Source of the DNA: Arthrobacter sp. TMP15
GTDB taxonomy: Bacteria > Actinomycetota > Actinomycetes > Actinomycetales > Micrococcaceae
DNA: 64,000 nucleotides
NCBI RefSeq assembly: GCF_039529835.1
Contig: NZ_CP154263.1
Location: 1 to 64,000 of the forward strand
Direction of reading: 5' to 3'
The notes under the pieces: generated by a model
Databases searched by the model: none
What the model saw: the letters and a program-made list of their open reading frames with translations, nothing else
What the model was told of the DNA's origin: nothing
Translations under genes and position numbers: made by a program
In this document: piece after piece, positions 1-64,000 of the stretch
Position numbering within the stretch: position 1 is the first letter of the stretch
How the letters are laid out: each line of letters starts with the position of its first letter

Positions 1-430
1 AAATCGCGCTATCGTCGGATATTTCACTTTTTCACAAGCCACCCCGTAAAAGACTTTTGAGAGACGTATTCCTCTTGTGTTCTCGGTAATCGTTCTCGTG
101 TATCTCGTCGTTTTGGGCATCCAAATCGAACTGGATCGCCCACGTATGGAAGAGGCAGTACCGGTTGAACTTCCATGGCCTTTGCCCTAGCTGAGATACA
201 AGGGGCCCGGCTATCGGTCAGATCCCACGCACATAGGCCCCAGAGCCTAGTCTCACGTGCACCGCAACACGAGTGAAGCCAAGTGTTGCCACAATAAATA
301 ATTATGTCATGACGTAATGAAAGATAGCCAGAATTATTTAAACCCATGCTTCAATGAGATATTGAGGCAACTGAACCACCGCCTTGGGGACCGGTGAAAT
401 TCGATTCTAGTGAAGAAATAACGACGTTTA
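1..430. other. Non-coding region upstream of the partition genes
   Basis: No convincing gene. The reading frames here lack a ribosome-binding site and family features. The stretch contains the first of two near-identical palindromic sites (297-325). It may hold the promoter, and possibly a centromere-like site, for the partition genes downstream. The window begins inside it, so its left limit is unknown. Confidence 0.5.
297..325. promoter_or_regulatory. Operator-like palindrome, copy 1
   Basis: A 29-base site that recurs at 431-459 with 26 of 29 bases identical. Its core TTATGTCATGACGTAA is an almost perfect inverted repeat (TTAYGTC facing GACRTAA). A symmetric, AT-rich repeated site upstream of a parA-like operon is what a ribbon-helix-helix partner protein would bind for autoregulation or as a partition site. 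The sequence is directly seen; the role is inferred. Confidence 0.55.
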
Positions 431-459
431 AATAATTACGTCAAGACATAATGAAAGAT
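431..459. promoter_or_regulatory. Operator-like palindrome, copy 2
   Basis: Second copy of the site at 297-325, in direct orientation, with core ATTACGTCAAGACATAAT. It ends 56 bases before the parA start at 516, so it lies in the promoter region. A bound partner protein could repress transcription or load ParA. Confidence 0.55.
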
Positions 460-515
460 TGACGTATAGACATACATCTGTCATTCTTTATGTAAATATT
501 CGTCAAGGAGGGCTT

Positions 516-1292
516 ATGTCGACAGTGATAACAGCGGTGGGAAACCGTAAGGGTGGTGTTGGTAAGACATCAGTGACCCTCGGTCTCGCTATTGGGTTGA
601 GCCTGCTGGGGAAACGAGTTCTAGTCGTTGATCTTGATCCACAGGCCAACGCTACGACAGCACTAGAAGCCGAGGGTGAGTTTAATATCTTTGATGTCCT
701 TTATGGGGGAGAGGCGGGCACTCTTGGGCAGGCCATCGTCGCTACTTCTTGGTTGGGCATTGATGCAGTGCCTGGCTCCGAAAGCTTGTCACGCATCGAG
801 TCCGAAGTGCTCATGACACCTGAACTAAGGCTAAAAACGGCTGCATGGACCTCAGTAGAGCTCGAAAAGTACGACCACATTCTGATCGATCTCCCTCCAG
901 CCCTAGGCCGACTCACTCTTAACGGCCTGATTTGGGCAGATCAAGTCATTGCAGTCACTGAAGCCGCGGCGTTCTCCGTAAGGGGAGTGACTGAATTTCT
1001 GGAAACTGTAGCCAAAGTCCAGTCATTACCCCATCTGAACCCGGAGCTTAAATTCGCTGGCATCATCATCAACAAAACTAGTGCACCGTTGACGGGGGAG
1101 CATTCCTACCAAATAGGTGAACTCCAGGCCGAGTATGGGGACAGCGTGATGATGCCAGCCGTACCTCAACGGACAGCCATGCAGGACTCCGTTAGCTCAC
1201 GAACGCCACTAACAAAATTGTCCGGTCCAGGTGCCGCTGTTCTGACGGAGATTTTCGTCAAGCACGCACGACGATTAAATGGGGAGAAATAA
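516..1292 (+). CDS. parA: ParA-family partition ATPase
   Basis: Cytoplasmic P-loop ATPase of the ParA/MinD class that segregates plasmids (or a chromosome) by ATP-dependent dynamic binding to nucleoid DNA. The deviant Walker A box KGGVGKT lies near residues 12-18, with the signature lysine K12. VVDLDPQANAT (Walker A-prime) and ILIDLPPALG (Walker B) follow in the expected order. About 258 residues, typical of small plasmid ParA proteins without an N-terminal DNA-binding domain. The start at 516 is chosen over an upstream in-frame ATG at 459 because AAGGAGGG lies just before it. It overlaps the next gene by one base (TAATG), so translation is probably coupled. The paired palindromes upstream suggest autoregulation by the partner protein. 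Confidence 0.93.
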   Translation: MSTVITAVGNRKGGVGKTSVTLGLAIGLSLLGKRVLVVDLDPQANATTALEAEGEFNIFDVLYGGEAGTLGQAIVATSWLGIDAVPGSESLSRIESEVLMTPELRLKTAAWTSVELEKYDHILIDLPPALGRLTLNGLIWADQVIAVTEAAAFSVRGVTEFLETVAKVQSLPHLNPELKFAGIIINKTSAPLTGEHSYQIGELQAEYGDSVMMPAVPQRTAMQDSVSSRTPLTKLSGPGAAVLTEIFVKHARRLNGEK

Positions 1293-1600
1293 TGGCATCG
1301 ATTGAACGCAAATCATCAATTCGTAAAGCGCCGATTGCGGATGTTGTCGAGTCACTGACGAGGCCGTCAGAGACCATATCATCCGAGCAAGGTATGGATG
1401 GACGTACCAGGCTCGAAGAGCGTAGTGAGGTAATTCGCCCCGGCCCTGGCCGGCCCCGATCCAAGCGACGTATGGAGCCCTTCTCGTCCAAGATAGAAAT
1501 TAGCCTACGAGACGATCTGGACGACTATCTTGCACAGCATAGGATGACAGTTGTCGACTTTCTGGACGAAGCATTTAGGGACAGGTTACAAAAAAAATAA
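1292..1600 (+). CDS. Small partition partner, probable ribbon-helix-helix protein
   Basis: A 102-residue protein whose start overlaps the parA stop by one base. The first two thirds are polar and low in order, with many Arg and Ser. The last 35 or so residues (KIEISLRDDLDDYLAQH, then a helix ending DEAFRDRLQKK) match a ribbon-helix-helix fold: one strand followed by two helices. Short RHH proteins encoded after ParA are centromere-binding factors (ParG/ParR-like) that also repress their own promoter. The flexible N-terminus would be the part that stimulates the ATPase, as in ParG. No classical ParB domain is visible. The role rests on position and the C-terminal pattern, not on a recognised family. 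Confidence 0.65.
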   Translation: MASIERKSSIRKAPIADVVESLTRPSETISSEQGMDGRTRLEERSEVIRPGPGRPRSKRRMEPFSSKIEISLRDDLDDYLAQHRMTVVDFLDEAFRDRLQKK

Positions 1601-1621
1601 TTATATCTTTACATAATTATT
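1596..1621 (+). terminator. AT-rich inverted repeat after the partition operon
   Basis: AATAATTAT (1596-1604) and ATAATTATT (1613-1621) form a 9-bp stem with an 8-base loop, followed by a T-rich run. It overlaps the stop codon of the partner gene. It could act as a weak terminator. Its arms also resemble the outer flanks of the two upstream operator sites, so a third binding site is an alternative. Confidence 0.4.
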
Positions 1622-1986
1622 TATTTTTATATTCGCTACTTTGCCCAGACTCTCCGGGAGGTGAATCTCTGTCAGTAGTGAATGGTCGCAATGAGGATTC
1701 TTATCAGTTCGGGTTTTTTCAATTAGTCATTGGGGTTATCGGAGCTGTGGCTGGCGCGAGGCGCTTGGTAGTGTCGCGCAACAGTGGGTGCCTACCGCGA
1801 CTCCATTTTTTTGTTTATGGGACATGATTGCAAGACAGTGACGCACGTGAATTATATGGAATCGTAAAGTGTCTCGATCAGTTGTCACGCAACCCTAGGG
1901 TTATGAGACTCTATCCATGAACAGTCCTCACATCGGCTACATTCATTCAAGAGGCGCTAATTGGCGCATCCTGACAAGGAGGTCGT
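1622..1986. promoter_or_regulatory. Intergenic region before the ATPase operon, with palindrome
   Basis: No gene is seen. AACCCTAGGGTT at 1891-1902 is a perfect 12-bp palindrome. It follows a TTGTCA (1882-1887) and precedes TATGAG (1903-1908), a plausible but short-spaced -35/-10 pair, which would place the palindrome inside a repressible promoter. The strong ribosome-binding site AAGGAGGT lies just before the next gene. Confidence 0.3.
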
Positions 1987-2202
1987 GTGGTGGAGTCACT
2001 ATTTCAGGGCGAGGATCTAGAGTCGGATATGGAATCTTTCTTCGGAGCCTTGGATAAGATCGACCATTCTCTGAGCAAGATCCTGAAGGACCACTTGGGG
2101 ATCGTGTCTTCTGCCCCGGACGATAAAACATCTCGCTCCGCGTTTAACGCCGCCGTTTCGGCCGCGATTCTGACTCCAATTGGTGAGGAAAAATCTGAGT
2201 GA
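1987..2202 (+). CDS. 71-residue acidic protein, partner of the downstream ATPase
   Basis: Small acidic, mostly helical protein of no recognised family. It starts with GTG preceded by a near-ideal AAGGAGGT, so strong translation is expected. The middle (ALDKIDHSLSKILKDHLG) looks like an amphipathic helix. Its 3' end and the next gene's start share a perfect 16-bp tandem duplication. Removing one copy would leave a 4-base GTGA overlap, so the two genes were probably translationally coupled. The tight pairing with a RecF/SMC-like ATPase suggests a subunit or regulator of that enzyme. Function otherwise unknown. Confidence 0.75.
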   Translation: MVESLFQGEDLESDMESFFGALDKIDHSLSKILKDHLGIVSSAPDDKTSRSAFNAAVSAAILTPIGEEKSE

Positions 2203-2214
2203 GGAAAAATCTGA
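2183..2214. repeat. Perfect 16-bp tandem duplication at a gene junction
   Basis: GTGAGGAAAAATCTGA occurs twice without a break (2183-2198 and 2199-2214), followed directly by the GTG start of the ATPase gene. With one copy, stop and start would overlap as GTGA. The duplication separates the genes by 12 bases and leaves GAGGA at good spacing before the new start. It looks recent because the copies are identical. Confidence 0.9.
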
Positions 2215-4698
2215 GTGAGTCGCTACTTCCTTTCAAGGATTTCCGTCGAAGGCTTCCGCGGGATCAATAATGAGGGCGATCCACTGGTTCTCAAATTCCG
2301 CCCGAACGCGGTCAATTCGGTATTTGCGCAAAACGGCACTGGGAAAAGCTCCGTTTTCGAAGCACTTCACTACGCCATCAAGGGGACAGTTCCGCGTCTG
2401 GCTGACATGCAGGCGGCGGAAAAGCCGGACTCATATCTTTCCAACCTGTTCCACACTCGAGGCGTTGCCACCATCGAGCTCACGCTCAGTCCCGATGACG
2501 GCGGACGTGATGTTGGTATCGAAGTTCAGCTACGACGTGACGGCGTACGGACTGTATCCAGTTCAACAGGATTTGTTGAACCCGAGAGACTTCTTTCCTC
2601 TCTGGACGAGGATTTCGCTCTGATGGACTATGCGACTTTTAGGAAGTTCATCGATGACACGGCTCTTGAGCGGGGGAGGTCGTTCTCCGGGCTGCTTGGG
2701 CTCTCATCGTACGCGAATGTTCGAAGCGCGCTACGGATCATAGAGAACACACAAGCCTTCAAAGCCGACTTTAAGATTGCCGAATTAGAAGTAAATCTTG
2801 TGGCTCTTGAGCGGGAAGACGGTAAATATCTTGGTCAGTTCAAAGCCCAGTATGAACTGGCAACTGGATTGAATCCAAGCTCGGATGAGTCAAAATGGAA
2901 CGATGAGCTGCTTGATCACCTTAAATCGATTCCACTCACGACCGATCTTCCTGAGACCATAGGCGAAGTGGATTTCGATGATCTCCGCAGTGTCCTTCTT
3001 AAAGCCGAAGGCGGAGAAGTCCGCCAGCAGCTTCTCGCTCTCACAGATGAGCAGACAGCACTCGCAAACGTTCCCGAAGAGAGCCTACCTGCCGCGCGAA
3101 ACGCTACAGTTCTTTCCGCCCTCATCACTGAAATTGCAGGTCTTCACGAGTCAACTGCGGGCGCTCATTTTCATCGTCTGCAAGTCGCTGCCGATGCATT
3201 CCTGAAGTCCACGGATCATTGGGACCTTCATGTGTGTCCTCTTTGCGGAGGTGATTTGGATTCACCGATTGATGCAACAATTTCGGGCCATTTAGACACT
3301 TACAACACACTCGAAGGCCAGCTCGCGGCTCTTGAAACGGCATTCTTGCAAGGCGATCTCATTGATCGACTTGTCGCTCTTGAGGATGTCAAGAACCTTG
3401 AGGCCGGGCATGCCGCGCGTCTCAGCCGGGCATTAAGAAGCACCGTCGAAGTTGGGATAACCAAGGATGACGTGACTAAAGCAACTGAGCGTGTGGCTCA
3501 CCTCGAAGGACTATTGGTGGCGCGGAAGTGGAGTGTTGCGGCCGCGATTTCTGAGCTTGAAAAGACGGTGCCACCCTCGCTCGTCCATATTGCTTCGCAA
3601 GTCACCGCAGTGGAGGCTGCTCGATACGCGCTCGTTGAACGTGCACGAGCTCAACGGGACCTGACGGAATTGCGGACTCGACATGCGGTCTTTCTGCGCT
3701 GGAAAGACTTCATTGGGCGCGCCCTAGCCATATTTTCAACTGCGGAAACCGATCTGGCCAATCGGACTCTCGAAGATCTGCGCCACGAATATCAGGAGAC
3801 ATTTAGCGATATCATGATCACCCCGGACATCGTTCCCGCGCTAAGTCGGGCCGGGAGCCAGGAGAAACTCGCCGTCGAATTGTCGTCTTTCCATGGCCGT
3901 CGCGGCGTATCCGCACGAGCACTGCTTTCAGAGAGCTACCGCAATGCTTTAGCAATCTCCGTTTACCTGTCTGCGGCAGTGAAGCACAACAAGGCTCCCC
4001 GGTTCGTAGTGCTAGACGACGCTACTTCTAGCTTCGACTCAGGGCATCAGTTCCACCTGATGGAAGCTATCCGAACTCGATTCCAACAACCACAAAGACC
4101 GGACGGACTGCAATTCATCATCTTTAGCCACGACGTGACTCTCGAGAAGTACTTCGATCGTTTGAACGGCGAGACTGACTGGCACCACCAGAAGCTTCAG
4201 GGATGGGCCCCTTACTCGCCAATATCCAGCCACGGCCAGCAACCCGACCGCCTGCGTATTGATGCAGAGAGCCACCTTCGCTCCGGACGAACAACGGAAG
4301 GCGCCGGCCTGATTAGGCAGTATCTCGAATTCGTCCTGCAGAAAATAATTCGCCAGGTCCGTATCCCCGTCCCCCTCGATCTGTCGATAAATGACCATTC
4401 CAGAATGGTTCAGGGATGTTTGGACGCGATTACCTACGCTGTCGACATACACGCGGCCGCTAATCAGATCATTCTCACGCCCCAGCAGGTCGCTGACCTG
4501 AAGAGCCGTCATGCACAGGCAATCGCGGCGAACTGGGTGAGCCACTATGGGACTGCCGGGGCGTCAGCCTTCACTCCTGCGTCTTTGCTAGGCATTTTGG
4601 CTTCCATAGACGCTCTACAACGATGTTTCCAATATGACGAAAGCGGGACGGGCGCAGGCCCGTGGAAATTTTACAAATCCCTGAAGGCAAGGACATGA
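2215..4698 (+). CDS. RecF/SMC-like AAA ATPase with zinc-hook-like motif, probable defence protein
   Basis: An 827-residue ABC/SMC-type ATPase. Walker A is AQNGTGKSS (about 38-46). A CPLCGG motif (about 341-346) sits mid-protein between helical stretches, like a Rad50 zinc hook. An ABC signature region (LSESYRNALAISVYL, from about 571), Walker B FVVLDDATSSFD (about 597-608) and an H-loop FSHD (about 637-640) follow. About 190 further residues have no assigned fold. Such proteins act on DNA ends or sense invasion in phage-defence systems. It follows a 71-residue gene and lies beside a nuclease-fold gene, an Abi remnant and a type I RM operon, which supports a defence role. No nuclease or TOPRIM motif was recognised in it, so an effector may be encoded elsewhere. 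Starts with GTG. Confidence 0.8.
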   Translation: MSRYFLSRISVEGFRGINNEGDPLVLKFRPNAVNSVFAQNGTGKSSVFEALHYAIKGTVPRLADMQAAEKPDSYLSNLFHTRGVATIELTLSPDDGGRDVGIEVQLRRDGVRTVSSSTGFVEPERLLSSLDEDFALMDYATFRKFIDDTALERGRSFSGLLGLSSYANVRSALRIIENTQAFKADFKIAELEVNLVALEREDGKYLGQFKAQYELATGLNPSSDESKWNDELLDHLKSIPLTTDLPETIGEVDFDDLRSVLLKAEGGEVRQQLLALTDEQTALANVPEESLPAARNATVLSALITEIAGLHESTAGAHFHRLQVAADAFLKSTDHWDLHVCPLCGGDLDSPIDATISGHLDTYNTLEGQLAALETAFLQGDLIDRLVALEDVKNLEAGHAARLSRALRSTVEVGITKDDVTKATERVAHLEGLLVARKWSVAAAISELEKTVPPSLVHIASQVTAVEAARYALVERARAQRDLTELRTRHAVFLRWKDFIGRALAIFSTAETDLANRTLEDLRHEYQETFSDIMITPDIVPALSRAGSQEKLAVELSSFHGRRGVSARALLSESYRNALAISVYLSAAVKHNKAPRFVVLDDATSSFDSGHQFHLMEAIRTRFQQPQRPDGLQFIIFSHDVTLEKYFDRLNGETDWHHQKLQGWAPYSPISSHGQQPDRLRIDAESHLRSGRTTEGAGLIRQYLEFVLQKIIRQVRIPVPLDLSINDHSRMVQGCLDAITYAVDIHAAANQIILTPQQVADLKSRHAQAIAANWVSHYGTAGASAFTPASLLGILASIDALQRCFQYDESGTGAGPWKFYKSLKART

Positions 4699-4721
4699 CA
4701 AACCCTGATGATTCTGAGTAA
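4695..4721 (+). pseudogene. Possible start of a lost third gene of the operon
   Basis: An ATG overlaps the ATPase stop (ATGA), the usual geometry of a coupled downstream gene. The frame encodes only eight residues (MTNPDDSE) before TAA. No continuation was found in the roughly 200 bases before the convergent gene. Either chance or the stub of a third gene removed by rearrangement. Confidence 0.25.
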
Positions 4722-4897
4722 GTGTCTTTTAACCTGTCCGGCTCATGAGTTAAGTGACACTTAGATTAGGGCTAAATCAGGGCCATTCGAGCTCCGTTAG
4801 AGAGACAATTGTCCACGGGAAGATCTGCCTCAGGTTTACTTGATTGCGAGTTTTTAGGTGTTTTTCGAGAAGTTTGGTCAGATTCATCAAATACCGC

Positions 4898-6787
4898 CTA
4901 TAATGCTTTAGCGTGTCCTGTAGTTAGAGATGCTGCTTCATTATCAGGCCTTGAGGCATCTGTAGGAGTATCTTGGTGTTGACTTCTTTGGTGGATACTT
5001 GTGCTGGCTTCTGAGAGGCGCCAAATGGGCCAGGTTCGGAACAGTGTGGCCGAAGGAGCGTCGAGAAGACTAAGGCAGTAGTCTCTTTCTCCACTGTCTT
5101 GAAGCAGGATGGCACAGGCAACTTGAATTACTGTGCTGCGTTCGCTTTCGTCTCGCGCGGCTTGGTGTTTGAGTTTCCGAATGGAATCTTCGTCGAGTTT
5201 GGATAGGTTCCCGGTTCGGGCCGTTATTTGCCAGCCGTTGATCAGGCAGGTGGGCTGCTGTCCGTACTTTGATATGAGCCAGGTGTTGAGTTCCGATGCG
5301 GCGGTGAGGAACTCCTCCCGTCTAAGGGGGACGTCATCAGCAGCACGAATGAGATTCAGAACCGTATCAGTGGCTCGATCATCAGTTCCTTCGTGGCTTG
5401 AGACCTTTTGATATGCAGCGACCAGATTCTCTAGGCGCAGGTTCAGTGTGAATGGTAAGTACTTGTATTCCAAGACGTCGTATGCGGTGACTACGACGGC
5501 AACACCGTTGGGCTCAGTAGATCGAGAGACGAGGTGACCGGGCCTGTCTGGATCGAAGACCCCGTGCAAGCGCCATTTATTCGAGCTCTGATCCTCGAGC
5601 GCCATGAGTTGAATACTCCACTCTCCAATTGGTTGGGCGATTCTTCCAATGCGTTGGTGTTCCATGGAAATCTCGTCGTTGTGGAGCATCACTCCTTCAA
5701 GAGCAAGTAGCTGATCACCCCTGCGGCTTTCAAGAGATTTGAGGTCCACTAGGCCCGTGTCTACACCCAAGTGTTCGCACAGTGTGGCGATGGTTTCTAG
5801 GAAGTGGAGGTGTTTGCGAAGATCTCCGGTGTCTTCATTGGCGGTCAGATGCATCTTGTGAAGGGTGCCGTTGATTCTGAGGGACTGATCGTCAAGGCAT
5901 GTGAAGAAGAAACTGAGATCATGGAGGCGTTCCTTGAGGGTAGGGCGCATGGACACATTAATGCTGCCAGGGGATTTCAGTCCTGAGTCATCCGTCGACA
6001 GGGTCATCGTGACTCCTTTGGAAAGGGTGACCTCAACGGTCATAGTGTCCGTCTTCTTCAGGCTTGGATTCGTGTATTCAAAGGCGCCGGCTTCAACGTG
6101 GATATCGCTGGGGATCGCTTGGTATTCCCCTGGAATGATCCTCAGTTCGTGATCGACGAATATTCTGGAGCCATCGTCGAATTCGTAGGAGACAGAATAG
6201 TTGGTCGTGTCTCGCGTTAGAGTCAGGGGAGACGAAAGGTCAAGGTCCTTGTCAGAATGCAGAGTGATACTTACAGGATCCTTGAGTAAGCTGATATCAA
6301 TTTGTGCCTGAGGGTCCTCCGACTGTGCCTTCGCCGCAAACCGAACGACCTTCTCAATTCCGGCGGGCTCTTGAGGAAAAGGTTCGAGTCGGATGCTGAC
6401 ATTGCCGCTAGCTGGAACGTTCTTCAGTAGGCTCTGGATCTTGAACGGTGTGAGTTGTGCATACATCACACTGGCATTGAGAGATTTCTTATTGATGGAA
6501 ACAACGAAATAGAGAACACCACGGAGTTCTAAGAGGCCTCGAAGGTCCGCTGCCTCTACGGAGAATGACTTCGGCGGGTTCTTACCAGCCTTGATTCCTC
6601 GGCCCTTGACTTGGACATTAACGCGATGCTGGAAGTTCGTGTTCTTGGCATTTGTATTGTCTGAGTAGACGTCAATATGTCCGTCGGTCAGGGGAGTGCG
6701 GTCATGAGCCAAAACGTAGGCTCTGAGGCGATGGCACCTTAGTATCCTGTCATTGACTGCGTGTACGCCGTGTAGTTCCATATCCAT
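4898..6787 (-). CDS. DUF4365-like nuclease-fold protein, 629 residues
   Basis: The N-terminal 130 residues resemble DUF4365, a PD-(D/E)XK nuclease-fold family found in defence loci. The pattern is DGHIDVYSD (about 35-43), then VNVQVKGRG (about 56-64), then a strand LYFVVSI. The D and QxK residues are candidate catalytic positions. The remaining 500 residues are rich in predicted beta strands and were not recognised. They may sense the target or bind a partner. It is transcribed towards the ATPase gene. No good ribosome-binding site precedes the ATG, so the start is uncertain. Six bases after an in-frame stop at 6808-6810 on the opposite strand, the Abi remnant begins divergently. It probably cuts or senses nucleic acid in a stand-alone or two-part defence system. 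Confidence 0.65.
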   Translation of the reverse strand: MDMELHGVHAVNDRILRCHRLRAYVLAHDRTPLTDGHIDVYSDNTNAKNTNFQHRVNVQVKGRGIKAGKNPPKSFSVEAADLRGLLELRGVLYFVVSINKKSLNASVMYAQLTPFKIQSLLKNVPASGNVSIRLEPFPQEPAGIEKVVRFAAKAQSEDPQAQIDISLLKDPVSITLHSDKDLDLSSPLTLTRDTTNYSVSYEFDDGSRIFVDHELRIIPGEYQAIPSDIHVEAGAFEYTNPSLKKTDTMTVEVTLSKGVTMTLSTDDSGLKSPGSINVSMRPTLKERLHDLSFFFTCLDDQSLRINGTLHKMHLTANEDTGDLRKHLHFLETIATLCEHLGVDTGLVDLKSLESRRGDQLLALEGVMLHNDEISMEHQRIGRIAQPIGEWSIQLMALEDQSSNKWRLHGVFDPDRPGHLVSRSTEPNGVAVVVTAYDVLEYKYLPFTLNLRLENLVAAYQKVSSHEGTDDRATDTVLNLIRAADDVPLRREEFLTAASELNTWLISKYGQQPTCLINGWQITARTGNLSKLDEDSIRKLKHQAARDESERSTVIQVACAILLQDSGERDYCLSLLDAPSATLFRTWPIWRLSEASTSIHQRSQHQDTPTDASRPDNEAASLTTGHAKAL

Positions 6788-6810
6788 ACCGTCAATTGTG
6801 GCCTATGTGA

Positions 6811-7267
6811 GGTGACGCAACGTGGCCAGACCCTCTTCTGCGATATCATTGGTGTCAGCGCAGTCTAAGAACGCTAATAGACGCACAGACAAGCAGGGAC
6901 AAGCGTCGTCCGAATCGTCCACGGAATCATGCTCCCATTTCGCACGGCGACCTGTTGGCCCAGCTGAACTATGGTACGTGGCCGAGTATCCTTCCCAATC
7001 CGAACCGGCCTCGGGTAAGCGCCCCAAAGATCCTCGTCTGGGAGGAATCCATTGCCCATGCGTTCCCTAAAGCCGATTCTGGAGACGCCGGTATACGGGC
7101 AAGTCTGTGAACCCCTGAAAAGACTACACAGCCTCCGAGACCGGGTGGCTCATGGAGAGCAACTACTGGAATCCAATGTACAAGCGCGATTCAGTGACCT
7201 ACTCCGCATTCTTGCGTACATGGACCAGGAGTTGGCCGACTGGTACGTCGGCGTCAGACGAGTCTGA
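6811..7267 (+). pseudogene. Abi-family (HEPN) protein, frameshifted and N-terminally truncated
   Basis: Two adjacent frames together give the C-terminal two thirds of an Abi-like protein. The first frame (6811 to about 7090) contains HGDLLAQLNYGTW and LVWEESIAHAFPKA, hallmark strings of this family. The second (about 7080-7267) contains VYGQV, then LHSLRDRVAHGEQLL and a final helix ending ADWYVGVRRV. RDRVAH is the HEPN R-x4-H ribonuclease motif. One frameshift near 7075-7095 joins them. The first frame opens right after a stop and lacks a start, so the 5' end is gone. Abi-type HEPN proteins abort phage infection by RNA cleavage. This copy is probably dead. Confidence 0.75.
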
Positions 7268-7678
7268 ACAGTTCAAAAATAGCGTCCCAAAACCACTAAA
7301 CCCATCACACAAGAGCTGTCCCACAACGAGATCGCCATACGAGGGCCGGAGAGCATTATAGCTATGTTGTTCCTTTCTAGGTTTCGCTTGCGGGCACCTA
7401 GCGTCGCTGAATCAATCTACTGAGAGCCTTTCCTGCGGATTTGAACAGCAAACTCTCATCCCTTAGCCTGTTACCGCTCGGATGGAGCAAAAATGGCCTT
7501 GGACTGTCTCATAACCAAAGCGTCTCGAATCCCATGCGTTACAACACCCCTCAAGATGGTCTGTGTTGCCTTTTCGTCATGACAGGGTGGTACTTCTGTG
7601 CTTGATAATCCGGCTTTGCCGGAGTTTTTGAAAGCGGATGGCTAGCCTGTCTTTCGAAGGAAAAGAATGCCTCCGCGG
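7268..7678. other. Non-coding gap after the Abi remnant
   Basis: No supported gene. Bases about 7505-7550 are roughly 75% identical to about 8277-8322, on the far side of the doxX-like gene. The two stretches may be decayed ends of an insertion element that flanked it. Confidence 0.4.
7505..7550. repeat. Diverged direct repeat, left of the doxX-like gene
   Basis: Begins TGTCTCATAACCAAAGCGTC. Pairs with the copy at about 8277-8322, which begins TGTCCCATAACCTAAGTGCC. Identity by eye is about 34 of 45 bases, same orientation. The GTCYCATAACC string resembles some IS termini, but no transposase lies between the copies. Confidence 0.4.
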
Positions 7679-8170
7679 CTACTTTCGGTCGTCCTGAGGG
7701 GTGACGGAGTGCGTTGAGGAAACCCGGGGCCGGTCTTTCCAAGCGCCGGTGGACCATAAGGTCACCGCGATGAGCACTGGCTGGAAGAAGAGTCGCACCA
7801 GACGCTTGGAGTCGGTGTCGAGCCCAAAGCCGTCGCGCGCATGCAGCCACTGGGCTATGTTCCCGGGGAAGACGGCGATAAAGAACAGTGCCACCACCCA
7901 ACCCACAGGGACGCGCCGCCGCGCGAGCAACATCAGCGCCGCACCAAGGGTGATCTCGACAATGCCGGAAGCTACGACGACCAGGTCGGCATCAAGGGGC
8001 ACGAACTTCGGGACCTGCGCCTGGAATTCCTCGCGGGCGACTGTCAGATGGCTGACGCCGGCGAACGCAAGCATTGCCCCCAGTACTAGACGAACGATCG
8101 TGCGTCCCGCGGATGTGCGTCCCGACGGCGCGACGAGTCGTGCCAGGAATGACTTGCCGTGATCAGTCAT
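7679..8170 (-). CDS. DoxX-family membrane protein
   Basis: About 163 residues with four hydrophobic segments: LVLGAMLAFAGVSHL, LVVVASGIVEITLGAALML, VGWVVALFFIAVFPGNIAQW and a last one near LFFQPVLIAVTLW. This is the layout of DoxX proteins, small membrane proteins of poorly defined role linked to quinone/redox functions and oxidative stress. The FAGVSHL and GxxEI patterns are typical. ATG at 8170 is preferred over an upstream TTG at 8185 because GGGAAGG lies just upstream. It stands alone between two diverged repeats, suggesting arrival as a small cassette. Confidence 0.8.
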   Translation of the reverse strand: MTDHGKSFLARLVAPSGRTSAGRTIVRLVLGAMLAFAGVSHLTVAREEFQAQVPKFVPLDADLVVVASGIVEITLGAALMLLARRRVPVGWVVALFFIAVFPGNIAQWLHARDGFGLDTDSKRLVRLFFQPVLIAVTLWSTGAWKDRPRVSSTHSVTPQDDRK

Positions 8171-8276
8171 TGTGAACCTTCCCAAGAATCATGCCGTCGT
8201 TTTGTGGTGCGCGTCGTAGGATAACGAGCTGATTTCATGAGCATAGTAGCTTTGCTCATACTCTTCAGGGGCGTGG

Positions 8277-8322
8277 TGTCCCATAACCTAAGTGCCTCTA
8301 AACCTATGCCATGCAAGACGGC
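8277..8322. repeat. Diverged direct repeat, right of the doxX-like gene
   Basis: Partner of about 7505-7550. The two copies bracket the doxX-like gene in the same orientation, about 770 bases apart. Confidence 0.4.
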
Positions 8323-8444
8323 TCCGAGCCTGATTTTGCCTCACCGAACACCGCCCTGAAGTACTTAACTCCAACCTTGTCCAGCGCGGACGCGCCAGCC
8401 TGTCAAAAACGGTCCATTTTGACGAATCCTCGTGGCACTACTGG

Positions 8445-11400
8445 TCATGATTGGTTCTCTGTCGAGCTGAGGCCGAAGAATCGCTCGAAGAAGGCACCGA
8501 GTTTAGTGATAACGGTTTGTTTTTTCTCGCCGTGGCCACCTGCCGCGGCGAAGCGTGAGACAGGTGGTAGTACTTTTGTGATTGCTGTTCCGGTGGCGTG
8601 GAGTTGGCCGTCGCGGAATGCGGTCTCCACGAAGGCGCGGGTTTCCTCGGGGCGGAGATTTTCGGCTTCGATGATGGTCTCGAGTTCGGCTTCACGTTTG
8701 GCTGCGATGAACGCTCGCCATTCCTGATCTATCCCTTCGTTGGCGGTGAGGGAGTCGACGAAGTCCTCGATGAGGTCTTTTTTGTTGCGCAGGGTGGGAC
8801 TGGCGTCCACGGCGCGGGTGATCTCTGCACGGATTTCCTTATCGTCACCGTCTCCGCGTTCAGCACGGTATTTTTGGACGAGCATGAGGATGTAATCGAC
8901 GTTGATTTCGACCTGTTTGATCAGTTCGATCTCGAAGACAATGTTGTCGTTGATCTGTTCCTTATCGGCTGTCTTGTCTTTGCGGAAATCCGCGTACAGG
9001 TCCAGGTACACGCTGCGGTAGTCCTGTCCCTGCCGGTCGCTGAGGATCTCGTTGCCGGTGAAGTCATCGAAGGAGGTGAGGATGTTTTGCAGGCGCAGGA
9101 CTGCGCCGAACAGGCCGATGAACTCTTTCTGCGCGGACTCCCCAATGATCGGATCCCCCAACGGGAACATAGTCAAAAGCTCTGTGACTTTCTCCGTGTA
9201 ATCGTTGTAGTACTCCCCGAATGGTTTGAGCAGCACGACTCCGCGGGCGTCCTTATTGCCGAATAGAGCTATCGCGTCGTTCGTCTGTTTCTCCAGATCA
9301 CGGAAGGAGACGATGTTGCCATAGGTCTTCACGGAGTTCAGTATGCGGTTGGTCCGCGAGTAGGCCTGAATCAAGCCGTGTGCGCGCAGGTTCTTATCCA
9401 CGAACAGGGTGTTCAACGTTGTCGCGTCGAAACCGGTGAGGAACATGTTGACCACGATCACTAAGTCGATCTCGCGCTGCTTAAGCTTTAGGGACAGGTC
9501 CTTGTAGTAGTTCTGGAACCGGTCGGAGCTAGTGTCAAAGCTGGTGCCAAACGTCGTGTTGTAGTCCTGAATCGCAGCCTCGAGGAACGAGCGGGCGTCC
9601 GTGCTCAGTGCACTGGTATCGAAGCCTTCCTCCTCCAATACGCTGTCTTCCACGGCATCGTTGGCGCCGTAGGAGTAGATCAGACCGATCTTCAGCCGGC
9701 GGTCCGAGGACAGGTCCTTCTGTTGGGCCTGAAAGTGCTGGTAATAGGTGCGGGCGGCGTTGATCGAAGCTGTCGCGAACAGGGCGTTGAACCCGCGCAC
9801 CCTTTTCTCACCGAGGGTATAGCCCTCGGTACGCTTGGTCTTCTGATCGAAGTGCTCCCGCGTGTACGCCACGATCTTGCTGATGCGTTCCGGGGCAAGG
9901 AGCGCCGTTTCGGTATCGATCGCGGAAACCTGCTTATCGACCACGGTGCCGACCTTGACGGTGTTCACATAGTCGATACGGAAGGGCAACACATTTTTAT
10001 CTGTGATCGCATCCACGATCGTGTATGTGTGCAGTTTCTCCCCGAACGCCTGCTCGGTGGTCTTCAAGTGGGGGTTCCCGCCGCTGCCAGAATTGGCGGC
10101 AAAGATTGGGGTGCCGGTGAAGCCAAAAAGGTTGTACCGTTTGAACGCTTTCGTGATCGAGGTGTGCATGTCACCGAACTGGGAACGGTGGCACTCGTCA
10201 AAAATGAGCACGACATGGCCGCCGTAGATCCCATGGCCCTTGTTCGCATCAATGAAAGTAGAGAGCTTCTGGATCGTGGTGATGATAATCCGCGCAGCAG
10301 AGTTCTCGAGCTGCTTCTTCAACACAGCAGTGGACGTGTTGGAGTTCGCGGCACCCTTTTCAAACCGGTCATATTCGCGCATCGTCTGGTAATCCAGATC
10401 TTTGCGGTCCACAACGAACAAAACCTTGTCGACCGAGGTCAGCTTCGACGCGAGCTGGGCGGCCTTGAACGACGTCAACGTCTTGCCCGACCCCGTCGTG
10501 TGCCACACGTAACCACCGGCACCGATCGTGCCGAGTTGTTTGTAGTTGGTGGAGATTTCGATCTTCTGCAGGATCCGCTCAGTTCCAACGATCTGATAGG
10601 GGCGCATGACCAGCAGCATCTTGTCGGCGGTCAGCACGCAGTACCTGGTGAGGATATTCAGTAGTGCGTGCTTGGCGAAGAACGTCTTCGCGAACGCCGC
10701 GAGATCGGTGATCGGCTTGTTCTGCGCGTCCGCCCACCACGAGGTGAACTCAAAACTATTGGAGGTTTTGCGCACACGCTTAGACCCCGCGGACTCGATC
10801 AGATGCTGGCGGCGGGTGGTGTTGGAGTAATACTTCGTCAACGTCCCGTTCGAGATCACGAACAACTGCACGTACTCGAACAGGCCAGAGCCTGCCCAGA
10901 AACTATCCCGCTGGTAGCGGTCGATCTGGTTGAACGCCTCACGGATATCCACGCCACGGCGCTTGAGCTCGATATGTACCATCGGCAGTCCGTTGACCAA
11001 CACCGTCACGTCATACCGGTTCGCGTACGTCCCCCCACCATCACCTTGTGGTGTTTCGTATTGGTTGATGACCTGTAAGCGGTTGTTGTGGATATTCTGC
11101 TTATCAATCAGCGTGATGTTCTTGACCGAACCATCGTCCCTCTTCAACAGCTGGACATGATCATCCTGAATCCGCAGAGTCTTCTCGACAATGCCGTCAT
11201 TCGCCCCAGAGACACACTCGGAAAAGAACTGCTCCCACTCAGCATCAGAAAACGCAATACCATTCAACACCGCCAACTGGGCGCGCAGGTTCCTTACCAG
11301 CTGCGCCTCAGAAGTAACCGGCAAGTACTCATAGGCCTGCGACTGCAACAACCGGATCAACTCACGCTCAAGGTCAGCCTCCGACTGATACGCCGCCTCA

Positions 11401-11489
11401 GCCTTCGAATCAGGCACATACTCGGCAACGACAGTGCTCTCATTCGATACTGCAATCGGATCATACTTCCGCGCAGACGCCTCACTCAT
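8445..11489 (-). CDS. hsdR: Type I restriction enzyme, HsdR subunit
   Basis: Motor and nuclease subunit of a type I restriction-modification complex. It translocates DNA with ATP and cuts unmethylated DNA far from the site. The N-terminal PD-(D/E)XK nuclease shows D160, E174 and K176 (RYDVTV, then HIELKRR). The SF2 helicase core has Walker A HTTGSGKT (about 330-337), DECH (about 431-434), FTGTP (about 457-461) and a late motif region around VVNMFLTGFDATTLNTLFVDK. At 1014 residues it is full length. Its ATG overlaps the hsdS stop by four bases (11486-11489). It is the last gene of the hsdM-hsdS-hsdR operon and appears intact. Confidence 0.95.
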   Translation of the reverse strand: MSEASARKYDPIAVSNESTVVAEYVPDSKAEAAYQSEADLERELIRLLQSQAYEYLPVTSEAQLVRNLRAQLAVLNGIAFSDAEWEQFFSECVSGANDGIVEKTLRIQDDHVQLLKRDDGSVKNITLIDKQNIHNNRLQVINQYETPQGDGGGTYANRYDVTVLVNGLPMVHIELKRRGVDIREAFNQIDRYQRDSFWAGSGLFEYVQLFVISNGTLTKYYSNTTRRQHLIESAGSKRVRKTSNSFEFTSWWADAQNKPITDLAAFAKTFFAKHALLNILTRYCVLTADKMLLVMRPYQIVGTERILQKIEISTNYKQLGTIGAGGYVWHTTGSGKTLTSFKAAQLASKLTSVDKVLFVVDRKDLDYQTMREYDRFEKGAANSNTSTAVLKKQLENSAARIIITTIQKLSTFIDANKGHGIYGGHVVLIFDECHRSQFGDMHTSITKAFKRYNLFGFTGTPIFAANSGSGGNPHLKTTEQAFGEKLHTYTIVDAITDKNVLPFRIDYVNTVKVGTVVDKQVSAIDTETALLAPERISKIVAYTREHFDQKTKRTEGYTLGEKRVRGFNALFATASINAARTYYQHFQAQQKDLSSDRRLKIGLIYSYGANDAVEDSVLEEEGFDTSALSTDARSFLEAAIQDYNTTFGTSFDTSSDRFQNYYKDLSLKLKQREIDLVIVVNMFLTGFDATTLNTLFVDKNLRAHGLIQAYSRTNRILNSVKTYGNIVSFRDLEKQTNDAIALFGNKDARGVVLLKPFGEYYNDYTEKVTELLTMFPLGDPIIGESAQKEFIGLFGAVLRLQNILTSFDDFTGNEILSDRQGQDYRSVYLDLYADFRKDKTADKEQINDNIVFEIELIKQVEINVDYILMLVQKYRAERGDGDDKEIRAEITRAVDASPTLRNKKDLIEDFVDSLTANEGIDQEWRAFIAAKREAELETIIEAENLRPEETRAFVETAFRDGQLHATGTAITKVLPPVSRFAAAGGHGEKKQTVITKLGAFFERFFGLSSTENQS

Positions 11490-12673
11490 GCCACCGCCTC
11501 CTCGAACGTCAACAACCGATCACGGTAATACTCATACTGCTTCCGACGCGCCTCTAGCTCAGCAGGAAGACCAACACTGAGGTCGTTTACGAGCGCATCA
11601 AACTTGTCCAGGATTGAGCCAATACGCAATTGCTCATCCAGCGAAGGGACTTGAACTACCAGCCGATTGAGAGTGCCCACAGCCAACCCCGGCTGCGCGG
11701 ACTTCGAAGCGTATTGATTCAGATTCATACTAGTGAGCAGGTGAAAGGCCCATCTGATATCGACGCCAGCTAGCGGTGTGACAACGACAGAATGCTCGGT
11801 GGCGTAGAACTCACCGCTCGCTCGTTTGACATTCCCACAAAGTGCACCCTGTCGACCAATCAGCACAAGATCACCCCGTTGGTTCGGTTCCGTGACATAC
11901 CCCCGCAGCCCCCCTCCCCCAAAACACGGGATGGAGTGGACATCGCTCGAGGTTGCGAAGATTTTGGAAGCCGCGATGAAATTGCCGGCTCGCAAATTGA
12001 ACAGCTCATCCAGCCGCATCCGACGCGATTTTGCGCTATCCGTGGCCAAGAGACTTTCCCGATAGTGTTCGTATTGTCTCCGGCGGGCTTCCAGCTCCGC
12101 TTCCAGCTCCGCTTCCAGTTGGGTGAACTGGTCCAAGATCTGCACGATCTCCCGCTGCACCTCGATGGGCGGCACGGGAATTCGTACTTTTAAGAATCGA
12201 CCCTTCGAGATATTGATCCGCGTCACCCCGTTCGCCGTCCCTTTGATCTGTTTTCGAATTGCCTCACCTCGAAAGAGATACTTGCTGAAATCAGGCAGAA
12301 GAATTTCAGGATTATTGAGACGTATAGCGAAACAGAAGCTATTCAGATACAGCGACTCGATCGGTCCTGATGTCACTACTGAGGACATCCCAACTTCGGC
12401 CAGAGATTCAGAGGAACCCGTGATTACGACATCGCCCTCAAATAAGCAATTCTGCCTTTCTCCTGGTCTGACCTCAACGAAGTCGGGAGCTTGCTGGTCA
12501 ACAGCGAGGTTTGCAAAGGCATTCATATACGAAACAAAGCGTGCACTGCCGCCAGTAAAATCTGCTTTCGTTTTGCCAGACAACCCCGCTATAGTCACCG
12601 CGATATCTCCAATGGAGAAGAACTTAACACCGTCTGGACAGTGATCCGCGATCAGTTCGTCGATGCGGCTCAT
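11486..12673 (-). CDS. hsdS: Type I restriction enzyme, HsdS specificity subunit
   Basis: A 395-residue specificity subunit with two target-recognition domains, each reading half of a split DNA target. Each TRD is followed by a conserved helical spacer. The first spacer (about residues 180-210) is ILDQFTQLEAELEAELEAR with RRQYEHYRESLL after it. The second, near the C-terminus, reads KFDALVNDLS, then ARRKQYEYYRDRLL. The first spacer contains a four-residue repeat (EAEL) encoded by 12-bp DNA repeats, the arrangement that changes the gap between half-sites in EcoR124-type enzymes. Four-base overlaps join it to hsdM (12670-12673) and hsdR. Confidence 0.93.
   Translation of the reverse strand: MSRIDELIADHCPDGVKFFSIGDIAVTIAGLSGKTKADFTGGSARFVSYMNAFANLAVDQQAPDFVEVRPGERQNCLFEGDVVITGSSESLAEVGMSSVVTSGPIESLYLNSFCFAIRLNNPEILLPDFSKYLFRGEAIRKQIKGTANGVTRINISKGRFLKVRIPVPPIEVQREIVQILDQFTQLEAELEAELEARRRQYEHYRESLLATDSAKSRRMRLDELFNLRAGNFIAASKIFATSSDVHSIPCFGGGGLRGYVTEPNQRGDLVLIGRQGALCGNVKRASGEFYATEHSVVVTPLAGVDIRWAFHLLTSMNLNQYASKSAQPGLAVGTLNRLVVQVPSLDEQLRIGSILDKFDALVNDLSVGLPAELEARRKQYEYYRDRLLTFEEAVA
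12089..12120. repeat. 12-bp tandem repeats in the HsdS spacer
   Basis: CTTCCAGCTCCG at 12089-12100 is repeated exactly at 12101-12112, followed by a partial third unit. On the coding strand each unit adds four residues to the helix between the two target-recognition domains. Slippage here would keep the frame and could change target spacing. Confidence 0.85.
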
Positions 12674-14238
12674 CTCGTGCCCTCGAGGTTAGCGACAATC
12701 TCATCGATGGAAATGCGGAGTTCGTGCTGCTTTGTAACGATGCGGGAGATTTTGGCGTTGAGTTCAGTGATGTCGATGATTTCGCGGGTGTCTTCTGCTT
12801 CGACGTAGGAGGTCACGGCGATGTTGTAATCGTTGGCGCCGATGTCTTCATTCGTCACAAGTTTGGCAAAGTGTTCGGCGTCTTCACGGGTAGTGAATGC
12901 GTTGAGGATAGCCTGTTGGTGGTTTGGGGTGAGTTTGTTCTTGTTCCCGCTGCGTGTGAACTCTGCAGTGGCGTCGATGAAGAGTACGGAGTTGTCGGTC
13001 TTGGATTTTTTGAGCACGATGATGCAGGTCGCGATTGTCGTGCCAAAGAAAAGGTCCGGTGGGAGCTGGATGACGGCGTCGACGTAGTTGTTGTCGATGA
13101 GGTATTTGCGGATCTTCGCCTCCGCGCCTCCGCGGTAGAGCACGCCCGGGAACTCGACGATGGCAGCGGTACCGTTGACGGCTAGCCAGGACAGGATGTG
13201 CATCGTGAAGGCGAGGTCTGCTTTGGACTTCGGGGCGAGCACACCGGCGGGCGCGAAGCGTGGGTCGTTGATGAGTAAGGGGTTTGCGTCGCCGTCCCAC
13301 TTGATCGAGTAGGGCGGGTTGGACACGATTGCTTCGAATGGTTCGTCGTCCCAGTGGGCGGGATCGGTGAGGGTGTCGCCGTGGGCGAGGTTGAACTGCT
13401 CGTAGTTCACGTCGTGGAGGAACATGTTGATGCGGGCAAGGTTGTATGTGGTGAGGTTGATCTCCTGGCCATAGAAGCCTTGGCGCACATTACCCTTGCC
13501 GAGTATCTTGTCGAATTTGAGCAGCAGCGACCCGGAGCCGACGGCGGGGTCGTAGACCTTGTTCACCTGGGTCTTGCCGACGACGGTGATGCGAGCGAGG
13601 AGTTCTGAGACTTCCTGAGGTGTGTAGTACTCGCCGCCAGACTTGCCTGCGCTGGAAGCGTACATCTGCATGAGGTACTCGTAAGCATCACCGAACAGGT
13701 CGATCGAGTTGTCTCCGAAATTACCCAGGGGCAGGTCCCCGATGGCGTCGAGGAGTTTCACTAGTTTCTCGTTGCGCTTGGCGACCGTTTGGCCAAGTTT
13801 GGAGCTGTTGACGTCGAGGTCATCGAAGAGGCCCTTGATGTCGTCTTCACTGCCGCTACCAACGGCTGAGCCTTCGATGTTCTTGAATATCCGGGCGAGG
13901 GTTTCGTTTAGGTTCGTATCCTGCGACGCGCGTTCGCGGACGTTGGGGAAAAGTTCGGAGGGGAGAATGTAAAAGCCCTTCTCCGCTACGGTCTCTGTGC
14001 GTCCGAACTCTGCCTGTGTGTCGGGCAGGGTGGTGTAGTTGAAGTCGGGGGCGCCAGCCTTGTGCTCGCCAGTGTTGATGTAGGCGGTGAGGTTCTCGGA
14101 GATGAACCGGTAGAAGAGCATGCCGAGCACGTAGCTTTTGAAGTCCCACCCGTCGACTGACCCTCTGAGGTCGTTTGCGATGCGCCAGATGGTTTTGTGT
14201 AGCTCTGCGCGCTGTCCTTCTTTGGTGGTGGGAGTCAT
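12670..14238 (-). CDS. hsdM: Type I restriction enzyme, HsdM adenine methyltransferase
   Basis: N6-adenine methyltransferase of 522 residues that modifies the host target and forms the core of the type I complex with HsdS. The N-terminal helical domain (about 10-150) contains WDFKSYVLGMLFYRFIS, typical of HsdM. S-adenosylmethionine motif I is YDPAVGSGSLLL (about 229-240) and the catalytic motif IV is NPPY (about 307-310). First gene of the operon; its stop overlaps the hsdS start by four bases. All key motifs are present. Confidence 0.95.
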   Translation of the reverse strand: MTPTTKEGQRAELHKTIWRIANDLRGSVDGWDFKSYVLGMLFYRFISENLTAYINTGEHKAGAPDFNYTTLPDTQAEFGRTETVAEKGFYILPSELFPNVRERASQDTNLNETLARIFKNIEGSAVGSGSEDDIKGLFDDLDVNSSKLGQTVAKRNEKLVKLLDAIGDLPLGNFGDNSIDLFGDAYEYLMQMYASSAGKSGGEYYTPQEVSELLARITVVGKTQVNKVYDPAVGSGSLLLKFDKILGKGNVRQGFYGQEINLTTYNLARINMFLHDVNYEQFNLAHGDTLTDPAHWDDEPFEAIVSNPPYSIKWDGDANPLLINDPRFAPAGVLAPKSKADLAFTMHILSWLAVNGTAAIVEFPGVLYRGGAEAKIRKYLIDNNYVDAVIQLPPDLFFGTTIATCIIVLKKSKTDNSVLFIDATAEFTRSGNKNKLTPNHQQAILNAFTTREDAEHFAKLVTNEDIGANDYNIAVTSYVEAEDTREIIDITELNAKISRIVTKQHELRISIDEIVANLEGTR

Positions 14239-14649
14239 ATCTCTTCTTCTGCGCTGTGGCGCGCGATCTGGTGGTGCTTGAATCTAGCTCACAGGATACC
14301 GGCGAACTCTTGCTGAGGTGCATTACCGCGCCGGGCATAGAACCTTGAGGCGATGGGCGGCGTTCTGTGATCGCTCGAGGTCGCAGTTGCCGGCGGCAGG
14401 GGCTGTGTTGCAGGGCGTTGATTATGAGGCACATCAGTCACGAGGCATCTTTTCAGGCCTTTTGTCGCTGCACTGGTCCAGTTGGACTCATCGTTTGAAG
14501 ACGCTCAGGGCAGAGAACGAACGTTCCAAGAGAGACACCCGTTGTCCATCAGGGTGTACCCGAGCGAGCAGGTCTGGATCCTTCACAGAGTATGTCAATC
14601 AGGGTATAGTTTCTGGATACTTAGACATAACTGATGAAGGATCTAAAGC
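14239..14649. other. Intergenic region between hsdM and a divergent recombinase gene
   Basis: About 410 bases without a supported gene. It must hold the hsdM promoter and that of the recombinase. Close to the recombinase start, 14584-14632 carries small inverted elements (GTAT facing ATAC, and TGTC facing GACA), which could be a resolution site for the neighbouring enzyme. Confidence 0.35.
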
Positions 14650-15237
14650 GTGGATGGACGTAAGGGACAGGTTGTTGGCTACGTGCGGGTCAGCGCTGCC
14701 GACCAGAACGAGGCACGTCAGCTTGAAGCACTGGGCACTGTCGATAGATTATTCGCTGAGAAGGTCAGTGGCAAGAACACAGTCGACAGAGCTCGGCTTC
14801 AAGAGATGCTCATTTATGTCCGGGACGGGGATACGGTTCGGGTGAAGTCACCGGACCGTTTGGCGCGGTCCACGACGGATCTTCTTGCTCTTGTTGAGCA
14901 ACTCAAGGCTAAGGGCGTTGCTTTGGAGTTTATTGATAACCCGGCTCTGAACACTGATACGCCACAGGGGGAGTTCATGCTCACGGTCCTGGCTGCCATT
15001 GCACAGTTAGAGCGCAAGACTATCCGTGAGCGACAGGCCGAGGGCATTGCCATTGCTAAAAGGAACGGCGTTTACGACCGGGTTCCGAAGCTTACTCGGG
15101 AACAGGTTCAGCTGGGCCGGGAGCGGATTGTTCAGGGTGTGCCCAAGGCGAAGGTGGCCCGAGATCTGGGCGTCTCGCGGCAGACGCTGTATGCAGCCCT
15201 GAATGGCAGCGGCAAGTACGCTGAGGTTAGCTCATAG
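14650..15237 (+). CDS. Serine recombinase (resolvase/invertase family)
   Basis: A 195-residue small serine recombinase. The catalytic domain starts GQVVGYVRVSAADQN with the nucleophile serine at about residue 15. Conserved arginines follow in VKSPDRLARSTTDLLAL, then the E-helix region QLERKTIRERQAEGIA. The C-terminal helix-turn-helix is RDLGVSRQTLYAALNG. It would resolve cointegrates or invert DNA at nearby sites. The start is GTG with GAAGGA about eight bases upstream. Located beside the type I RM operon, it might be a plasmid resolvase or a remnant of a transposon. An hsdS-shuffling role is possible, but no inverted partial hsdS copy is visible here. Confidence 0.9.
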   Translation: MDGRKGQVVGYVRVSAADQNEARQLEALGTVDRLFAEKVSGKNTVDRARLQEMLIYVRDGDTVRVKSPDRLARSTTDLLALVEQLKAKGVALEFIDNPALNTDTPQGEFMLTVLAAIAQLERKTIRERQAEGIAIAKRNGVYDRVPKLTREQVQLGRERIVQGVPKAKVARDLGVSRQTLYAALNGSGKYAEVSS

Positions 15238-15340
15238 ACGAGAGGGATGTGCTTGATCCTTTTGTGTGAGTCGGTTCATACTGTTAAACCGGATATACCG
15301 AGAGGGGTTAGCGGCTTCTGGTTGTGCCTATCTGGAAGCC

Positions 15341-15565
15341 TCAAAGGGCACCCTGGCCGATGGTATCGAGTCGCTCGATAGGGATGTGTTTTTCCTTCCA
15401 GCGGCGATCGTCCCCTGAAAGGAAAACCGTTTCGGCGTGAAAGGTCCTGCTGCGACGACGGCCAGAGGCTACGGTCCATGCGATGTGCACCCGGTTCCCT
15501 TCGCGGGCAAGGACGTAACCGTGGATTTCGGTACCGCGATGACTGACCACCACTTTTTGTGCCAT
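15341..15565 (-). CDS. Small basic hypothetical protein (74 residues)
   Basis: A strand-rich small protein (VVVSHRGTEIHGYVLAREG, then VHIAWTV) that could form an SH3-like barrel. No family recognised. A competing frame on the same strand (15276-15656) starts by a TAATG overlap with the upstream gene and has a natural-looking polar N-terminus (MAMKDHQAKSDTDDPAPS), but becomes Arg/Pro-rich shadow-like sequence later. One frameshift near 15560 would fuse the two good halves into one protein of about 105 residues. Either the gene is broken or the short ORF starts alone at 15565. Confidence 0.4.
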   Translation of the reverse strand: MAQKVVVSHRGTEIHGYVLAREGNRVHIAWTVASGRRRSRTFHAETVFLSGDDRRWKEKHIPIERLDTIGQGAL

Positions 15566-15655
15566 GGATTCCAGTCGGTTTGTTGGATGCTGTTGATGAC
15601 GGAGAGGGAGCCGGATCGTCGGTGTCGGATTTGGCCTGGTGATCTTTCATGGCCA

Positions 15656-15931
15656 TTATCTCGAGGCCATCCGGTGCTCTTCCAGGCCGGGGATTATCTC
15701 TGGTCTCAACATGTTGGGCGTGCTTGGGTATGTGTATGTTCGCCCGTTATGGCGCAAGGCTCTCACAATGGCTTGTTCACGATGGGCTAGGGCCGCGAGC
15801 TGGTGTGGGTCGGTGGTGCTTCTGTGCTCGTCCTCAACTAAGGCCAGTTGGGCGATTAATTCCCGCAAGCTTGCCTGAAGTAAGTCTTCATCTTCTGGCT
15901 TGTTGTCGCTTTCGGTATCTATTAGGGTCAT
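15656..15931 (-). CDS. Small acidic hypothetical protein
   Basis: About 91 residues from the preferred ATG at 15931 (104 if the GTG at 15970 is used). Mostly helical with an N-terminal acidic stretch and QASLRELIAQLALVEDEH, suggestive of a coiled coil. No family recognised. It is divergent from the LuxR-type regulator at 16007, with a perfect 20-bp palindrome between them. The GTG start would lie inside that palindrome, so the ATG is more likely. Confidence 0.5.
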   Translation of the reverse strand: MTLIDTESDNKPEDEDLLQASLRELIAQLALVEDEHRSTTDPHQLAALAHREQAIVRALRHNGRTYTYPSTPNMLRPEIIPGLEEHRMASR

Positions 15932-15964
15932 CTCTTCAGCATATTCCTCACTTAGGATGAGTGT

Positions 15965-15984
15965 CTTCACCCCTAGGGGTGAAG
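15965..15984. promoter_or_regulatory. Perfect 20-bp palindrome between divergent genes
   Basis: CTTCACCCCTAGGGGTGAAG equals its own reverse complement. It covers the expected -35 position of the regulator promoter and abuts the divergent small gene. This is the geometry of an operator bound by a symmetric dimer, perhaps the LuxR-type regulator itself. Confidence 0.7.
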
Positions 15985-15994
15985 ATGCTTGCCC

Positions 15995-16000
15995 TATAGT
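15995..16000 (+). promoter_or_regulatory. Probable -10 box of a leaderless regulator transcript
   Basis: TATAGT lies six bases before the ATG at 16007, so transcription would begin at or next to the start codon. Leaderless mRNAs are common in actinobacteria. The -35 region would fall inside the 20-bp palindrome. Confidence 0.45.
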
Positions 16001-16006
16001 GGGGGA

Positions 16007-16651
16007 ATGAAAAGCCTACGTATCGCATTGGTAGATGACTACGAAATCGTGCTGCGGGGGCTGGAGACGATGCTGCGGTCCTACGGGTCTGCCCTGGAAG
16101 TCGTTGAACTAGACCTCAATTGCACTGTGGATCAACGCGTCGACGTCACTCTCTACGATACGTTCGCAGCAACCCCAGGAGATCGGGAAGACGTGCACGA
16201 ACTGGCAACCAATCCACGCGCCGGCAAGGTCGTTGTCTACTCATGGGACCTGGATGAATCCCGTGTTAAGGCTGCACTGGCTAACGGGGCCAGTGGCTAT
16301 CTCTCCAAAGGTCTGCCCGCCTCCCAGCTGGTCCGCGCGCTCCACGACATCCACACAGGCGAGGGCCAGGTGTTCCCGGGCGCTGGAGGCCAAACGAAAA
16401 TGGGTCTAGGTAACTGGCCCGGCCGTGAAGAGGGCCTGACCCAACGGGAAGCTGAAGTGCTCGCACTCATCTCCCAAGGATTGAGTAATGCCGAGATAGC
16501 CGATAGAACTCAGCTGTCAATGAACTCCATTAAGACGTTTATTCGCAGTTGCTACCGACGCATCGGTGTTGCCAACCGACCCAAGGCCATCCTCTGGGGC
16601 CTCGAACACGGATTCTTTCCTGACCACAAACGGGTCCGACCGCAAGAATAA
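16007..16651 (+). CDS. LuxR-type response regulator
   Basis: Two-domain transcription regulator. The receiver-like N-terminus (LRIALVDDYEIVLRGLETML) keeps the acidic pair but the usual phospho-acceptor region reads VDVTLYDTFA, with Asp in VTLYD as the likely site. The C-terminal LuxR helix-turn-helix is LTQREAEVLALISQGLSNAE, followed by MNSIKTFIRSCYRRIG. No histidine kinase gene is adjacent, so it may be an orphan. ATG at 16007 follows the alignment of the receiver domain. A TTG at 15989 would add six residues. A perfect palindrome upstream suggests autoregulation. Confidence 0.88.
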   Translation: MKSLRIALVDDYEIVLRGLETMLRSYGSALEVVELDLNCTVDQRVDVTLYDTFAATPGDREDVHELATNPRAGKVVVYSWDLDESRVKAALANGASGYLSKGLPASQLVRALHDIHTGEGQVFPGAGGQTKMGLGNWPGREEGLTQREAEVLALISQGLSNAEIADRTQLSMNSIKTFIRSCYRRIGVANRPKAILWGLEHGFFPDHKRVRPQE

Positions 16652-17148
16652 AAACCATCCGTTACTTTCTTTTGTAGCCCGTAAAAGAGTACGGATTGGG
16701 CTTGTCGGCTATCGGTCTCGCCAAGAAGAGCAGGCCAGGATGGACGATTTGCTACAGCGTAATTCGTGTTCGAAGGGTGTAACTTATACTAGTTTTGGGG
16801 TGGCGCCGCTGCCGGATGCCGAAGACCTCAATGTATTAGAACATCGCATTTGCGAGGTCTGCACTGGTGCGGCATTTCTTCCGGTTGTATAGCCCGATTT
16901 GTATGCTCGACGAGAACGATTCCAGCATCGCAGTTCTCGGGGGAGAGTCGCCGGCGCCTGCCCCCGAGAACGCTAAACGTTGATTCGTTTGCAATCATTG
17001 TCTCGACTGCACGGCTGACGAACATTTATGGCTCAGACAGTGGTCGGCATGGCATGGCATATCCTTGGCAAGCGTTCAGTAACGTGTGGTCTTTGTGCCG
17101 AAACACTGAGAGTGAACGGATGATATTCGGATCAGGTGGGTGGTTTTC
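16652..17148. other. Intergenic region before the first FUSC-like gene
   Basis: No supported gene. The last 120 bases (from about 17026) are homologous to the region just before the second FUSC-like gene (from about 39644), so the duplication includes the promoter. Confidence 0.5.
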
Positions 17149-18332
17149 GTGTTGCAGCAGACTTGGAAACGGTTCTTAGTTTGGGCGAAATCGAGCGTGG
17201 CAGGACAGAGGCTGCTGTTGGCCGCTAAAACGTCGCTGGCTGTGGGAGTGGCATGGATTTTAGCCCGTTACATGCCCGGAGTGGCTGATAAATATCCGTA
17301 CTATGCTCCACTGGGCGCTTTGATCAGCATGTACCCGACGTTGATGGGATCGATGCGTGCAGGAGTCCAAACGTTGGCGGGACTGCTTTTAGGCATTGCG
17401 CTTGCCGCGGGCGTTCTTTTAGCAGGAACTCCGAACATTTTCAGTATTTCCTTAGCGGTAGGGTTGGGCGTTTTGATAGCAGGTCACCCTCGTTTGGGCG
17501 CGGGCAAAGACTATGTGCCCGTGGCCGCTCTCTTTGTTTTGATCGTTGGTGGGCAGGATGCGGATTCGTACTCAATCGGGTACGCCCTGCAGATGGGGTT
17601 GGGAGTCACAGTGGGATTGGTCGTGAATCTGCTGATCTTTCCCCCTTTGGCCATAGATGCCGCTCGTTTGCAGGTTTCTCGCGGGAGGAACCTGCTTGTC
17701 GGTCAGCTAGAGGACATCGCGCGTGCGTTGGTAGAGAATTGGCCACCGGAACATGAGGATTGGTCCCAGCGCTCAGGGCTTATTAACACTACTGTGGGTG
17801 AGATTAGGGGAGCGGCGTACCACGCCGATGAAAGCCGTAAAGGTAACCCCCGTGCATACCTGCATTCCCGTCACCAACATGTCACTGACAGCTTTGAAGA
17901 CCTGAGCACTTTGGAAGCCATCGCCTTTCATATTCGGGATATTACAGAGGTGCTCTCCACTGTGATCTGGGGCAACGGCTCTAATAATCGGCTGGATCCA
18001 AAGACCTGCAAGCCCCTGAGCGATTGTCTGCAATCGGTAGCATCTCTGATGAGTTCTTGGGATGAGGGCACGGCCGAGCAGGAAAGCTTCGATCAAGCTC
18101 GGGAGGGACTCGATTTGCTCGATTCTGAACTGAAACGTTCAGCGCGCCAAGAGGAACAATCACTGACCCCAGGGGCAGCGGTAGCTTTCGATTGCGAACG
18201 GATCTTAAACTCCCTGCACCAACGCATTATGAAAGATACAGCAGAACGCTCTGTTTAGAAGGAAAAATTCATAGCACCCATGATCTTTGAAACGTTCTTT
18301 TTATCTTTCGTCCCACGATGGTTACCGCATGG
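17026..18332. repeat. Large direct repeat, copy A (FUSC-like gene with flanks)
   Basis: About 1.3 kb matching 39644-40945 in the same orientation. It includes some 120 bases upstream and 70 downstream of the gene. Coding identity by eye exceeds 90%. The copies lie 22.6 kb apart and offer a substrate for homologous recombination. Confidence 0.9.
17149..18258 (+). CDS. FUSC-family membrane protein, copy A
   Basis: About 369 residues. The N-terminal half has six or so hydrophobic segments (TSLAVGVAWILARYMPG, AGVQTLAGLLLGIALAAGV, ALFVLIVGG, MGLGVTVGLVVNLLIF). The C-terminal half is a soluble helical domain. This fits the FUSC/aromatic-acid exporter-like family, proposed efflux proteins for aromatic carboxylates and similar compounds. 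Substrate unknown. The preferred start is GTG 17149, matching copy B at 39762 and preceded by GGTGGGTGG; another GTG at 17140 is in frame. Copy B is about 95% identical in protein. Confidence 0.82.
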   Translation: MLQQTWKRFLVWAKSSVAGQRLLLAAKTSLAVGVAWILARYMPGVADKYPYYAPLGALISMYPTLMGSMRAGVQTLAGLLLGIALAAGVLLAGTPNIFSISLAVGLGVLIAGHPRLGAGKDYVPVAALFVLIVGGQDADSYSIGYALQMGLGVTVGLVVNLLIFPPLAIDAARLQVSRGRNLLVGQLEDIARALVENWPPEHEDWSQRSGLINTTVGEIRGAAYHADESRKGNPRAYLHSRHQHVTDSFEDLSTLEAIAFHIRDITEVLSTVIWGNGSNNRLDPKTCKPLSDCLQSVASLMSSWDEGTAEQESFDQAREGLDLLDSELKRSARQEEQSLTPGAAVAFDCERILNSLHQRIMKDTAERSV

Positions 18333-18620
18333 TGTTTGGTGAGAAATATTGAAAGACGACCGTTCTGAGCTCACGGTGGCCTTAGTAGTCAGCCCCGCTT
18401 TGCGCGCGTCATCTGTCTCAATGGAATGCTGACTAGGCGGCTGGGACCGGGCTGGTTGGAGGAACACTCAGATTGATACGTTATCTGGCTCTTCCGAATG
18501 CAGGGTGTAGTTCAGGTTGCCGTGTGTGGTTTCCGGGTCGGGGAAGTCGTTTCGGTATAGGTGAGAGCCTTGGTAGAGAATCAGATTGTCTAAGATCTCG
18601 TTCTCCACAGCAAGGCCCTC

Positions 18621-20493
18621 ATGCTCAACGCTACCTTCCAATGCCCTGACCTGACTACTTTCTGCCGCCTTGACGGGCTTGGCCTGGAAGCGACAGGTCA
18701 GTTCCTTGCTCCTGACCGTGCCGTGATTGCTTGCCGTGTGGTGGCTACGGATGAATGGTGCCGCAAGTGCGGCTGCCAAGGTATCTCACGGGACACAGTG
18801 ACCCGGGAACTCGGCCATGAACCCTTCGGCTGGCGACCAACCACCTTGTTGGTCCGGATCCGCCGCTACAGGTGTACTGGGTGTGGTCATGTTTGGCGGC
18901 AAGACACTACCCAGGCTGCCGAACCACGGTCAAAGTTTTCCCGTCGCGGCTTGGTGTGGGCGTTGGAGGGCATTGTGTGTCAACATCTCACCGTCGCCCG
19001 TGTCGCGGAGGGGCTGGGCGTGTCCTGGAATACCGCCAACAAGGCTGTATTGGCCGAAGGGCGGCGGGTGCTGATCAATGACCCCACACGCTTCGACGGG
19101 GTAAAGATCATCGGTGTTGACGAGCACGTCTGGCGCCATACCAGACATGGTGACAAATACGTCACCGTGATCATCGACCTGACCCCGGTGAGGGATAAGA
19201 CCGGCCCGTCTAGGTTGCTGGATATGGTCGAGGGCCGCTCCAAGCAGGTCTTCGCTACCTGGCTGAAACGACGCCCTCAAGCGTGGCGAGACGGGGTGGA
19301 AGTCGTGGCCATGGATGGATTCTCTGGGTTCAAGAGCGCCTCCGCTGAGGAACTGCCCGACGCGGTCCCGGTGATGGATCCGTTCCACGTTATTCGTTTG
19401 GCCGGCGACGCATGTGATGTCTGCTGGCGGCGGATTCAGCAGGTCACCTGCGGATACCGAGGCCGGGCTAGCGATCCGCTCTACAAAGCGCGGCGGACAT
19501 TGCACACCGGCGCGGGCCTCCTCACTGAGAAGCAGCGCAAACGACTCCAGGACTTGTTCGATCTTGATACACACGTCGAATTTGAAGCGAGCTGGGGCAC
19601 CTATCAACGCATGATCACCGCGTACCGGGAACCAGACCGAGCCCAAGGCAAGAAGCTCATGCAGGCGGTTATTGATTCCCTCAAAGCTGGCGTCCCTGCA
19701 ACACTCACCGAACTCAAAAATACTGGGACGGACCCTCAACAGAGGAGCAGAAGACGTACTGGCCTATTTCGAACGTCCTGGAACCTCCAATGGCCCAACT
19801 GAAACAATTAAATGCCGATGTCGGCATTTAATCGCTTATGCCGATGTTCCCAACATTAGTCGATCAATGAACAGATTATTTGGGGGTCTTGTCGGCATAC
19901 TCCAAAGACGCCAGCCATTTGATCGTCCCCGTGGCGGTGGTGGGTGGCTGAGGTGATGTCAGTGGCTCTGGTCGTGTTGAGTGCCACTTTCGATGTCGCT
20001 AGGTCGGTGTGGAGATAACTGCTGGTTGCTAAGGTACCTTCTGTTGCGGTCTAGCCCTAGATGTTGCAACGGTGATATCAACGCCGCTGTGCAGGAAACT
20101 CATGGTGGGGCTTGAGGAAGTTGTTTATTAGAAGGTTCTTGGCGCTCGATGGCTGAAAGATTACGGCCGAAATGGGGTCAGCAATTGGGAACCGACGTCC
20201 AATAGCACCGGGTGAGGATGAGCTGTGGCTGGACGTGTCGTAGCCCTGGCTTTTTCGTCAGCAGAGGTCAGTCGCTCGCACCGCGATTATGCCGACAATT
20301 ATCCTTACTATGCAAGCCAGTGAGGGCTCGCATCCGTTGAATCGGCATAACCCAAACATCGGCATAAGCGGTTAATGGAAGACTGGAACACCTTCGAGGC
20401 TCTGCCCTCGGCTTCAGGAATCTCACCAACTACGTCGCCAGATCACTGCTGGAATCCGGAGGCTTCAGACCGAAACTACACTCTGGATTCTGA
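18621..20493 (+). pseudogene. ISL3 transposase, frameshifted and split by a nested element
   Basis: Read in pieces: 18621 to about 19735, then a shifted frame to 19811, then 20374-20493 beyond the nested element. The N-terminal zinc-binding part shows CRKCGCQG and CTGCGHVW. The DDE core shows IIGVDEHVWRH, VVAMDGFSGF and VMDPFHVIRLA. The shifted frame gives AEDVLAYFERPGTSNGPTE and the distal piece gives NGRLEHLRGSALGFRNLTNY, the expected family C-terminus. No active transposase can be made without repair. Confidence 0.9.
19812..20371. mobile_element. 560-bp non-autonomous element with multipart ends
   Basis: Inserted in the ISL3 transposase, flanked by TTAA on both sides (19808-19811 and 20372-20375), probably a target duplication. 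The outer ends share CGCTTATGCCGATGTT in inverted orientation (left about 19833-19848, right end about 20354-20370). The heptamer ATGCCGA or its complement occurs at 19812, 19821, 19838, 19892 and 20289, 20342, 20359. The inner pairs are 54 and 53 bases apart on the two sides, so the ends are mirror images. No transposase or other gene is visible inside. The structure suggests mobilisation in trans by a recombinase that binds several subsites. Confidence 0.75.
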
Positions 20494-20499
20494 AGAGCC

Positions 20500-20888
20500 C
20501 CTAAAGTATGTCTTGTCAAGTAGCAGTTTTACTGGACGTTCACTTGGGCGACTGACCGAGAAGCAAATACGCCATGCTCCAAAGCAAAAACGAGGCCGTA
20601 GTATTGCAGTTCATCGAGGTCGTTGCTCGATCATCACATCGGGCTTACAGTGTCAAACGATCCATGAGAGTATCGCAGACACACATCTAAAGCCCGCCGT
20701 CTAGTCCGAAAGCACCAACAGGGCGGCGCCAGCTCAGGCCAAAGGGGGAACTCTGTCCAGTACCCCCTGTCAATCCTCGTAATCAGGTGGGGAGGAGAGT
20801 GCCCACTTTCTTCTAAGCTTGAACAACAGGCGGTGTCATACCCTCGAAGCAGATCCAGATCAGCACGTCGGGCCCGGGCCGGCGTTCT
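20500..20888. other. Gap between the ISL3 element and an MFS gene
   Basis: No supported gene. A 38-codon frame (20574-20690, starting MLQSKNEAVVLQFIEVVARS) looks protein-like but has no ribosome-binding site or known match. It may be a scrap of a gene disrupted by the IS. Confidence 0.35.
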
Positions 20889-22211
20889 TCATCGGTACTG
20901 ATTATGCTGGGGGGCCATATGCTGACGCACGAACGCCAGTGGCAAGGTCGCTAGCGAGATCCCTGCGGTGACCAGCAGCGCTGTGGGGAATGAGAGCCCG
21001 GCAGCCAACGCCCCGACTAGCACCGAGCCCACACCAGTTCCCGCGTCGAATCCCATGTTCCACACGGCGCTGGCCGTTCCATACTGGGCAGGGCGCACGG
21101 CGGAGAGGGAAAGAAGGAGTGTGAGGTTCTGTAATCCGCCGTAGGTGATGCCGACCAGGGCCATGGCCAGTAGGAATAGTGGCACCCTGGTTGCGTCGTG
21201 ATCCTTCACGGCTAGGGCCGCGAACACGAGACCGGCGACGGTGAGTAGGACTAGGGGCCAGAGGAATGATTTCGTCCCGCGTCGGTCAGCCAATGCACCT
21301 ACTCCCCACCTGCTTATGGCTGAGGTGCCGGTCAATAGCGCTAGGCCAACGGAGGTCGCGGCCGGCGATGAGCTCATCTGCGGAACGAACGTGATCAGTG
21401 CGCCGCCGGCGAGGGTGACCGCAAACAGCAGGGCCGTCGGTCGCAGCAGTCCACCCGGCAGCTGGGGGACCCGGGGCCGATTCGTTGCGGAAACGGCGGC
21501 CTTGTGTGAGTCATCGACCGTGAGGGCGGTGCGTGGTCGGGCTTGCTGTGTTTGGCGCTCACGTAGGGTCCTCGCCAGGCTCGGGACTGCCATGATGCCC
21601 AGTAACGGGAGTGTGCCCAGAGTGAATACGGCCCAGAATCCGAGGGTATCGGCCAACCAGGGGCCGGTGGGCAACAGTAATAGCTGCGGCACAGAGATCG
21701 CGGCTCCGTAGGCGCCGATGGCCGCACCGTGCCTAGCTGGATTGACGAGGTGGGCCACCGCGGAGGAGCCGGTCACGGCCAAGATCCCGAAGCCCACGCC
21801 GCGGATCAGCGACATGGCCAGGATCCAGCCGAGTTCATCGGAGATGAGCATGAGCAGGGACGGTGCGCCGAGTAGAAAGAGGCCGGCGGTGAGCACCCAG
21901 CCGGTCCCTAGGCGTTGCTGCAGCCGAGGGACGAAACCTTGGGTGAGGACGGTGGCCAGAAGCAGGGCGCCATTGACGAGACCGGATCCAGCCTCATCCG
22001 CACCCCCACGTATCGCCCACAGTGGGGCCATGGACAGGAGGGCGGCAAATCCGGCGAAGCCAGCCGCCGTCAGCGATAGCAGTGCCAGCATTCCGGGGAC
22101 ACGCCACACCGAATTCGAGGGGGACGGATTGGGACTGTTCACGAGTCCCAACCCTAGCAAACCCGCACGGCGAAACTGGTGTCGAACGAGAGGCTGCATC
22201 TGGTGAGTCAA
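20889..22211 (-). CDS. MFS transporter
   Basis: Twelve-helix major facilitator of about 430 residues; likely drug or metabolite efflux, substrate unknown. Hydrophobic segments run throughout from PGMLALLSLTAAGFAGFAAL. The helix 8-9 loop contains RWGVGALADRRGTK, the second copy of the MFS A-motif. The start is uncertain: TTG 22211 and ATG 22199 are in frame, neither with a clear ribosome-binding site. A different frame from about 22233 reads VKSHIDSPDAASRSTPVSP, which looks like a natural MFS N-terminus. A frameshift around 22140-22165 may therefore have replaced the original start. Confidence 0.8.
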   Translation of the reverse strand: MTHQMQPLVRHQFRRAGLLGLGLVNSPNPSPSNSVWRVPGMLALLSLTAAGFAGFAALLSMAPLWAIRGGADEAGSGLVNGALLLATVLTQGFVPRLQQRLGTGWVLTAGLFLLGAPSLLMLISDELGWILAMSLIRGVGFGILAVTGSSAVAHLVNPARHGAAIGAYGAAISVPQLLLLPTGPWLADTLGFWAVFTLGTLPLLGIMAVPSLARTLRERQTQQARPRTALTVDDSHKAAVSATNRPRVPQLPGGLLRPTALLFAVTLAGGALITFVPQMSSSPAATSVGLALLTGTSAISRWGVGALADRRGTKSFLWPLVLLTVAGLVFAALAVKDHDATRVPLFLLAMALVGITYGGLQNLTLLLSLSAVRPAQYGTASAVWNMGFDAGTGVGSVLVGALAAGLSFPTALLVTAGISLATLPLAFVRQHMAPQHNQYR

Positions 22212-22595
22212 TATGGCTCTTGACCATTATCATCGGCGTTGTACTTCGCAGGACGAACCGTCACGAGAATCATGCTGCCCACAAAACGGCGCCATGATTC
22301 CCGGGACGGTTCAGAGTGATTGATGTGCCAAATTCGATTTCACTTTGGTAAGTACTACTTGGCCCTGACGCAGTATCGAAATCTCTTTCCACACACAGAC
22401 AAATGGACACCCCTCTCCTTGTCCGCTACCTTACAGGCGACGATTTTGCCGTTTATATGGGCTTGTTCCGGACGGCGCTATATCTTAGGGGCACGGATCT
22501 GGATGCCAAAGAGTAAATCAGGAGTTGTTAGTCTCAGATTCGTGTGTATCCGTATTTGTCCCCGCCTGACTCAGAAGCCGTGTAGGGCGTTGGGA
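22212..22595. other. Gap between two MFS genes
   Basis: About 380 bases. Apart from the possible displaced N-terminus of the upstream MFS gene in the first 25 bases, nothing is recognised. Confidence 0.35.
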
Positions 22596-23894
22596 TCACT
22601 TCTGGGGCTGGATTCCGCTGTAGCGCAGTAAAGTAGGAACCCGTACAACAAGAACCGCGAGGAAGAGTATGAGCAGGATGCCATTAATCTGCGCTACTCC
22701 AGCGATCCCAGTCAATTCGGCTATTGCTCCGAGGCCAAGCGTGGACAGTGGCATGATGCCAATTGTGAGCTCTTGTATCCCCATTACTCGGCCTTGAACG
22801 CCCTGCTCGGTCATCATTAGTAGCAAAGTGCTCTGCAGGACCCCAAACGGTGCGCTGGTTAGTCCAACGAGTCCCATGAGAGCGAACGACCATGGGATGG
22901 CCCCGGTCGAGGCGACGGAAGCGAACACAATCCACGAGATAGCCCATATTGCTGTACCGATCACAAAGAGCGCGCCTTTGAACCTGATATCACCTAGTGT
23001 GGCGATAGTCAGTGATCCCACTAATCCGCCTATGCCACTGCAAGCCATAAGCCAGCCGAGCCCACTCGCGTCCAGGCCCAAGGATACTTCAGCAAATACT
23101 GGCATGAAACCTTGATAGATGGGCCAGAGCAGGACATTCGCGGCGAAGGTGACCAGTAAAACTGCCTTGGTCAGCTGACTTGAGAAGACGGCTTTAAGGC
23201 CGTCTGAGAGCATCTGCATGATCGGTTCATGTTCAACATGCGGGGCAGGTATGCCTTCATCCTTGAGTTTCCATAATGCAATGAACGAGACTACGTACCA
23301 CAGAGAAGAAATCCATAGGGAGGCTGCGATCCCGAACACAGCGATCATTGCACCCCCGAGAGCAGGGCCGAGGACTTGGGTCATGTTCAATACGATTGAA
23401 TTCAACGCATTCGCATTATTCAGATTTTTGCGTCCTACGAAGTTGAATACCAAGGCAAATCGAGCCGGTTGGGACGGCGACTGTGCCAGGCCGATACAGA
23501 GGCCACCTACTAACACTGCCCCAAACGAAGCCCGGCCGATTGAGACAAGGATGGCAATCACGACGATCGCGGCCCATGCCCAGACGGAGGCTACAAGCAA
23601 CAGCTTGACACGATTGAAACGATCCGAAATCACACCACTAAGTGGTCCCAGCATCATCGGGGCCAGCCGTGCCGCGGTGAAAACCCCGGTAAGGAACGCG
23701 GAGTTGGTCAAGTCGAATACCAGCCAACCCAGAATCAACGTATGGGTCCATACGCCTCCGAAGAAAAACAGGTTAGAGATCCATAATCGCCGGAAGTTCG
23801 GATATATCTGAAGCGACGAAAATGTTTGGCTCGCGATATTGAACAGGCGACGCCTGCCGGGGAGACTCGATTTCTTTGCTTCCGACGTCGACAT
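22596..23894 (-). CDS. MFS transporter of the EntS/MFS_3 type
   Basis: A 432-residue integral membrane protein with a soluble N-terminal 35 residues, then FRRLWISNLFFFGGVWTHTL, the usual opening of EntS-like (MFS_3) exporters. The A-motif equivalent is GPLSGVISDRFNRVKLLL. The family includes siderophore and macrolide exporters. No siderophore synthesis genes are adjacent, so the substrate cannot be named. ATG is preceded by AAGGAGAACG at about 11 bases. Confidence 0.85.
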   Translation of the reverse strand: MSTSEAKKSSLPGRRRLFNIASQTFSSLQIYPNFRRLWISNLFFFGGVWTHTLILGWLVFDLTNSAFLTGVFTAARLAPMMLGPLSGVISDRFNRVKLLLVASVWAWAAIVVIAILVSIGRASFGAVLVGGLCIGLAQSPSQPARFALVFNFVGRKNLNNANALNSIVLNMTQVLGPALGGAMIAVFGIAASLWISSLWYVVSFIALWKLKDEGIPAPHVEHEPIMQMLSDGLKAVFSSQLTKAVLLVTFAANVLLWPIYQGFMPVFAEVSLGLDASGLGWLMACSGIGGLVGSLTIATLGDIRFKGALFVIGTAIWAISWIVFASVASTGAIPWSFALMGLVGLTSAPFGVLQSTLLLMMTEQGVQGRVMGIQELTIGIMPLSTLGLGAIAELTGIAGVAQINGILLILFLAVLVVRVPTLLRYSGIQPQK

Positions 23895-24179
23895 ATTGCT
23901 CTTTCGTTCTCCTTGATAAAAATGCAGAGATATTCTTACTTACTCCCTAGGCTGCACTGGCCTATTGGGCACTTCACTTTCATACGGAGCGACGCAAAAT
24001 GAAGGCATGCGAAGTATTCGGCATAGGGCCCCCCCAGACCAGGGTTGAGTTATGCAAAGCAACAGTGGGGTGCGCTGCTGATGTGAGACAGCCTTGGAAA
24101 GGACTATTCCTATATCTTCTCAATCGAGAAGCTCCGCAGCCAACTCGCGCCTTCCTATACTCATGCAAGCGCTAACTAA

Positions 24180-24628
24180 GTGGAAATCGCAACCGGTCCG
24201 ACGCTCAAGCGATTGGCGAGAACATATGTCTACCTAGATGAGGAGATCAATGTCTGCGATGGAGAACTTGAGGTTCTCGTAGCGCAGGCAAAGACAGCCT
24301 TGCACGCAGTAGAGGGAGTTTTTACGGTCATCGCCAGCCAGCTCCTCATCACAGCCGGCGATAATTCCCAGCGGCTACATAGCCAGGCTGCTTGTGCAAC
24401 TCTCTGCGGGGTATCGCCGTTTCCAGCCTCTTCTTAACAGACGAACAGGGTTGCCTCAACCGTAGCGGTAACAGGGCCGCGAACTCACTCTTATATCAAA
24501 TCACTTTGGTACACATGGCCAGCGATCGATTTATCAAAGCCTACGTAGCCAAGCGCACCAGCGAGGGAAATACCAGGAAATAGCCTCTGCGATGTCTTAG
24601 ACGTGCCATTGCCAAGGAAGTCTTCCTC
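24180..24628 (+). pseudogene. IS110-family transposase, 3' remnant
   Basis: Three frames give pieces of an IS110 C-terminal domain: TLKRLARTYVYLDEEI, QLLITAGDNSQRLHSQAAC and LCGVSPFPASS in the first; LNRSGNRAANSLLYQITLVH and AYVAKRTSEGNTRK in the second; RCLRRAIAKEVF in the third. At least two frameshifts separate them, and the N-terminal DEDD half is missing. Certainly inactive. Confidence 0.88.
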
Positions 24629-24887
24629 CTTTGCTCACCAACCTGTCATCAGCGGCAAAGAACAAGAGCATTCCGACTCAAAATAGAGCTCACGCTCATT
24701 GCTGCAACAGAACTCTTAGACTGCGACTTCGCCCGTTTATCTTGGCTAGAAAGAGACATCACCAAAGACCAGAAGCAATCACCTGAATACCACCAGAGTC
24801 AAGTGCTCACAATGGTCCTTTGAGAACTATAGGCGCATTAGATTATTTTCCTATACCCCAGCTTAGGGTTCTGAACCGTAGCTTGGT
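24629..24887. other. Gap with a possible helix-turn-helix scrap
   Basis: An open frame continuing from the IS110 remnant reads LKIELTLIAATELLDCDFAR and LSWLERDITK, reminiscent of an XRE-type helix-turn-helix. It has no start, and the similarity is weak. Confidence 0.25.
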
Positions 24888-26357
24888 CTACTGCGCTTTG
24901 TTGAAATTTTTTGTTAGGAGGGGAGGTGATTGTTGACGGCGCTTTGATTTCTTTGGTGCTGCCAAGGCTGCAATGATCGCTAGGGCGGCAACGCCTGCGC
25001 AAGCCCAGAAGCCGATCGTGAAGGCAGAATCCAAGGGGAGGCCTTGCGGGGTGCTGTGCGAGGAGATTAAGGCTGCGACCACGGCAGTACCTATACTGCT
25101 ACCGATGGTGCGTGCGATGGTGTTGACGCTTATGGCTTCGCCGGTCTGGGCTGCTGGGACGCTTTCAACGATGGCGTTTGACATGGTTGCGAAGGCGAGA
25201 CCGATCCCGGCGCCGGTGAGTAGACCGGAGACGACAATTTGCCAGATTTGTCCGTGTGAAATGGCAGGGAGGGTGAATGCGGCTGTAACAAGGAGTGCGC
25301 TGATGAACAGCGGACTCCTCGCGCCAACCTTATTCACGAGTATTCCGGCAAGGGGTCCGCAGACAACCATCATCAAGACGGTGGGCATCAGGAATAAGCC
25401 TGCTTCGGTTACGGATTTGCCGAATCCGTAACCGGTCGCGGAAGGCAGCTGGAGGAGGGTCGGTACTAGGACAAAGGCGGCGAACATCGCGAAGCCGACG
25501 ACGACGCCAATGGCATTTGCCGTCCAAACACCACGAAGCTTGAACAGGCGGATGTCCATTAGTGGTTCCGAGACTCGTAATTCAACGACGACGAACACCC
25601 CAAGAGCAATCGCACCAAGGAGGAATAGTGCCACGGTACTGCCGGAGCCCCAGCCCCAGGTTTGGCCTTTACTGACAGCCAGAAGCAAGAACACCAGTGC
25701 GGCAGACAGGAAGAAGGCGCCGAGCACATCGAGGCGTCCGGGTTTGCGTACCGGGGATTCCGGCATGCCGAAGATGACGCCAATCAGGGCGATGACCACT
25801 AGTGCCCCGGGGAGCCAGAACAGCCACGGCCAGGAGAGGTGCTCAACGATGGGACCTGCAGCGAGAATGCCGACGCCTGCGCCGACTCCGAAAATTGCCG
25901 AAAGCAAGCCGATGGTTACGCCGACTTTTTCCTTTGGAAGCTCATCGCGAACAATACCGATCGACAGTGGCATGACGGCACCGGCCGCGCCCTGGAGTGC
26001 CCGTGCGATGATCAGTACACCCAGATTCGGGGCCAGTGCGGCCATAACGGTGCCCGCCAGAAGAAGTGCGAGAACGGCAATGAGGATGCGACGTTTTCCG
26101 ACCATGTCGCCGAGGCGTCCCAGAATTGGAGTCAACACGGAAGCGGAGAGCAGGTACGCGGTGAGAATCCAGCTGACGTCGCCAGTTGTTGCGTTCAGCT
26201 CTCGACCGATGGTTGACAACGCTGGAGCGACCAGGGATTGTAGTGCCGCAAAGGCTAGTCCGCCCAATGCTAGATAGATAACGATGAGCGTGGTGCGGCG
26301 TTTGTGCCGCGTTGTGGGTTCGGAGACCGCTTCCGGCATTTTAATCGTGGTGGACAT
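24888..26357 (-). CDS. MFS multidrug exporter, DHA2 (EmrB/QacA) type
   Basis: About 489 residues with 14 predicted membrane segments, the size and layout of DHA2 proton-driven drug exporters. The first loop carries GRLGDMVGKRRILI (A-motif) and helix 5 carries GAGVGILAAGPIVEHLSWPW (C-motif region), diagnostic of antiporters. ATG 26357 is preferred; an upstream ATG at 26414 would add 19 residues inside the promoter region. It is divergent from a TetR regulator, which probably represses it and responds to the exported compound. Confidence 0.88.
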   Translation of the reverse strand: MSTTIKMPEAVSEPTTRHKRRTTLIVIYLALGGLAFAALQSLVAPALSTIGRELNATTGDVSWILTAYLLSASVLTPILGRLGDMVGKRRILIAVLALLLAGTVMAALAPNLGVLIIARALQGAAGAVMPLSIGIVRDELPKEKVGVTIGLLSAIFGVGAGVGILAAGPIVEHLSWPWLFWLPGALVVIALIGVIFGMPESPVRKPGRLDVLGAFFLSAALVFLLLAVSKGQTWGWGSGSTVALFLLGAIALGVFVVVELRVSEPLMDIRLFKLRGVWTANAIGVVVGFAMFAAFVLVPTLLQLPSATGYGFGKSVTEAGLFLMPTVLMMVVCGPLAGILVNKVGARSPLFISALLVTAAFTLPAISHGQIWQIVVSGLLTGAGIGLAFATMSNAIVESVPAAQTGEAISVNTIARTIGSSIGTAVVAALISSHSTPQGLPLDSAFTIGFWACAGVAALAIIAALAAPKKSKRRQQSPPLLTKNFNKAQ

Positions 26358-26430
26358 TGCGCTCCGGGATAGTTGTAAACAGTTGATGACTAAAGAATAG
26401 TAGCCGCTACGCACAGTAAGTCAAAGCGCG

Positions 26431-26459
26431 TTTACATCCTATTGGTGACTCTGTATTGT
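26431..26459 (+). promoter_or_regulatory. Probable promoter of the tetR-like gene
   Basis: TTTACA (26431-26436) and TATTGT (26454-26459) are separated by 17 bases, 20 bases before the ATG. TGTAAAC at 26374 and GTTTACA at 26430 form an inverted pair across the divergent promoter region and may be operator halves. Confidence 0.45.
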
Positions 26460-26479
26460 GGAAGAAACGAAAGGCTGCC

Positions 26480-27121
26480 ATGTCACCGTACCCGGCTACG
26501 AGCCCTACCACCTCGAATGAATCCGTCCCGGTGCGACCCCGCGACGCTGTTAACACCAGAGCGTTACTGCTTCATGCTGCCCGACGGCGCTTCGCCCGTG
26601 ATGGATACGCAGGCACGACGGTTCGTGATATTGCTTCGGATGCAGGAGTGAACGTAGCGTTAATCAACCGATACTTCACCTCTAAGGAGGGTCTTTTTGA
26701 GGCCTGCTTGATCCGGGCCGCCGAGGAACTTGAACGACCTGACCCCGGAGAGTCGTCGATCGAGGACGTGGTGCAGAGCATAGTTAGCCAAGTGGCGAAC
26801 ACGCCCAGCGGAGAAGATCCATATCAGCTCCTTTTGTTGTTGCGCTCCTCAGGGGATGAAAAGGCTGAACATATCCAGCAGAAGACGCTGCGCTACTTCT
26901 CAGAACAAATGGCCTCCATCGCAGGATGGCAGCCTGATGGTACCGGTGGTGACCAGCTACTGCTGCGCGCGCAGATAGCACTGTCCACTGCATTGGGTGT
27001 GGCTTTGCTTCGGTCCTCTGCAGCATTGGAACCTATCGCCTCGGCAACCGCAAAAGAACTCACCGCCGCCCTCGGTGACGTTTTTAACTTGCTATTATCG
27101 CCCCCTAGCATCAACGGATAA
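26480..27121 (+). CDS. TetR-family repressor
   Basis: About 213 residues. After a disordered 25-residue N-terminus comes the TetR helix-turn-helix (NTRALLLHAARRRFARDGYA, then TVRDIASDAGVNVALINRYF). The remainder is an all-helical ligand-binding and dimerisation domain. ATG 26480 follows GAAAGG. It is divergent from the DHA2 exporter, the classical layout of a drug-responsive repressor and its target. The C-terminal domain does not reveal the ligand. Confidence 0.9.
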   Translation: MSPYPATSPTTSNESVPVRPRDAVNTRALLLHAARRRFARDGYAGTTVRDIASDAGVNVALINRYFTSKEGLFEACLIRAAEELERPDPGESSIEDVVQSIVSQVANTPSGEDPYQLLLLLRSSGDEKAEHIQQKTLRYFSEQMASIAGWQPDGTGGDQLLLRAQIALSTALGVALLRSSAALEPIASATAKELTAALGDVFNLLLSPPSING

Positions 27122-27530
27122 TTCCCGCTTGTCTATTGAGTCGTCGTTACTTGGGCACTGGGCTCAATGTCATACCTAAGAAGAAGCCTAACGTCGTGAT
27201 CGAATGTTAGAAATAAAGCCATTCCATCCATTCAAGCTCCTGTGATATTGCATTTGAACTACTCGATTTGATCAAGATTTTTGCGATTGTTGATCGCGGC
27301 ATAAGATCCCAGTAAGAAGCTTGCCGTGACTCTGCAACGTGGCTCGAGCCGATCCGCAGTAAACGATGTGGTGGTTCGTTTGCAAGAGTTTCGGGCTGTC
27401 AGTGGAGGTTTTGCTTGAGCAGTTGACTCCGTAGAGATTCCGCGGGGCAGTGCGAACCCATAAAATTGGAACATCGCTATGAAGTGCAGCTGCTTCTTTG
27501 TGATGGTGCATAAGAGAGAGTAGTTTCGAC
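27122..27530. other. Gap between tetR-like and MFS genes
   Basis: About 410 bases. Minus-strand frames here look like shadows, with no ribosome-binding site or family signal. Presumably contains the promoter of the following MFS gene. Confidence 0.4.
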
Positions 27531-28868
27531 GTGAATTTTGCCGCGTATCGAGATGTTCTGGTGATCCGGGATGTGCGTAGGCTGCTTTTAGTGGCCATGA
27601 TCGCACGTATTCCCCATGCCGCAGCAGGCGTGTTGCTGTCCCTGCATGTCGTTGAAACCATGAAGCTCAGTTATGCCTCAGCAGGTCTGGTCGCCGCGGC
27701 AATCACCATCGGTATCGCGGTTGGGGCACCGTGGCGAGGCCGGCTTGTGGACATCCACGGACTGCGTCGAGCCCTTGTGCCCTCAGTTATTGCTGAAATT
27801 ACTGTGTGGAGCGTTGCACCATTTTTGAATTTCCAACTGCTAATCGTTGCGGCAGTGATAGGTGGGCTTTTCGCTGTGCCCATCTTCTCAGTGGTGCGCC
27901 AAGCCTTGGGTGTTATGGTTCCTCCGAAACACCGCCGAACCGCTTATGCACTGGATTCAATGGGTGGAGAGATTACTTTCATGATTGGTCCAGCCGCTGG
28001 TGTTTTGCTCGCAACGACCACGCACACTGTTGTAGGGCTGGTCATCATTGGGGTGAGTGCGTCCTTGGCTGGGCTGTTTCTCATGTGGCTAAACCCGCCT
28101 ACTCGAACAGGGCAAAGAGGGGCTTACGTGGCCGTAGCTGATGCTCCAAATCAGCCTCTTGAACCAGTGGAAGATCAGCACGAGTTGGAACTGGATGGAA
28201 AGAATGTCTTAACGCGCTTATGGCTCAGATCTAGATATAACCTGCGCTGGCTTAACGTTGCAGTACTTGCGATTCTTGGCACGTCACTGGGCGCTGGACT
28301 CGTCCTAGCCGGCACGAACGTGGGCATGGTTGCCACGATGCGCTATAACGATCGGGTGGGTGAGCTTGGAATTGTCTTCTTCTTCTGGTGTGGTGCATCC
28401 ATCGTTGGCGCCATTATCTACGGAGCATTGAAGCGTTCAATCAATCCGCTGTGGCTGCTGATGGCCATGGCTATCTTGATTATTCCGATGGGTTTTGCCA
28501 CCAACGCGTGGACACTGGGTCTGCTCTCCATTCTGCCAGGATTGCTCTGCGCACCTGTCCTGACATCAAGTGCCGAGCATATTGCTGATCTAGTATCCGA
28601 AAGGCGCCGAGGAGAGGCTATGGGGTGGTACGGCTCCTCCATGACTATTGGGAGTGCCATGGGTGCACCTTTTGCCGGGGTCATGATTGACAAGATCGCA
28701 CCGTGGGCAGGCTTTGCGATCGTGGGCCTGATCTGCGGCGCCTTAGCGATAGTAGGCCTGATAGCCATGGGTATCTGGCAACGGCGGCCATCAAAATTGG
28801 CTATTGCACTCCTTGACGACACCCCGGCTCTACCCTCAGTCCAACAGACTCTTGACGATGCGATTTAG
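27531..28868 (+). CDS. MFS transporter
   Basis: A 445-residue protein with about 12 hydrophobic segments. It starts VRDVRRLLLVAMIARIPHAA and the first loop is GAPWRGRLVDIHGLRRALVP, an A-motif variant. A long polar central loop (about 200-235) splits the two halves. Starts with GTG. This subfamily is common in actinobacteria as putative efflux pumps. Substrate unknown. It is the fourth MFS gene within 8 kb. Confidence 0.85.
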   Translation: MNFAAYRDVLVIRDVRRLLLVAMIARIPHAAAGVLLSLHVVETMKLSYASAGLVAAAITIGIAVGAPWRGRLVDIHGLRRALVPSVIAEITVWSVAPFLNFQLLIVAAVIGGLFAVPIFSVVRQALGVMVPPKHRRTAYALDSMGGEITFMIGPAAGVLLATTTHTVVGLVIIGVSASLAGLFLMWLNPPTRTGQRGAYVAVADAPNQPLEPVEDQHELELDGKNVLTRLWLRSRYNLRWLNVAVLAILGTSLGAGLVLAGTNVGMVATMRYNDRVGELGIVFFFWCGASIVGAIIYGALKRSINPLWLLMAMAILIIPMGFATNAWTLGLLSILPGLLCAPVLTSSAEHIADLVSERRRGEAMGWYGSSMTIGSAMGAPFAGVMIDKIAPWAGFAIVGLICGALAIVGLIAMGIWQRRPSKLAIALLDDTPALPSVQQTLDDAI

Positions 28869-29254
28869 TTTGAATATAGGCGTTTAGAGGATACCCACTA
28901 CTACCAGCGCAGTTCCCACGTCCTTGTGACATCTACGCAAGATCTGGTAAACATCTTACTTGTGTTTGTTTGGGCTTACAGGTGGAAGATACGTTTGATA
29001 TGTACCAAAATTTTCCTTAAAGCCTTCGGTCCAGACGTAATCGTAACGGCCCGCAAGACTGAATCGAATATCCTCCAGGACACCAAGAACCCCGGTGTGC
29101 CGGGTACAGAGATTTTCTTTGTAACGGTATTAGGGTTGCCCAGCGGTTCAGTTGTGGTTCGGTCCGCTGTGCAGTCCTGCCGCTGGGTGCACAATATCTT
29201 GGAAACACGATGTTAGTTGCATAGTTGAGTTACTTCTGGGACGTATTACTGTGG
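28869..29254. other. Gap before the sortase gene end
   Basis: No supported gene. Short frames on both strands lack ribosome-binding sites. Convergent transcription from both sides would meet here, but no clear terminator hairpin was found. Confidence 0.4.
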
Positions 29255-29998
29255 TCAACCAATGGTGCTCGCTTGAAGGACGATGTTTTTCCCCCACAGA
29301 TCTTCAGTGAAGCAGGTAATGATAATTAGTCGACCGGGGACAATGTCCCAAATGTAGCTTTGTCGCAGAGTGTCCTTAGTTTCTGTGGTTATTTTCTCGA
29401 CCACAAAGGTCAAATTTCCCGCCGTTGTAGTCACGATGAACCGATCGCCTAGCTTGGCCTGACTGCTGATGTTGTTAAAGGGCGAACCGCGGCCTTCCCA
29501 GCTGTGACCTACGATGTATGTGGTATTTGTTGATACTGGACCCGGCGACCCGTAATTTGTCAGCCAGTAAGCCTCAAGTGTTGGAGGCGGCACGATGGAT
29601 CCGCTGAGTGTTTCGGCGTCCGTTGGATAGAGCGCTAGTACGCTCTGATCCATTCCGATAGTGGGGTAGCTGATGTGGAGAGGTATCGCTACTTCGGTAT
29701 TGGGCTTTTGCGCATCGGACGGACCCGCGATTCCAGGTAGTTTCTCCTGAGCTGTGGACGTTGGTGAAAGCGCAATGGTCTTGGGGGTGGCAGGATTTTT
29801 TTGGGGGGCCGCAGAGCTCCTTATCGCGGACCGTATTGAGGTAGCAGAAACGCTGATTGGACTGCTCTCGGTCGATGCCATGGATGCCATACTTATGACC
29901 AGAACGCACGTACCCAAGATGGCAAAGCCTGCAGCACTCCACTTGCGACCACCGTCAGAGCGATGATGACCACTCACCATCGCTCTGTGCCCATTCAT
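29255..29998 (-). CDS. Class F-type sortase
   Basis: A 247-residue membrane-anchored sortase. One N-terminal membrane segment (about 21-38) is followed by a Ser/Thr/Pro-rich linker, then the catalytic barrel from about residue 103. The catalytic His is in YIVGHSWEG (about H165) and the Cys in IIITCFTED (about C229), as in actinobacterial class F enzymes. The conserved arginine is not obvious by eye, the matching area being GKNIVLQA. Sortases attach secreted proteins to peptidoglycan. It is three bases downstream of the DUF3494 adhesin gene, its likely co-transcribed substrate, though that protein has no clear LPXTG. Confidence 0.82.
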   Translation of the reverse strand: MNGHRAMVSGHHRSDGGRKWSAAGFAILGTCVLVISMASMASTESSPISVSATSIRSAIRSSAAPQKNPATPKTIALSPTSTAQEKLPGIAGPSDAQKPNTEVAIPLHISYPTIGMDQSVLALYPTDAETLSGSIVPPPTLEAYWLTNYGSPGPVSTNTTYIVGHSWEGRGSPFNNISSQAKLGDRFIVTTTAGNLTFVVEKITTETKDTLRQSYIWDIVPGRLIIITCFTEDLWGKNIVLQASTIG

Positions 29999-30001
29999 CC
30001 G

Positions 30002-31144
30002 CTAGTGCTTTCGCCGTCCCTGTAGCCGCAACCAGAAGACGCCAGCGAGCCCGACTAATCCGGCTATTATCGTGCCGGCTATCGGGCCGCTCGCGTTTAA
30101 ATGACTCACGGCTGCGGCAGTGTCAACATTTACACCGTTGTTTCGGCCTGCCCCGTTGCCTGCTCCATTAGTCGTAGATGAATCAGTCACTGTAGCTTCA
30201 GGTGTCACGGATGTGATTGTTGATGTGGGCGTAGTGGTTGCTGTCACAGTCACCGTCTGCGTGCTTGTAGCAGTCGGAGTAGTTGTAGGTGCGACTGTTG
30301 CTGTTGGGGTGTCCGTCGCGATCGCAGTGGTTGTCGGTGTTGGGGTGTCCGTCGCGGTTGGAGTGACAGTTGGCATTACGAGGTCACAACCGGGGGTAGT
30401 GAAAACGTTGTTGTCCAGAGAGACCTGACCATTGCGGGCAAGTGCACGTCCTTCCAGCACGGCACCAGTGGTTACAGAGATGGACGTTAAAGCCATAATG
30501 GTGCCCTTGAACGTGGAATCAGTGCCTAACGTTGCAGAGCTTCCGACTTGCCAATAGACGTTGCATGCTTGGGCACTGTTGGTGAGAATGATGTTGCTTG
30601 CTGAAGCTGTGATTAGCGTTGATGCGATCTGAAAAATGAAGACTGAGCTGGGATCACCTTGTCCGTCCAGTGTAAGAGTTCCACTCAGGGCCAGAGGACC
30701 CGTCGAATTGTAAACTCCTTCCGGCAAGGTACGTCCTACTAAGTCACCGGCTACGCTCTCGGTCAATGCCTGACTAGCAGTAGCGTTATAAGCAATAATC
30801 ACATCTGACTGTGCCTGAAGCGCTTGCGCGTCGCCGGCATGGGATGCCCCGCCCACTATTCCCGGTGGGAAACCTGTAATAGCGGTTCCGGGGCTTACAC
30901 CTAGGCTGCCCTGTAGCACTGATGGGCCGGTATTGGTCACAGTTGTCCCGCCAAGGACTGAGTACTCCGCCGCGGTACCAAGATCTACTGGAGTCGCGGC
31001 AAGGACTGGCCCGAGAAAGACCAACGGAGAGGCAAGAATGACAGCAGCAATTGCACCTATAAAGGTTACGAGAGTTCGGCGCCGAGCATGAGTTGCCTGT
31101 GGCTGTAGATGCTTGGAAGATTTTCGCGCTGAGCTGTGATTCAT
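30002..31144 (-). CDS. DUF3494 ice-binding-type surface adhesin
   Basis: A 380-residue exported protein. It has a long basic N-region and hydrophobic core (about 25-48), with cleavage likely after VLAA. The DUF3494 beta-helix domain (about 52-253) contains DLGTAAEYSVLGGTTVTNTG and the usual TLTLDGQGDPSSVFIFQIAS. A Thr/Pro stalk (about 257-325) and a C-terminal membrane segment with a basic tail (GRRKH) follow. DUF3494 proteins bind ice or act as adhesins at surfaces. The tail has hydrophobic-plus-basic sorting architecture, but LPXTG is absent (HLNASGP lies there instead). The ribosome-binding site is AGAGGGAT. First gene of a two-gene operon with the sortase. Confidence 0.87.
   Translation of the reverse strand: MNHSSARKSSKHLQPQATHARRRTLVTFIGAIAAVILASPLVFLGPVLAATPVDLGTAAEYSVLGGTTVTNTGPSVLQGSLGVSPGTAITGFPPGIVGGASHAGDAQALQAQSDVIIAYNATASQALTESVAGDLVGRTLPEGVYNSTGPLALSGTLTLDGQGDPSSVFIFQIASTLITASASNIILTNSAQACNVYWQVGSSATLGTDSTFKGTIMALTSISVTTGAVLEGRALARNGQVSLDNNVFTTPGCDLVMPTVTPTATDTPTPTTTAIATDTPTATVAPTTTPTATSTQTVTVTATTTPTSTITSVTPEATVTDSSTTNGAGNGAGRNNGVNVDTAAAVSHLNASGPIAGTIIAGLVGLAGVFWLRLQGRRKH
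30300..30360. repeat. Short direct repeat in the adhesin stalk
   Basis: GTTGGGGTGTCCGTCGCG occurs twice in this stretch, encoding the ATDTPT-type stalk repeats of the adhesin. Such in-frame repeats can change stalk length by slippage. Confidence 0.7.
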
Positions 31145-31705
31145 GAGATCCCTCTGCTCGGGTGCAGGTCACTAGCCACAGCGCCCTCAGATTGTAAATC
31201 AGCGCTAAGTCGGCTCCCATTCTTTTGAGGGAATATTACCTATCGTTTTCGGGACAGTCAAGGTTTATTAGAGACCTCCTCAAAATCCGATACATTCCCT
31301 AATACAAAAGTAGTTTATTAAGTATTATTTCCACCGGGTATTTAGAAGAATTTGTAGACCGACATTACTTAGCTTCTTGACGTGAACGGAAGCTGAAATC
31401 CTTAGTATTCTGCCCTGGTGACGTCTGATCCTTGAGAGCCATGTCAATGACATTGTGGGAGAACATCGCATCCGTAGCCCGTAGCCCGTTGGTTTGGCTA
31501 GCATCATTTAACGGCTCTTCGTCCCTAATCATGGTTGGAGACCGACGCCCCGATGAGCCAGAAGGCGGCACCTGCGAGGAAGAAGGTTGCTTGCTACGGT
31601 GACTGTTTGGAACACCCCTGCATCAGGAACCTCGTTTGATATGAACCGGTCACCATGGCGGCATCGAATACTTGGTTTGACCCGCACCTTATTGTATTGG
31701 GGTAG
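31145..31705. other. Gap upstream of the adhesin operon
   Basis: About 560 bases with no supported gene, AT-rich between 31235 and 31345. Likely contains the promoter for the adhesin-sortase operon. Confidence 0.4.
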
Positions 31706-32083
31706 TCATTTTGAGTGGTCAAGGGTGAGGTAGGCGATTTTCAGTTTGGTCATGGTTTGTGTGCCACACAACTGCAACGTTTCGAGTGTCTTGATTGCCG
31801 CGGTGGGCTTTCCGCTGTCAAGAAGGTGGATGATCTCTGTCGTCAGTTCGCTCAGGCGCTGTGCTCCGACCATGGCACTGGCGGTGCGCAGACTCAGTGC
31901 CGCATCCATGGCGTCCTCACGGTGGCCGGCCTTCACAGCATCGTAGATGCGTTTAAAACGGCCTGGCCACATATCAATGTATAGCAACACAAAGTGAGAA
32001 CAGAGAGACTTTTCACCGCCAAGGAACTCTTGAAGTGACTGTAGAACTTCGGGACAAAACAGCGACACACGTTCAGGATCCAT
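31706..32083 (-). CDS. Hpt-domain-like protein lacking the phospho-histidine
   Basis: About 125 residues, all-helical. The core AALSLRTASAMVGAQRLSEL matches the Hpt pattern (AAHxLKxxSxxxGAxxL), but the position normally held by the phosphorylated His is Leu. Hpt proteins relay phosphate between sensor kinases and receivers. This one could be an inactive decoy or binding module, or the resemblance could be fortuitous. ATG 32083 is chosen because AAGGAGGAG lies about nine bases upstream; longer versions to 32242 have no such signal. It stands alone between the adhesin operon and the signal-peptidase fusion. Confidence 0.6.
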   Translation of the reverse strand: MDPERVSLFCPEVLQSLQEFLGGEKSLCSHFVLLYIDMWPGRFKRIYDAVKAGHREDAMDAALSLRTASAMVGAQRLSELTTEIIHLLDSGKPTAAIKTLETLQLCGTQTMTKLKIAYLTLDHSK

Positions 32084-32378
32084 GATCTGGCTGCTCCTCC
32101 TTGAATACGTCACTCTGACCCGTATGGTAAATATTATTGGTATCTGGGACAGGCCCCAACGGTATATCGAAAAAAGCATTCTTACTCGTTCTGTATCAAT
32201 AAATTTGTCCCGACTCCATCCTCTATAGATTGGAAGTTGCATAAAGGTACGTACTTCCAGGGTTGGGTGCCAATCTTTTTAGTTGGCACACCACCGGTTC
32301 CTATGTGGTGGCCTTACCGATTGCTACGTTCTCAGAGCACCTAGGATCCGTGATGGCTTTCAGCCACAGGTTTTGATA

Positions 32379-34937
32379 TTAGAAATCCCGGTCTAAGGGA
32401 GGCGTCTCTGTCACTGGTGTCGTGGATGAAGCAGCACCGTTGGTGTTTCTGACTGCTGAGAGTGGACTCCACACCATGTTCGCCGAGGTGGTGTTCGTGC
32501 GCAGGCTGCTGGAACCACTGGAGACATTGCCTACCGTAACGGTAACAACGGTGCGGGGAATCCCATTGATCGTGACCGTCGAAGCAGTCATGGTGCCGTT
32601 CAGATAAACAGTCCTGAAGCTCCTGGCGAAGTTTCCCTTGGTATTGACCGAGCCCAAGTTCACGGAGCTATTAGATCGTTGGATGTCTATGGTGTCCCCA
32701 CTGTTCCCCAGTCCTAGCAGGTTCCCGTCTCGTAGATGAATCGTCACGGGGATGGGGGTCCCGTTCCATCCTGGTGTCACGGTGGTGAGGTTTACCAGTT
32801 GGCTGTAGCTGAAGTTCAGGGTGTCGCCATTGTCGATCCGTCCTGCGGTCCCGGGGCCGTTGGTGGTTTGAATGTCTGCTGCGCGCAGTGGGCTGTTATC
32901 CACACGACGATTGGTGATGGTGCTGGAGGTGGTTTCTTTACCGGTGGCATCTAGCAGGATGGCGCGGACGTCGTACAGTCCATCGCTCACTATGGCAGTG
33001 TTCCAAGGGCACGCGAAGGGTGCAGTGTTTACGCTGCATCGTGTGGTCCATGTGGTGGTCCCTGCTGGGGCAGTTTGGATACGAACGTTGGTGATGCCGG
33101 CTGTGGAATTAGCAAAAGCGCGAAGGGTGACGGTGCCGGTGAGGTACGCGCCTGGGTCTTCTACTGAGACTGTGGCGACAGTGTTATCAACCGTGCGGAA
33201 AGATGTGGCGGAAGAGAGCGAGGTGTTTCCTGCTTCGTCGGTGGCAACAGCACGGAAGCTGTAGGTGCCGTAAGCCATGGTGGTGGTATCGAAGCGACAG
33301 GAGTATGGCTCTTCTTCGAGGTTGCACATCGTGACCCATGTAGAGGTGCCAGAGCGCAGATACTGTACTTGTACTTGAGCCACTCCCGAGGTCGCATCTG
33401 AGGCGGTTGCTTCGAAGGTTGTGGTGCCGCGGATCGTGACTCCTGGATCTTTCAGAGAAACTAATGGTGCAGTGTTGTCCACCGTCACATCTGTAACGAT
33501 GTTGGAATAGGTAGTGCTAGTTCCGGAGACGGCCACGGCACGAAGGTCATAGTCCTTATCAGCGATTGATGTCGTATTCCAAGCGCAGTCATAAGGCGCT
33601 GTGAGTTTTTGACAGATCGGTTTCCAGTTATTGGTATCGGCGAGGGTGTATTCAACTCGTACTGTGTAGGGGATCGTTCCAGGGCTACTGAGAGTCGTGC
33701 TGAGGTTGATAGTACCGCGGGCAGTTTCACCTGGATCGGCTAGCACCACGGCAAAGGAGTTGGCTACCGTGGTGCGGATCGGTTCGGTCGTGGTGCTGAG
33801 CCCGGCTTTATCTGTCGCTGTGGCACGCAGGAGGTAGGCGCCATCTGGCAGAGTCGTCGTGTTCCAAGCGCACGCGTAGGGTGTGGATTCAGATGTGCAC
33901 AGGGTGACCCATGTGCCGGTAGATGCAAGAGCATACTGAATGACCACTTTACGGATACCACTGACAGCATCCGAAGCTGTTGCGCTCAATAGCACAGTGT
34001 CCCTGACCGTTGTCCCGGGGCTTGCTAAAGCAACCGTGGGAGGGACCCAGTCGGTGGCTGCGCTGAACGTATTGGCAGCGTTAGCGGTGGTGGCTGTGAA
34101 GGCGGCCGAGGAGAAAGCACTGGCTCCCAGCACTGTCATAGCAACTAGAGCTACAACAATTCCAAAGGCGGTACTGACCCTTTGAACGGGTGAGGGAACA
34201 GCCTCATCGGGCCAACTTGTAGCTTGCTGGATCTGTTCGGTTCTTTCCAACCCCGAGGCGTCATCATCGTCGCCGTCGTTTAGGTCACCTTCATCGCGGT
34301 CACCGTTGTTGTCGTCTCCGTCGTCTCCGTTGTCACGAGGAGCATTGTCACCATCGTCCGCTAAGGGTCGGCGGCTGGTAACTCCGAGAACCGCTGCTGC
34401 TACGGCTGCCAACGTCAATAGGGACCATAGTGCAAGGGGAGGGAAGTCTCCGCTGGCTAGCCACAGCCCCGGTAGTCCAACCCAGGGGATGAGCAAGCGA
34501 GCCTGTCCATTAATTTGTTCTCTGGTGATCGGGGTGCTGTCAACGTCAACGTTGGCATCGCCGGCTGTCACGAAGGTGCCGTCCGTGTTTTCTCCCACGA
34601 TGCGGTGCAAGCGTATTTTTTCGACCCCGCTTGGTTCGGCTTCCGCAGGGCTGCGGTATTCCACGACCCCACCCATGGGAACAGGACTGCCAGCGCCCAG
34701 AGGGGCGGCTAATACTACGTCGCCGCGAGAGATGTGTGGTTCCATAGAACCGCTCTGTACTACGGTGCCGTGCCAACCGAAGAGGACGGGCAGGACAGCA
34801 AAAAGGGCAAGGCAGAGCATGACGCCTAGATATAACCGCGAGGCTAGTGCTGCGAGGAAACGCACCCAACCATCAGCAGCGAAAAGCTCTGTAACCCAGG
34901 ACGGACCGGGCGTAGAGCCGGTCCTGTCCCGGGTCAC
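32379..34937 (-). CDS. SipW-type signal peptidase fused to Ig-like repeats
   Basis: An 852-residue multi-domain protein. Membrane helix 1 (about 32-54) is followed by a signal peptidase I domain of the ER/SipW type: Ser64 in SGSMEP, His111 in RLHRIVG and Asp in TAGDANVD. Membrane helix 2 is at about 164-187. An acidic linker (about 194-228) should be cytoplasmic. A second signal-like helix (about 254-275) runs into SSAAFTATTANAANTF, almost the same as the processing region of the CalY-like neighbour. Four repeats of about 96 residues follow (296-680), each with a Cys pair in a C-x8/9-C-x-W/F-(N/D)T pattern, then a C-terminal domain. It starts with GTG, 18 bases after the CalY-like gene. Self-cleavage releasing the repeats is inferred. 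Confidence 0.85.
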   Translation of the reverse strand: MTRDRTGSTPGPSWVTELFAADGWVRFLAALASRLYLGVMLCLALFAVLPVLFGWHGTVVQSGSMEPHISRGDVVLAAPLGAGSPVPMGGVVEYRSPAEAEPSGVEKIRLHRIVGENTDGTFVTAGDANVDVDSTPITREQINGQARLLIPWVGLPGLWLASGDFPPLALWSLLTLAAVAAAVLGVTSRRPLADDGDNAPRDNGDDGDDNNGDRDEGDLNDGDDDDASGLERTEQIQQATSWPDEAVPSPVQRVSTAFGIVVALVAMTVLGASAFSSAAFTATTANAANTFSAATDWVPPTVALASPGTTVRDTVLLSATASDAVSGIRKVVIQYALASTGTWVTLCTSESTPYACAWNTTTLPDGAYLLRATATDKAGLSTTTEPIRTTVANSFAVVLADPGETARGTINLSTTLSSPGTIPYTVRVEYTLADTNNWKPICQKLTAPYDCAWNTTSIADKDYDLRAVAVSGTSTTYSNIVTDVTVDNTAPLVSLKDPGVTIRGTTTFEATASDATSGVAQVQVQYLRSGTSTWVTMCNLEEEPYSCRFDTTTMAYGTYSFRAVATDEAGNTSLSSATSFRTVDNTVATVSVEDPGAYLTGTVTLRAFANSTAGITNVRIQTAPAGTTTWTTRCSVNTAPFACPWNTAIVSDGLYDVRAILLDATGKETTSSTITNRRVDNSPLRAADIQTTNGPGTAGRIDNGDTLNFSYSQLVNLTTVTPGWNGTPIPVTIHLRDGNLLGLGNSGDTIDIQRSNSSVNLGSVNTKGNFARSFRTVYLNGTMTASTVTINGIPRTVVTVTVGNVSSGSSSLRTNTTSANMVWSPLSAVRNTNGAASSTTPVTETPPLDRDF

Positions 34938-34955
34938 TATGTATGAGCTCTCGGG

Positions 34956-35582
34956 TTACGGGATCACGGGAGAATTGTTTGACTGGAGTTCCCAGACGAG
35001 GTCGATGCTCACGACTGCTCCCTGCATGGCGTTGACCTGATCTTGGGTCATTCCGGTGGTGTCGAAGCGCCATGTCCCGCGGTAGCTCTGGGTTTCACCC
35101 GGGGTTCCTGCGGTGTCCCACTCCGCACCGCCGGTGGCGAAGTCACGGTTAACGGTGGCCAACTGAGACAGCGGAAGCTCAGGAACATCGTTGGCAGTCG
35201 GGGTGAATCCGGTGCAGTCATTGAATGAACCGCCGGTGCCCTGTTCCAGGTCGAAGAAGATCTTCGCTTCTAAGCCCTTGGAAGAGACTAGGTTCTGTGT
35301 GTAGGCCTTGACCACACCTGGAACGTTGGAGTTAGAAGTAACCACGATACACTTCTGGCCGGTCTGGCCGGGAACGATCTGGTTCACCGTGAACGCTGCA
35401 GCACCTAGGTCATCATCGGTGAGGGTTACGTTGCCGGCGGCCCAAGAGTTTCCCGCGTTGCGGGTGGAGGCCGTGAACGCGGCCTGTGAGCCTTGCCAGA
35501 CCATACCTCCAGCGATCAAAATCGCGATCGGGGCGGCAGCAAACATACTGATTCTGCGTGTACGTGAAGAGGGAGTGCGCAT
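34956..35582 (-). CDS. TasA/CalY-like SipW-dependent surface protein
   Basis: A 208-residue exported protein with the camelysin/TasA layout. It has a short basic N-terminus, a hydrophobic segment (about 13-29), then GSQAAFTASTRNAGNSWAAG, where SipW-type peptidase cuts around QA-AFT. The mature domain is beta-rich with QIVPGQTGQKCIVVTSNS and VVSIDLVWELQ, plus two cysteines. TasA-type proteins form amyloid-like fibres or surface structures in biofilms. The gene lies directly before the SipW-like peptidase fusion, the standard enzyme-substrate arrangement. Both are probably transcribed from a promoter upstream of 35582. Confidence 0.85.
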   Translation of the reverse strand: MRTPSSRTRRISMFAAAPIAILIAGGMVWQGSQAAFTASTRNAGNSWAAGNVTLTDDDLGAAAFTVNQIVPGQTGQKCIVVTSNSNVPGVVKAYTQNLVSSKGLEAKIFFDLEQGTGGSFNDCTGFTPTANDVPELPLSQLATVNRDFATGGAEWDTAGTPGETQSYRGTWRFDTTGMTQDQVNAMQGAVVSIDLVWELQSNNSPVIP

Positions 35583-36384
35583 TTTCTGAGACCTTGCAGT
35601 TGGACTGGATAGGAGATGTGTTTCCTGCCCGGTCTACCCGTCTAACATCCTAAGATGTTGACGCCCCCAAGCACTGACAAGCTCATCATAAAGGATCATG
35701 ACCGTTTTAATCCAGAGTCTGTATTAAAGACCACACTTCTCATCCAGTCGAGTTCGGGTGAAAGTATGTCGGTACACAAACACCTGCAGTCCGGTGGGAA
35801 GAGCAACACTGATGGTCGGGGCGGGGGGATTAAGGGAGAGGTTCTTTCCCAATGAGAGTCTCCGCCACGCCGGACACACCCAAAATCCGGAACTTTGTCC
35901 GCCCTAACCACGCTTAGAGATGAAGAGGCCGTTTCCGTGCTGGAGTGACGCTCTGGGTGCTATCGATATGGTTGCACAGCCGACGAGAGTTCCAGGGAAG
36001 AGTGGTGTGGCGGTTCCTGCTCTATCGGCGTCAATGTAGGTGGATTCCACCCCTTGGAACTCTTACCTGACCGATGGCCACCCATCTGCGGACCCTTTGA
36101 CTTCAGCATAGAACAACGAGGACAGAATTGTGAGACTTCCTCATCACAGAGACCCTGAAGCTGATCAGCTCACCAAGTCCCCTCACACAAGGATCCACAC
36201 CACGCGGTTTCAGAATTTTGGAGCGAGACCGCACTAGTTCTTGTTTGAAATAATTGCTGACCGGCCTATGCAACAGAAATTTATCATCCTGAAGATCCTT
36301 TTCACGATAAATTTCTGATATTGTCGATGACCTCTTCCGCTGCATCGTTTTCATCGAAACGAGAACCGAAGAGGAACGGTATAC
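35583..36384. other. Long non-coding region between divergent genes
   Basis: About 800 bases without a convincing gene. Must contain the promoter of the CalY-peptidase operon (minus) and of the small gene at 36385 (plus). No hairpin or riboswitch-like structure was recognised by eye. Confidence 0.4.
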
Positions 36385-36726
36385 ATGATCAGTCTGGGGG
36401 ACTACATGTACCAAGGATCAAGCAACAACCCAGCGCTGGACCCAGCCCAGTTCATCGACAAAGTGCTCACGCAGACCGTTGCACAAAGTACAGCGAATCA
36501 AGTGCAGTGCCGTGCGGCGCAGGAACGCTCGCTGCAGGACATTCTTTCTCTCCTGGATATCTTGGGCATTAAAATAGCCCACCACGCGATCATTCATATG
36601 GCACGGTATCCATCATCAAAAGAAAACATGGCCAGCGATGCAGCCCTAGCTTGGATGCAAACCTCCCTAGAAGACATCGCTGCTACTGTCCAAGGGATCT
36701 CGATACCTCCGCAAGAAAAACCATAG
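36385..36726 (+). CDS. Hypothetical protein, 113 residues
   Basis: Start ATG with GAGGAACGG about six bases upstream. Largely helical; contains AAQERSLQDILSLLDILGIK, which may be an amphipathic coiled coil, and several His residues (AHHAIIHMARY). No signal peptide or family recognised. Isolated from neighbours by long gaps. Confidence 0.55.
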   Translation: MISLGDYMYQGSSNNPALDPAQFIDKVLTQTVAQSTANQVQCRAAQERSLQDILSLLDILGIKIAHHAIIHMARYPSSKENMASDAALAWMQTSLEDIAATVQGISIPPQEKP

Positions 36727-37230
36727 AATCTTCTTCTCCTATGCCCGGTGTAAATAGGTGTAGATGTGTTTGGGATGATAATTACCTGCGACAGTAGCCG
36801 GTCTGAGCGTTGTGTTGTTCATCGCCATCTCTTTGCTGATGGCAGAAGCCGCTTATAAGTGATCGTGTGCTGGAGTAGAGCGAAACTATTATAAAACGAT
36901 GAGGCAGCTGGATTGCCGTATTGCGGTGCAGCGCAGCGTCTGGTCCGTAGCTGAGGTACTCCGGTACTGTCTGTTATGAAGTGGTCAACCGTCCCCCAGC
37001 TGGGTGGCCACTTCTTCTCGCTGAGCGTTCAAAGTTTGGATAAAAGGCCCGGCACTTACCTCCTCGAACCCAACTCGGGGATGCTGGCTGACACGCAGCA
37101 GAAGTATGATCTTCTTCGGGCAATGGCTACACAACGGATTCGTGCCGCGACGTAGCAAGTTAGTTAGATAGAGAAATTGTTAGATAGTTATTGCCTGATG
37201 GCGATACTCGTAACCCAGGAACGTGTGTAG
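36727..37230. other. Gap with a possible 59-residue ORF
   Basis: Apart from the small frame at 36976-37155, nothing is recognised. The final 70 bases before the next gene are AT-rich and probably promoter. Confidence 0.35.
36976..37155 (+). CDS. Possible 59-residue protein
   Basis: Open frame from ATG (MKWSTVPQLGGHFFSLSV) to TAG with natural-looking composition, including MLADTQQKYDLLRAMATQRI. No clear ribosome-binding site and no family recognised. May be a gene fragment. Confidence 0.3.
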   Translation: MKWSTVPQLGGHFFSLSVQSLDKRPGTYLLEPNSGMLADTQQKYDLLRAMATQRIRAAT

Positions 37231-37743
37231 ATGATCACTGGAAAAAGATGTTCAGGGTGTGGGCAAAAGGAGTCTGAAAAAGACTTTAGTGAGGTCGGTT
37301 TAAGCCCCGATGAACTGGATCACTGGTGTCAGCAATGTGAGACGGTAAGTTTCCAGATACGAGAAACTAAAGTCGAGAAAAATCCGCAGTTTCAGCTCGA
37401 GGTAGCGGTGCCTTCTATGCGGACTCACGACAGCCATGTCACTACAACCCGTGCTTATCATCAACAACGTCATGAACAGATATGGGAGCAGCGCAAGGCA
37501 ATGATCGTTCCCAGAAACGCACCTTGGTCCCCTAAAGATGTACAAGTTGAAACCAAAAAAGTTGCCAACAAAATAGGCGCACCATGGACGGTAGAAGATA
37601 TCGAACTTGCTAGGAGTGAGAATATAGCGTTGAAAGACTTAGCGCTGATGCTGGGACGGACGTACAGCGCCGTCTCCGCAATGCGCAACCGTCCCAGAAG
37701 TAAAGAAACTCAGGTCTTTCCGGATGCAGAAGCCACGGTGTAG
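37231..37743 (+). CDS. Zinc-ribbon protein with C-terminal helix-turn-helix
   Basis: A 170-residue cytoplasmic protein. The N-terminal CxxC pairs (C7/C10 and C33/C36) form a zinc ribbon like those found before HNH domains in phage proteins, with CSGCGQKESEKDF and HWCQQCE. The middle is polar. The last 45 residues (APWTVEDIELARSENIALKD, then LALMLGRTYSAVSAMRNR) look like a SANT/Myb-type or helix-turn-helix DNA-binding unit. No HNH catalytic residues are visible. Probably DNA-binding, perhaps of phage or plasmid origin. Confidence 0.6.
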   Translation: MITGKRCSGCGQKESEKDFSEVGLSPDELDHWCQQCETVSFQIRETKVEKNPQFQLEVAVPSMRTHDSHVTTTRAYHQQRHEQIWEQRKAMIVPRNAPWSPKDVQVETKKVANKIGAPWTVEDIELARSENIALKDLALMLGRTYSAVSAMRNRPRSKETQVFPDAEATV

Positions 37744-38015
37744 CAGGACACCCCATCAGGCAGATACCGTCCGCGTCGTTCCCAATCATCTTTACCGCCA
37801 GCATCCTCATCCCAGAAACGACCGTCGCGATGATGAACTTACAAGAGATATGCCAGGCTCACGATGCCCAAACTTAACTCCGCGAGGGACAAGTAGCCAC
37901 CCAGATCCCACATAGCAAGCGTGGCTCGGCGCAGCACAACAAGAAGCATCCGCAATAAAGTCCAGGCGGCCCACGAGACAACGAGACAAACTGGATAGTG
38001 GATGTTTAGTGGCTT

Positions 38016-38222
38016 CTACTGCTTTTTCTTTTGCTCGAAGGCCCCGGTAGCCCCGCTCGTCGTAAATACAATTCCCAGCATCATGAAGCTGATCCATAGC
38101 CCCGGGCTATCCATCGTGAAGATGAAGATCACAGCGGCGATCAAAAATACGATCCCCACTGCTACGTATTGCTGTCCAACTCTCGTTATTTTTCTTTTCG
38201 GGGCAGGCTTGTTATCTGTCAT
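38016..38222 (-). CDS. Small two-helix membrane protein
   Basis: A 68-residue protein with two hydrophobic helices (YVAVGIVFLIAAVIFIFTM and LWISFMMLGIVFTTSGATG) and basic ends (KRKITR, EQKKKQ). GGAG lies just before the ATG. No family recognised; small hairpin membrane proteins of this kind are common in actinobacteria. Confidence 0.6.
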   Translation of the reverse strand: MTDNKPAPKRKITRVGQQYVAVGIVFLIAAVIFIFTMDSPGLWISFMMLGIVFTTSGATGAFEQKKKQ

Positions 38223-38407
38223 GAAAGGCTCCTGACGATTGGCGCGATGTTAACAACTCTGACCCCTTGAGCAATCACCTGCAAGTATTGGTTAGGCAGA
38301 GTTGAGCTTATTCGGGGATTTTGACTGATGGATGTGATGGATTTTTTTGTGCCAGTCATGGCTGCTGTTGATAGGCGCCGTGAACGTTGTTCGGTACTTG
38401 AGACATC

Positions 38408-39025
38408 TCAATCATTCCCACGGAATCCTGTGTGGTGCTGTTGCGTTCCGGGTTCCATGGCGAGGTAGCGGTAGACGGTGGCGCGGCTTGTTCCGATGAT
38501 TTTGCCAATGTCGGCTGGTTTCAGGCCCTGTTTTTTGAGTACGTGGGCTTGTTTAACGTTGGGGTGGGTGGTGGTGACTTCTTGTCGTCCTGCTTTGCGT
38601 CCGTGAGATGCGGCGATGGCCATGCCAGCTTTAGTACGTTCGGAAAGTTGATCGCGTTCGAGTTGAGCGAATGCGGAAATGATAGTGACCATGGCTTGTG
38701 CCATGGCGCCGCCAATGTCGCTACTGGGGTCGGTAGCGATGCCATCGCGAAGGGAACGGAATTTGATGCCCCGTGCTTTGAAGCCATCAAGAAGTTCAAG
38801 CAGGTGGCGTGTGTTGCGACCGAGTCTGTCTAACTTCCAGACAATGACTTCATCGCCTTGGCTAAGGCGGTCCAACATTTTATCCAGTTCGGGACGGCTG
38901 GTTTTGCTTCCACTGATTCCGTGATCGCGGTAGACCCGTTCACACCCAGCAGCTTCAAGATCGCGGTTTTGCAGTTCGGTATCCTGGTCTGCGGTACTCA
39001 CCCGTGCATATCCAAGACGCGTCAT
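38408..39025 (-). CDS. Serine recombinase, Tn3-type resolvase
   Basis: A 205-residue resolvase/invertase. The catalytic start is TRLGYARVSTADQDTELQNR with nucleophile Ser10. Conserved arginine region: VWKLDRLGRNTRHLLELLDG. The E-helix is QLERDQLSERTKAGMAIA, and the C-terminal helix-turn-helix is ADIGKIIGTSRATVYRYL. Intact and close to enzymes of Tn3 transposons and plasmids. No Tn3 transposase is nearby, so it may serve plasmid dimer resolution or be left over from a transposon. A res site should lie just upstream (39026-39150). Confidence 0.92.
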   Translation of the reverse strand: MTRLGYARVSTADQDTELQNRDLEAAGCERVYRDHGISGSKTSRPELDKMLDRLSQGDEVIVWKLDRLGRNTRHLLELLDGFKARGIKFRSLRDGIATDPSSDIGGAMAQAMVTIISAFAQLERDQLSERTKAGMAIAASHGRKAGRQEVTTTHPNVKQAHVLKKQGLKPADIGKIIGTSRATVYRYLAMEPGTQQHHTGFRGND

Positions 39026-39643
39026 GAAGTGCCTCCCACTTTTCCCATCAAAGGTTGCTTTCTACTCGTATTGAGAATATCAGAATGAGACACATAGTTG
39101 AGACTTTTCGAAGCTAACCTAAGATGCGCTGATCCGACAATTTAGGTCGTGAACCATCGCTGTGGGGGAGTGCGCGGTATGTGTCTTGTCAAAGGTTCCA
39201 TTGATAAGACACCTCTGGTTGAGGATCGGTCGTTGTTTCACCGTATCGAGACTGAGGCTGTTTCCTACTGACCATGATGGTCATCGTTCTGCTCTTCACG
39301 AGGCTCACCTGTTGTTTTCGATCATGGTGAATTCGAGCGGGGAGACAGCTGTTGAGAAGATCTCAACGGCGGTGCCATTTAGCGTGTTGGTTAAGAACCA
39401 AACGAGCCATTTTCTTCTGATCTGGCCAGTGTTTACCCGAGTGCGTGACATCTTTTGAAAGGCGCCAGCAATTAGTGGAACACAGCCAGAAGTAGCTGGA
39501 CTTACGCGCTCGTTACGTCCTAAAGCACTTGCAGGTCCTGCCCGACATATATCTTTGGATGGGACGCCACCTAATGATGGTGCTTAGGTAGTTGTGGTCC
39601 TGCAGCCAGAGACTCGCTCTAGCCTTTGCCGTGGGAAACTGAT
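39026..39643. other. Gap between the resolvase and the second FUSC-like repeat
   Basis: About 620 bases with no supported gene. The first 120 bases, next to the resolvase start, contain AT-rich segments (ATTGAGAATATCAGAATGAG) that could be a res site. The rest is unassigned. Confidence 0.35.
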
Positions 39644-40945
39644 TCATGGCTCAAACAGTGGTGGGCAAGGCATATCCAGGGCAACCGTTCGGCAAGGTGT
39701 GGTCTTTGTGCCGAAACACGGAGAGTGAACGGATGATACTCAGATCAGGTGGAGGGTTTTCGTGTTGAAGCAGACTTGGAAACGGTTCTTGGTGTGGACG
39801 AAATCGAGCGTGGCAGGACAGAGGTTGCTGTTGGCCGCGAAAACATCACTGGCTGTGGGTGTGGCATGGTTTTTGGCCCGTTACATGCCCGGAGTGGCTG
39901 ATAAATATCCGTATTACGCTCCGCTGGGTGCTTTGGTTAGCATGTATCCGACGTTGATGGGGTCGGTGCGTGCAGGAGTGCAAACGTTGGCGGGGCTTGT
40001 TTTAGGCATTGTGCTAGCTGCGGGGGTTCTTCTAGCAGGTACTCCGAATATTCTCAGTATTTCCTTAGCGGTAGGGCTGGGTGTTTTGGTAGCAGGTCAC
40101 CCTCGTTTGGGCGCGGGCAAAGAGTATGTGCCCGTGGCTGTTCTCTTCGTTTTGATCGTTGGTGGGCAGGATGCCGATTCATACTCGATTGGGTACGCGC
40201 TGCAGATGGGGCTGGGCGTCACCGTCGGATTGATCGTGAATCTGCTGATCTTCCCGCCTTTGGCTATAGATGCCGCCCGATTGCGGGTTTCTCGCGGTAG
40301 GAACCTGCTGGCCGGTCAACTAGAGGACATCGCGCGTGCTTTGGTAGAGAATTGGCCGCCGGAACATGAAGATTGGTCCCAACGCGCAGGGCTTATCAAC
40401 ACCACTGTGAGCGAGATTCGGGGTGCGGCGTATCATGCGGATGAAAGCCGTAAGGGTAACCCCCGTGCGTACCTGCATTCCCGTCACCAACTTGTCACTG
40501 AGAGCTTTGAAGACCTGAGTACTTTGGAAGCCATCGCCTTTAATATTCGGGATATTACAGAGGTGCTCACTACTGTGATTTGGGGCAACGGCTCTAACAA
40601 TCGGCTTGATCCAAAGACTTGCAAGCCCCTGAGCGAGTGTCTGCAATCGGTGGCATCTCTAATGGTTTCTTGGGATGAGGGCACGGCCGAGCAGGAAAGC
40701 TTTGATCAAGCTCGGGAGGCACTTAATCTGCTCGATTCTGAACTGAAACGCTCCGCGCGTCAAGAGGAACTATCGCTGACCCCAGGGGCAGCGGTAGCTT
40801 TCGATTGCGAGCGGATCTTAAACTCCCTGCACCAACGCATTATGAAAGATACGACAGAAGAGTCGGTTTAGAAGGAAAGATTCATAGCACTCACCGTCCC
40901 TGAAGTTTTCTTTTTATCTTTCGTCCCACGGTGGTTACCGCACGG
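39644..40945. repeat. Large direct repeat, copy B (FUSC-like gene with flanks)
   Basis: Counterpart of 17026-18332. Homology begins about 118 bases upstream of the gene and stops about 75 bases after it, just where the CDF gene ends. Differences are spread through the copy and mostly silent, so both copies have evolved under constraint since duplication or were acquired separately. Confidence 0.9.
39762..40871 (+). CDS. FUSC-family membrane protein, copy B
   Basis: A 369-residue homologue of the protein at 17149 with about 95% identity by eye. Same topology: N-terminal membrane half, soluble C-terminal half. GTG start after GGTGGAGGG at good spacing. Both copies are intact, arguing that extra dosage or two conditions of expression are useful. 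Substrate unknown; family members are proposed exporters of aromatic acids. Confidence 0.82.
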   Translation: MLKQTWKRFLVWTKSSVAGQRLLLAAKTSLAVGVAWFLARYMPGVADKYPYYAPLGALVSMYPTLMGSVRAGVQTLAGLVLGIVLAAGVLLAGTPNILSISLAVGLGVLVAGHPRLGAGKEYVPVAVLFVLIVGGQDADSYSIGYALQMGLGVTVGLIVNLLIFPPLAIDAARLRVSRGRNLLAGQLEDIARALVENWPPEHEDWSQRAGLINTTVSEIRGAAYHADESRKGNPRAYLHSRHQLVTESFEDLSTLEAIAFNIRDITEVLTTVIWGNGSNNRLDPKTCKPLSECLQSVASLMVSWDEGTAEQESFDQAREALNLLDSELKRSARQEELSLTPGAAVAFDCERILNSLHQRIMKDTTEESV

Positions 40946-41944
40946 TCAGCGTCCGAGTTGCGCCTGGCTGTTTCGAAGCGAGGTGTGTACTTCTTCGGGC
41001 AGTGTCTCGATGGGGACGAGGACTATGTCGTGCACTTTCCAGTCAATCTGGAGGCAATTTTTACGGGCTTCAGCGAGTTGAGCAAGAGTAGGAGCGTGGC
41101 CATTACGCGGAACGATAAATGACTCGATATGGAACACGTGTCCTTGGTCCCGTATTCGCGACCCAACCTCGTCAACCCAAAGTAGCTCTTGTAGATATGC
41201 GTTAATGTGATCGATGACTGGGTGGGTTTTGTCATCATCAAAAGTGGTCGCTGTAGTGTCGATGAGGTCTGTGATTGCCGCACGCATGTTCTTGATTCCA
41301 TCCCACAGAATACTTGTGGCGATGAAGAGCGCCGCAGCAGCATCTGCCCACCAGAATCCTAAACCGATTCCTGCTACACCAACGATCGATCCAGCCGCAG
41401 TCATCCAGTCGGCCTTATTCATGTCAGCATCTGCGTACAGTACCTTGTCATGAAGTTCTCGTGCCAGGCGCATCTTTACGCGCCCGAAGTAGATCGGCAG
41501 AGGAATGGTCAACGCCATCACGAACATCATCAACCACCCTAACCATATCGGCTCTCCGAAGAGCACGATCGATCCGATCGGGGGGTGTTCGACGTTAATC
41601 AGTGCTGTGGCGGAATCTACGATCAGGAACACACCCATCGAGAACAGTGCTACTCCGGAAACTAAATGAGCGACTCCTACAGCTCGGTGCAACCCGTATG
41701 GGTACTTCTTTGTCGGAGGACGATTGATGATGCGGATCGCCATCAAGAACGCAATTGGCGGAGCCAACGACAGTAGGTCTTCAATCCACGCAGCTTTCAT
41801 GGCCTGGGAGTTGCCCATTACAAGGTAAACCGTGGTGATGGCCACTGCTAAGAAAGCAAGGGAGAACCATTCAATCCTGATTGCCGCGCGTAATGTAAGA
41901 ACCTGCGATTCAGAAAGTTCTGTGCGGCCAAAACGTCGCGTCAT
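40946..41944 (-). CDS. Cation diffusion facilitator (CDF) transporter
   Basis: A 332-residue membrane protein with six predicted helices, exporting divalent metals by proton antiport. Metal-site region: HDKVLYADADMNKADWMTAA, with the HD and D residues expected in helix 5. The C-terminal soluble domain has the usual ferredoxin-like strand HVFHIESFIVPRNG. The helix 2 site reads WIEDLLSLAPP, which differs from the common SxxDxxxD, so metal specificity is uncertain. It overlaps the upstream lipoprotein gene by four bases. A 185-bp scrap of this gene is found at 50785-50969. Confidence 0.87.
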   Translation of the reverse strand: MTRRFGRTELSESQVLTLRAAIRIEWFSLAFLAVAITTVYLVMGNSQAMKAAWIEDLLSLAPPIAFLMAIRIINRPPTKKYPYGLHRAVGVAHLVSGVALFSMGVFLIVDSATALINVEHPPIGSIVLFGEPIWLGWLMMFVMALTIPLPIYFGRVKMRLARELHDKVLYADADMNKADWMTAAGSIVGVAGIGLGFWWADAAAALFIATSILWDGIKNMRAAITDLIDTTATTFDDDKTHPVIDHINAYLQELLWVDEVGSRIRDQGHVFHIESFIVPRNGHAPTLAQLAEARKNCLQIDWKVHDIVLVPIETLPEEVHTSLRNSQAQLGR

Positions 41945-42432
41945 GTCCCCACCTTCTCTAATAGAAACTTCTCCAGAGCGAGAAGGAACCCGTTCTCGCC
42001 CATACGCACGATCATGACGTGCTTTTCTCGACTGCTAGATGTCCTCTGTTCTCTATAGGGAACAGTGATAGCACCCTTCTCGATCCAAGGAGTGTCGTCT
42101 AAAAAGCCACCGACGACGATATCGAGCTCACCCTGATCAAGCTCTTCCAATAGAACGGCTTCGCTGCCTGTCGTCCACTCGATGTCCGAGTCGAGTTGGT
42201 CAGCGAATCCTGAGATCAATGCGGGTTCAATCCCTGACGGCTCCTCGGCCGCATCTACTTTTACCCAGGGACGATTCTCGGTCACACCCACGCGCATCAC
42301 ACCACCACGCACACGGTCTAAAGTGCCGTGTGGATCAACGGGCACCTGCAGGCCACAAGCCGTCAAGAAGAAAATTAGCAGCCCGATGAAACCTATCCTT
42401 ATTCGATTTCTCGAAACACGAGTTCGCATCAT
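41941..42432 (-). CDS. Short substrate-binding-type lipoprotein
   Basis: A 163-residue protein. The lipobox is FFLTACG, so it is exported and lipid-anchored at the Cys. The rest matches the first lobe of a family 3 solute-binding protein (GGVMRVGVTENRPWVKVD, then LDQGELDIVVGGFLDDTPW). Full family members have about 250 residues, so this is a one-lobe or shortened version. Its stop overlaps the CDF start (ATGA), so the two are co-translated, perhaps a metal-linked accessory. No ABC permease or ATPase is nearby. Confidence 0.75.
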   Translation of the reverse strand: MMRTRVSRNRIRIGFIGLLIFFLTACGLQVPVDPHGTLDRVRGGVMRVGVTENRPWVKVDAAEEPSGIEPALISGFADQLDSDIEWTTGSEAVLLEELDQGELDIVVGGFLDDTPWIEKGAITVPYREQRTSSSREKHVMIVRMGENGFLLALEKFLLEKVGT

Positions 42433-42477
42433 AAGAATGACAATAACGATTTACAGGCTCTTCAGACAAGTAGGGCG

Positions 42478-42609
42478 ATGACCCTGAAACTAGGCAGCGG
42501 ACGAGTCTGGGATTTAGCGGCTGTCGTGAAGTCACTCAAGGTTCACCCGAACCCATTTGAGACTGCTAAGAAGCCACGGAAGGCTCGAGCTATTCGGGCA
42601 CTTCTTTAG
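42478..42609 (+). CDS. Possible 43-residue basic protein
   Basis: Frame from ATG to TAG: LGSGRVWDLAAVVKSLKVHP, then FETAKKPRKARAIRALL. Basic, plausible composition, but no clear ribosome-binding site and no known family. Could be a fragment. Confidence 0.3.
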   Translation: MTLKLGSGRVWDLAAVVKSLKVHPNPFETAKKPRKARAIRALL

Positions 42610-42647
42610 CTCAGAGATCTCTTCGACTATTGCGATGAAGAGGACCT

Positions 42648-43121
42648 ATGCTGCTACTTATGACGACTTTGAAAAGTGATGAGGGACCTGATGCTGACCA
42701 CCAACGAGGCGCGGGGGTTAGTGATGCAACTGTCAAGGCGCTGGGGAAACTCTCGGAAGCTTTGGAGGTTGTGGAGCACGCCCGCGGTTACCTCTATGGA
42801 TTTCACCGCTTAACAGGTAAAGCAGATTTAGCGCTCGGTGAAGCTGTTGAGCTTCTGCGAGAATCCGGTGCTGAGGCAATGGCCGAGCATCTTGAGCAAA
42901 AGCTAGTTGGTAGGAACGTCATCAATGGGCGGTGGACGTTCCAGATAGTAGAGGATTACGACGACGGGTATTACTCCGCGTTTAAAGCAGCAGAGTCGAT
43001 GGCCAGGCATGAACTAGCCGAAGGGAAACGCCACCTCTTTGAGGCAGAGATGAAAGAGGACCGGCGTACACACGGCCTACCCCACCACGAAGCCCACCCC
43101 ATGGAAAAAGACACTCAATAA
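42648..43121 (+). CDS. Conserved-looking hypothetical protein, 157 residues
   Basis: Acidic helical protein. Central stretch ALGKLSEALEVVEHARGYLY and FHRLTGKADLALGEAVELL suggest a helical bundle. Then NGRWTFQIVEDYDDGYYSAF and a charged His-rich tail. I believe similar proteins occur in actinobacteria, but no function can be named. The start could be ATG 42648 (GAGGA close by) or 42660. It precedes the glycosyltransferase gene on the same strand with a 55-base gap. Confidence 0.6.
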   Translation: MLLLMTTLKSDEGPDADHQRGAGVSDATVKALGKLSEALEVVEHARGYLYGFHRLTGKADLALGEAVELLRESGAEAMAEHLEQKLVGRNVINGRWTFQIVEDYDDGYYSAFKAAESMARHELAEGKRHLFEAEMKEDRRTHGLPHHEAHPMEKDTQ

Positions 43122-43176
43122 AAACACCAACAATGACGTGTTTAATCGTGTTTGCAACACGAACTAGAAGGTGAGT

Positions 43177-44061
43177 ATGACAAAAGAGGAACCCTGGACA
43201 GTGGGTGATTTTTCGGTGCTCGTTTTAGTGCATGGTCGGGCGGACCATCTACGACGTTTGTTGGCTGGTGTGAATGCCTCCAAGCTGCGTCCTGCTGAGG
43301 TGGTGATCGTCTACATGAACGATCCCTGCCCGGCTCCGATACGCTGTGATGTTCCTTTGCGCATCATCCACATTTCTTCCTCCCAGTCTCGTTCGGGTTT
43401 GCCGTTGTCCCAAGCACGGAATACAGCTGCGGCTGCCGCCCGAACACCAAACCTTATTTTCCTGGATGTGGATTCTATTCCGTCAGCGGCCTTGTTCGGC
43501 ACTTTCATTCAGGTGTTGAACGAGGAGACTGTCCTGGCCATGGCAGAGCCACGATATTTGACGAAGCCGTTGGAATCCACACTGTTAGTGGAGGATAAGT
43601 CTTTACTCGCCGCCTCCATTAGGCATCACACCCGTGAGGGACTCCCCACGGAATCAACCATGTCCGGACATGCAATGTTCTGGTCTCTTGGGTTCGCAAT
43701 CCACGCTACTGTCTTTGCCGAAGTGGGTGGGTTCGATGAGAGTTATACCGGATACGGCGGAGAGGATACTGACTTCGCTTTTAGAATCCGAGAAGCAAAG
43801 ATCCCAGTGAGGTTCATAGAAGCACCGGTGTTCCATCAGCACCATGGGGTCTATAACCCGCCGTTGAACCATTTCTTGGAGATTGTTCAGAATGCCCGTT
43901 TATTTCACTCCCGATGGGGTGTGTGGCCCATGGAAGGCTGGTTGAGGGCTTTTGTTCAGTTGGACTTGATTTCTTGGATACCGTCCCAGTCTTCCCTCAC
44001 CGTTCGGCGTATTCCAACGGCCGAAGAAGTACGAGCAGCTCATAATTCAGCCGCTTATTAG
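43177..44061 (+). CDS. Family 2 glycosyltransferase
   Basis: A 294-residue GT-A fold enzyme that transfers a sugar from a nucleotide donor. Nucleotide-binding start: FSVLVLVHGRADHLRRLLAG. The metal-binding DxD-like motif is FLDVDS (after ARTPNLI). The acceptor/catalytic ED region is GYGGEDTDFAFRIREA. A His-rich HQHHGVYNPP follows. ATG 43177 is preferred with GAAGGTGAG upstream; a GTG at 43171 is alternative. It converges with the next glycosyltransferase gene, overlapping it by four bases. Probably part of polysaccharide assembly. Confidence 0.87.
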   Translation: MTKEEPWTVGDFSVLVLVHGRADHLRRLLAGVNASKLRPAEVVIVYMNDPCPAPIRCDVPLRIIHISSSQSRSGLPLSQARNTAAAAARTPNLIFLDVDSIPSAALFGTFIQVLNEETVLAMAEPRYLTKPLESTLLVEDKSLLAASIRHHTREGLPTESTMSGHAMFWSLGFAIHATVFAEVGGFDESYTGYGGEDTDFAFRIREAKIPVRFIEAPVFHQHHGVYNPPLNHFLEIVQNARLFHSRWGVWPMEGWLRAFVQLDLISWIPSQSSLTVRRIPTAEEVRAAHNSAAY

Positions 44062-45137
44062 AAAATGATGGAGGCCTGTGTCTCTGTTGCCGTTGCATGC
44101 AGGAGATCGAGCAGTCCTTGATTGAAATCTGTTGTGGGAATAAAAAGTGTTCTTGCTAGCGCGTGTGGGTCACTGTTCGCGGCATTTTCGAGGATCCGTG
44201 GCCAATTTCCCGATGTCGACCAGTTTCTGACCATCTCGAGACCAGCACGTTCATGCAGAGCCACTGCAAAGGCCAGTTGCTCCGCATACGGGCGTTCTTC
44301 GGGCACTAACAAGACGGGTCTGTGGCAGCTCGCAGCAGCGACTACAGCGTTGTGTCCGGCAGAACTGATAATCACCGTAGCTGAGCGCATGATCGGTATT
44401 GGATCCGGAAGAACACCGTGGAGTCGCAAATTTGTGGGAAGAGGTGTGCCATCTGCTTCCACGGAACCCACAACTTCCCAGTCCCATCGAGGCGAAGCCG
44501 CGGCGGCTTGTGCCAGATGATCTAAGGGAATCGCGGATGCCAAAGATGTTTGCACCACCACTTTAGGTTGGCCCGGCATGTGGGAAGTGTCATGACCGGG
44601 GTGAAACGAATAATTCGTTGGCTCGGCCACCGAAAGGTAGTGAGTTTTATAACCAAATTTCTCCAGATGCGCGGGATCTTCCAAACTTGCAGGAAAATAG
44701 CCGAAAATGGTGTCCGCCAACGAATACGCCATCTGGTGTGCTGGGTCGTTCCGATTGCCTGGCATCCGACGGAAAGCAACCCGATAGCCACTCAATCGAG
44801 CGAACAGCGCGACTTCTACCGAAACATCGACCATCACCATGTCCGGACCGAATGTTTTCCACGCCCGGTTGAGTTCCGCAAAACGTTGTTGAATGAGCTC
44901 GCCTGTGGGGGCGTAATGCAAGAAAGATCCGGCGCGCAATGCTGGCTCAGGACTAGCAGCAATCACATCTGGAGTTAGATCCACATATTCCAAGTTGCCC
45001 TTCAACAAAGCGTTGTTACGAGGGCCAGTGCTGGTAACTTGAAGATCGAACAAATTGCTGGCCGCGATTTTCTGGGCATGACGCAGGTGGCCAGTACCAA
45101 AATGATGGGCGTAGTAAGAAACCTTGTATCGGCTCAT
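44058..45137 (-). CDS. Glycosyltransferase, GT-B/MurG-like
   Basis: A 359-residue GT-B enzyme. N-terminal glycine-rich motif: VSYYAHHFGTGHLRHAQKIA, as in MurG/UGT-like proteins. C-terminal donor-binding region: VIISSAGHNAVVAAASCHRP then VLLVPEERPYAEQLAFA, the classical nucleotide-sugar pocket. Its start overlaps the upstream glycosyltransferase stop by four bases (45134-45137), so the two are co-translated. Substrate unknown. Confidence 0.85.
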   Translation of the reverse strand: MSRYKVSYYAHHFGTGHLRHAQKIAASNLFDLQVTSTGPRNNALLKGNLEYVDLTPDVIAASPEPALRAGSFLHYAPTGELIQQRFAELNRAWKTFGPDMVMVDVSVEVALFARLSGYRVAFRRMPGNRNDPAHQMAYSLADTIFGYFPASLEDPAHLEKFGYKTHYLSVAEPTNYSFHPGHDTSHMPGQPKVVVQTSLASAIPLDHLAQAAAASPRWDWEVVGSVEADGTPLPTNLRLHGVLPDPIPIMRSATVIISSAGHNAVVAAASCHRPVLLVPEERPYAEQLAFAVALHERAGLEMVRNWSTSGNWPRILENAANSDPHALARTLFIPTTDFNQGLLDLLHATATETQASIIF

Positions 45138-46246
45138 GACCCCTCTGAGACTTGGGAGAAGGAACGATGAACCATGGAGTGAAGTATCCGCTCATACCCT
45201 TCGATCATTCCAGCCAGCGCGAATCTGCTGGCTCGCGCCTGAACCTGCTCACGATCCATATCTTTGGCTCGGGTCGCTGCCACCGCTAGTGCCTTACTGT
45301 CTCGGCTGTCGGCGACTACTCCTCCGGTCGTTCCAATGAGTTCGGCCATAGCTCCGGCAGGTAGCGCGGCCACCGGGGTTCCACAGGCCATAGCTTCAAG
45401 AGTGGTGAGTCCGAATGGTTCCTCCCAGAGCGGGGAGGAGAGGAACACTTGCGAGGAAGCGATCATGCGTTGTAATTTTTCTTGATCGAGGTGTCCAAGG
45501 TAACTGATGTCACTATCGAGCTGCGGCTCAATCTGGCTACGGAAGTACTCTTGGTCGTGGATGGGACCGGCAATCCGTAATTTCAGGGATGCTGCCCGTG
45601 CTGCGGCTATTGCCACGTGGGTCCCTTTTTCCGCTGCGATGCGTCCGGTCCAAGCCGCTACCGAGTGTTTCGGCTCGGCCCGCTCGTCCCAGTGCGACAA
45701 ATCGATGCCATTGTGAACGATTTCAATGGTCGGTAACCACTCTCGCCAAGGACATGCATTGGCTTCGGAAACAGTGACGTAACGGTGCAACTGTTGCAAC
45801 GTTCTGGCTGGATCCCTCAAGATTTCAATCAATCGGGGTAGCGGCGGAGTGTGCAGTACATGAAGGGTAGGCAACTGCATGACAAGACGGTGCGGTACAG
45901 GGCTTAATGAGTTATTCACCACCGCGTCAAAAGAACCTGCCTGAATGAGTTTCACCGCTCGCTCCATGGCTCCGTCGAGGACCTTATGCTGTTCGTTAGT
46001 CCTCTCGTCCTCCGGGTAGCCACGCACCAGGAACCCAGCATCAAGAACGGGGATCAGATGGCAGTCAACAACGCTGCCGTCTTTAGCGAAGAGGGTTACC
46101 TCATGGCCACGAGCAACCAATCCAGAAACCAGGTGCGCGGTATGGGACTCCATACCCCCTGCGAATGGTGAGGTGATCGGATGGTGAAGATGGGCCAGGA
46201 CGGCAATGCGCAAAGGATTGGTCCACGTAGGTACCTGAGATTTCAT
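45134..46246 (-). CDS. Family 4 glycosyltransferase
   Basis: A 370-residue GT-B retaining enzyme. The N-terminal domain has AHLHHPITSPFAGGMESHTA; the donor domain has AAWTGRIAAEKGTHVAIAAA, and the EX7E motif lies in SSPLWEEPFGLTTLEAMACG. Typical of enzymes adding sugars to lipid-linked or extracellular polysaccharide precursors. First gene of a two-gene operon with the GT-B enzyme downstream. Confidence 0.9.
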   Translation of the reverse strand: MKSQVPTWTNPLRIAVLAHLHHPITSPFAGGMESHTAHLVSGLVARGHEVTLFAKDGSVVDCHLIPVLDAGFLVRGYPEDERTNEQHKVLDGAMERAVKLIQAGSFDAVVNNSLSPVPHRLVMQLPTLHVLHTPPLPRLIEILRDPARTLQQLHRYVTVSEANACPWREWLPTIEIVHNGIDLSHWDERAEPKHSVAAWTGRIAAEKGTHVAIAAARAASLKLRIAGPIHDQEYFRSQIEPQLDSDISYLGHLDQEKLQRMIASSQVFLSSPLWEEPFGLTTLEAMACGTPVAALPAGAMAELIGTTGGVVADSRDSKALAVAATRAKDMDREQVQARASRFALAGMIEGYERILHSMVHRSFSQVSEGS

Positions 46247-46604
46247 AGCAGCATCGACATAACCAGCAGGCTCCCTTAATTCTTATTGCCTCAAGAAGAG
46301 GACGCGGATCAAGTCAGATTTCGTTACCATTTAATAACACAAGGGCGTCACAGATACCAATTCACTCTTTCTAGCAGGCTCAATAGGTGCGTGTTGTACC
46401 CAGCCAGCGACCATTCCCAGGTAGAGCAAAGGGACCTTTGGTTGGCCTCCATGAGGAGAGAACTACCCTTTTGGACGTCATCACTCACGGTGACCACGAC
46501 TATGGCGTACTACTGCGAAAAGCGCGGCTGTTATAGCCCTCAGGCAGAAGCAGGGTGCGTTACCGGCTTGGAGGATCCTCTACACCGACACGGGCGGGCG
46601 TTGC
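46247..46604. other. Gap between glycosyltransferase and PLP-enzyme genes
   Basis: About 360 bases; a plus-strand frame crossing it is a shadow without a ribosome-binding site. Presumably contains the promoter of the glycosyltransferase operon. Confidence 0.4.
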
Positions 46605-47558
46605 CTATTCAGGTTCGACGTTTAGTGCGGTCCGGACCCAATCGTCGTTGTAGACAGTCTGGAGGTAGGGCACACCACTGTCGTGAACCATGAAAGCCAC
46701 TCTTGATCCCTTATCGAGACTGGGAAGCAGTGCGCCCATGGCGGCCACAATAGCGCCTGTGGATGCACCAGCCAGGATGCCCTCATAATGTGCCAGCCGT
46801 CTACAGCCACGCACCATGTCAATTTCTTCAACTTGAAAGATAAGATCTGGCTTTGTCCAGGATGCCAACTCTGGGAGGATCCCTGCACCGAGTCCGGGTA
46901 GGCGCCTGGTGCCGGCCGTCCCGCCGAAGAGCACCGAACCAACGGAGTCAACAGCCACAATTTTGGTGCTCAGACCATGCTTTTGGACATATTGCTGACA
47001 GCCCAACAGAGTCCCGGTGGTGCTGGTCGCCACGAAGAGATAATCCAGATTTCCCCCTGTACCTGCGATGATCTCTGGCATGGTGGTGTCAAAATGGGCA
47101 CGGGGATTAGCCGGTGATCCATACTGGTTAGTGGTTACAGATCCGGGATGCTCCGCTAACAGTTCACTAACCCGGCGGCGACGTGCGGCGAGTTTATTAC
47201 CGTCCGCAGGAGTTTGCACGAGGTCCACTTTGGCACCGTAGGCTTCCATCAGCTCCAAGGCTAAAGGATTGGCATTTTCATCGACAACTGCGGTGAAGTT
47301 GATTCCTCGCACCACGCACTGCCTTGCCAGCGCGATCCCCAAATTCCCAGAGGTTGATTCAACGATCATGCCACCAATACGGAGCTGTCCTGATCCAAGG
47401 AGATCCTCAATCAGCCCATTGGCTGTGCGCTCCTTGGTACTGCCAGCTAGCTGGAGCAGATCAAGCTTGGCGAATATCTCCAGATCAGGGAAATCGAACA
47501 GGCGGGACAGCTTCACCGTCGGAGTCACAAAGGGCTGCAGCGTTCCCAAACTGTTCAA
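46605..47558 (-). CDS. SbnA-like PLP-dependent cysteine-synthase-family enzyme
   Basis: A 317-residue fold-type II PLP enzyme. The PLP lysine is in LLQLAGSTKERTANGLIEDL, the cofactor-phosphate/asparagine loop in VESTSGNLGIALARQC, and the second glycine-rich loop in TSTTGTLLGCQQY. ESTSGNLGIAL and the KER context resemble SbnA, which makes a 2,3-diaminopropionate precursor from phosphoserine and glutamate, more than housekeeping CysK. No SbnB partner is nearby, so a cysteine-synthase-like or other beta-replacement reaction remains possible. Confidence 0.75.
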   Translation of the reverse strand: MNSLGTLQPFVTPTVKLSRLFDFPDLEIFAKLDLLQLAGSTKERTANGLIEDLLGSGQLRIGGMIVESTSGNLGIALARQCVVRGINFTAVVDENANPLALELMEAYGAKVDLVQTPADGNKLAARRRRVSELLAEHPGSVTTNQYGSPANPRAHFDTTMPEIIAGTGGNLDYLFVATSTTGTLLGCQQYVQKHGLSTKIVAVDSVGSVLFGGTAGTRRLPGLGAGILPELASWTKPDLIFQVEEIDMVRGCRRLAHYEGILAGASTGAIVAAMGALLPSLDKGSRVAFMVHDSGVPYLQTVYNDDWVRTALNVEPE

Positions 47559-47990
47559 AACTTCTCCTTAGCACCACTCAAAACCCTCATTTCTGATCGA
47601 GGGTCTCCATACCAGCCTATCCGGCTAGCTATTTACCACGACTACAACACCGAACTGATTCTCACCCTGTGGGTGTTCGGTAAGTATAGGGCCACCCATC
47701 CTCAACGAAAATTTGACCAGCGGCAAATACCACACCGCTGCGATGGAATATCGCGAGGATAAGGAACAAAATATTACTCCGCTATGGGGGGGGTGATGAG
47801 ATATCCCTGCCGCGGCGGCTTGCCGTTCTTTTCTGGATAGGACAATAACGGCGTACCTATTGACCGATTACCCTCGGATCAGGTTGAATCAGCAGCGTGA
47901 ACACGGCTCACAGCTCAGAGGCAACGAAGTTCGTTCTCCATCTCGCTGCAATGAGCGATGGACCACACCCCAGCACGAGGAAGAAATGAT
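47559..47990. other. Divergent promoter region between the PLP enzyme and ugd
   Basis: About 430 bases, no gene. It includes a G-run (TATGGGGGGGGTG, about 47784-47796). Two divergent promoters are expected here. Confidence 0.45.
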
Positions 47991-49304
47991 ATGGATATAT
48001 CCGTGATCGGTTGCGGTTACTTAGGAGTTGTGCACGCAGCATGTTTAGCCGAGCTGGGCCATAACGTCATTGGCATCGATATCGATGCGAGGAAAATCGG
48101 GCAGTTACAGGCTGGCCAAGCGACTTTCTTTGAACCAGGCTTGCCTGAACTTTTGCAAGAAGTCCTCGATAACGGTCGTTTGAGGTTCAGCACGAAAATA
48201 GCCGATGTCAAAGGCGCCCAGGTGCACTTTCTTTGTGTAGGAACACCCCAGCTTAAGGGCGAGTACGCCGCAGACATGCGCCATGTGGATGCAGCATTCC
48301 ACTCACTTCTTGACTTCTTAGAGCCCGGAAACGTGGTCGTGGGTAAATCCACGGTGCCCGTTGGTACAGCAACCCGGCTAGCGCAGACCCTCAAGGGACG
48401 ACCTTCCGACGCTGTTCTTGTCTGGAATCCCGAATTTCTCCGTGAAGGCTTGGCCGTAAAGGACACACTCTCCCCGGACCGATTCGTCTACGGTATACCC
48501 CTTGGTGAAGAAGGAACCCACGCCGTCACCGTGCTCGACGCCGTTTATGCTACACCTCTGGCCCTGGGCACGCGCCGTATCGTTGCAGATTACGCAACAG
48601 CCGAGTTAGTGAAGGTAGCCGCGAATTCCTTTCTTGCGACGAAGATTTCCTTTATTAATGCCATGGCCGAGGTGTGTGAAGTAACCGGGGCAGATGTCAC
48701 TGTGCTGGCGGATGCGCTAGGGATGGATGAACGAATCGGCCGAAAATTCTTGAACGCCGGCGCTGGTTTCGGAGGTGGCTGCCTGCCCAAAGATATCCGC
48801 GCTTTTATGGCCCGGGCAGGTGAGCTCGGAGCGGACCAAGTCCTTTCCCTGTTGCGTGAAGTCGACGACATCAACATTCGCCGCCGCATCCGCGTGGTTG
48901 AACTGACGCGCACCTTGGTGGGTGGAACCTTGATGGGCAAGCGCATCACTGTCCTGGGCGCGGCGTTCAAACCTAACAGCGATGATGTTCGCGATTCACC
49001 TGCGCTCAGTATTGCTGCACAATTGCAGCTTCAAGGCGCCACAGTTACGGTGACTGACCCTCAAGCCATCGATGGTGCGCGACAACGTTTTCCTGAACTC
49101 ATGTACGAGGAAAATCTGGAGTCGGCAATGAATAAAGCAGATGCATTACTACTGCTCACCGAATGGCAGCAATACAAAGACCTCACCCCAGAACATGCCG
49201 CGGAAGCAGTCACTTCTAAGAACATCCTCGACGGACGCAATGTCTTAAATCCTGTGACTTGGCGGGCTGCTGGCTGGAAATACAAAGGAATCGGACGACC
49301 CTAG
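47991..49304 (+). CDS. ugd: UDP-glucose 6-dehydrogenase
   Basis: A 437-residue NAD-dependent enzyme oxidising UDP-glucose to UDP-glucuronate, a precursor of acidic polysaccharides. The Rossmann start is DISVIGCGYLGVVHAACLAE. Conserved GKSTVPVGT and WNPEFLREG are present. The catalytic cysteine is in GAGFGGGCLPKDIRA. The C-terminal domain has LGAAFKPNSDDVRDSPAL. ATG 47991 is preferred because the Rossmann strand starts there and GAGGAAG lies upstream. It sits beside three glycosyltransferases. Remnants of related genes lie at 50972-51066 and 60441-60830. Confidence 0.93.
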   Translation: MDISVIGCGYLGVVHAACLAELGHNVIGIDIDARKIGQLQAGQATFFEPGLPELLQEVLDNGRLRFSTKIADVKGAQVHFLCVGTPQLKGEYAADMRHVDAAFHSLLDFLEPGNVVVGKSTVPVGTATRLAQTLKGRPSDAVLVWNPEFLREGLAVKDTLSPDRFVYGIPLGEEGTHAVTVLDAVYATPLALGTRRIVADYATAELVKVAANSFLATKISFINAMAEVCEVTGADVTVLADALGMDERIGRKFLNAGAGFGGGCLPKDIRAFMARAGELGADQVLSLLREVDDINIRRRIRVVELTRTLVGGTLMGKRITVLGAAFKPNSDDVRDSPALSIAAQLQLQGATVTVTDPQAIDGARQRFPELMYEENLESAMNKADALLLLTEWQQYKDLTPEHAAEAVTSKNILDGRNVLNPVTWRAAGWKYKGIGRP

Positions 49305-49514
49305 ATCCCCCTAAGAGTGACTTTCGCAAACGGACGACGATGCTTCACTACCGAGTAACCTGAACAGATGAAGTAGTCTTCAGCGCCCCCATGAACACAT
49401 CTTCCAGGGACAGTCAGCAGCTCTAATCGTAGGGACCTAGGGGATAGCGTGAGGCAGGAGGGTGCCTACAGGGAGCAAAAGACACAACTGGTGAGTTGAT
49501 GAGAGCTGGATGGC

Positions 49515-50084
49515 ATGGGAGTAGTGAGGAAGGAAGCATCACCAAAAATGGCTGTGCCGCAGGTATTTACGATCGGGCATTCGACACGGGACTTTGAGGA
49601 AGTACTGGCGATGGTACGTGCCAATGACGTGACTGAATTAGTTGATGTGCGGTCCTACCCTTCCTCCCGGAAATTTCCGCAGTGGAATCAAGCAGCGATC
49701 AAAGAAGCGTTGCCTGCGGATATCGGATATCGATGGATCAAAGACCTGGGCGGGCGACGGCATACCCCTGTGGGAGTGGACAGTCTCAACGGTGGGTGGA
49801 GAGTCAAGGCTTTTCGGGACTACGCCGATTATATGGCCACTGATCCCTTTAGTTCTGGGCTCGCCGAACTTGTGAAAGTCGCCAATGAATCTGTCCCGGT
49901 TATCATGTGCAGCGAAGCCGTGCCGTGGCGGTGTCATCGGCGGTTGATTACCGATGCGCTCATCGTTGCCGGAGTGGAAGTATTTGACATCATGTCATTG
50001 ACTTCAACGCGAGAGTCGGAAATGACTGCGTTCGCGCAAGTGCGAGACGGAAAAATAACATACCCGGCATCGGTAGAACAATGA
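49515..50084 (+). CDS. DUF488-domain protein
   Basis: A 189-residue protein with the DUF488 signature: VFTIGHSTRDFEEVLAMVRA, then ELVDVRSYPSSRKFPQW and IMCSEAVPWRCHRRLI with the conserved CxE and CHR. The family is often encoded next to repair genes; its biochemical role is unclear. It overlaps the alkyltransferase-like gene by four bases (50081-50084), so both are co-translated. The start may be ATG 49515 or a later in-frame ATG at about 49548. Confidence 0.87.
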   Translation: MGVVRKEASPKMAVPQVFTIGHSTRDFEEVLAMVRANDVTELVDVRSYPSSRKFPQWNQAAIKEALPADIGYRWIKDLGGRRHTPVGVDSLNGGWRVKAFRDYADYMATDPFSSGLAELVKVANESVPVIMCSEAVPWRCHRRLITDALIVAGVEVFDIMSLTSTRESEMTAFAQVRDGKITYPASVEQ

Positions 50085-50377
50085 GAATAAATACGGCGGT
50101 GGTTGAAGAAGTCCGGGCAGTGGTGGCCGCGATCTGCGTTGGCTGTGTGGTGACTTACGGTGAAATCGGTCAAGCTGTTGGAATTGGGCCGCGGCAGGCA
50201 GGTCGGGCAGTGTCACTGCTAGAAGATAATGTGTCGTGGTGGCGGGTTGTTTACGCCGACGGAACACTCGTGACATGCCATGCAGGTCAAGCCCGAGCAT
50301 TACTAGAAGCTGAAGATGTTCCATTCTATAACGACCGTGTGGACATGACTAAGATGCGGCTCTCGTACCCCGATTAA
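50081..50377 (+). CDS. Alkyltransferase-like (ATL) DNA repair protein
   Basis: A 98-residue protein of the MGMT DNA-binding domain type. It has VVTYGEIGQAVGIGPRQAGR (helix-turn-helix recognition) and the wing NVSWWRVVYADGTLVTCHAG, then ARALLEAEDVPF. The PCHRV active-site motif of methyltransferases is absent, so it cannot transfer alkyl groups. ATL proteins bind O6-alkylguanine and hand it to nucleotide excision repair. Co-translated with the DUF488 gene. Confidence 0.88.
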   Translation: MRINTAVVEEVRAVVAAICVGCVVTYGEIGQAVGIGPRQAGRAVSLLEDNVSWWRVVYADGTLVTCHAGQARALLEAEDVPFYNDRVDMTKMRLSYPD

Positions 50378-50467
50378 CTTGAGTGAGTGAGGGAGTGAGT
50401 CGAGCACGCTCATTGGATGTCTCACCGGTCACGGGAGTTGCCGTGTTCTGGGATAGGGGTCAAGTAT

Positions 50468-50746
50468 CTACTTATGATTTTTTATGGACCGTGTGACCCT
50501 GCCTGGCTCTTCTTGAGCAGGTAACGGAAAGGGTTCTAACGGGTGTAGGGGGATGAGCACGGTTTCGCTAAACCTGGCAAGTGAGGACCGGTCCTGCCAT
50601 TCATCCACTGTCGGCCCCTTGGCGTTGCGGCTGTCGATTTCAAAGATCTCCTGCGTATCGGAGACGTTACCGTGAGAAATAAATGTGTTGGTAGACAGCG
50701 GTCTGACGAAAAGCCGGCTTTGGGAACCATATCGGCGATGGTCCAT
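50468..50746 (-). CDS. Uncertain ORF, 92 residues
   Basis: An open frame with plausible composition (FEIDSRNAKGPTVDEWQDRS, FSETVLIPLHPLEPFPLP) but no family or clear ribosome-binding site. Its 5' end abuts the mosaic of gene scraps at 50785-51066, so it may be the tail of a disrupted gene. Confidence 0.3.
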   Translation of the reverse strand: MDHRRYGSQSRLFVRPLSTNTFISHGNVSDTQEIFEIDSRNAKGPTVDEWQDRSSLARFSETVLIPLHPLEPFPLPAQEEPGRVTRSIKNHK

Positions 50747-50784
50747 GGTGCCGCACCGGTCCTAGTCGCTTGGAAAAAATCCTG

Positions 50785-50969
50785 ATGACTGGGTGGGTTT
50801 TGTCATCATCAAAAGTGGTCGTTGTAGTGTCGATGAGGTCCGTGATTGCCGCGCGCATGTTCTTGATTCCTCCCACAGAATACTTGCGGCGATGAAGAGT
50901 GCCGCAGCAGCATCTGCCCACCAGAATCCTAAACCGATTCTTTCTACACCAACGATCGATCCAGCCGCA
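50785..50969 (-). pseudogene. Internal fragment of a CDF transporter gene
   Basis: Nearly identical to 41213-41399 (part of the CDF gene) in the same orientation, with a short deletion that shifts the frame. The piece covers the region coding for IGLGFWWADAAAALFIA. It has no start or end and is directly followed by a fragment of a different gene. Confidence 0.9.
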
Positions 50970-50971
50970 CC

Positions 50972-51066
50972 CATGCCGTCACCTTGCTGGATGCCGTCTA
51001 CGCTATACCCCTGGCTCTGGGCACACGTCGACTTGTTGCAGACTACGCAACGGCGGCGCTAGTAAC
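50972..51066 (+). pseudogene. Internal fragment of a UDP-glucose dehydrogenase gene
   Basis: Matches 48522-48616 of ugd at roughly 80% by eye. The translated frame reads AVTLLDAVYAIPLALGTRRL and VADYATAALV. More diverged than the CDF scrap, so it came from a different ugd paralogue or an older event. The junction with the CDF scrap is only a few bases wide. Confidence 0.85.
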
Positions 51067-51083
51067 GATAAGTAATTGATCGC

Positions 51084-51704
51084 CTAAGAAACCGCAGGGT
51101 AAGGATTCTGCCGCAGCAAGCGCGCAAGATGCGCCGCATGGGCGGCGGCCGTACGATTGGTGCTGGCGACCGCCTCCGGAGTTTCTTCAAGGTCCTGATA
51201 GTCCCGGTAATCGCTGCCCACAGCATCGTTCCAGTACGTTGTGGTTTGGCCAGCCAACGTGAACCCAACGTCGTTGAGTGCTTGGAAGAGTATGCCACTG
51301 ATGTGGTGAGCGCCGTCTTCATTGCCCACGATCACCGCGATGGCCACCTTACCCAGCGTTAGCATGCGGCCCTGCTCGTCCTTTTCCGAGAGTTCGGCGT
51401 CCAACCTCTCTAGTACGCGCTGCGCAACGCTGGAGTGCTGCCCCATCCAAGTAGGTGTGGCCAGCACTAAAATGTCCGCTGACATCACTTGCTCTCGAAT
51501 GTTCGGCCAAGCATCGCCGTCACCCATATCTAACTCGACACCTGGGTGCACGTCGTGGTCGACGACGCGGATGACCGATCCAATGACACCATGCTCCGAC
51601 AGGGCTTCCATCACCTGTTCTGCAAGCAGTTGACTACTTGATGGCGCCGGCGAAGGAGACAGGGTGCAAACCAGCGCGATAGCTCGAAGTTGGTCGTCGG
51701 ACAT
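51084..51704 (-). CDS. Flavodoxin-like NAD(P)H-dependent reductase
   Basis: A 206-residue flavodoxin-fold protein. The FMN phosphate-loop region is LVCTLSPSPAPSSSQLLAEQ; ADILVLATPTWMGQHSSVAQ is the usual flavin-contact loop, and AIAVIVGNEDGAHHISGILF the second. Predicted FMN-binding quinone or azo-type reductase of the NADPH-dependent FMN reductase family, acting in the cytoplasm. Stands alone; divergent from topoisomerase IB. Confidence 0.87.
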   Translation of the reverse strand: MSDDQLRAIALVCTLSPSPAPSSSQLLAEQVMEALSEHGVIGSVIRVVDHDVHPGVELDMGDGDAWPNIREQVMSADILVLATPTWMGQHSSVAQRVLERLDAELSEKDEQGRMLTLGKVAIAVIVGNEDGAHHISGILFQALNDVGFTLAGQTTTYWNDAVGSDYRDYQDLEETPEAVASTNRTAAAHAAHLARLLRQNPYPAVS

Positions 51705-51871
51705 GAGGACTCCTAAGGTTTGAAGGCAACACTTGGTACGGCCAACTTAGTCTGCACCCGCTGAACGGTCAACGAAAATTCTGCGGTGCAGTTCTGCAGG
51801 AACTTATTACTTTCACCCGTTAGTATGCAAATAACGCACACATGGCATGGGAACGCGAAGAGGAGCCAGTT

Positions 51872-52852
51872 ATGGAACCTGTTTTAGAAGTTGAGCCTGG
51901 AAAGGGTGGCATCACTCGGCGGGTTGCCGGACGTGGTTTCACTTATGTTTGGGCCAATGGCAGGCGCGTTTCCTCAGCTCCGCAGCTTGAACATATCCGG
52001 GCGTTAGCGGTCCCGCCGGCATGGTCGCATGTATGGATCGCGTCCGCACCGAATGCTCATATCCAGGCAACGGGAGTGGATGACGCAGGTCGAACTCAAT
52101 ACATTTACCATCAGCGGTGGCGTGAAATCAGGGACGGGGAAAAGTTCATTCGTTCTTTGGCTTTCGGCCACCGTTTACCGACCATCCGGCGAATGGTGAC
52201 CAGAGACTTGAAACAAAGCGAGGATGGCCGACGTCAATGCTTGGCTGCGGCTGTGCGGCTCATGGACCGAGCCGGACTGCGCGTGGGCGGTGTGTCATAT
52301 GCTGAAGAAAATGGGTCGTTTGGTGCCACCACCTTGCAGCGGCGCCACGTCAGCCTTGAAGGGAAAGCAATACATCTGGTCTTTCGCGGCAAATCAGCTG
52401 GGGACTGGGACGTGCAAATTAAGGATTCGTTGCTTAGGGATTACTTTGTGTCTATGCCGAGCACGCCGCGCTCCGGCCCTGCATTCAGTTATGCGCTCAG
52501 GAGCGGGCGGCGCAAGGTGTGGCACTCGATTTATGATAGGGACGTTAACAGGTATCTGGGTGAAGTGGCTGGGCATGGCTTCACCGCCAAGGACTTTCGT
52601 ACATGGCAGGGCACAGTTGTGGCGGCGATCTCCTTGTCCCGATCCTTTCGTTCAGGTTCTACTTCTCCGGAAGCAGCTAAAGCGGCGATCCATGACGCTG
52701 CAGAATGGCTCCATAACACTCCGTCGGTCGCTAAAGGGTCTTATATAAACCCTCGAGTGATTGCCCTTTTTGAGCAAGGACGTGTTGCAAACCTCAAACG
52801 CCAAAAAGATGGTGCCGTATTAGCGCTACTGACTGGTGAAGCAGGCAGGTAA
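51872..52852 (+). CDS. DNA topoisomerase IB
   Basis: A 326-residue poxvirus-type topoisomerase IB that relaxes supercoils through a 3'-phosphotyrosine. N-terminal domain: AGRGFTYVWANGRRVSSAPQ and ALAVPPAWSHVWIASAPNAH. The catalytic domain includes LMDRAGLRVGG (Arg), LVFRGKSAGDW (Lys/Arg) and the nucleophile Tyr near 291 in KGSYINPRVIALFEQG. ATG 51872 is preferred because AGAGGAG precedes it; ATG 51842 is in frame. Part of the repair-gene group with ATL, LigD and Ku. Confidence 0.92.
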   Translation: MEPVLEVEPGKGGITRRVAGRGFTYVWANGRRVSSAPQLEHIRALAVPPAWSHVWIASAPNAHIQATGVDDAGRTQYIYHQRWREIRDGEKFIRSLAFGHRLPTIRRMVTRDLKQSEDGRRQCLAAAVRLMDRAGLRVGGVSYAEENGSFGATTLQRRHVSLEGKAIHLVFRGKSAGDWDVQIKDSLLRDYFVSMPSTPRSGPAFSYALRSGRRKVWHSIYDRDVNRYLGEVAGHGFTAKDFRTWQGTVVAAISLSRSFRSGSTSPEAAKAAIHDAAEWLHNTPSVAKGSYINPRVIALFEQGRVANLKRQKDGAVLALLTGEAGR

Positions 52853-53035
52853 AAAGACCAGAACATGGTTGATGAGCATGGTTCACATTTGTACCCAAAA
52901 GTAAGTCAGCCATCGGCGGGCTGGATACTCGGCTGTTGTTTCGGCACTATTTTCTCATAGTTTTCGTACCCTCCTTCAGCACGTTGGATGAAAGCTGTCA
53001 GTCAATTTAAGAAGCTTATCCGCACGCCTTGCAAG

Positions 53036-53043
53036 AGTATGAC
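53036..53043. repeat. Target-site duplication, left
   Basis: AGTATGAC, identical to 54489-54496. Joining the flanks restores the pre-insertion sequence, in which a short frame (36 codons from about 52990) stays open across the site, though it need not be a gene. Confidence 0.95.
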
Positions 53044-54488
53044 GGCTCTCCGTGGTTCGTGGTGAATTCTGGTTTCGTGTCCTTGAACAGAGGTGGCGCG
53101 TAGCCCTGTTGTGATGGATGTTCTGACGCATTCATCTTTGACAGGACTACGAGCCTTGAACGAGCTTACTTTGGTGCACCTTGATGCTGCCACCACGATC
53201 TTCAATCTGGACGATTACCGTGTACTTGAAACCCAGATCCTGAGTTTTGGCCAACGAAGAATTCAGATAGCAAGCACCGCCGAATCCGGGTGTCCTGGCT
53301 GCGGGGTCATTGGCACCCGTCGCCATTCTGGCCGGCAGCAACGAGTCAAGGACATCCCCATCGCCGGTCCGGTGGAGGTTGTTTGGGCCAAGCGGCGACT
53401 GTTCTGCGACGAAACATTGTGCCCTCGCAAAACGTTCTTTGAAGCCACGATCGAGGTCCCGGCCAGGGCACGCACCACGAGCCGACTCCGTAGTGCTCTC
53501 GTGCGAGCAGTCATTGACTCTGGCCGCGCCGCAACGGAAACCGCCACTGCCCACGGGGTGTCGTGGTGGTTGGTTCAGAAGGCGTTGAGTGTGGCAGCAA
53601 CCAAACTTCCCAACGTCGATCTGCTGCGGCCAAGGATGCTCGGCATTGATGAACACCGCTTCCGATCCGTCCGCTTCTTCAAGAACACAGAGACCAACGC
53701 GTGGCAGCGGATTGAACCGTGGATGACGACGATTGTTGACCTGGATACCGGGCAGATCCTTGGTGTTGTTGACGGCCGAGACCACACCGGGGTCGGTGCA
53801 TGGCTCATCCAGCGGCCCCTGGAGTGGCGCCTCGGCGTTCAAGTTGTCGCGATCGATCCCTCAGCAGCTTTTAGAAAAGCGCTGCGGATGTGGCTGCCCC
53901 GCACCGCCGTTTCCGTGGATCATTTCCACCTCATCCAGCTCGCCAACCAGGCGTTGACAGAAGTCAGGCAGCAGCTTTCCCATCAGGTGCGTGGGCGTCG
54001 TGGCCGAGCCGTGGACCCAGCCTGGGCACACCGAATGCTGCTCCTACGAGCCGGTGATTCACTTTCCGAGCCAGCCCGGGTGCGGTTGGAGAAGGTCTTC
54101 GCCACCGACGATCCGACAGGGAAACTCAAGACCGCGTGGGACGTAAAAGAACAAGTGCGAACACTGCTGCGCACGGGGTCGTTGGAGGACGCCGAGATCG
54201 CTAAAGACCACCTTGAACGCCTCGTCAAGGAATCCAACCAACCTGAGACGACTAGGCTTTGGCGGACCATTTGCAGGTGGTGGAAAGAGATCGAAGTCCT
54301 CATCGTCACCGGCGCCACCACGGGAAAAGTAGAAGCCAACAACACCAGCATCAAACACATCAAGCGGACCGGCCGCGGCTTCGTCAATAGCGCCAACTAC
54401 ACGACTCGTATTATGCTCAGGAGCGCCGCCAGAACAGCGGTGAATCATCCATGACAATAGTGGATTTCACCACGAACCGCGGAGAGCC
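53044..54488 (+). mobile_element. Intact ISL3-family insertion sequence
   Basis: A 1445-bp element. The inverted repeats begin GGCTCTCCGTGGTTCGTGGT on the left and GGCTCTCCGCGGTTCGTGGT read inward from the right. It is flanked by a perfect 8-bp direct duplication, AGTATGAC (53036-53043 and 54489-54496), exactly as ISL3 elements produce. The clean ends mean a recent, probably active insertion. It differs in sequence from the other ISL3 element at 18487. Confidence 0.95.
53114..54454 (+). CDS. ISL3-family transposase
   Basis: About 446 residues and full length. The N-terminal zinc-binding part shows CPGCGVIG and a later CDETLCPRKTF. The DDE catalytic core shows MLGIDEHRFRSVRFF, VVAIDPSAAFRKALRMW and VSVDHFHLIQLANQAL. 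The C-terminal glutamate region is TGKVEANNTSIKHIKRTGRG. ATG 53114 is chosen because homologues begin near here; a GTG at 53093 is also in frame. No frameshift is seen, so the element may be mobile. Confidence 0.93.
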   Translation: MDVLTHSSLTGLRALNELTLVHLDAATTIFNLDDYRVLETQILSFGQRRIQIASTAESGCPGCGVIGTRRHSGRQQRVKDIPIAGPVEVVWAKRRLFCDETLCPRKTFFEATIEVPARARTTSRLRSALVRAVIDSGRAATETATAHGVSWWLVQKALSVAATKLPNVDLLRPRMLGIDEHRFRSVRFFKNTETNAWQRIEPWMTTIVDLDTGQILGVVDGRDHTGVGAWLIQRPLEWRLGVQVVAIDPSAAFRKALRMWLPRTAVSVDHFHLIQLANQALTEVRQQLSHQVRGRRGRAVDPAWAHRMLLLRAGDSLSEPARVRLEKVFATDDPTGKLKTAWDVKEQVRTLLRTGSLEDAEIAKDHLERLVKESNQPETTRLWRTICRWWKEIEVLIVTGATTGKVEANNTSIKHIKRTGRGFVNSANYTTRIMLRSAARTAVNHP

Positions 54489-54496
54489 AGTATGAC
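54489..54496. repeat. Target-site duplication, right
   Basis: AGTATGAC, pair of 53036-53043. Confidence 0.95.
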
Positions 54497-54723
54497 GCCG
54501 TATACTCACGCCATTCAAATAGTCCATACCATCGGGTATATCCATGCCTAGACCGAAGATGCGGCCTATTCCGACTAGCGAATAGTTCCCGACAGAGAAG
54601 GTATCCGACGCGGGGAGTTAGGAGCATAGAATCGGAAACTCTGAACCATAGCCAAGGTTGTGAAGCGATGCGCCGGTTGCTGGCGATCGGTGCGAGGCTG
54701 CTCGTTATTTGCAGTTGCTCGTA

Positions 54724-57255
54724 TTAGTTCTTATTCTTTCCCGAGCTCGGAGGAGCAGCGTCGGTTGGTTCCTCCCACCGGACTTCATCTGCGGATTTAT
54801 CGGGACGCCAGCCACGCCACGTCGGATGCCGGAGCCTGTTACCGGGCGTGCGCTCCACATATTTGACCTCTCCTACTAACTGAGGGCTCGTCCAAACGAC
54901 ATCACTTCGGTCCGCTGCGGGGACTTCCGCGACGGGAGAGGTCTTTCGTTCAAGCTTTCCGACCATGATGACAGCCTCTGCGAGGTCTCGTGAGGAAAAT
55001 CCGGTACCGACCCTGCCCACGTAGCTGAGCTGCCCGCCGTCGTTAACGGCCAGTAGCAATGAACCCAGTGTGTTTTGGCGGGATCCAGAGCCTTTGTGCC
55101 ATCCGATGACGATGACTTCTTGGTGGAGTTCGTGCTTGAATTTGATCCAAACTTTACTGCGTTTTCCGGGGAGGTAGCGTCCGTCTGTTCGTTTCGCTAT
55201 CACTCCTTCCAGTTTCAGATAGCGGCTCGTTGCGAATGCTTCTTCGACGGATCCGGAGTGCGCAGGCGGCAGGTGTACGTGGCTTCCTTCCGTAACAGCG
55301 TCAAAGAGGGCCGTGCGTCTTGTGTCATAGGATTCACGGATGAGGGACCTTGGGGTGCCGTCTGATGTACAAGGAGCAAGTTGCAAAACATCAAACAACA
55401 TCAGATGTACAGGAGTGTCACGGGCGGCTTTGTCGATCTCATGTTTCTTGGTGAGTTTCATTCGTTTTTGTAGCAGACCGAAGTCGGGTTTGCCTGAAGC
55501 GTTGAGAACGACAATTTCTCCATCAAGCACGATGCCACTCGATGCCAATGAGGCGAGTTCCTGCAGCTCGGGATATTGGGCTGTCACGTTATTGCCATTT
55601 CTGCTGACGAGTCTCACCGCATCGGTGATACCAACGATCGCCCGCATCCCATCCCATTTCATTTCGTAAGCCCATCTATGCCCGGTTTTCAGGTCCAGCG
55701 GTGTTCCAGCAGAGGCCAGCATTGGTCTGGGTAGATCTGCACTGTTCTGTGTCCTGATCACCGCCGATGATGGGCCTACATCCAGAATCGTCGTTCGCTT
55801 TGGTGGGCGGACTCCGGCACCGGGAACAATGTGATTCGTGGCTCTCTCACTGCCGGGGGTTGGCTGCTCCTTCATAAGATGGATAATCCAGTTCTTTTTT
55901 GCTCCCATTCCACCGGTTTTGATCAATGCATATCTGCGCGGGATCCCTCCCAATCCGCCGTCAATTTTACCGTACAGAACCGCAATGACTTCTTTTCCTT
56001 CGCGCCATTTTTCTAGCACACAGCTCCCTGAGTCCCAGATTTTGACTATGCCAGCCCCGTATTGGTTTTTTGGGATGATGCCTTCGAAAGAAACGTAGGC
56101 CAACGGGTGGTCTTCTGTCATGACGGCTAGCCGGTTATCGTCGAAATCTAGAGGCGGTCCCTTGGGGACAGCCCAAGAAACGAGTACTCCTGAGTGCTCC
56201 AAACGGAAGTCCCAATGTAGCCGTGAGGCATGATGTTCCTGAATAACAAAACGTGGTTCATCAGATGCCTTCACAGAGGTCGTTTCGACTGGAACTGGCT
56301 CGGGTGTCTTATCTCCGTCGCGCATTGCCCGGTATATCTTGAGTCTGTCAATACCAGAAAATTCGCGCCAACCAATGGCACCGATAGGATCAATGTCAGC
56401 GTTAACGCGCTCTATAACATCCTGGTACTCGAGCTGGCGGAGTTCTGGATCAGCAATTTCCTGCCAAGTTCGTGGCGCAGCGACGGTTGGACGGAGTTGG
56501 CCCCGTAGCGAATAGGGACAAACCGTCGTTTTTGCTTCACTGTTTTGGCTCCAGTCCACCAGAACTTTTCCAGGACGCAGCGACTTTTTCATGTCGGAAA
56601 CAATGAGATGCGGGTGGTCGGCTTCCAAAGATCTAGCTAGTTCGTGGGCCACATCAGAGACCTGTGCTGAATCATAGCTGCCGTCCAGCGGGATATAAAG
56701 GTGGATGCCTTTTGATCCGCTGGTGACGGGGAAAGATTCCAGCTGCATGTCCGTTAGTAGTTCACGACACAGCTGGGCCGTTTGAGCGCACTCGCGAAGA
56801 CCTGCCCCTTCGCCGGGGTCCAAGTCCAACACCATCCTGTCCGGATTCGAAGCTGTCCCGTCTAGAGTAAAGCGCCATTGTGGGACGTGAATTTCTAGTG
56901 CGGCTAATTGAGCAAACCACGCAAGAACTGCTGGTTCATTGGCCATGGGGTAGGTGTTGTTGTGGTTCCTATGTTGTATTCGTCCTCTAGGTACCCAATC
57001 AGGTGCGGAGTCTTCTAAATCTTTGCGTAAAAACGCGTGGCCGGGATCCGTGGTTGTGCCAACTCCATTGACCCAACGTTTACGGGTTGCGGGCCGCCTC
57101 GATGCTTGAGGAAGAAGCACGTGCGCGACTGCCGCGTAGTAGCTCATAACATCAGCCTTCGTGGTGTTCGTCTCCGGATACATCACCTTTTCAAGATTGC
57201 TGACCTTGAGGCGACGGCCGGCAATTTTCACGAGTTGTTCATCGGAACGGGACAT
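54724..57255 (-). CDS. ligD: Multidomain ATP-dependent DNA ligase LigD
   Basis: An 843-residue non-homologous end-joining enzyme. The order is polymerase/primase (about 1-290, with RKRWVNGVGTTTDPGHAF and DLDPGEGAGLRECAQTAQL), 3'-phosphoesterase (about 330-480, with HHASRLHWDFRLEHSGVLVS), then ATP-dependent ligase with the adenylated Lys near 532 in YEMKWDGMRA and the OB-fold after it. It fills in, trims and seals double-strand breaks held by Ku. ATG 57255 follows GAAGGAGA; an upstream start would be in the promoter. Divergent from ku, 142 bases apart. Confidence 0.95.
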   Translation of the reverse strand: MSRSDEQLVKIAGRRLKVSNLEKVMYPETNTTKADVMSYYAAVAHVLLPQASRRPATRKRWVNGVGTTTDPGHAFLRKDLEDSAPDWVPRGRIQHRNHNNTYPMANEPAVLAWFAQLAALEIHVPQWRFTLDGTASNPDRMVLDLDPGEGAGLRECAQTAQLCRELLTDMQLESFPVTSGSKGIHLYIPLDGSYDSAQVSDVAHELARSLEADHPHLIVSDMKKSLRPGKVLVDWSQNSEAKTTVCPYSLRGQLRPTVAAPRTWQEIADPELRQLEYQDVIERVNADIDPIGAIGWREFSGIDRLKIYRAMRDGDKTPEPVPVETTSVKASDEPRFVIQEHHASRLHWDFRLEHSGVLVSWAVPKGPPLDFDDNRLAVMTEDHPLAYVSFEGIIPKNQYGAGIVKIWDSGSCVLEKWREGKEVIAVLYGKIDGGLGGIPRRYALIKTGGMGAKKNWIIHLMKEQPTPGSERATNHIVPGAGVRPPKRTTILDVGPSSAVIRTQNSADLPRPMLASAGTPLDLKTGHRWAYEMKWDGMRAIVGITDAVRLVSRNGNNVTAQYPELQELASLASSGIVLDGEIVVLNASGKPDFGLLQKRMKLTKKHEIDKAARDTPVHLMLFDVLQLAPCTSDGTPRSLIRESYDTRRTALFDAVTEGSHVHLPPAHSGSVEEAFATSRYLKLEGVIAKRTDGRYLPGKRSKVWIKFKHELHQEVIVIGWHKGSGSRQNTLGSLLLAVNDGGQLSYVGRVGTGFSSRDLAEAVIMVGKLERKTSPVAEVPAADRSDVVWTSPQLVGEVKYVERTPGNRLRHPTWRGWRPDKSADEVRWEEPTDAAPPSSGKNKN

Positions 57256-57397
57256 CGTAAGTCTCCTTCGCTTGAGATACATTCTTACCGCTGTTCCCAA
57301 AGATCACCAGCACGGGGGAGAGCTGGATGAATTTTGGTGAGACCGTTCAGGCTTTTTATTCTCTGGTCATGCAGAGGCGTTGATGTTTGACTGGAGT
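57256..57397. promoter_or_regulatory. Divergent promoter region of ligD and ku
   Basis: The 142 bases between the two start codons must hold both promoters. A small hairpin (CCAGC at 57307 with GCTGG at 57322) lies in the middle. No obvious sigma-factor box was identified. Confidence 0.5.
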
Positions 57398-58357
57398 ATG
57401 AGATCAATTTGGACTGGTTCGATTGCCTTCGGTCTAGTTAACGTTCCTGTTAAGGCCTACGGTGCAACCGACGACCACGATGTTAACCTGCATCAGGTTC
57501 ATGACGCGGACGGGGGCCGGATCAGGTACCAGCGGCGTTGTGAAGTATGTGGCAAGAAAGTCGAGTACGAGGACATAGATAAGGCCTACGAGGACGGCGA
57601 CCGAACAGTTGTACTGACGGACGAGGATATGGAGTCGTTGCCGGCAGGAAAAAACCGTGAGATCGAAGTGGTCCAGTTTGTTCCCAACGAACAGATCGAT
57701 CCCATTATGCTTGAACGCAGCTACTATCTTGAGCCTGATTCAAAATCTCCCAAAGCATACTGGCTACTAGTTAAGACGTTGGAAAATACCGAACTGACAG
57801 CAGTAGTAAAATTTGCGCTGCGCCAAAAGACGCGACTAGGTGCGCTTAGGGTGAGGGAAAAAGTTTTGATTTTGCAAGGCATTCTTTGGAGCGACGAAGT
57901 ACGCGAAGCTGATTTCGCTATGGCGGCAGGAAAATCCAGAATTAGCGCACAAGAGATGAAAATGTCGTCAGCACTCGTAGAACAGTTCAGCGACGATTTC
58001 AAACCCAGCGAATTCAAAGACGAATACCAACTGGAATTGCGCACCCTCATCGATGAGAAGCTCAAGCACGGTGAGACAGTGGACACTGCGGCAACATTTG
58101 GCGACCAAGAATCTACAGACATAGATTCGCATGGCGACGCCGACAACGTCATTGACCTGATGGAGGCCTTGAAACGAAGTATCGATAATAAACACACGGG
58201 ACAGATCAAAACGGCAGCTAAAAAGAGTTCTGTCAAAAAAACGAAAAATAAAAAGTCATCAACAAAGAACATCGAGACTTCAAAACCAAAACGGTCGAAA
58301 AACCACACATCTGCCTACCATGGTGAGAAGACTACCAAACGAAAAAAAGGTGCTTGA
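57398..58357 (+). CDS. ku: Ku protein (non-homologous end joining)
   Basis: A 319-residue bacterial Ku, a homodimeric ring that binds DNA ends and recruits LigD. It starts MRSIWTGSIAFGLVNVPVKA, the family hallmark. RRCEVCGKKVEYEDIDKAYE carries the CxxC. The core ends near residue 250 and a Lys-rich tail follows (KKSSVKKTKNKKSSTKN), typical of actinobacterial Ku and able to bind DNA. ATG 57398 is the family start; GTG/ATG codons upstream would add six residues. Divergent from ligD. Confidence 0.95.
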   Translation: MRSIWTGSIAFGLVNVPVKAYGATDDHDVNLHQVHDADGGRIRYQRRCEVCGKKVEYEDIDKAYEDGDRTVVLTDEDMESLPAGKNREIEVVQFVPNEQIDPIMLERSYYLEPDSKSPKAYWLLVKTLENTELTAVVKFALRQKTRLGALRVREKVLILQGILWSDEVREADFAMAAGKSRISAQEMKMSSALVEQFSDDFKPSEFKDEYQLELRTLIDEKLKHGETVDTAATFGDQESTDIDSHGDADNVIDLMEALKRSIDNKHTGQIKTAAKKSSVKKTKNKKSSTKNIETSKPKRSKNHTSAYHGEKTTKRKKGA

Positions 58358-58698
58358 ATTAATGGCTTACACAGTGAAGCCTGGTGGTTATTATCCATCA
58401 GTATTGCGAGTTTCCTGTTGACAGACGAGGCAAGGTTTCTTCGCTGTTTCTTCAGTCGTCACGGAGAGTTGAAACTCTCGCATACGGATATTCTGAGTAT
58501 GTTCAATATAACCAAAGAGCGTGTTGGTTCCTGCTGGCATATTTTCCAGTAATGGACGCAATGAAACGTTAGATAAACGGGCGAGCGCACGACAAGCGAT
58601 GCCACCGATGGAAAGACTCCTCCAAGGGATTGCCATCTTCGATATCCGGTGTTTAATTGGAATATCAAGCTAGGTACGAACCCTATGGAAGGTATGAG
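58358..58698. other. Gap between ku and the alcohol dehydrogenase gene
   Basis: About 340 bases with no supported gene. Small frames on both strands lack ribosome-binding sites. Confidence 0.4.
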
Positions 58699-59871
58699 AT
58701 GAAGGCCCTGACTTGGCAAGGTAAACGGAATATCCAGTATACCGAGGTGCAGGATCCACGGATTCAAGAACCTACGGATATCATCATCAAGGTTACTTCC
58801 GCGGCTATTTGCGGTTCGGACTTGCACCTCTATGAGCTGTTAGGCCCGTATATGCATGCAGGGGACATCGTTGGGCATGAATCAATGGGCATTGTCACAG
58901 AAGTTGGCTCCGCGGTTTCTCGGGTCAAAGTGGGGGATCGCGTTGTTATTCCGTTCAATGTCTCTTGCGGCCATTGCTGGATGTGCCAACGAGGTTTGCA
59001 GTCCCAGTGTGAGACTACCCAGGTTCGCAGTGAAGGCAAAGGTGCAGAATTCCTTGGGTACTCCGAGCTGTATGGCAGCGTTGCTGGTGGGCAGGCAGAA
59101 TTCTTACGTGTGCCCCACGGTGATTACGGGGCCATGGTGGTCGGTAATGAACTGCCCGACCACCGGTATTTGTTTCTCTCGGACATCCTCCCCACTGCGT
59201 GGCAGGGAGTTGATTACGCAAACGTGCCTGACGGCGGGACACTAGCTGTCTTCGGCCTGGGACCTGTCGGGCAGCTCGCGGCCCGGATAGGTGTTTATTT
59301 GGGCCATCGAGTGATCGCGATTGATCCGGTGGCCGAACGGCGCGCTATGGCAGTTCGGCACGGTGTGGAAGTACTCGATTTTTCCAAAGATGTTGCTGCA
59401 GAGTTACAGGAGATGACGAAGCGCGGACCAGATTCTGTTCTGGATGCTGTCGGTATGGAGGCGCATGGATCGAAAGGCGCAAAATTGATGCAGGCCACTA
59501 CTGGATTGTTACCGGACCAAGTGGCGCAAAAAGCCATGGAAACTGTTTCGGTGGATCCCACATCGGTTCTTCATGCAGCTATTTCGGCGGTGCGCCGTGG
59601 CGGGACAATTTCGCTTAGTGGCGTTTATGCTGGCCAAGCGACTCCTATGCCTTTGGTGCAGATGTTCGACAAGCAAATACAGTTGCGTGAGGGTCAGTGC
59701 AATGTTAGGAGTTGGACTGAGAAACTTCTTCCTTTCACGAATGATGCTGATGATCCGTTGGGCCTCGATGACTTGGTGACCCATACCGTACCTCTCTCAC
59801 GAGGCCCGGAGATGTACGAAACGTTCCAGAAGAAACAAGACGGCTGTATCAAAGTCGTGCTCGAACCCTGA
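58699..59871 (+). CDS. Zinc-dependent alcohol dehydrogenase, formaldehyde-dehydrogenase-like
   Basis: A 390-residue medium-chain dehydrogenase. The catalytic zinc site is AAICGSDLHLYE with GHESMGIVTEVG. The structural zinc site is CGHCWMCQRGLQSQC, with four Cys. The cofactor fold is LAVFGLGPVGQLAARIGVYL, followed by an acidic D (VIAIDPVAE), so NAD is favoured. The long insert near 250-280 and overall length resemble glutathione-independent formaldehyde dehydrogenases; the actual substrate is unknown. ATG 58699 follows GGAAGG. Confidence 0.9.
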   Translation: MKALTWQGKRNIQYTEVQDPRIQEPTDIIIKVTSAAICGSDLHLYELLGPYMHAGDIVGHESMGIVTEVGSAVSRVKVGDRVVIPFNVSCGHCWMCQRGLQSQCETTQVRSEGKGAEFLGYSELYGSVAGGQAEFLRVPHGDYGAMVVGNELPDHRYLFLSDILPTAWQGVDYANVPDGGTLAVFGLGPVGQLAARIGVYLGHRVIAIDPVAERRAMAVRHGVEVLDFSKDVAAELQEMTKRGPDSVLDAVGMEAHGSKGAKLMQATTGLLPDQVAQKAMETVSVDPTSVLHAAISAVRRGGTISLSGVYAGQATPMPLVQMFDKQIQLREGQCNVRSWTEKLLPFTNDADDPLGLDDLVTHTVPLSRGPEMYETFQKKQDGCIKVVLEP

Positions 59872-60089
59872 TAGGCCAATATGGCATCCCACTGACAGTA
59901 GGATGGGCCGCGTTTGGTTGACGTAGACACTTCTCGATCCTTCAATTCGTGAGGACCGTGCGGGTAGTGGGCGAACACTACCCACTTTCATTCCCTTGTG
60001 TAAGAGTAGATTCCATGAAGAACTGCCAGCGACGGGAATGTGTGTGATTCTTAACAGTAGAAATTACAGAGAAGGTTAGGTAGGCGACT

Positions 60090-60344
60090 ATGGGCAGCAA
60101 TCCAGATCCAGATCCTGTAGACGGAAGAATTACTGGCCTTGAACCAGGCGGTGGAGTTCCTCCTGGAGAAACCCCACCTGGGGAAGGCTCTGTCGCAGAA
60201 CCCGTAAAACCGGAGATAGCGCCTTTAGCCGGAAAAGTCATCAATAAGATTTGGCTTGTAATCATAGGACTGGGTGTGCTGCTGGCACTGTTGTTCTTCG
60301 TAGGACGCATTTTTGGAGCTTTTGCTCTGCTGGGCAGTAGCTAG
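60090..60344 (+). CDS. DUF6480-family small membrane protein
   Basis: An 84-residue protein. The N-terminus is Pro/Gly-rich (GLEPGGGVPPGETPPGEG), the hallmark of DUF6480. One membrane helix (IWLVIIGLGVLLALLFFVG) near the end. The family is widespread in actinobacteria, with no known function. A GAAGG stretch lies about 15 bases before the ATG. Confidence 0.88.
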   Translation: MGSNPDPDPVDGRITGLEPGGGVPPGETPPGEGSVAEPVKPEIAPLAGKVINKIWLVIIGLGVLLALLFFVGRIFGAFALLGSS

Positions 60345-60440
60345 ACCTAGTAGATATTGAATGAGTTAGCCGGCTGAGTCTGCTCGGTATAAGAACATCG
60401 GCAGATTTTAATAGCCCAAACCGCTAAGTCCAACCTCAGC

Positions 60441-60830
60441 CTATGTCGTACTGATTCCCTTGAAGTTCCAACCTGACGCTTTCCAAAATCTGTGGTCCAT
60501 GAGGTTGCGTCCGTCGAGCGTTTTCCTGTAGCTGACAACTGCAGATGCCTGTGCTTGAGTGAGGACCCTGTATCTTTACGACTCAGTAAGCAGCAGCAGT
60601 ACGTCAGCTTTCTGCATGGCGTGATCTAGGTCGTGATGGTAGAGAAGTTCGAGGAAGCGGCGCCGAGCACAATCAGGGACTCTGAAATCAATCACCGTAA
60701 AAATTGCGTGCTGAAGCTATAACTAGATGGGGATGCTAAAGCGACGGGTTCACTGGCATCGTCACCAGTAGGCTTGAATGCCGCGCCGAGAATGGCGATT
60801 GGTCTATCCTTCAGGGATTCGCCCACTTGG
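60441..60830 (-). pseudogene. UDP-glucose dehydrogenase, decayed C-terminal part
   Basis: On the minus strand the frame reads DRPIAILGAAFKPTGDDASE, then after changes VIDFRVPDCARRRFLELL, HAMQKADVLLLLTES, a stop, and LDGRNLMDHRFWKASGWNF. These match the C-terminal domain of ugd at 47991 in order (LGAAFKPNSDD, DGARQRFPELM, KADALLLLTEW, LDGRNVLNPVTW). It has at least one frameshift and an internal stop and lacks the N-terminal two thirds. It differs from ugd enough to be a separate paralogue. Confidence 0.85.
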
Positions 60831-60865
60831 TTTTACGGGTTCTCACGTGACTGCCAGTTCGGTCC

Positions 60866-61165
60866 TTATGGATGATCACTATCGGAGGGGTCATCGCATT
60901 GTGGATCCTCTGTCCGCGGTGGATCGTTGGCTACGGGTTCGGAACCCCATGGATTCTGTTGTCCAATCTCTATCTGAATCTCTTCCCCAGAGGCATCCGA
61001 TGAATACGTAGGGCCTTCTCTCTCGCCCGGATTTACCGAGACTAGGGGTGATGAATCTTCCGGATTTTGATCGGGTTCTAATGGCGAAGTTTGTGGAGCG
61101 GGATCGCGCCTATCGTTGGATGATTTTTGTAGGCTCTCGGATTCGGGTCTGGGTTTCTCTGCCAT
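60866..61165 (-). CDS. Possible hydrophilic acidic protein, 99 residues
   Basis: Polar, Pro/Ser/Asp/Glu-rich frame (RPESESLQKSSNDRRDPAPQ) with no hydrophobic core, resembling disordered stress proteins. No good ribosome-binding site. Could be genuine or chance. Confidence 0.35.
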   Translation of the reverse strand: MAEKPRPESESLQKSSNDRRDPAPQTSPLEPDQNPEDSSPLVSVNPGEREGPTYSSDASGEEIQIEIGQQNPWGSEPVANDPPRTEDPQCDDPSDSDHP

Positions 61166-61576
61166 CGTCGCTCACTTTCGGAATGGATCTGTTGGGGCTA
61201 CGCCTCTAGATCGGTTGAATGATTCTCCTTGCGGCTATCATCCAGATGCTAAACGCCATCGAACCTGCCGCGCAAGCCTTCGAAGGAATCATTTGCCAGC
61301 ACGGTCAATTAGTGGGTAAGTATCGTGTAACTGACATTGCCCTGGTGTGCCGTTTTTACCGTGCTTTTCTTGAGGATCAATTTCCCTGGGTGCTTGCTAA
61401 GGGGCCCAAGAACAGGGAGGCTGGACTTCAAGAGGTGCCCTATGGCAACGGTCAGGTCCTGTGCGGTCAAAAGAGTTCGCACAGGCTCAATAGCGGATAT
61501 TAGCAGGGGCTCGCTACCAGTACTTTTTTGCCACACATAACCTACGACAGTATTGCGGTCCAGGAGGAATTGAGAG
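61166..61576. other. Gap before the FAD-Rieske gene
   Basis: About 410 bases. Overlapping frames on both strands have no family features and no ribosome-binding site. A strong AGGAGG lies just before the next gene. Confidence 0.4.
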
Positions 61577-63250
61577 ATGAAATCGATTTGGTTTGATCAC
61601 CGTCCCAGTATCGACACTGACACTTTTGAACCTGATGCCAGCTACGACGTCGTGGTCGTGGGCGCCGGTCTCACTGGGCTGACTACTGCGCTGCTGCTTA
61701 GTCGTGCGGGATTAAGTGTCACCGTGCTCGAGGCCCGTTCCATTGGGGCGGTGACTACAGGTAATACGACGGCGAAACTTAGTTTGTTGCAAGGCTCGGT
61801 GTTGTCGGGTATCCGGCGGCACTTCTCGCAAAAAATTGTCCAGGCTTATGTGGCTGGCAACCTTGAAGGTCAGGCATGGATGCTGCGGTATCTTCAGGAA
61901 CAGAACATACCGGTTCAGCACCGTAACGCGTACACTTACGCCACCACAGACTCTGGCTACCAGAAACTAAAAAACGAGGCCGAAGCGGCTCGCGGTACCG
62001 GACTAGATATCACCTTGTTAGAGGGCGATATTGGGCTACCTTATCCCACCCAAGCCGCTCTTCATTTGCCGAATCAGGCCCAGTTTCACCCCATCGAGGT
62101 GCTGGATACGCTGGCAAGAGACCTGCGATCACGGGGAGTCAAGATCGTAGAAGGTACGCGAGTGCGCAATATTTCATCGGCCACTCCTGCTACGGTACTC
62201 ACCGACAAGGGCAGCAATCAGGCGCAGCACGTCATCTTGGCCACAGGAGCCCCAATACTAGACCGAGGCATGTACTTCGCCAAGATTGAGCCCTCGCGGT
62301 CCTATGTGGGGGCTTACCGGGTTCCAGGACAGGTGGGTACGCTGCCACGTGGAATGTACCTATCGGTAGACCAGCCCTCACGGTCGCTACGCACGGTCCT
62401 GATAGGCGATGAGGAGTTGCTCCTCGTCGGTGGTAATGACCATCCCGTGGGCGCGCCGATCTCTGAAAAGGCCAAAGTTAAGGACCTGGATGAATGGACC
62501 CAGCAACGATTCCTTGGTGCTGAACCCACTCATCATTGGTCTGCTCAGGACTACAAATCCGCCAACAGGGTGCCCTTCGTGGGTAAGTTACCCCGAGGCG
62601 GAGGTAGCATCTACCTGGCCACCGGCTATAACAAATGGGGAATGACCAACGCCGTCGCAGCTGCATTGACTCTCAGCGCGAATATCTTAGGCGGGGACTT
62701 GTCGTGGGCACAAACGCTTTCTCACCGCATTACTACACCCGCGGACCTCCGTGAAGGTATAGAAATCAATGCCAAGGTCGCAGGAAAGTTGGCGAAAGGC
62801 TGGCTCGGTGCTATGTTCACCAACGAAGCCGAATCCGCAGAGATCAACGAAACGTCCTCGAATACTGATGGTCCCAACATTGCCCCCATGGCCACCGAGG
62901 GAAAGAAAACACAAAGCGGCGGTCAAGGGCAGGAACAAGACCTAGCCTCGGACTCAGCGGAGGGTGATGATGTTCTTGGCGAGGGCCAGGGACGCATGTT
63001 GCGTGAGGGTCTGCACCCGATCGCAGAGTCTAGAGTCAACGACCTAAGTTGTCGTGTCTCAGGGATCTGCACGCACCTAGGCGGTGTTTTATCGTGGAAC
63101 GACGCCGAAAAATCCTGGGACTGCCCACTTCACGGCTCACGCTTTACCGCCACTGGAAAAATTCTTGAGGGACCCGCCACCAAAGATCTAGAAGTACTCA
63201 ACAGTGATGCTGCCCCCACGGCAGGCGGCTCTGCCGCAACTAGTAGCTAA
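61577..63250 (+). CDS. FAD-dependent oxidoreductase with C-terminal Rieske domain
   Basis: A 557-residue fusion. The N-terminal DAO-type FAD domain has VVVVGAGLTGLTTALLLSRA (about 25-44) and a late YLATGYNKWGMTNAVAA. A Gly/Glu/Ser-rich linker (about 430-470) leads to a Rieske [2Fe-2S] domain: Cys498-x-His500 (CTHLGG) and Cys516-x2-His519 (CPLHGSRF). Such proteins probably oxidise an amine or amino-acid-like substrate, passing electrons through the cluster. AGGAGG precedes the ATG. Well-preserved catalytic features; substrate unknown. Confidence 0.92.
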   Translation: MKSIWFDHRPSIDTDTFEPDASYDVVVVGAGLTGLTTALLLSRAGLSVTVLEARSIGAVTTGNTTAKLSLLQGSVLSGIRRHFSQKIVQAYVAGNLEGQAWMLRYLQEQNIPVQHRNAYTYATTDSGYQKLKNEAEAARGTGLDITLLEGDIGLPYPTQAALHLPNQAQFHPIEVLDTLARDLRSRGVKIVEGTRVRNISSATPATVLTDKGSNQAQHVILATGAPILDRGMYFAKIEPSRSYVGAYRVPGQVGTLPRGMYLSVDQPSRSLRTVLIGDEELLLVGGNDHPVGAPISEKAKVKDLDEWTQQRFLGAEPTHHWSAQDYKSANRVPFVGKLPRGGGSIYLATGYNKWGMTNAVAAALTLSANILGGDLSWAQTLSHRITTPADLREGIEINAKVAGKLAKGWLGAMFTNEAESAEINETSSNTDGPNIAPMATEGKKTQSGGQGQEQDLASDSAEGDDVLGEGQGRMLREGLHPIAESRVNDLSCRVSGICTHLGGVLSWNDAEKSWDCPLHGSRFTATGKILEGPATKDLEVLNSDAAPTAGGSAATSS

Positions 63251-63283
63251 CAATATAAACATTTTTACCTCTACACTCATCCC

Positions 63284-64000
63284 ATGGAACCTCCGACCCA
63301 AGCGCAAGAATCGAAACTGAAGCAAGCAATCACCGGACCTCTGCTGTACTTGTTCATCCTCGGAGATGTACTGGGGGCAGGTATTTACGCGCTTGTTGGC
63401 AAAGTGGCCGGCGAAGTCGGTGGTGCTATCTGGGTTCCGCTACTTTTTGCTTTATTGTTGGCCATGCTCACGGCCGCATCGTACGCAGAGCTTGTTACTA
63501 AATACCCAAAAGCAGGCGGCGCTGCGGTATTCGCTGAACGAGCGTTTAAATTACCGCTAGTATCTTTTCTGGTCGGATTTTGCATGTTGGCAGCCGGAGT
63601 TACCAGCGCTGCAGGTTTAAGCCTGGCCTTCACCGGAGACTACCTCAAACCCTTCTTAGATGTTCCTGCGGTACCAGCAGCGCTTGCATTCCTGTTCCTC
63701 GTCGCTTTGCTGAACGCGCGCGGAGTGAAAGAATCCGTGAGAGCTAATGTTGTCATGACCGTTATTGAGGTCTCGGGGCTGGTTCTGGTCATAGTACTGG
63801 TAGGCCTCATGGTTGGTCGAGGGGCTGGAGCGGTGTCACGTGTGATCGAATTCAACCCTGAGGTCTCTCCAGCGGTTGGAATTCTAGCCGCTTCACTCTT
63901 GGCGTACTACTCTTTTGTCGGGTTTGAGACCTCGGCTAATGTCGCGGAAGAAGTCCGTAACGTCCATCGGGTCTATCCGAAGGCTCTCTTTGGTGCACTG
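63284..64000 (+). CDS. APC-family amino-acid permease (partial, runs off the window)
   Basis: The first 239 residues of a transporter. It starts MEPPTQAQESKLKQAITGPL. The first helix has FILGDVLGAGIYALVGKVAG, the substrate-binding GAGIYAL motif of APC transporters. Helices 2-6 follow (VPLLFALLLAMLTAASYAEL, FLVGFCMLAAGVTSAAGLSL, VVMTVIEVSGLVLVIVLVG and AASLLAYYSFVGFETSANVA). The gene continues beyond 64000. No ribosome-binding site precedes the ATG, and TACACT lies about seven bases upstream, so the mRNA may be leaderless. It lies 33 bases after the FAD-Rieske gene, perhaps importing its substrate. Confidence 0.9.
   Translation, partial: MEPPTQAQESKLKQAITGPLLYLFILGDVLGAGIYALVGKVAGEVGGAIWVPLLFALLLAMLTAASYAELVTKYPKAGGAAVFAERAFKLPLVSFLVGFCMLAAGVTSAAGLSLAFTGDYLKPFLDVPAVPAALAFLFLVALLNARGVKESVRANVVMTVIEVSGLVLVIVLVGLMVGRGAGAVSRVIEFNPEVSPAVGILAASLLAYYSFVGFETSANVAEEVRNVHRVYPKALFGAL

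Follow-up and report, generated by a model that had tools for sequence, protein, structure and literature searches.

A SipW-type signal peptidase and a putative TapA-like fibre subunit in one chain in Arthrobacter sp. TMP15

Two genes on the reverse strand, 18 nt apart, account for the span 32379-35582 that an earlier note had singled out in the window, the stretch of 64,000 nucleotides from Arthrobacter sp. TMP15 analysed here (Table 1). The first codes for a CalY/TasA-like protein, and the second for a SipW-type signal peptidase followed in the same chain by an internal signal helix and immunoglobulin-like (Ig) repeats. Their sequences suggest that the peptidase may release the adhesive part attached to it, which would then be built into a fibre. 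We put at about 0.58 the probability that the locus is a compact TasA-type fibre operon, in which the peptidase and a TapA-like end subunit form one chain that is cut by SipW, the new N-terminus being a donor strand. The architecture, its conservation, the site common to both proteins, the catalytic residues, the operon and the TasA-like predicted fold are supported by sequence or prediction. Signal peptidases are usually viewed as separate enzymes, and our literature search found no description of a signal peptidase fused to its own substrate of this kind.

Table 1. Features of the two-gene locus (window coordinates; arrow, predicted cleavage).
Feature	Coordinates	Strand	Details and basis
CalY/TasA-like fibre subunit	34956..35582	(-)	208 aa; own SipW-type signal; predicted site GSQA↓AFTASTRNAGNSW; ORF, AlphaFold/Foldseek
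Fusion: SipW-type signal peptidase, internal signal helix/site, Ig-repeat passenger	32379..34937	(-)	852 aa
SipW/Sec11-type peptidase domain with flanking helices, ~aa 21-184	34386..34877	(-)	S64, H111, D127
Acidic linker, probably disordered, predicted cytoplasmic, ~aa 188-250	34188..34376	(-)	Composition, pLDDT
Internal signal helix (helix 3), aa 251-278, predicted P1 Ala278 at its end	34104..34187	(-)	Hydropathy, AlphaFold, relatives
Predicted new N-terminus and donor strand AFTATTANAANTFSA, from Ala279; P2' Phe280	34059..34103	(-)	Site profile, masked test, own-genome match
Four Ig domains, ~aa 301-696	32850..34037	(-)	Four Big_7 stretches; AlphaFold pLDDT mostly ≥85
C-terminal β-rich domain, ~aa 697-852	32382..32849	(-)	Predicted strands

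The peptidase, its passenger and the partner

The fusion ORF begins with GTG and is uninterrupted by a stop across its 852 aa. Ser64 and His111, assigned to the active site in the earlier note, are correctly placed, as SGSMEP begins at residue 62 and LHRIVG at residue 110; Asp127, within a GDAN motif, is the third catalytic residue. The three columns are invariant in alignments A1 (13 rows) and A3 (34 rows), and the residues are retained in 61 of the 63 fusions described below, the other two (L187 and L194) being without the standard S/H/D column, perhaps through misalignment. The window protein scored 51.5 bits against TIGR02228, 0.35 short of the curated cut-off of 51.85, and this model matched all 34 members of A3 at E ≤0.01. 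In the PDB, the domain matched SEC11C/SEC11A by sequence. It is thus classed as SipW/Sec11-type by motifs and similarity, and not as a TIGR02228 equivalog.

Hydrophobic stretches were found by hydropathy at about residues 25-43, 168-186 and 257-275, and AlphaFold placed helices at 21-52, 165-184 and 250-273. The linker is strongly acidic, with 21 D/E against 5 K/R over the 64 residues 187-250. Two regions, 188-247 and 273-295, have pLDDT <50 and the pTM is 0.36, so that the model gives no answer as to whether Ser64 is within reach of the site. An outward orientation of the Ig repeats, as proposed earlier, is consistent with the topology; the cleavage proposed with it is a prediction. By Foldseek, the Ig part was closest to 6xi3 (E 1.4e-13, low TM-scores of 0.17/0.29), an extender of a large adhesion protein. 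A Pfam scan at E ≤1 listed no match for the C-terminal domain.

The CalY-like neighbour was found as an ORF carrying GSQAAFTASTRNAGNSW at its processing region, as had been claimed. Its SipW-type signal reads GSQA↓AF, with Phe at P2', a residue present there in 98% of 60 distinct partner sites. Its AlphaFold model (pLDDT 77.7) is a TasA-like β-sandwich: the first-ranked PDB match by Foldseek was the TasA fibre 8aur (E 1.2e-4, probability 1.00, modest TM-scores of 0.45/0.41), followed by the archaeal filaments 7ueg and 7pnb. The window partner had no NCBIfam match at E ≤1, hence none to the TasA model NF046066, which detected two of 36 partners (E ≤0.1; best E 0.011). Going by its modelled fold, we class the partner as TasA-like, not as TasA.

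The internal site and its recurrence in relatives

The predicted cleavage site of the fusion, SSA↓AFTATTANAANTF, follows the third helix, AAFTATT beginning at residue 278. The additional signal helix and cleavage motif described in the earlier note are real, conserved and like the partner's site. When the 3.7 Mb genome was searched with a partner profile (E ≤0.1), the sole further match was this internal segment of the fusion, a weak one (E 0.054). The common segment runs well beyond the cleavage site and has features of the donor strand of TasA. The evidence thus points beyond release: once freed, the passenger may be incorporated into the CalY-like fibre as a TapA-like end subunit.

The arrangement recurs widely in further actinobacteria, where a search for it had been suggested. 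The nearest relative among those found is 74% identical over residues 2-297, and other relatives have the same fusion architecture as the window protein. The searches used a model that included helix 3 and the site and therefore favours fusions, so the fused fraction is no estimate of prevalence. Site scans were run on 60 of 169 distinct SipW ORFs (profile score ≥80, tail ≥120 aa). A site profile trained on CalY-like partners only had its best match behind the third helix in 56 of these 60 long-tailed relatives, 20-170 aa after the SipW domain and after a hydrophobic segment; in 51 of the 56, p was <1e-4 against 815,804 background windows. In a masked test, with the site located by P3'-P13' alone, it lay behind helix 3 in 54/60. 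P1 was then A, G or S in 54/54 (A, S and G make up 34% of tail residues), P3 was S, A, T, V or G in 52/54, and P2' was Phe in 49/54. On the basis of the partner-trained and masked scans, we rejected a chance likeness of the site. Invariance of A, T and T near the site in A1, which was cut with a motif, is partly by construction and was not counted as evidence.

A set of 63 fusions was assembled with looser limits; it includes the doubtful L050 and was picked using the site, so that its P1, P3 and P2' counts are no evidence. A CalY-like gene lies immediately upstream in 52 of them, and none was found within 400 nt upstream in the other 11, although 3 kb or more of sequence precedes the gene in six of these (L085, L138, L123, L050, L042 and L071). 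Weak or differing sites occur in L102, L095, L105, L067, L160 and L161, and L174 and L176 have no third helix between the SipW domain and the best match, which follows it by 10-12 aa. As informal negative cases, four SipW relatives with an Hpt-like tail (L035, L038, L045 and L047) had no site behind the SipW domain. Weak site matches within membrane proteins (L217 and L218) were judged to be chance and discarded. Site identity between fused protein and partner averaged 48.1% in own pairs and 44.9% in shuffled ones (SD 0.9; 2000 shuffles; 50 pairs), a comparison that includes kinship and is given little weight.

In 20 tails scanned, the passenger modules included Ig, ice-binding, LamG, RCC1, CBM and lamin-tail domains. 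The passengers are mutually unrelated, yet the site is alike among the fusions. Some unfused SipW genes have a nearby separate passenger protein with the same signal; there are four such ORFs, and one of them, L212, is a homologue of the passenger fused in L191 (E 2e-19).

Proposed release of the passenger and alternative readings

We propose that gene 1 encodes the fibre subunit and that gene 2 combines the SipW peptidase dedicated to it with an end subunit resembling TapA. Helices 1 and 2 would keep the catalytic domain on the outer side of the membrane, the acidic linker would bring the chain back into the cytoplasm, and helix 3 would act as an internal signal peptide that sends the Ig repeats outside. 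We infer that SipW would cut between Ala278 and Ala279, as with the partner, either in cis or with one copy acting on another. The freed AFTATTANAANTF end would serve as a donor strand, fitting into the groove of a CalY-like subunit. Because each Ig repeat is already a complete fold, the freed passenger could occupy only one end of the fibre, possibly as an initiator or an adhesive end.

If helix 3 were instead left uncut, it would permanently anchor the Ig repeats beside the peptidase, and AFTATTANAANTF would be the donor strand at a membrane-bound fibre base. The site is located better by P3'-P13' than by the cleavage positions (54/60 against 39/60), indicating that much of its conservation is unrelated to cleavage. 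The AlphaFold helix 3 is also about as long as an anchor, P2' Phe could equally be part of the donor strand, and TapA has been observed at the membrane (PMC10151520). An uncut anchor, however, needs no small P1, small P3 or P2' Phe, which together are the partner's cleavage signature, and we consider this reading unlikely, though by no means negligible. We find it rather improbable that an ordinary LepB-type peptidase cuts the passenger, with the fusion just keeping enzyme and passenger in step. Two LepB-type peptidases in the genome exceed the family cut-off, and one reading of the L095 site, AQA↓QGVF, might be acceptable to such an enzyme. According to the abstract of PMC10269814, TasA, which has P2' Phe, is cut by SipW and poorly by LepB, a failure put down mainly to Trp at P2. 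As P2 is Ser in the window and mostly Ser, Thr or Ala in the fusions, that work is compatible with cleavage by LepB here. Against it stand the frequent P2' Phe, an aromatic residue at P2' being reported there as poor for LepB, and the catalytic residues retained by the fused SipW.

Functionless domain shuffling, in which a surface protein became joined to the neighbouring peptidase gene and is drifting, might be read from the wide differences between passengers and from a few truncated copies (L066/L101). We regard it as very unlikely: in a quick tree, a clade of 36 SipW domains (SH-aLRT 98) holds 33 scored fusions, two more long-tailed members and one truncated, and the site has kept its sequence although the linker before it is not conserved and the passengers after it are unrelated. 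Separate translation of the passenger from an internal start codon, which would dispense with any cut between enzyme and passenger, deserves hardly any credence. An in-frame ATG, GTG or TTG does occur within the linker in 41/57 fusions, but 16/57 have no such codon and only 5/57 have one with a Shine-Dalgarno-like 4-mer; the single TTG of the window linker is without one, and does not support this reading.

Release by the fused SipW, if true, would link processing and the production of fibre ends in a one-to-one ratio. Conservation of the fusion in many actinobacteria, alongside a TasA-like subunit, predicts that a large group of these bacteria form TasA-type fibres, and would give meaning to proteins likely labelled just "signal peptidase I". 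The fusion would also be a natural kit for putting various binding domains on a fibre end. More tentatively, and at somewhat less than even odds, a wide class of bacteria makes self-releasing fibre-end adhesins, cut in cis, whose new strand plugs into a subunit encoded next door, one module being combined with many unrelated binding modules, perhaps independently in Patescibacteria (L123, L138 and L151).

Comparison with known systems

Polyproteins with a built-in protease likewise carry the protease and its own site in a single chain; here, in contrast, the protease is a membrane signal peptidase and the cut is predicted at an internal signal helix. With Sec11/SipW-type peptidases (TIGR02228) the window enzyme shares Ser-His-Asp and the sequence match to SEC11C and SEC11A, but these carry no attached substrate, whereas the window enzyme has a passenger with the enzyme's site. 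In the sipW-tasA/capP/calY region of Bacillus cereus, SipW likewise occurs alongside TasA-like subunits, and the assembly factor there, CapP, has a gene of its own; the part of PMC13082335 available mentions no fusion.

The closest parallels we draw are with the tapA-sipW-tasA operon of Bacillus subtilis, which, as published, has a dedicated SipW and a TasA-type subunit with P2' Phe, together with a SipW-cut Ig-fold protein whose unstructured N-terminus donates a strand, as predicted here. TapA is an Ig-fold protein that initiates the filament and contributes its N-terminal strand (PMC10151520), and the donor strand of TasA comprises residues 28-38, with contacts by F29, I32 and F39 (PMC9674648). 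In the fusion, the four Big_7 Ig domains follow a low-pLDDT segment (273-295) that starts at the SipW-type site. Pfam and NCBIfam scans of the window proteins gave no TapA model among their matches, and the modelled architecture suggests a passenger that may work like TapA, a likeness distinct from membership of that family. The Arthrobacter locus differs from the B. subtilis operon in that the subunit gene comes first, the peptidase and the Ig protein are one chain, and this protein has four tandem Ig domains and a C-terminal domain.

The fusion ORF and its surroundings

The fusion ORF, which joins a SipW/Sec11-type peptidase to an internal signal helix (helix 3), a predicted cleavage site and an Ig-like passenger, and the CalY/TasA-like partner encoded directly upstream both read as the earlier note had described them, with Ser64 and His111 placed correctly in the ORF sequence. 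Against TIGR02228 the peptidase part scores 51.5 bits, narrowly below the cut-off of 51.85; in a sequence search of solved structures the family profile matched SEC11C and SEC11A, and Pfam recognised four Big_7 Ig stretches in the tail. In an AlphaFold model (34 sequences, mean pLDDT 78.0, pTM 0.36), helices 21-52 and 165-184 flank the catalytic strands, and a low-confidence linker then leads to helix 250-273; residues 273-295 are of low confidence and the Ig domains begin at 301. Positive residues lie behind helix 2 (SRR) and ahead of helix 3 (VQR); of 64 linker residues, 21 are acidic and 5 basic. This charge pattern fits a linker that would reside in the cytoplasm and a helix 3 directed outward. 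The nearest fold match of the Ig array, with low TM-scores, was 6xi3, an extender of a large adhesion protein.

Features of the operon and its neighbourhood
Feature	Position	Strand	Basis
ParA-like ORF	459-1292		by eye
Membrane-protein-like ORF, 372 aa	17140-18258	+	by eye; closely similar to 39762-40871
Sortase-like ORF	29255-29998	minus	by eye
Separate ice-binding-like protein	30002-31144	minus	PF11999, 210 bits
Hpt-like ORF	31706-32242	minus	PF01627, 23.2 bits (cut-off 24.6)
Fusion ORF, 852 aa	34937..32379	minus	ORF reading
CalY-like ORF (partner)	35582..34956	minus	ORF reading
Membrane-protein-like ORF, 369 aa	39762-40871	+	by eye; closely similar to 17140-18258

The Hpt-like ORF apparently has Leu at the histidine position (ALSLRTASAMVGA), judged against what we take to be the canonical motif. 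Hpt-like domains are also fused to other SipW-like proteins (L035, L038, L045 and L047; L-numbers denote relatives' loci), lie within the SipW loci L039, L043, L046, L053 and L085 and, in L222, form part of a longer ORF. The domain of the separate ice-binding-like protein recurs as the fused passenger in many relatives. The sortase-like ORF carries IITCF close to its C-terminus, presumably a sortase-like feature; it had no Pfam or NCBIfam match and no relative in the examined SipW loci. The contig is 112,311 bases long and encodes the ParA-like ORF, so the operon may be plasmid-borne.

In 52 of the 63 fusions of a wider set that was selected using the site itself, a CalY-like gene on the same strand as the SipW domain ends no more than 400 nt upstream of it. 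Among the other 11, five have at most 1.5 kb of upstream sequence and six (L085, L138, L123, L050, L042 and L071) lack the gene despite at least 3 kb. In L224, the fused SipW is flanked by CalY-like genes on either side. A profile of 36 partners recovers the CalY-like gene in the window's own genome (3.7 Mb), where the sole second match at E<=0.1 is the internal segment of the fusion (E 0.054). When the CalY-like protein was modelled with AlphaFold (36 sequences, pLDDT 77.7), the model's top PDB fold match was the TasA fibre 8aur (E 1.2e-4, probability 1.00, TM 0.45/0.41), followed by the Pyrobaculum bundling pilus and the Sulfolobus 0406 filament. A PDB sequence search with the partner gave no convincing match (best E 0.086), and the NCBIfam TasA model touched 2 of 36 partners. 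Going by its predicted fold, we call the partner TasA-like.

The predicted site and the spread of the fusion

A site profile was trained on 60 distinct CalY-like partner sites and on no SipW ORF; its consensus is QxSYA before and AFTATTRNAGNSW after the cut, with Ala at P1 in 93% and Phe at P2' in 98% of sites. When the profile was applied to 60 SipW ORFs (profile score >=80, tail >=120 aa), the top-scoring position lay 20-170 aa past the SipW domain and past a hydrophobic segment in 56, the exceptions being L105, L168, L174 and L176. For 51 of the 56, p was <1e-4 against 815,804 background windows; L102, L095, L067, L160 and L161 scored more weakly. Masked to P3'-P13' alone, the profile still located 54 of 60 sites behind helix 3. 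At the positions left unused, P1 was A, G or S in 54/54, P3 was S, A, T, V or G in 52/54 and P2' was Phe in 49/54; the A+S+G content of the tails is 34%. P5-P1' alone located the site in 17 of 60, and P3, P1, P1' and P2' alone in 39, and thus most of the site signal lies behind the cut. The Ser, His and Asp columns are conserved in 61 of the 63 fusions.

The earlier note had proposed looking for the fusion in other actinobacteria; it is present in several genera, and is a conserved architecture. Queried with the first 297 residues, the 197 genomes of the family, the window's own among them, gave strong matches (>=95 bits) in 14, at 15 places in total; the remaining matches were weaker S26 relatives, and the same-species genome G157 gave only a weak match (E 1.9e-4). 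A profile search of genome contigs returned 170 relatives. Of their best 80 loci, which were retained, 40 contain a fusion-set member, with genera including Arthrobacter, Pseudarthrobacter, Paenarthrobacter, Kocuria, Cryobacterium, Cellulomonas, Nocardioides and Glycomyces; most of the others (L113 onward) are unfused and from other phyla. Within the order, 56 of 347 genomes had matches at E<=1e-15, fused plus unfused, and within the phylum 27 of 396 did, counts that are not prevalence figures because the relative searches used a model containing helix 3. The total collection holds 169 distinct SipW ORFs.

Passengers and history

We examined 16 loci with their flanks, 13 of them with an unfused SipW. 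In four of the 13 (L209, L212, L220 and L221), a separate ORF has a hydrophobic stretch and a site of the same type; L209 encodes an NHL propeller and L220 RCC1, and the open frames of L212 and L221 reach far upstream of the signal. By BLAST, the separate passenger of L212 resembles the one fused in L191 (30% over 288 aa, E 2e-19), and those of L209 and L221 had no counterpart among the fused passengers at E<=1e-3. The RCC1 of L220 resembles the fused RCC1 of L186, RCC1 being a common repeat. Given these separate ORFs and their resemblances, the fused part looks like a once-separate SipW substrate.

On a quick tree of the 169 SipW domains, the fused state requires 18 changes against a shuffled mean of 50.8, and at least five of these changes are forced by well-supported branches. 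A 36-row clade (SH-aLRT 98) comprises 33 fusions, two weak-site ice-binding fusions (L102, L105) and the truncated copy L101/L066. The Patescibacteria fusions L123, L138 and L151 are distant from the actinobacterial ones; L112, an 'Acidobacteria' MAG whose sister is the actinobacterial MAG L110, is possibly misbinned.

The 63 passengers fall into 22 BLAST groups, of which seven have at least two members; the single members include L064, L107 (at a contig end) and L157, all very short, and the doubtful L050. In a Pfam scan of 20 of the 63 tails, the passenger domains were Big_7 Ig (the window's type), Ice_binding, Laminin_G_3, RCC1, CBM_2, a lamin tail domain, WD40 with fn3 and a glycine-rich type; CBM_5_12 matched below its cut-off, L098 and L042 gave sub-cut-off matches only, and L163, L184, L191 and L138 gave none. 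Reading frames end early in the fusion copies L101/L066 (Arthrobacter echini), L064/L092 (Kocuria rosea) and L059/L089 (Paenarthrobacter sp. Z7-10), and in the latter two pairs the passenger-domain similarity continues in a different frame.

A Tat-like RRx-hydrophobic motif, picked after the data had been seen, precedes helix 3 in 8 of 12 ice-binding fusions (L059, L060, L061, L062, L063, L065, L088 and L097). Among Ig fusions it occurs in 1 of 16, among the remaining fusions in 3 of 35 and among partners in 11 of 85. Actinobacterial Rieske proteins have an internal Tat signal as their third helix, and helix 3 of the ice-binding fusions is possibly one too.

Proposed processing and the TasA system

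With the site, its conservation, the operon, the kept active site and the folds read from sequence or prediction, we propose that the fusion would be cleaved at its site, in cis or in trans, and that the released passenger could dock at an end position and serve in adhesion. An ordinary signal peptidase is also a possible cutter: the failure of LepB on TasA is blamed on Trp at P2 (PMC10269814), and the window has Ser at P2. In searches of open-access papers in PMC, we recognised no account of SipW fused to a substrate, nor any of these actinobacterial operons.

Our proposal of cleavage and docking can be set beside TasA and TapA. The donor strand of TasA comprises residues 28-38, with contacts by F29, I32 and F39 (PMC9674648); TasA is cut before A28, so that F29 is P2'. 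The motif shared here likewise has Phe at P2', with Trp or Phe near P13', at comparable spacing. TapA, an Ig-fold protein, complements TasA with its N-terminal strand; it is unable to accept a strand and is therefore confined to the filament beginning, and proper biofilms are formed by a strain whose secreted TapA is limited to residues 44-57 (PMC10151520). The stop of tapA and the start of sipW overlap (PMC10151520). From these features and this overlap, the window fusion is what would be expected if sipW were joined to a tapA-like gene: two overlapping genes in the TasA system, but one chain here.
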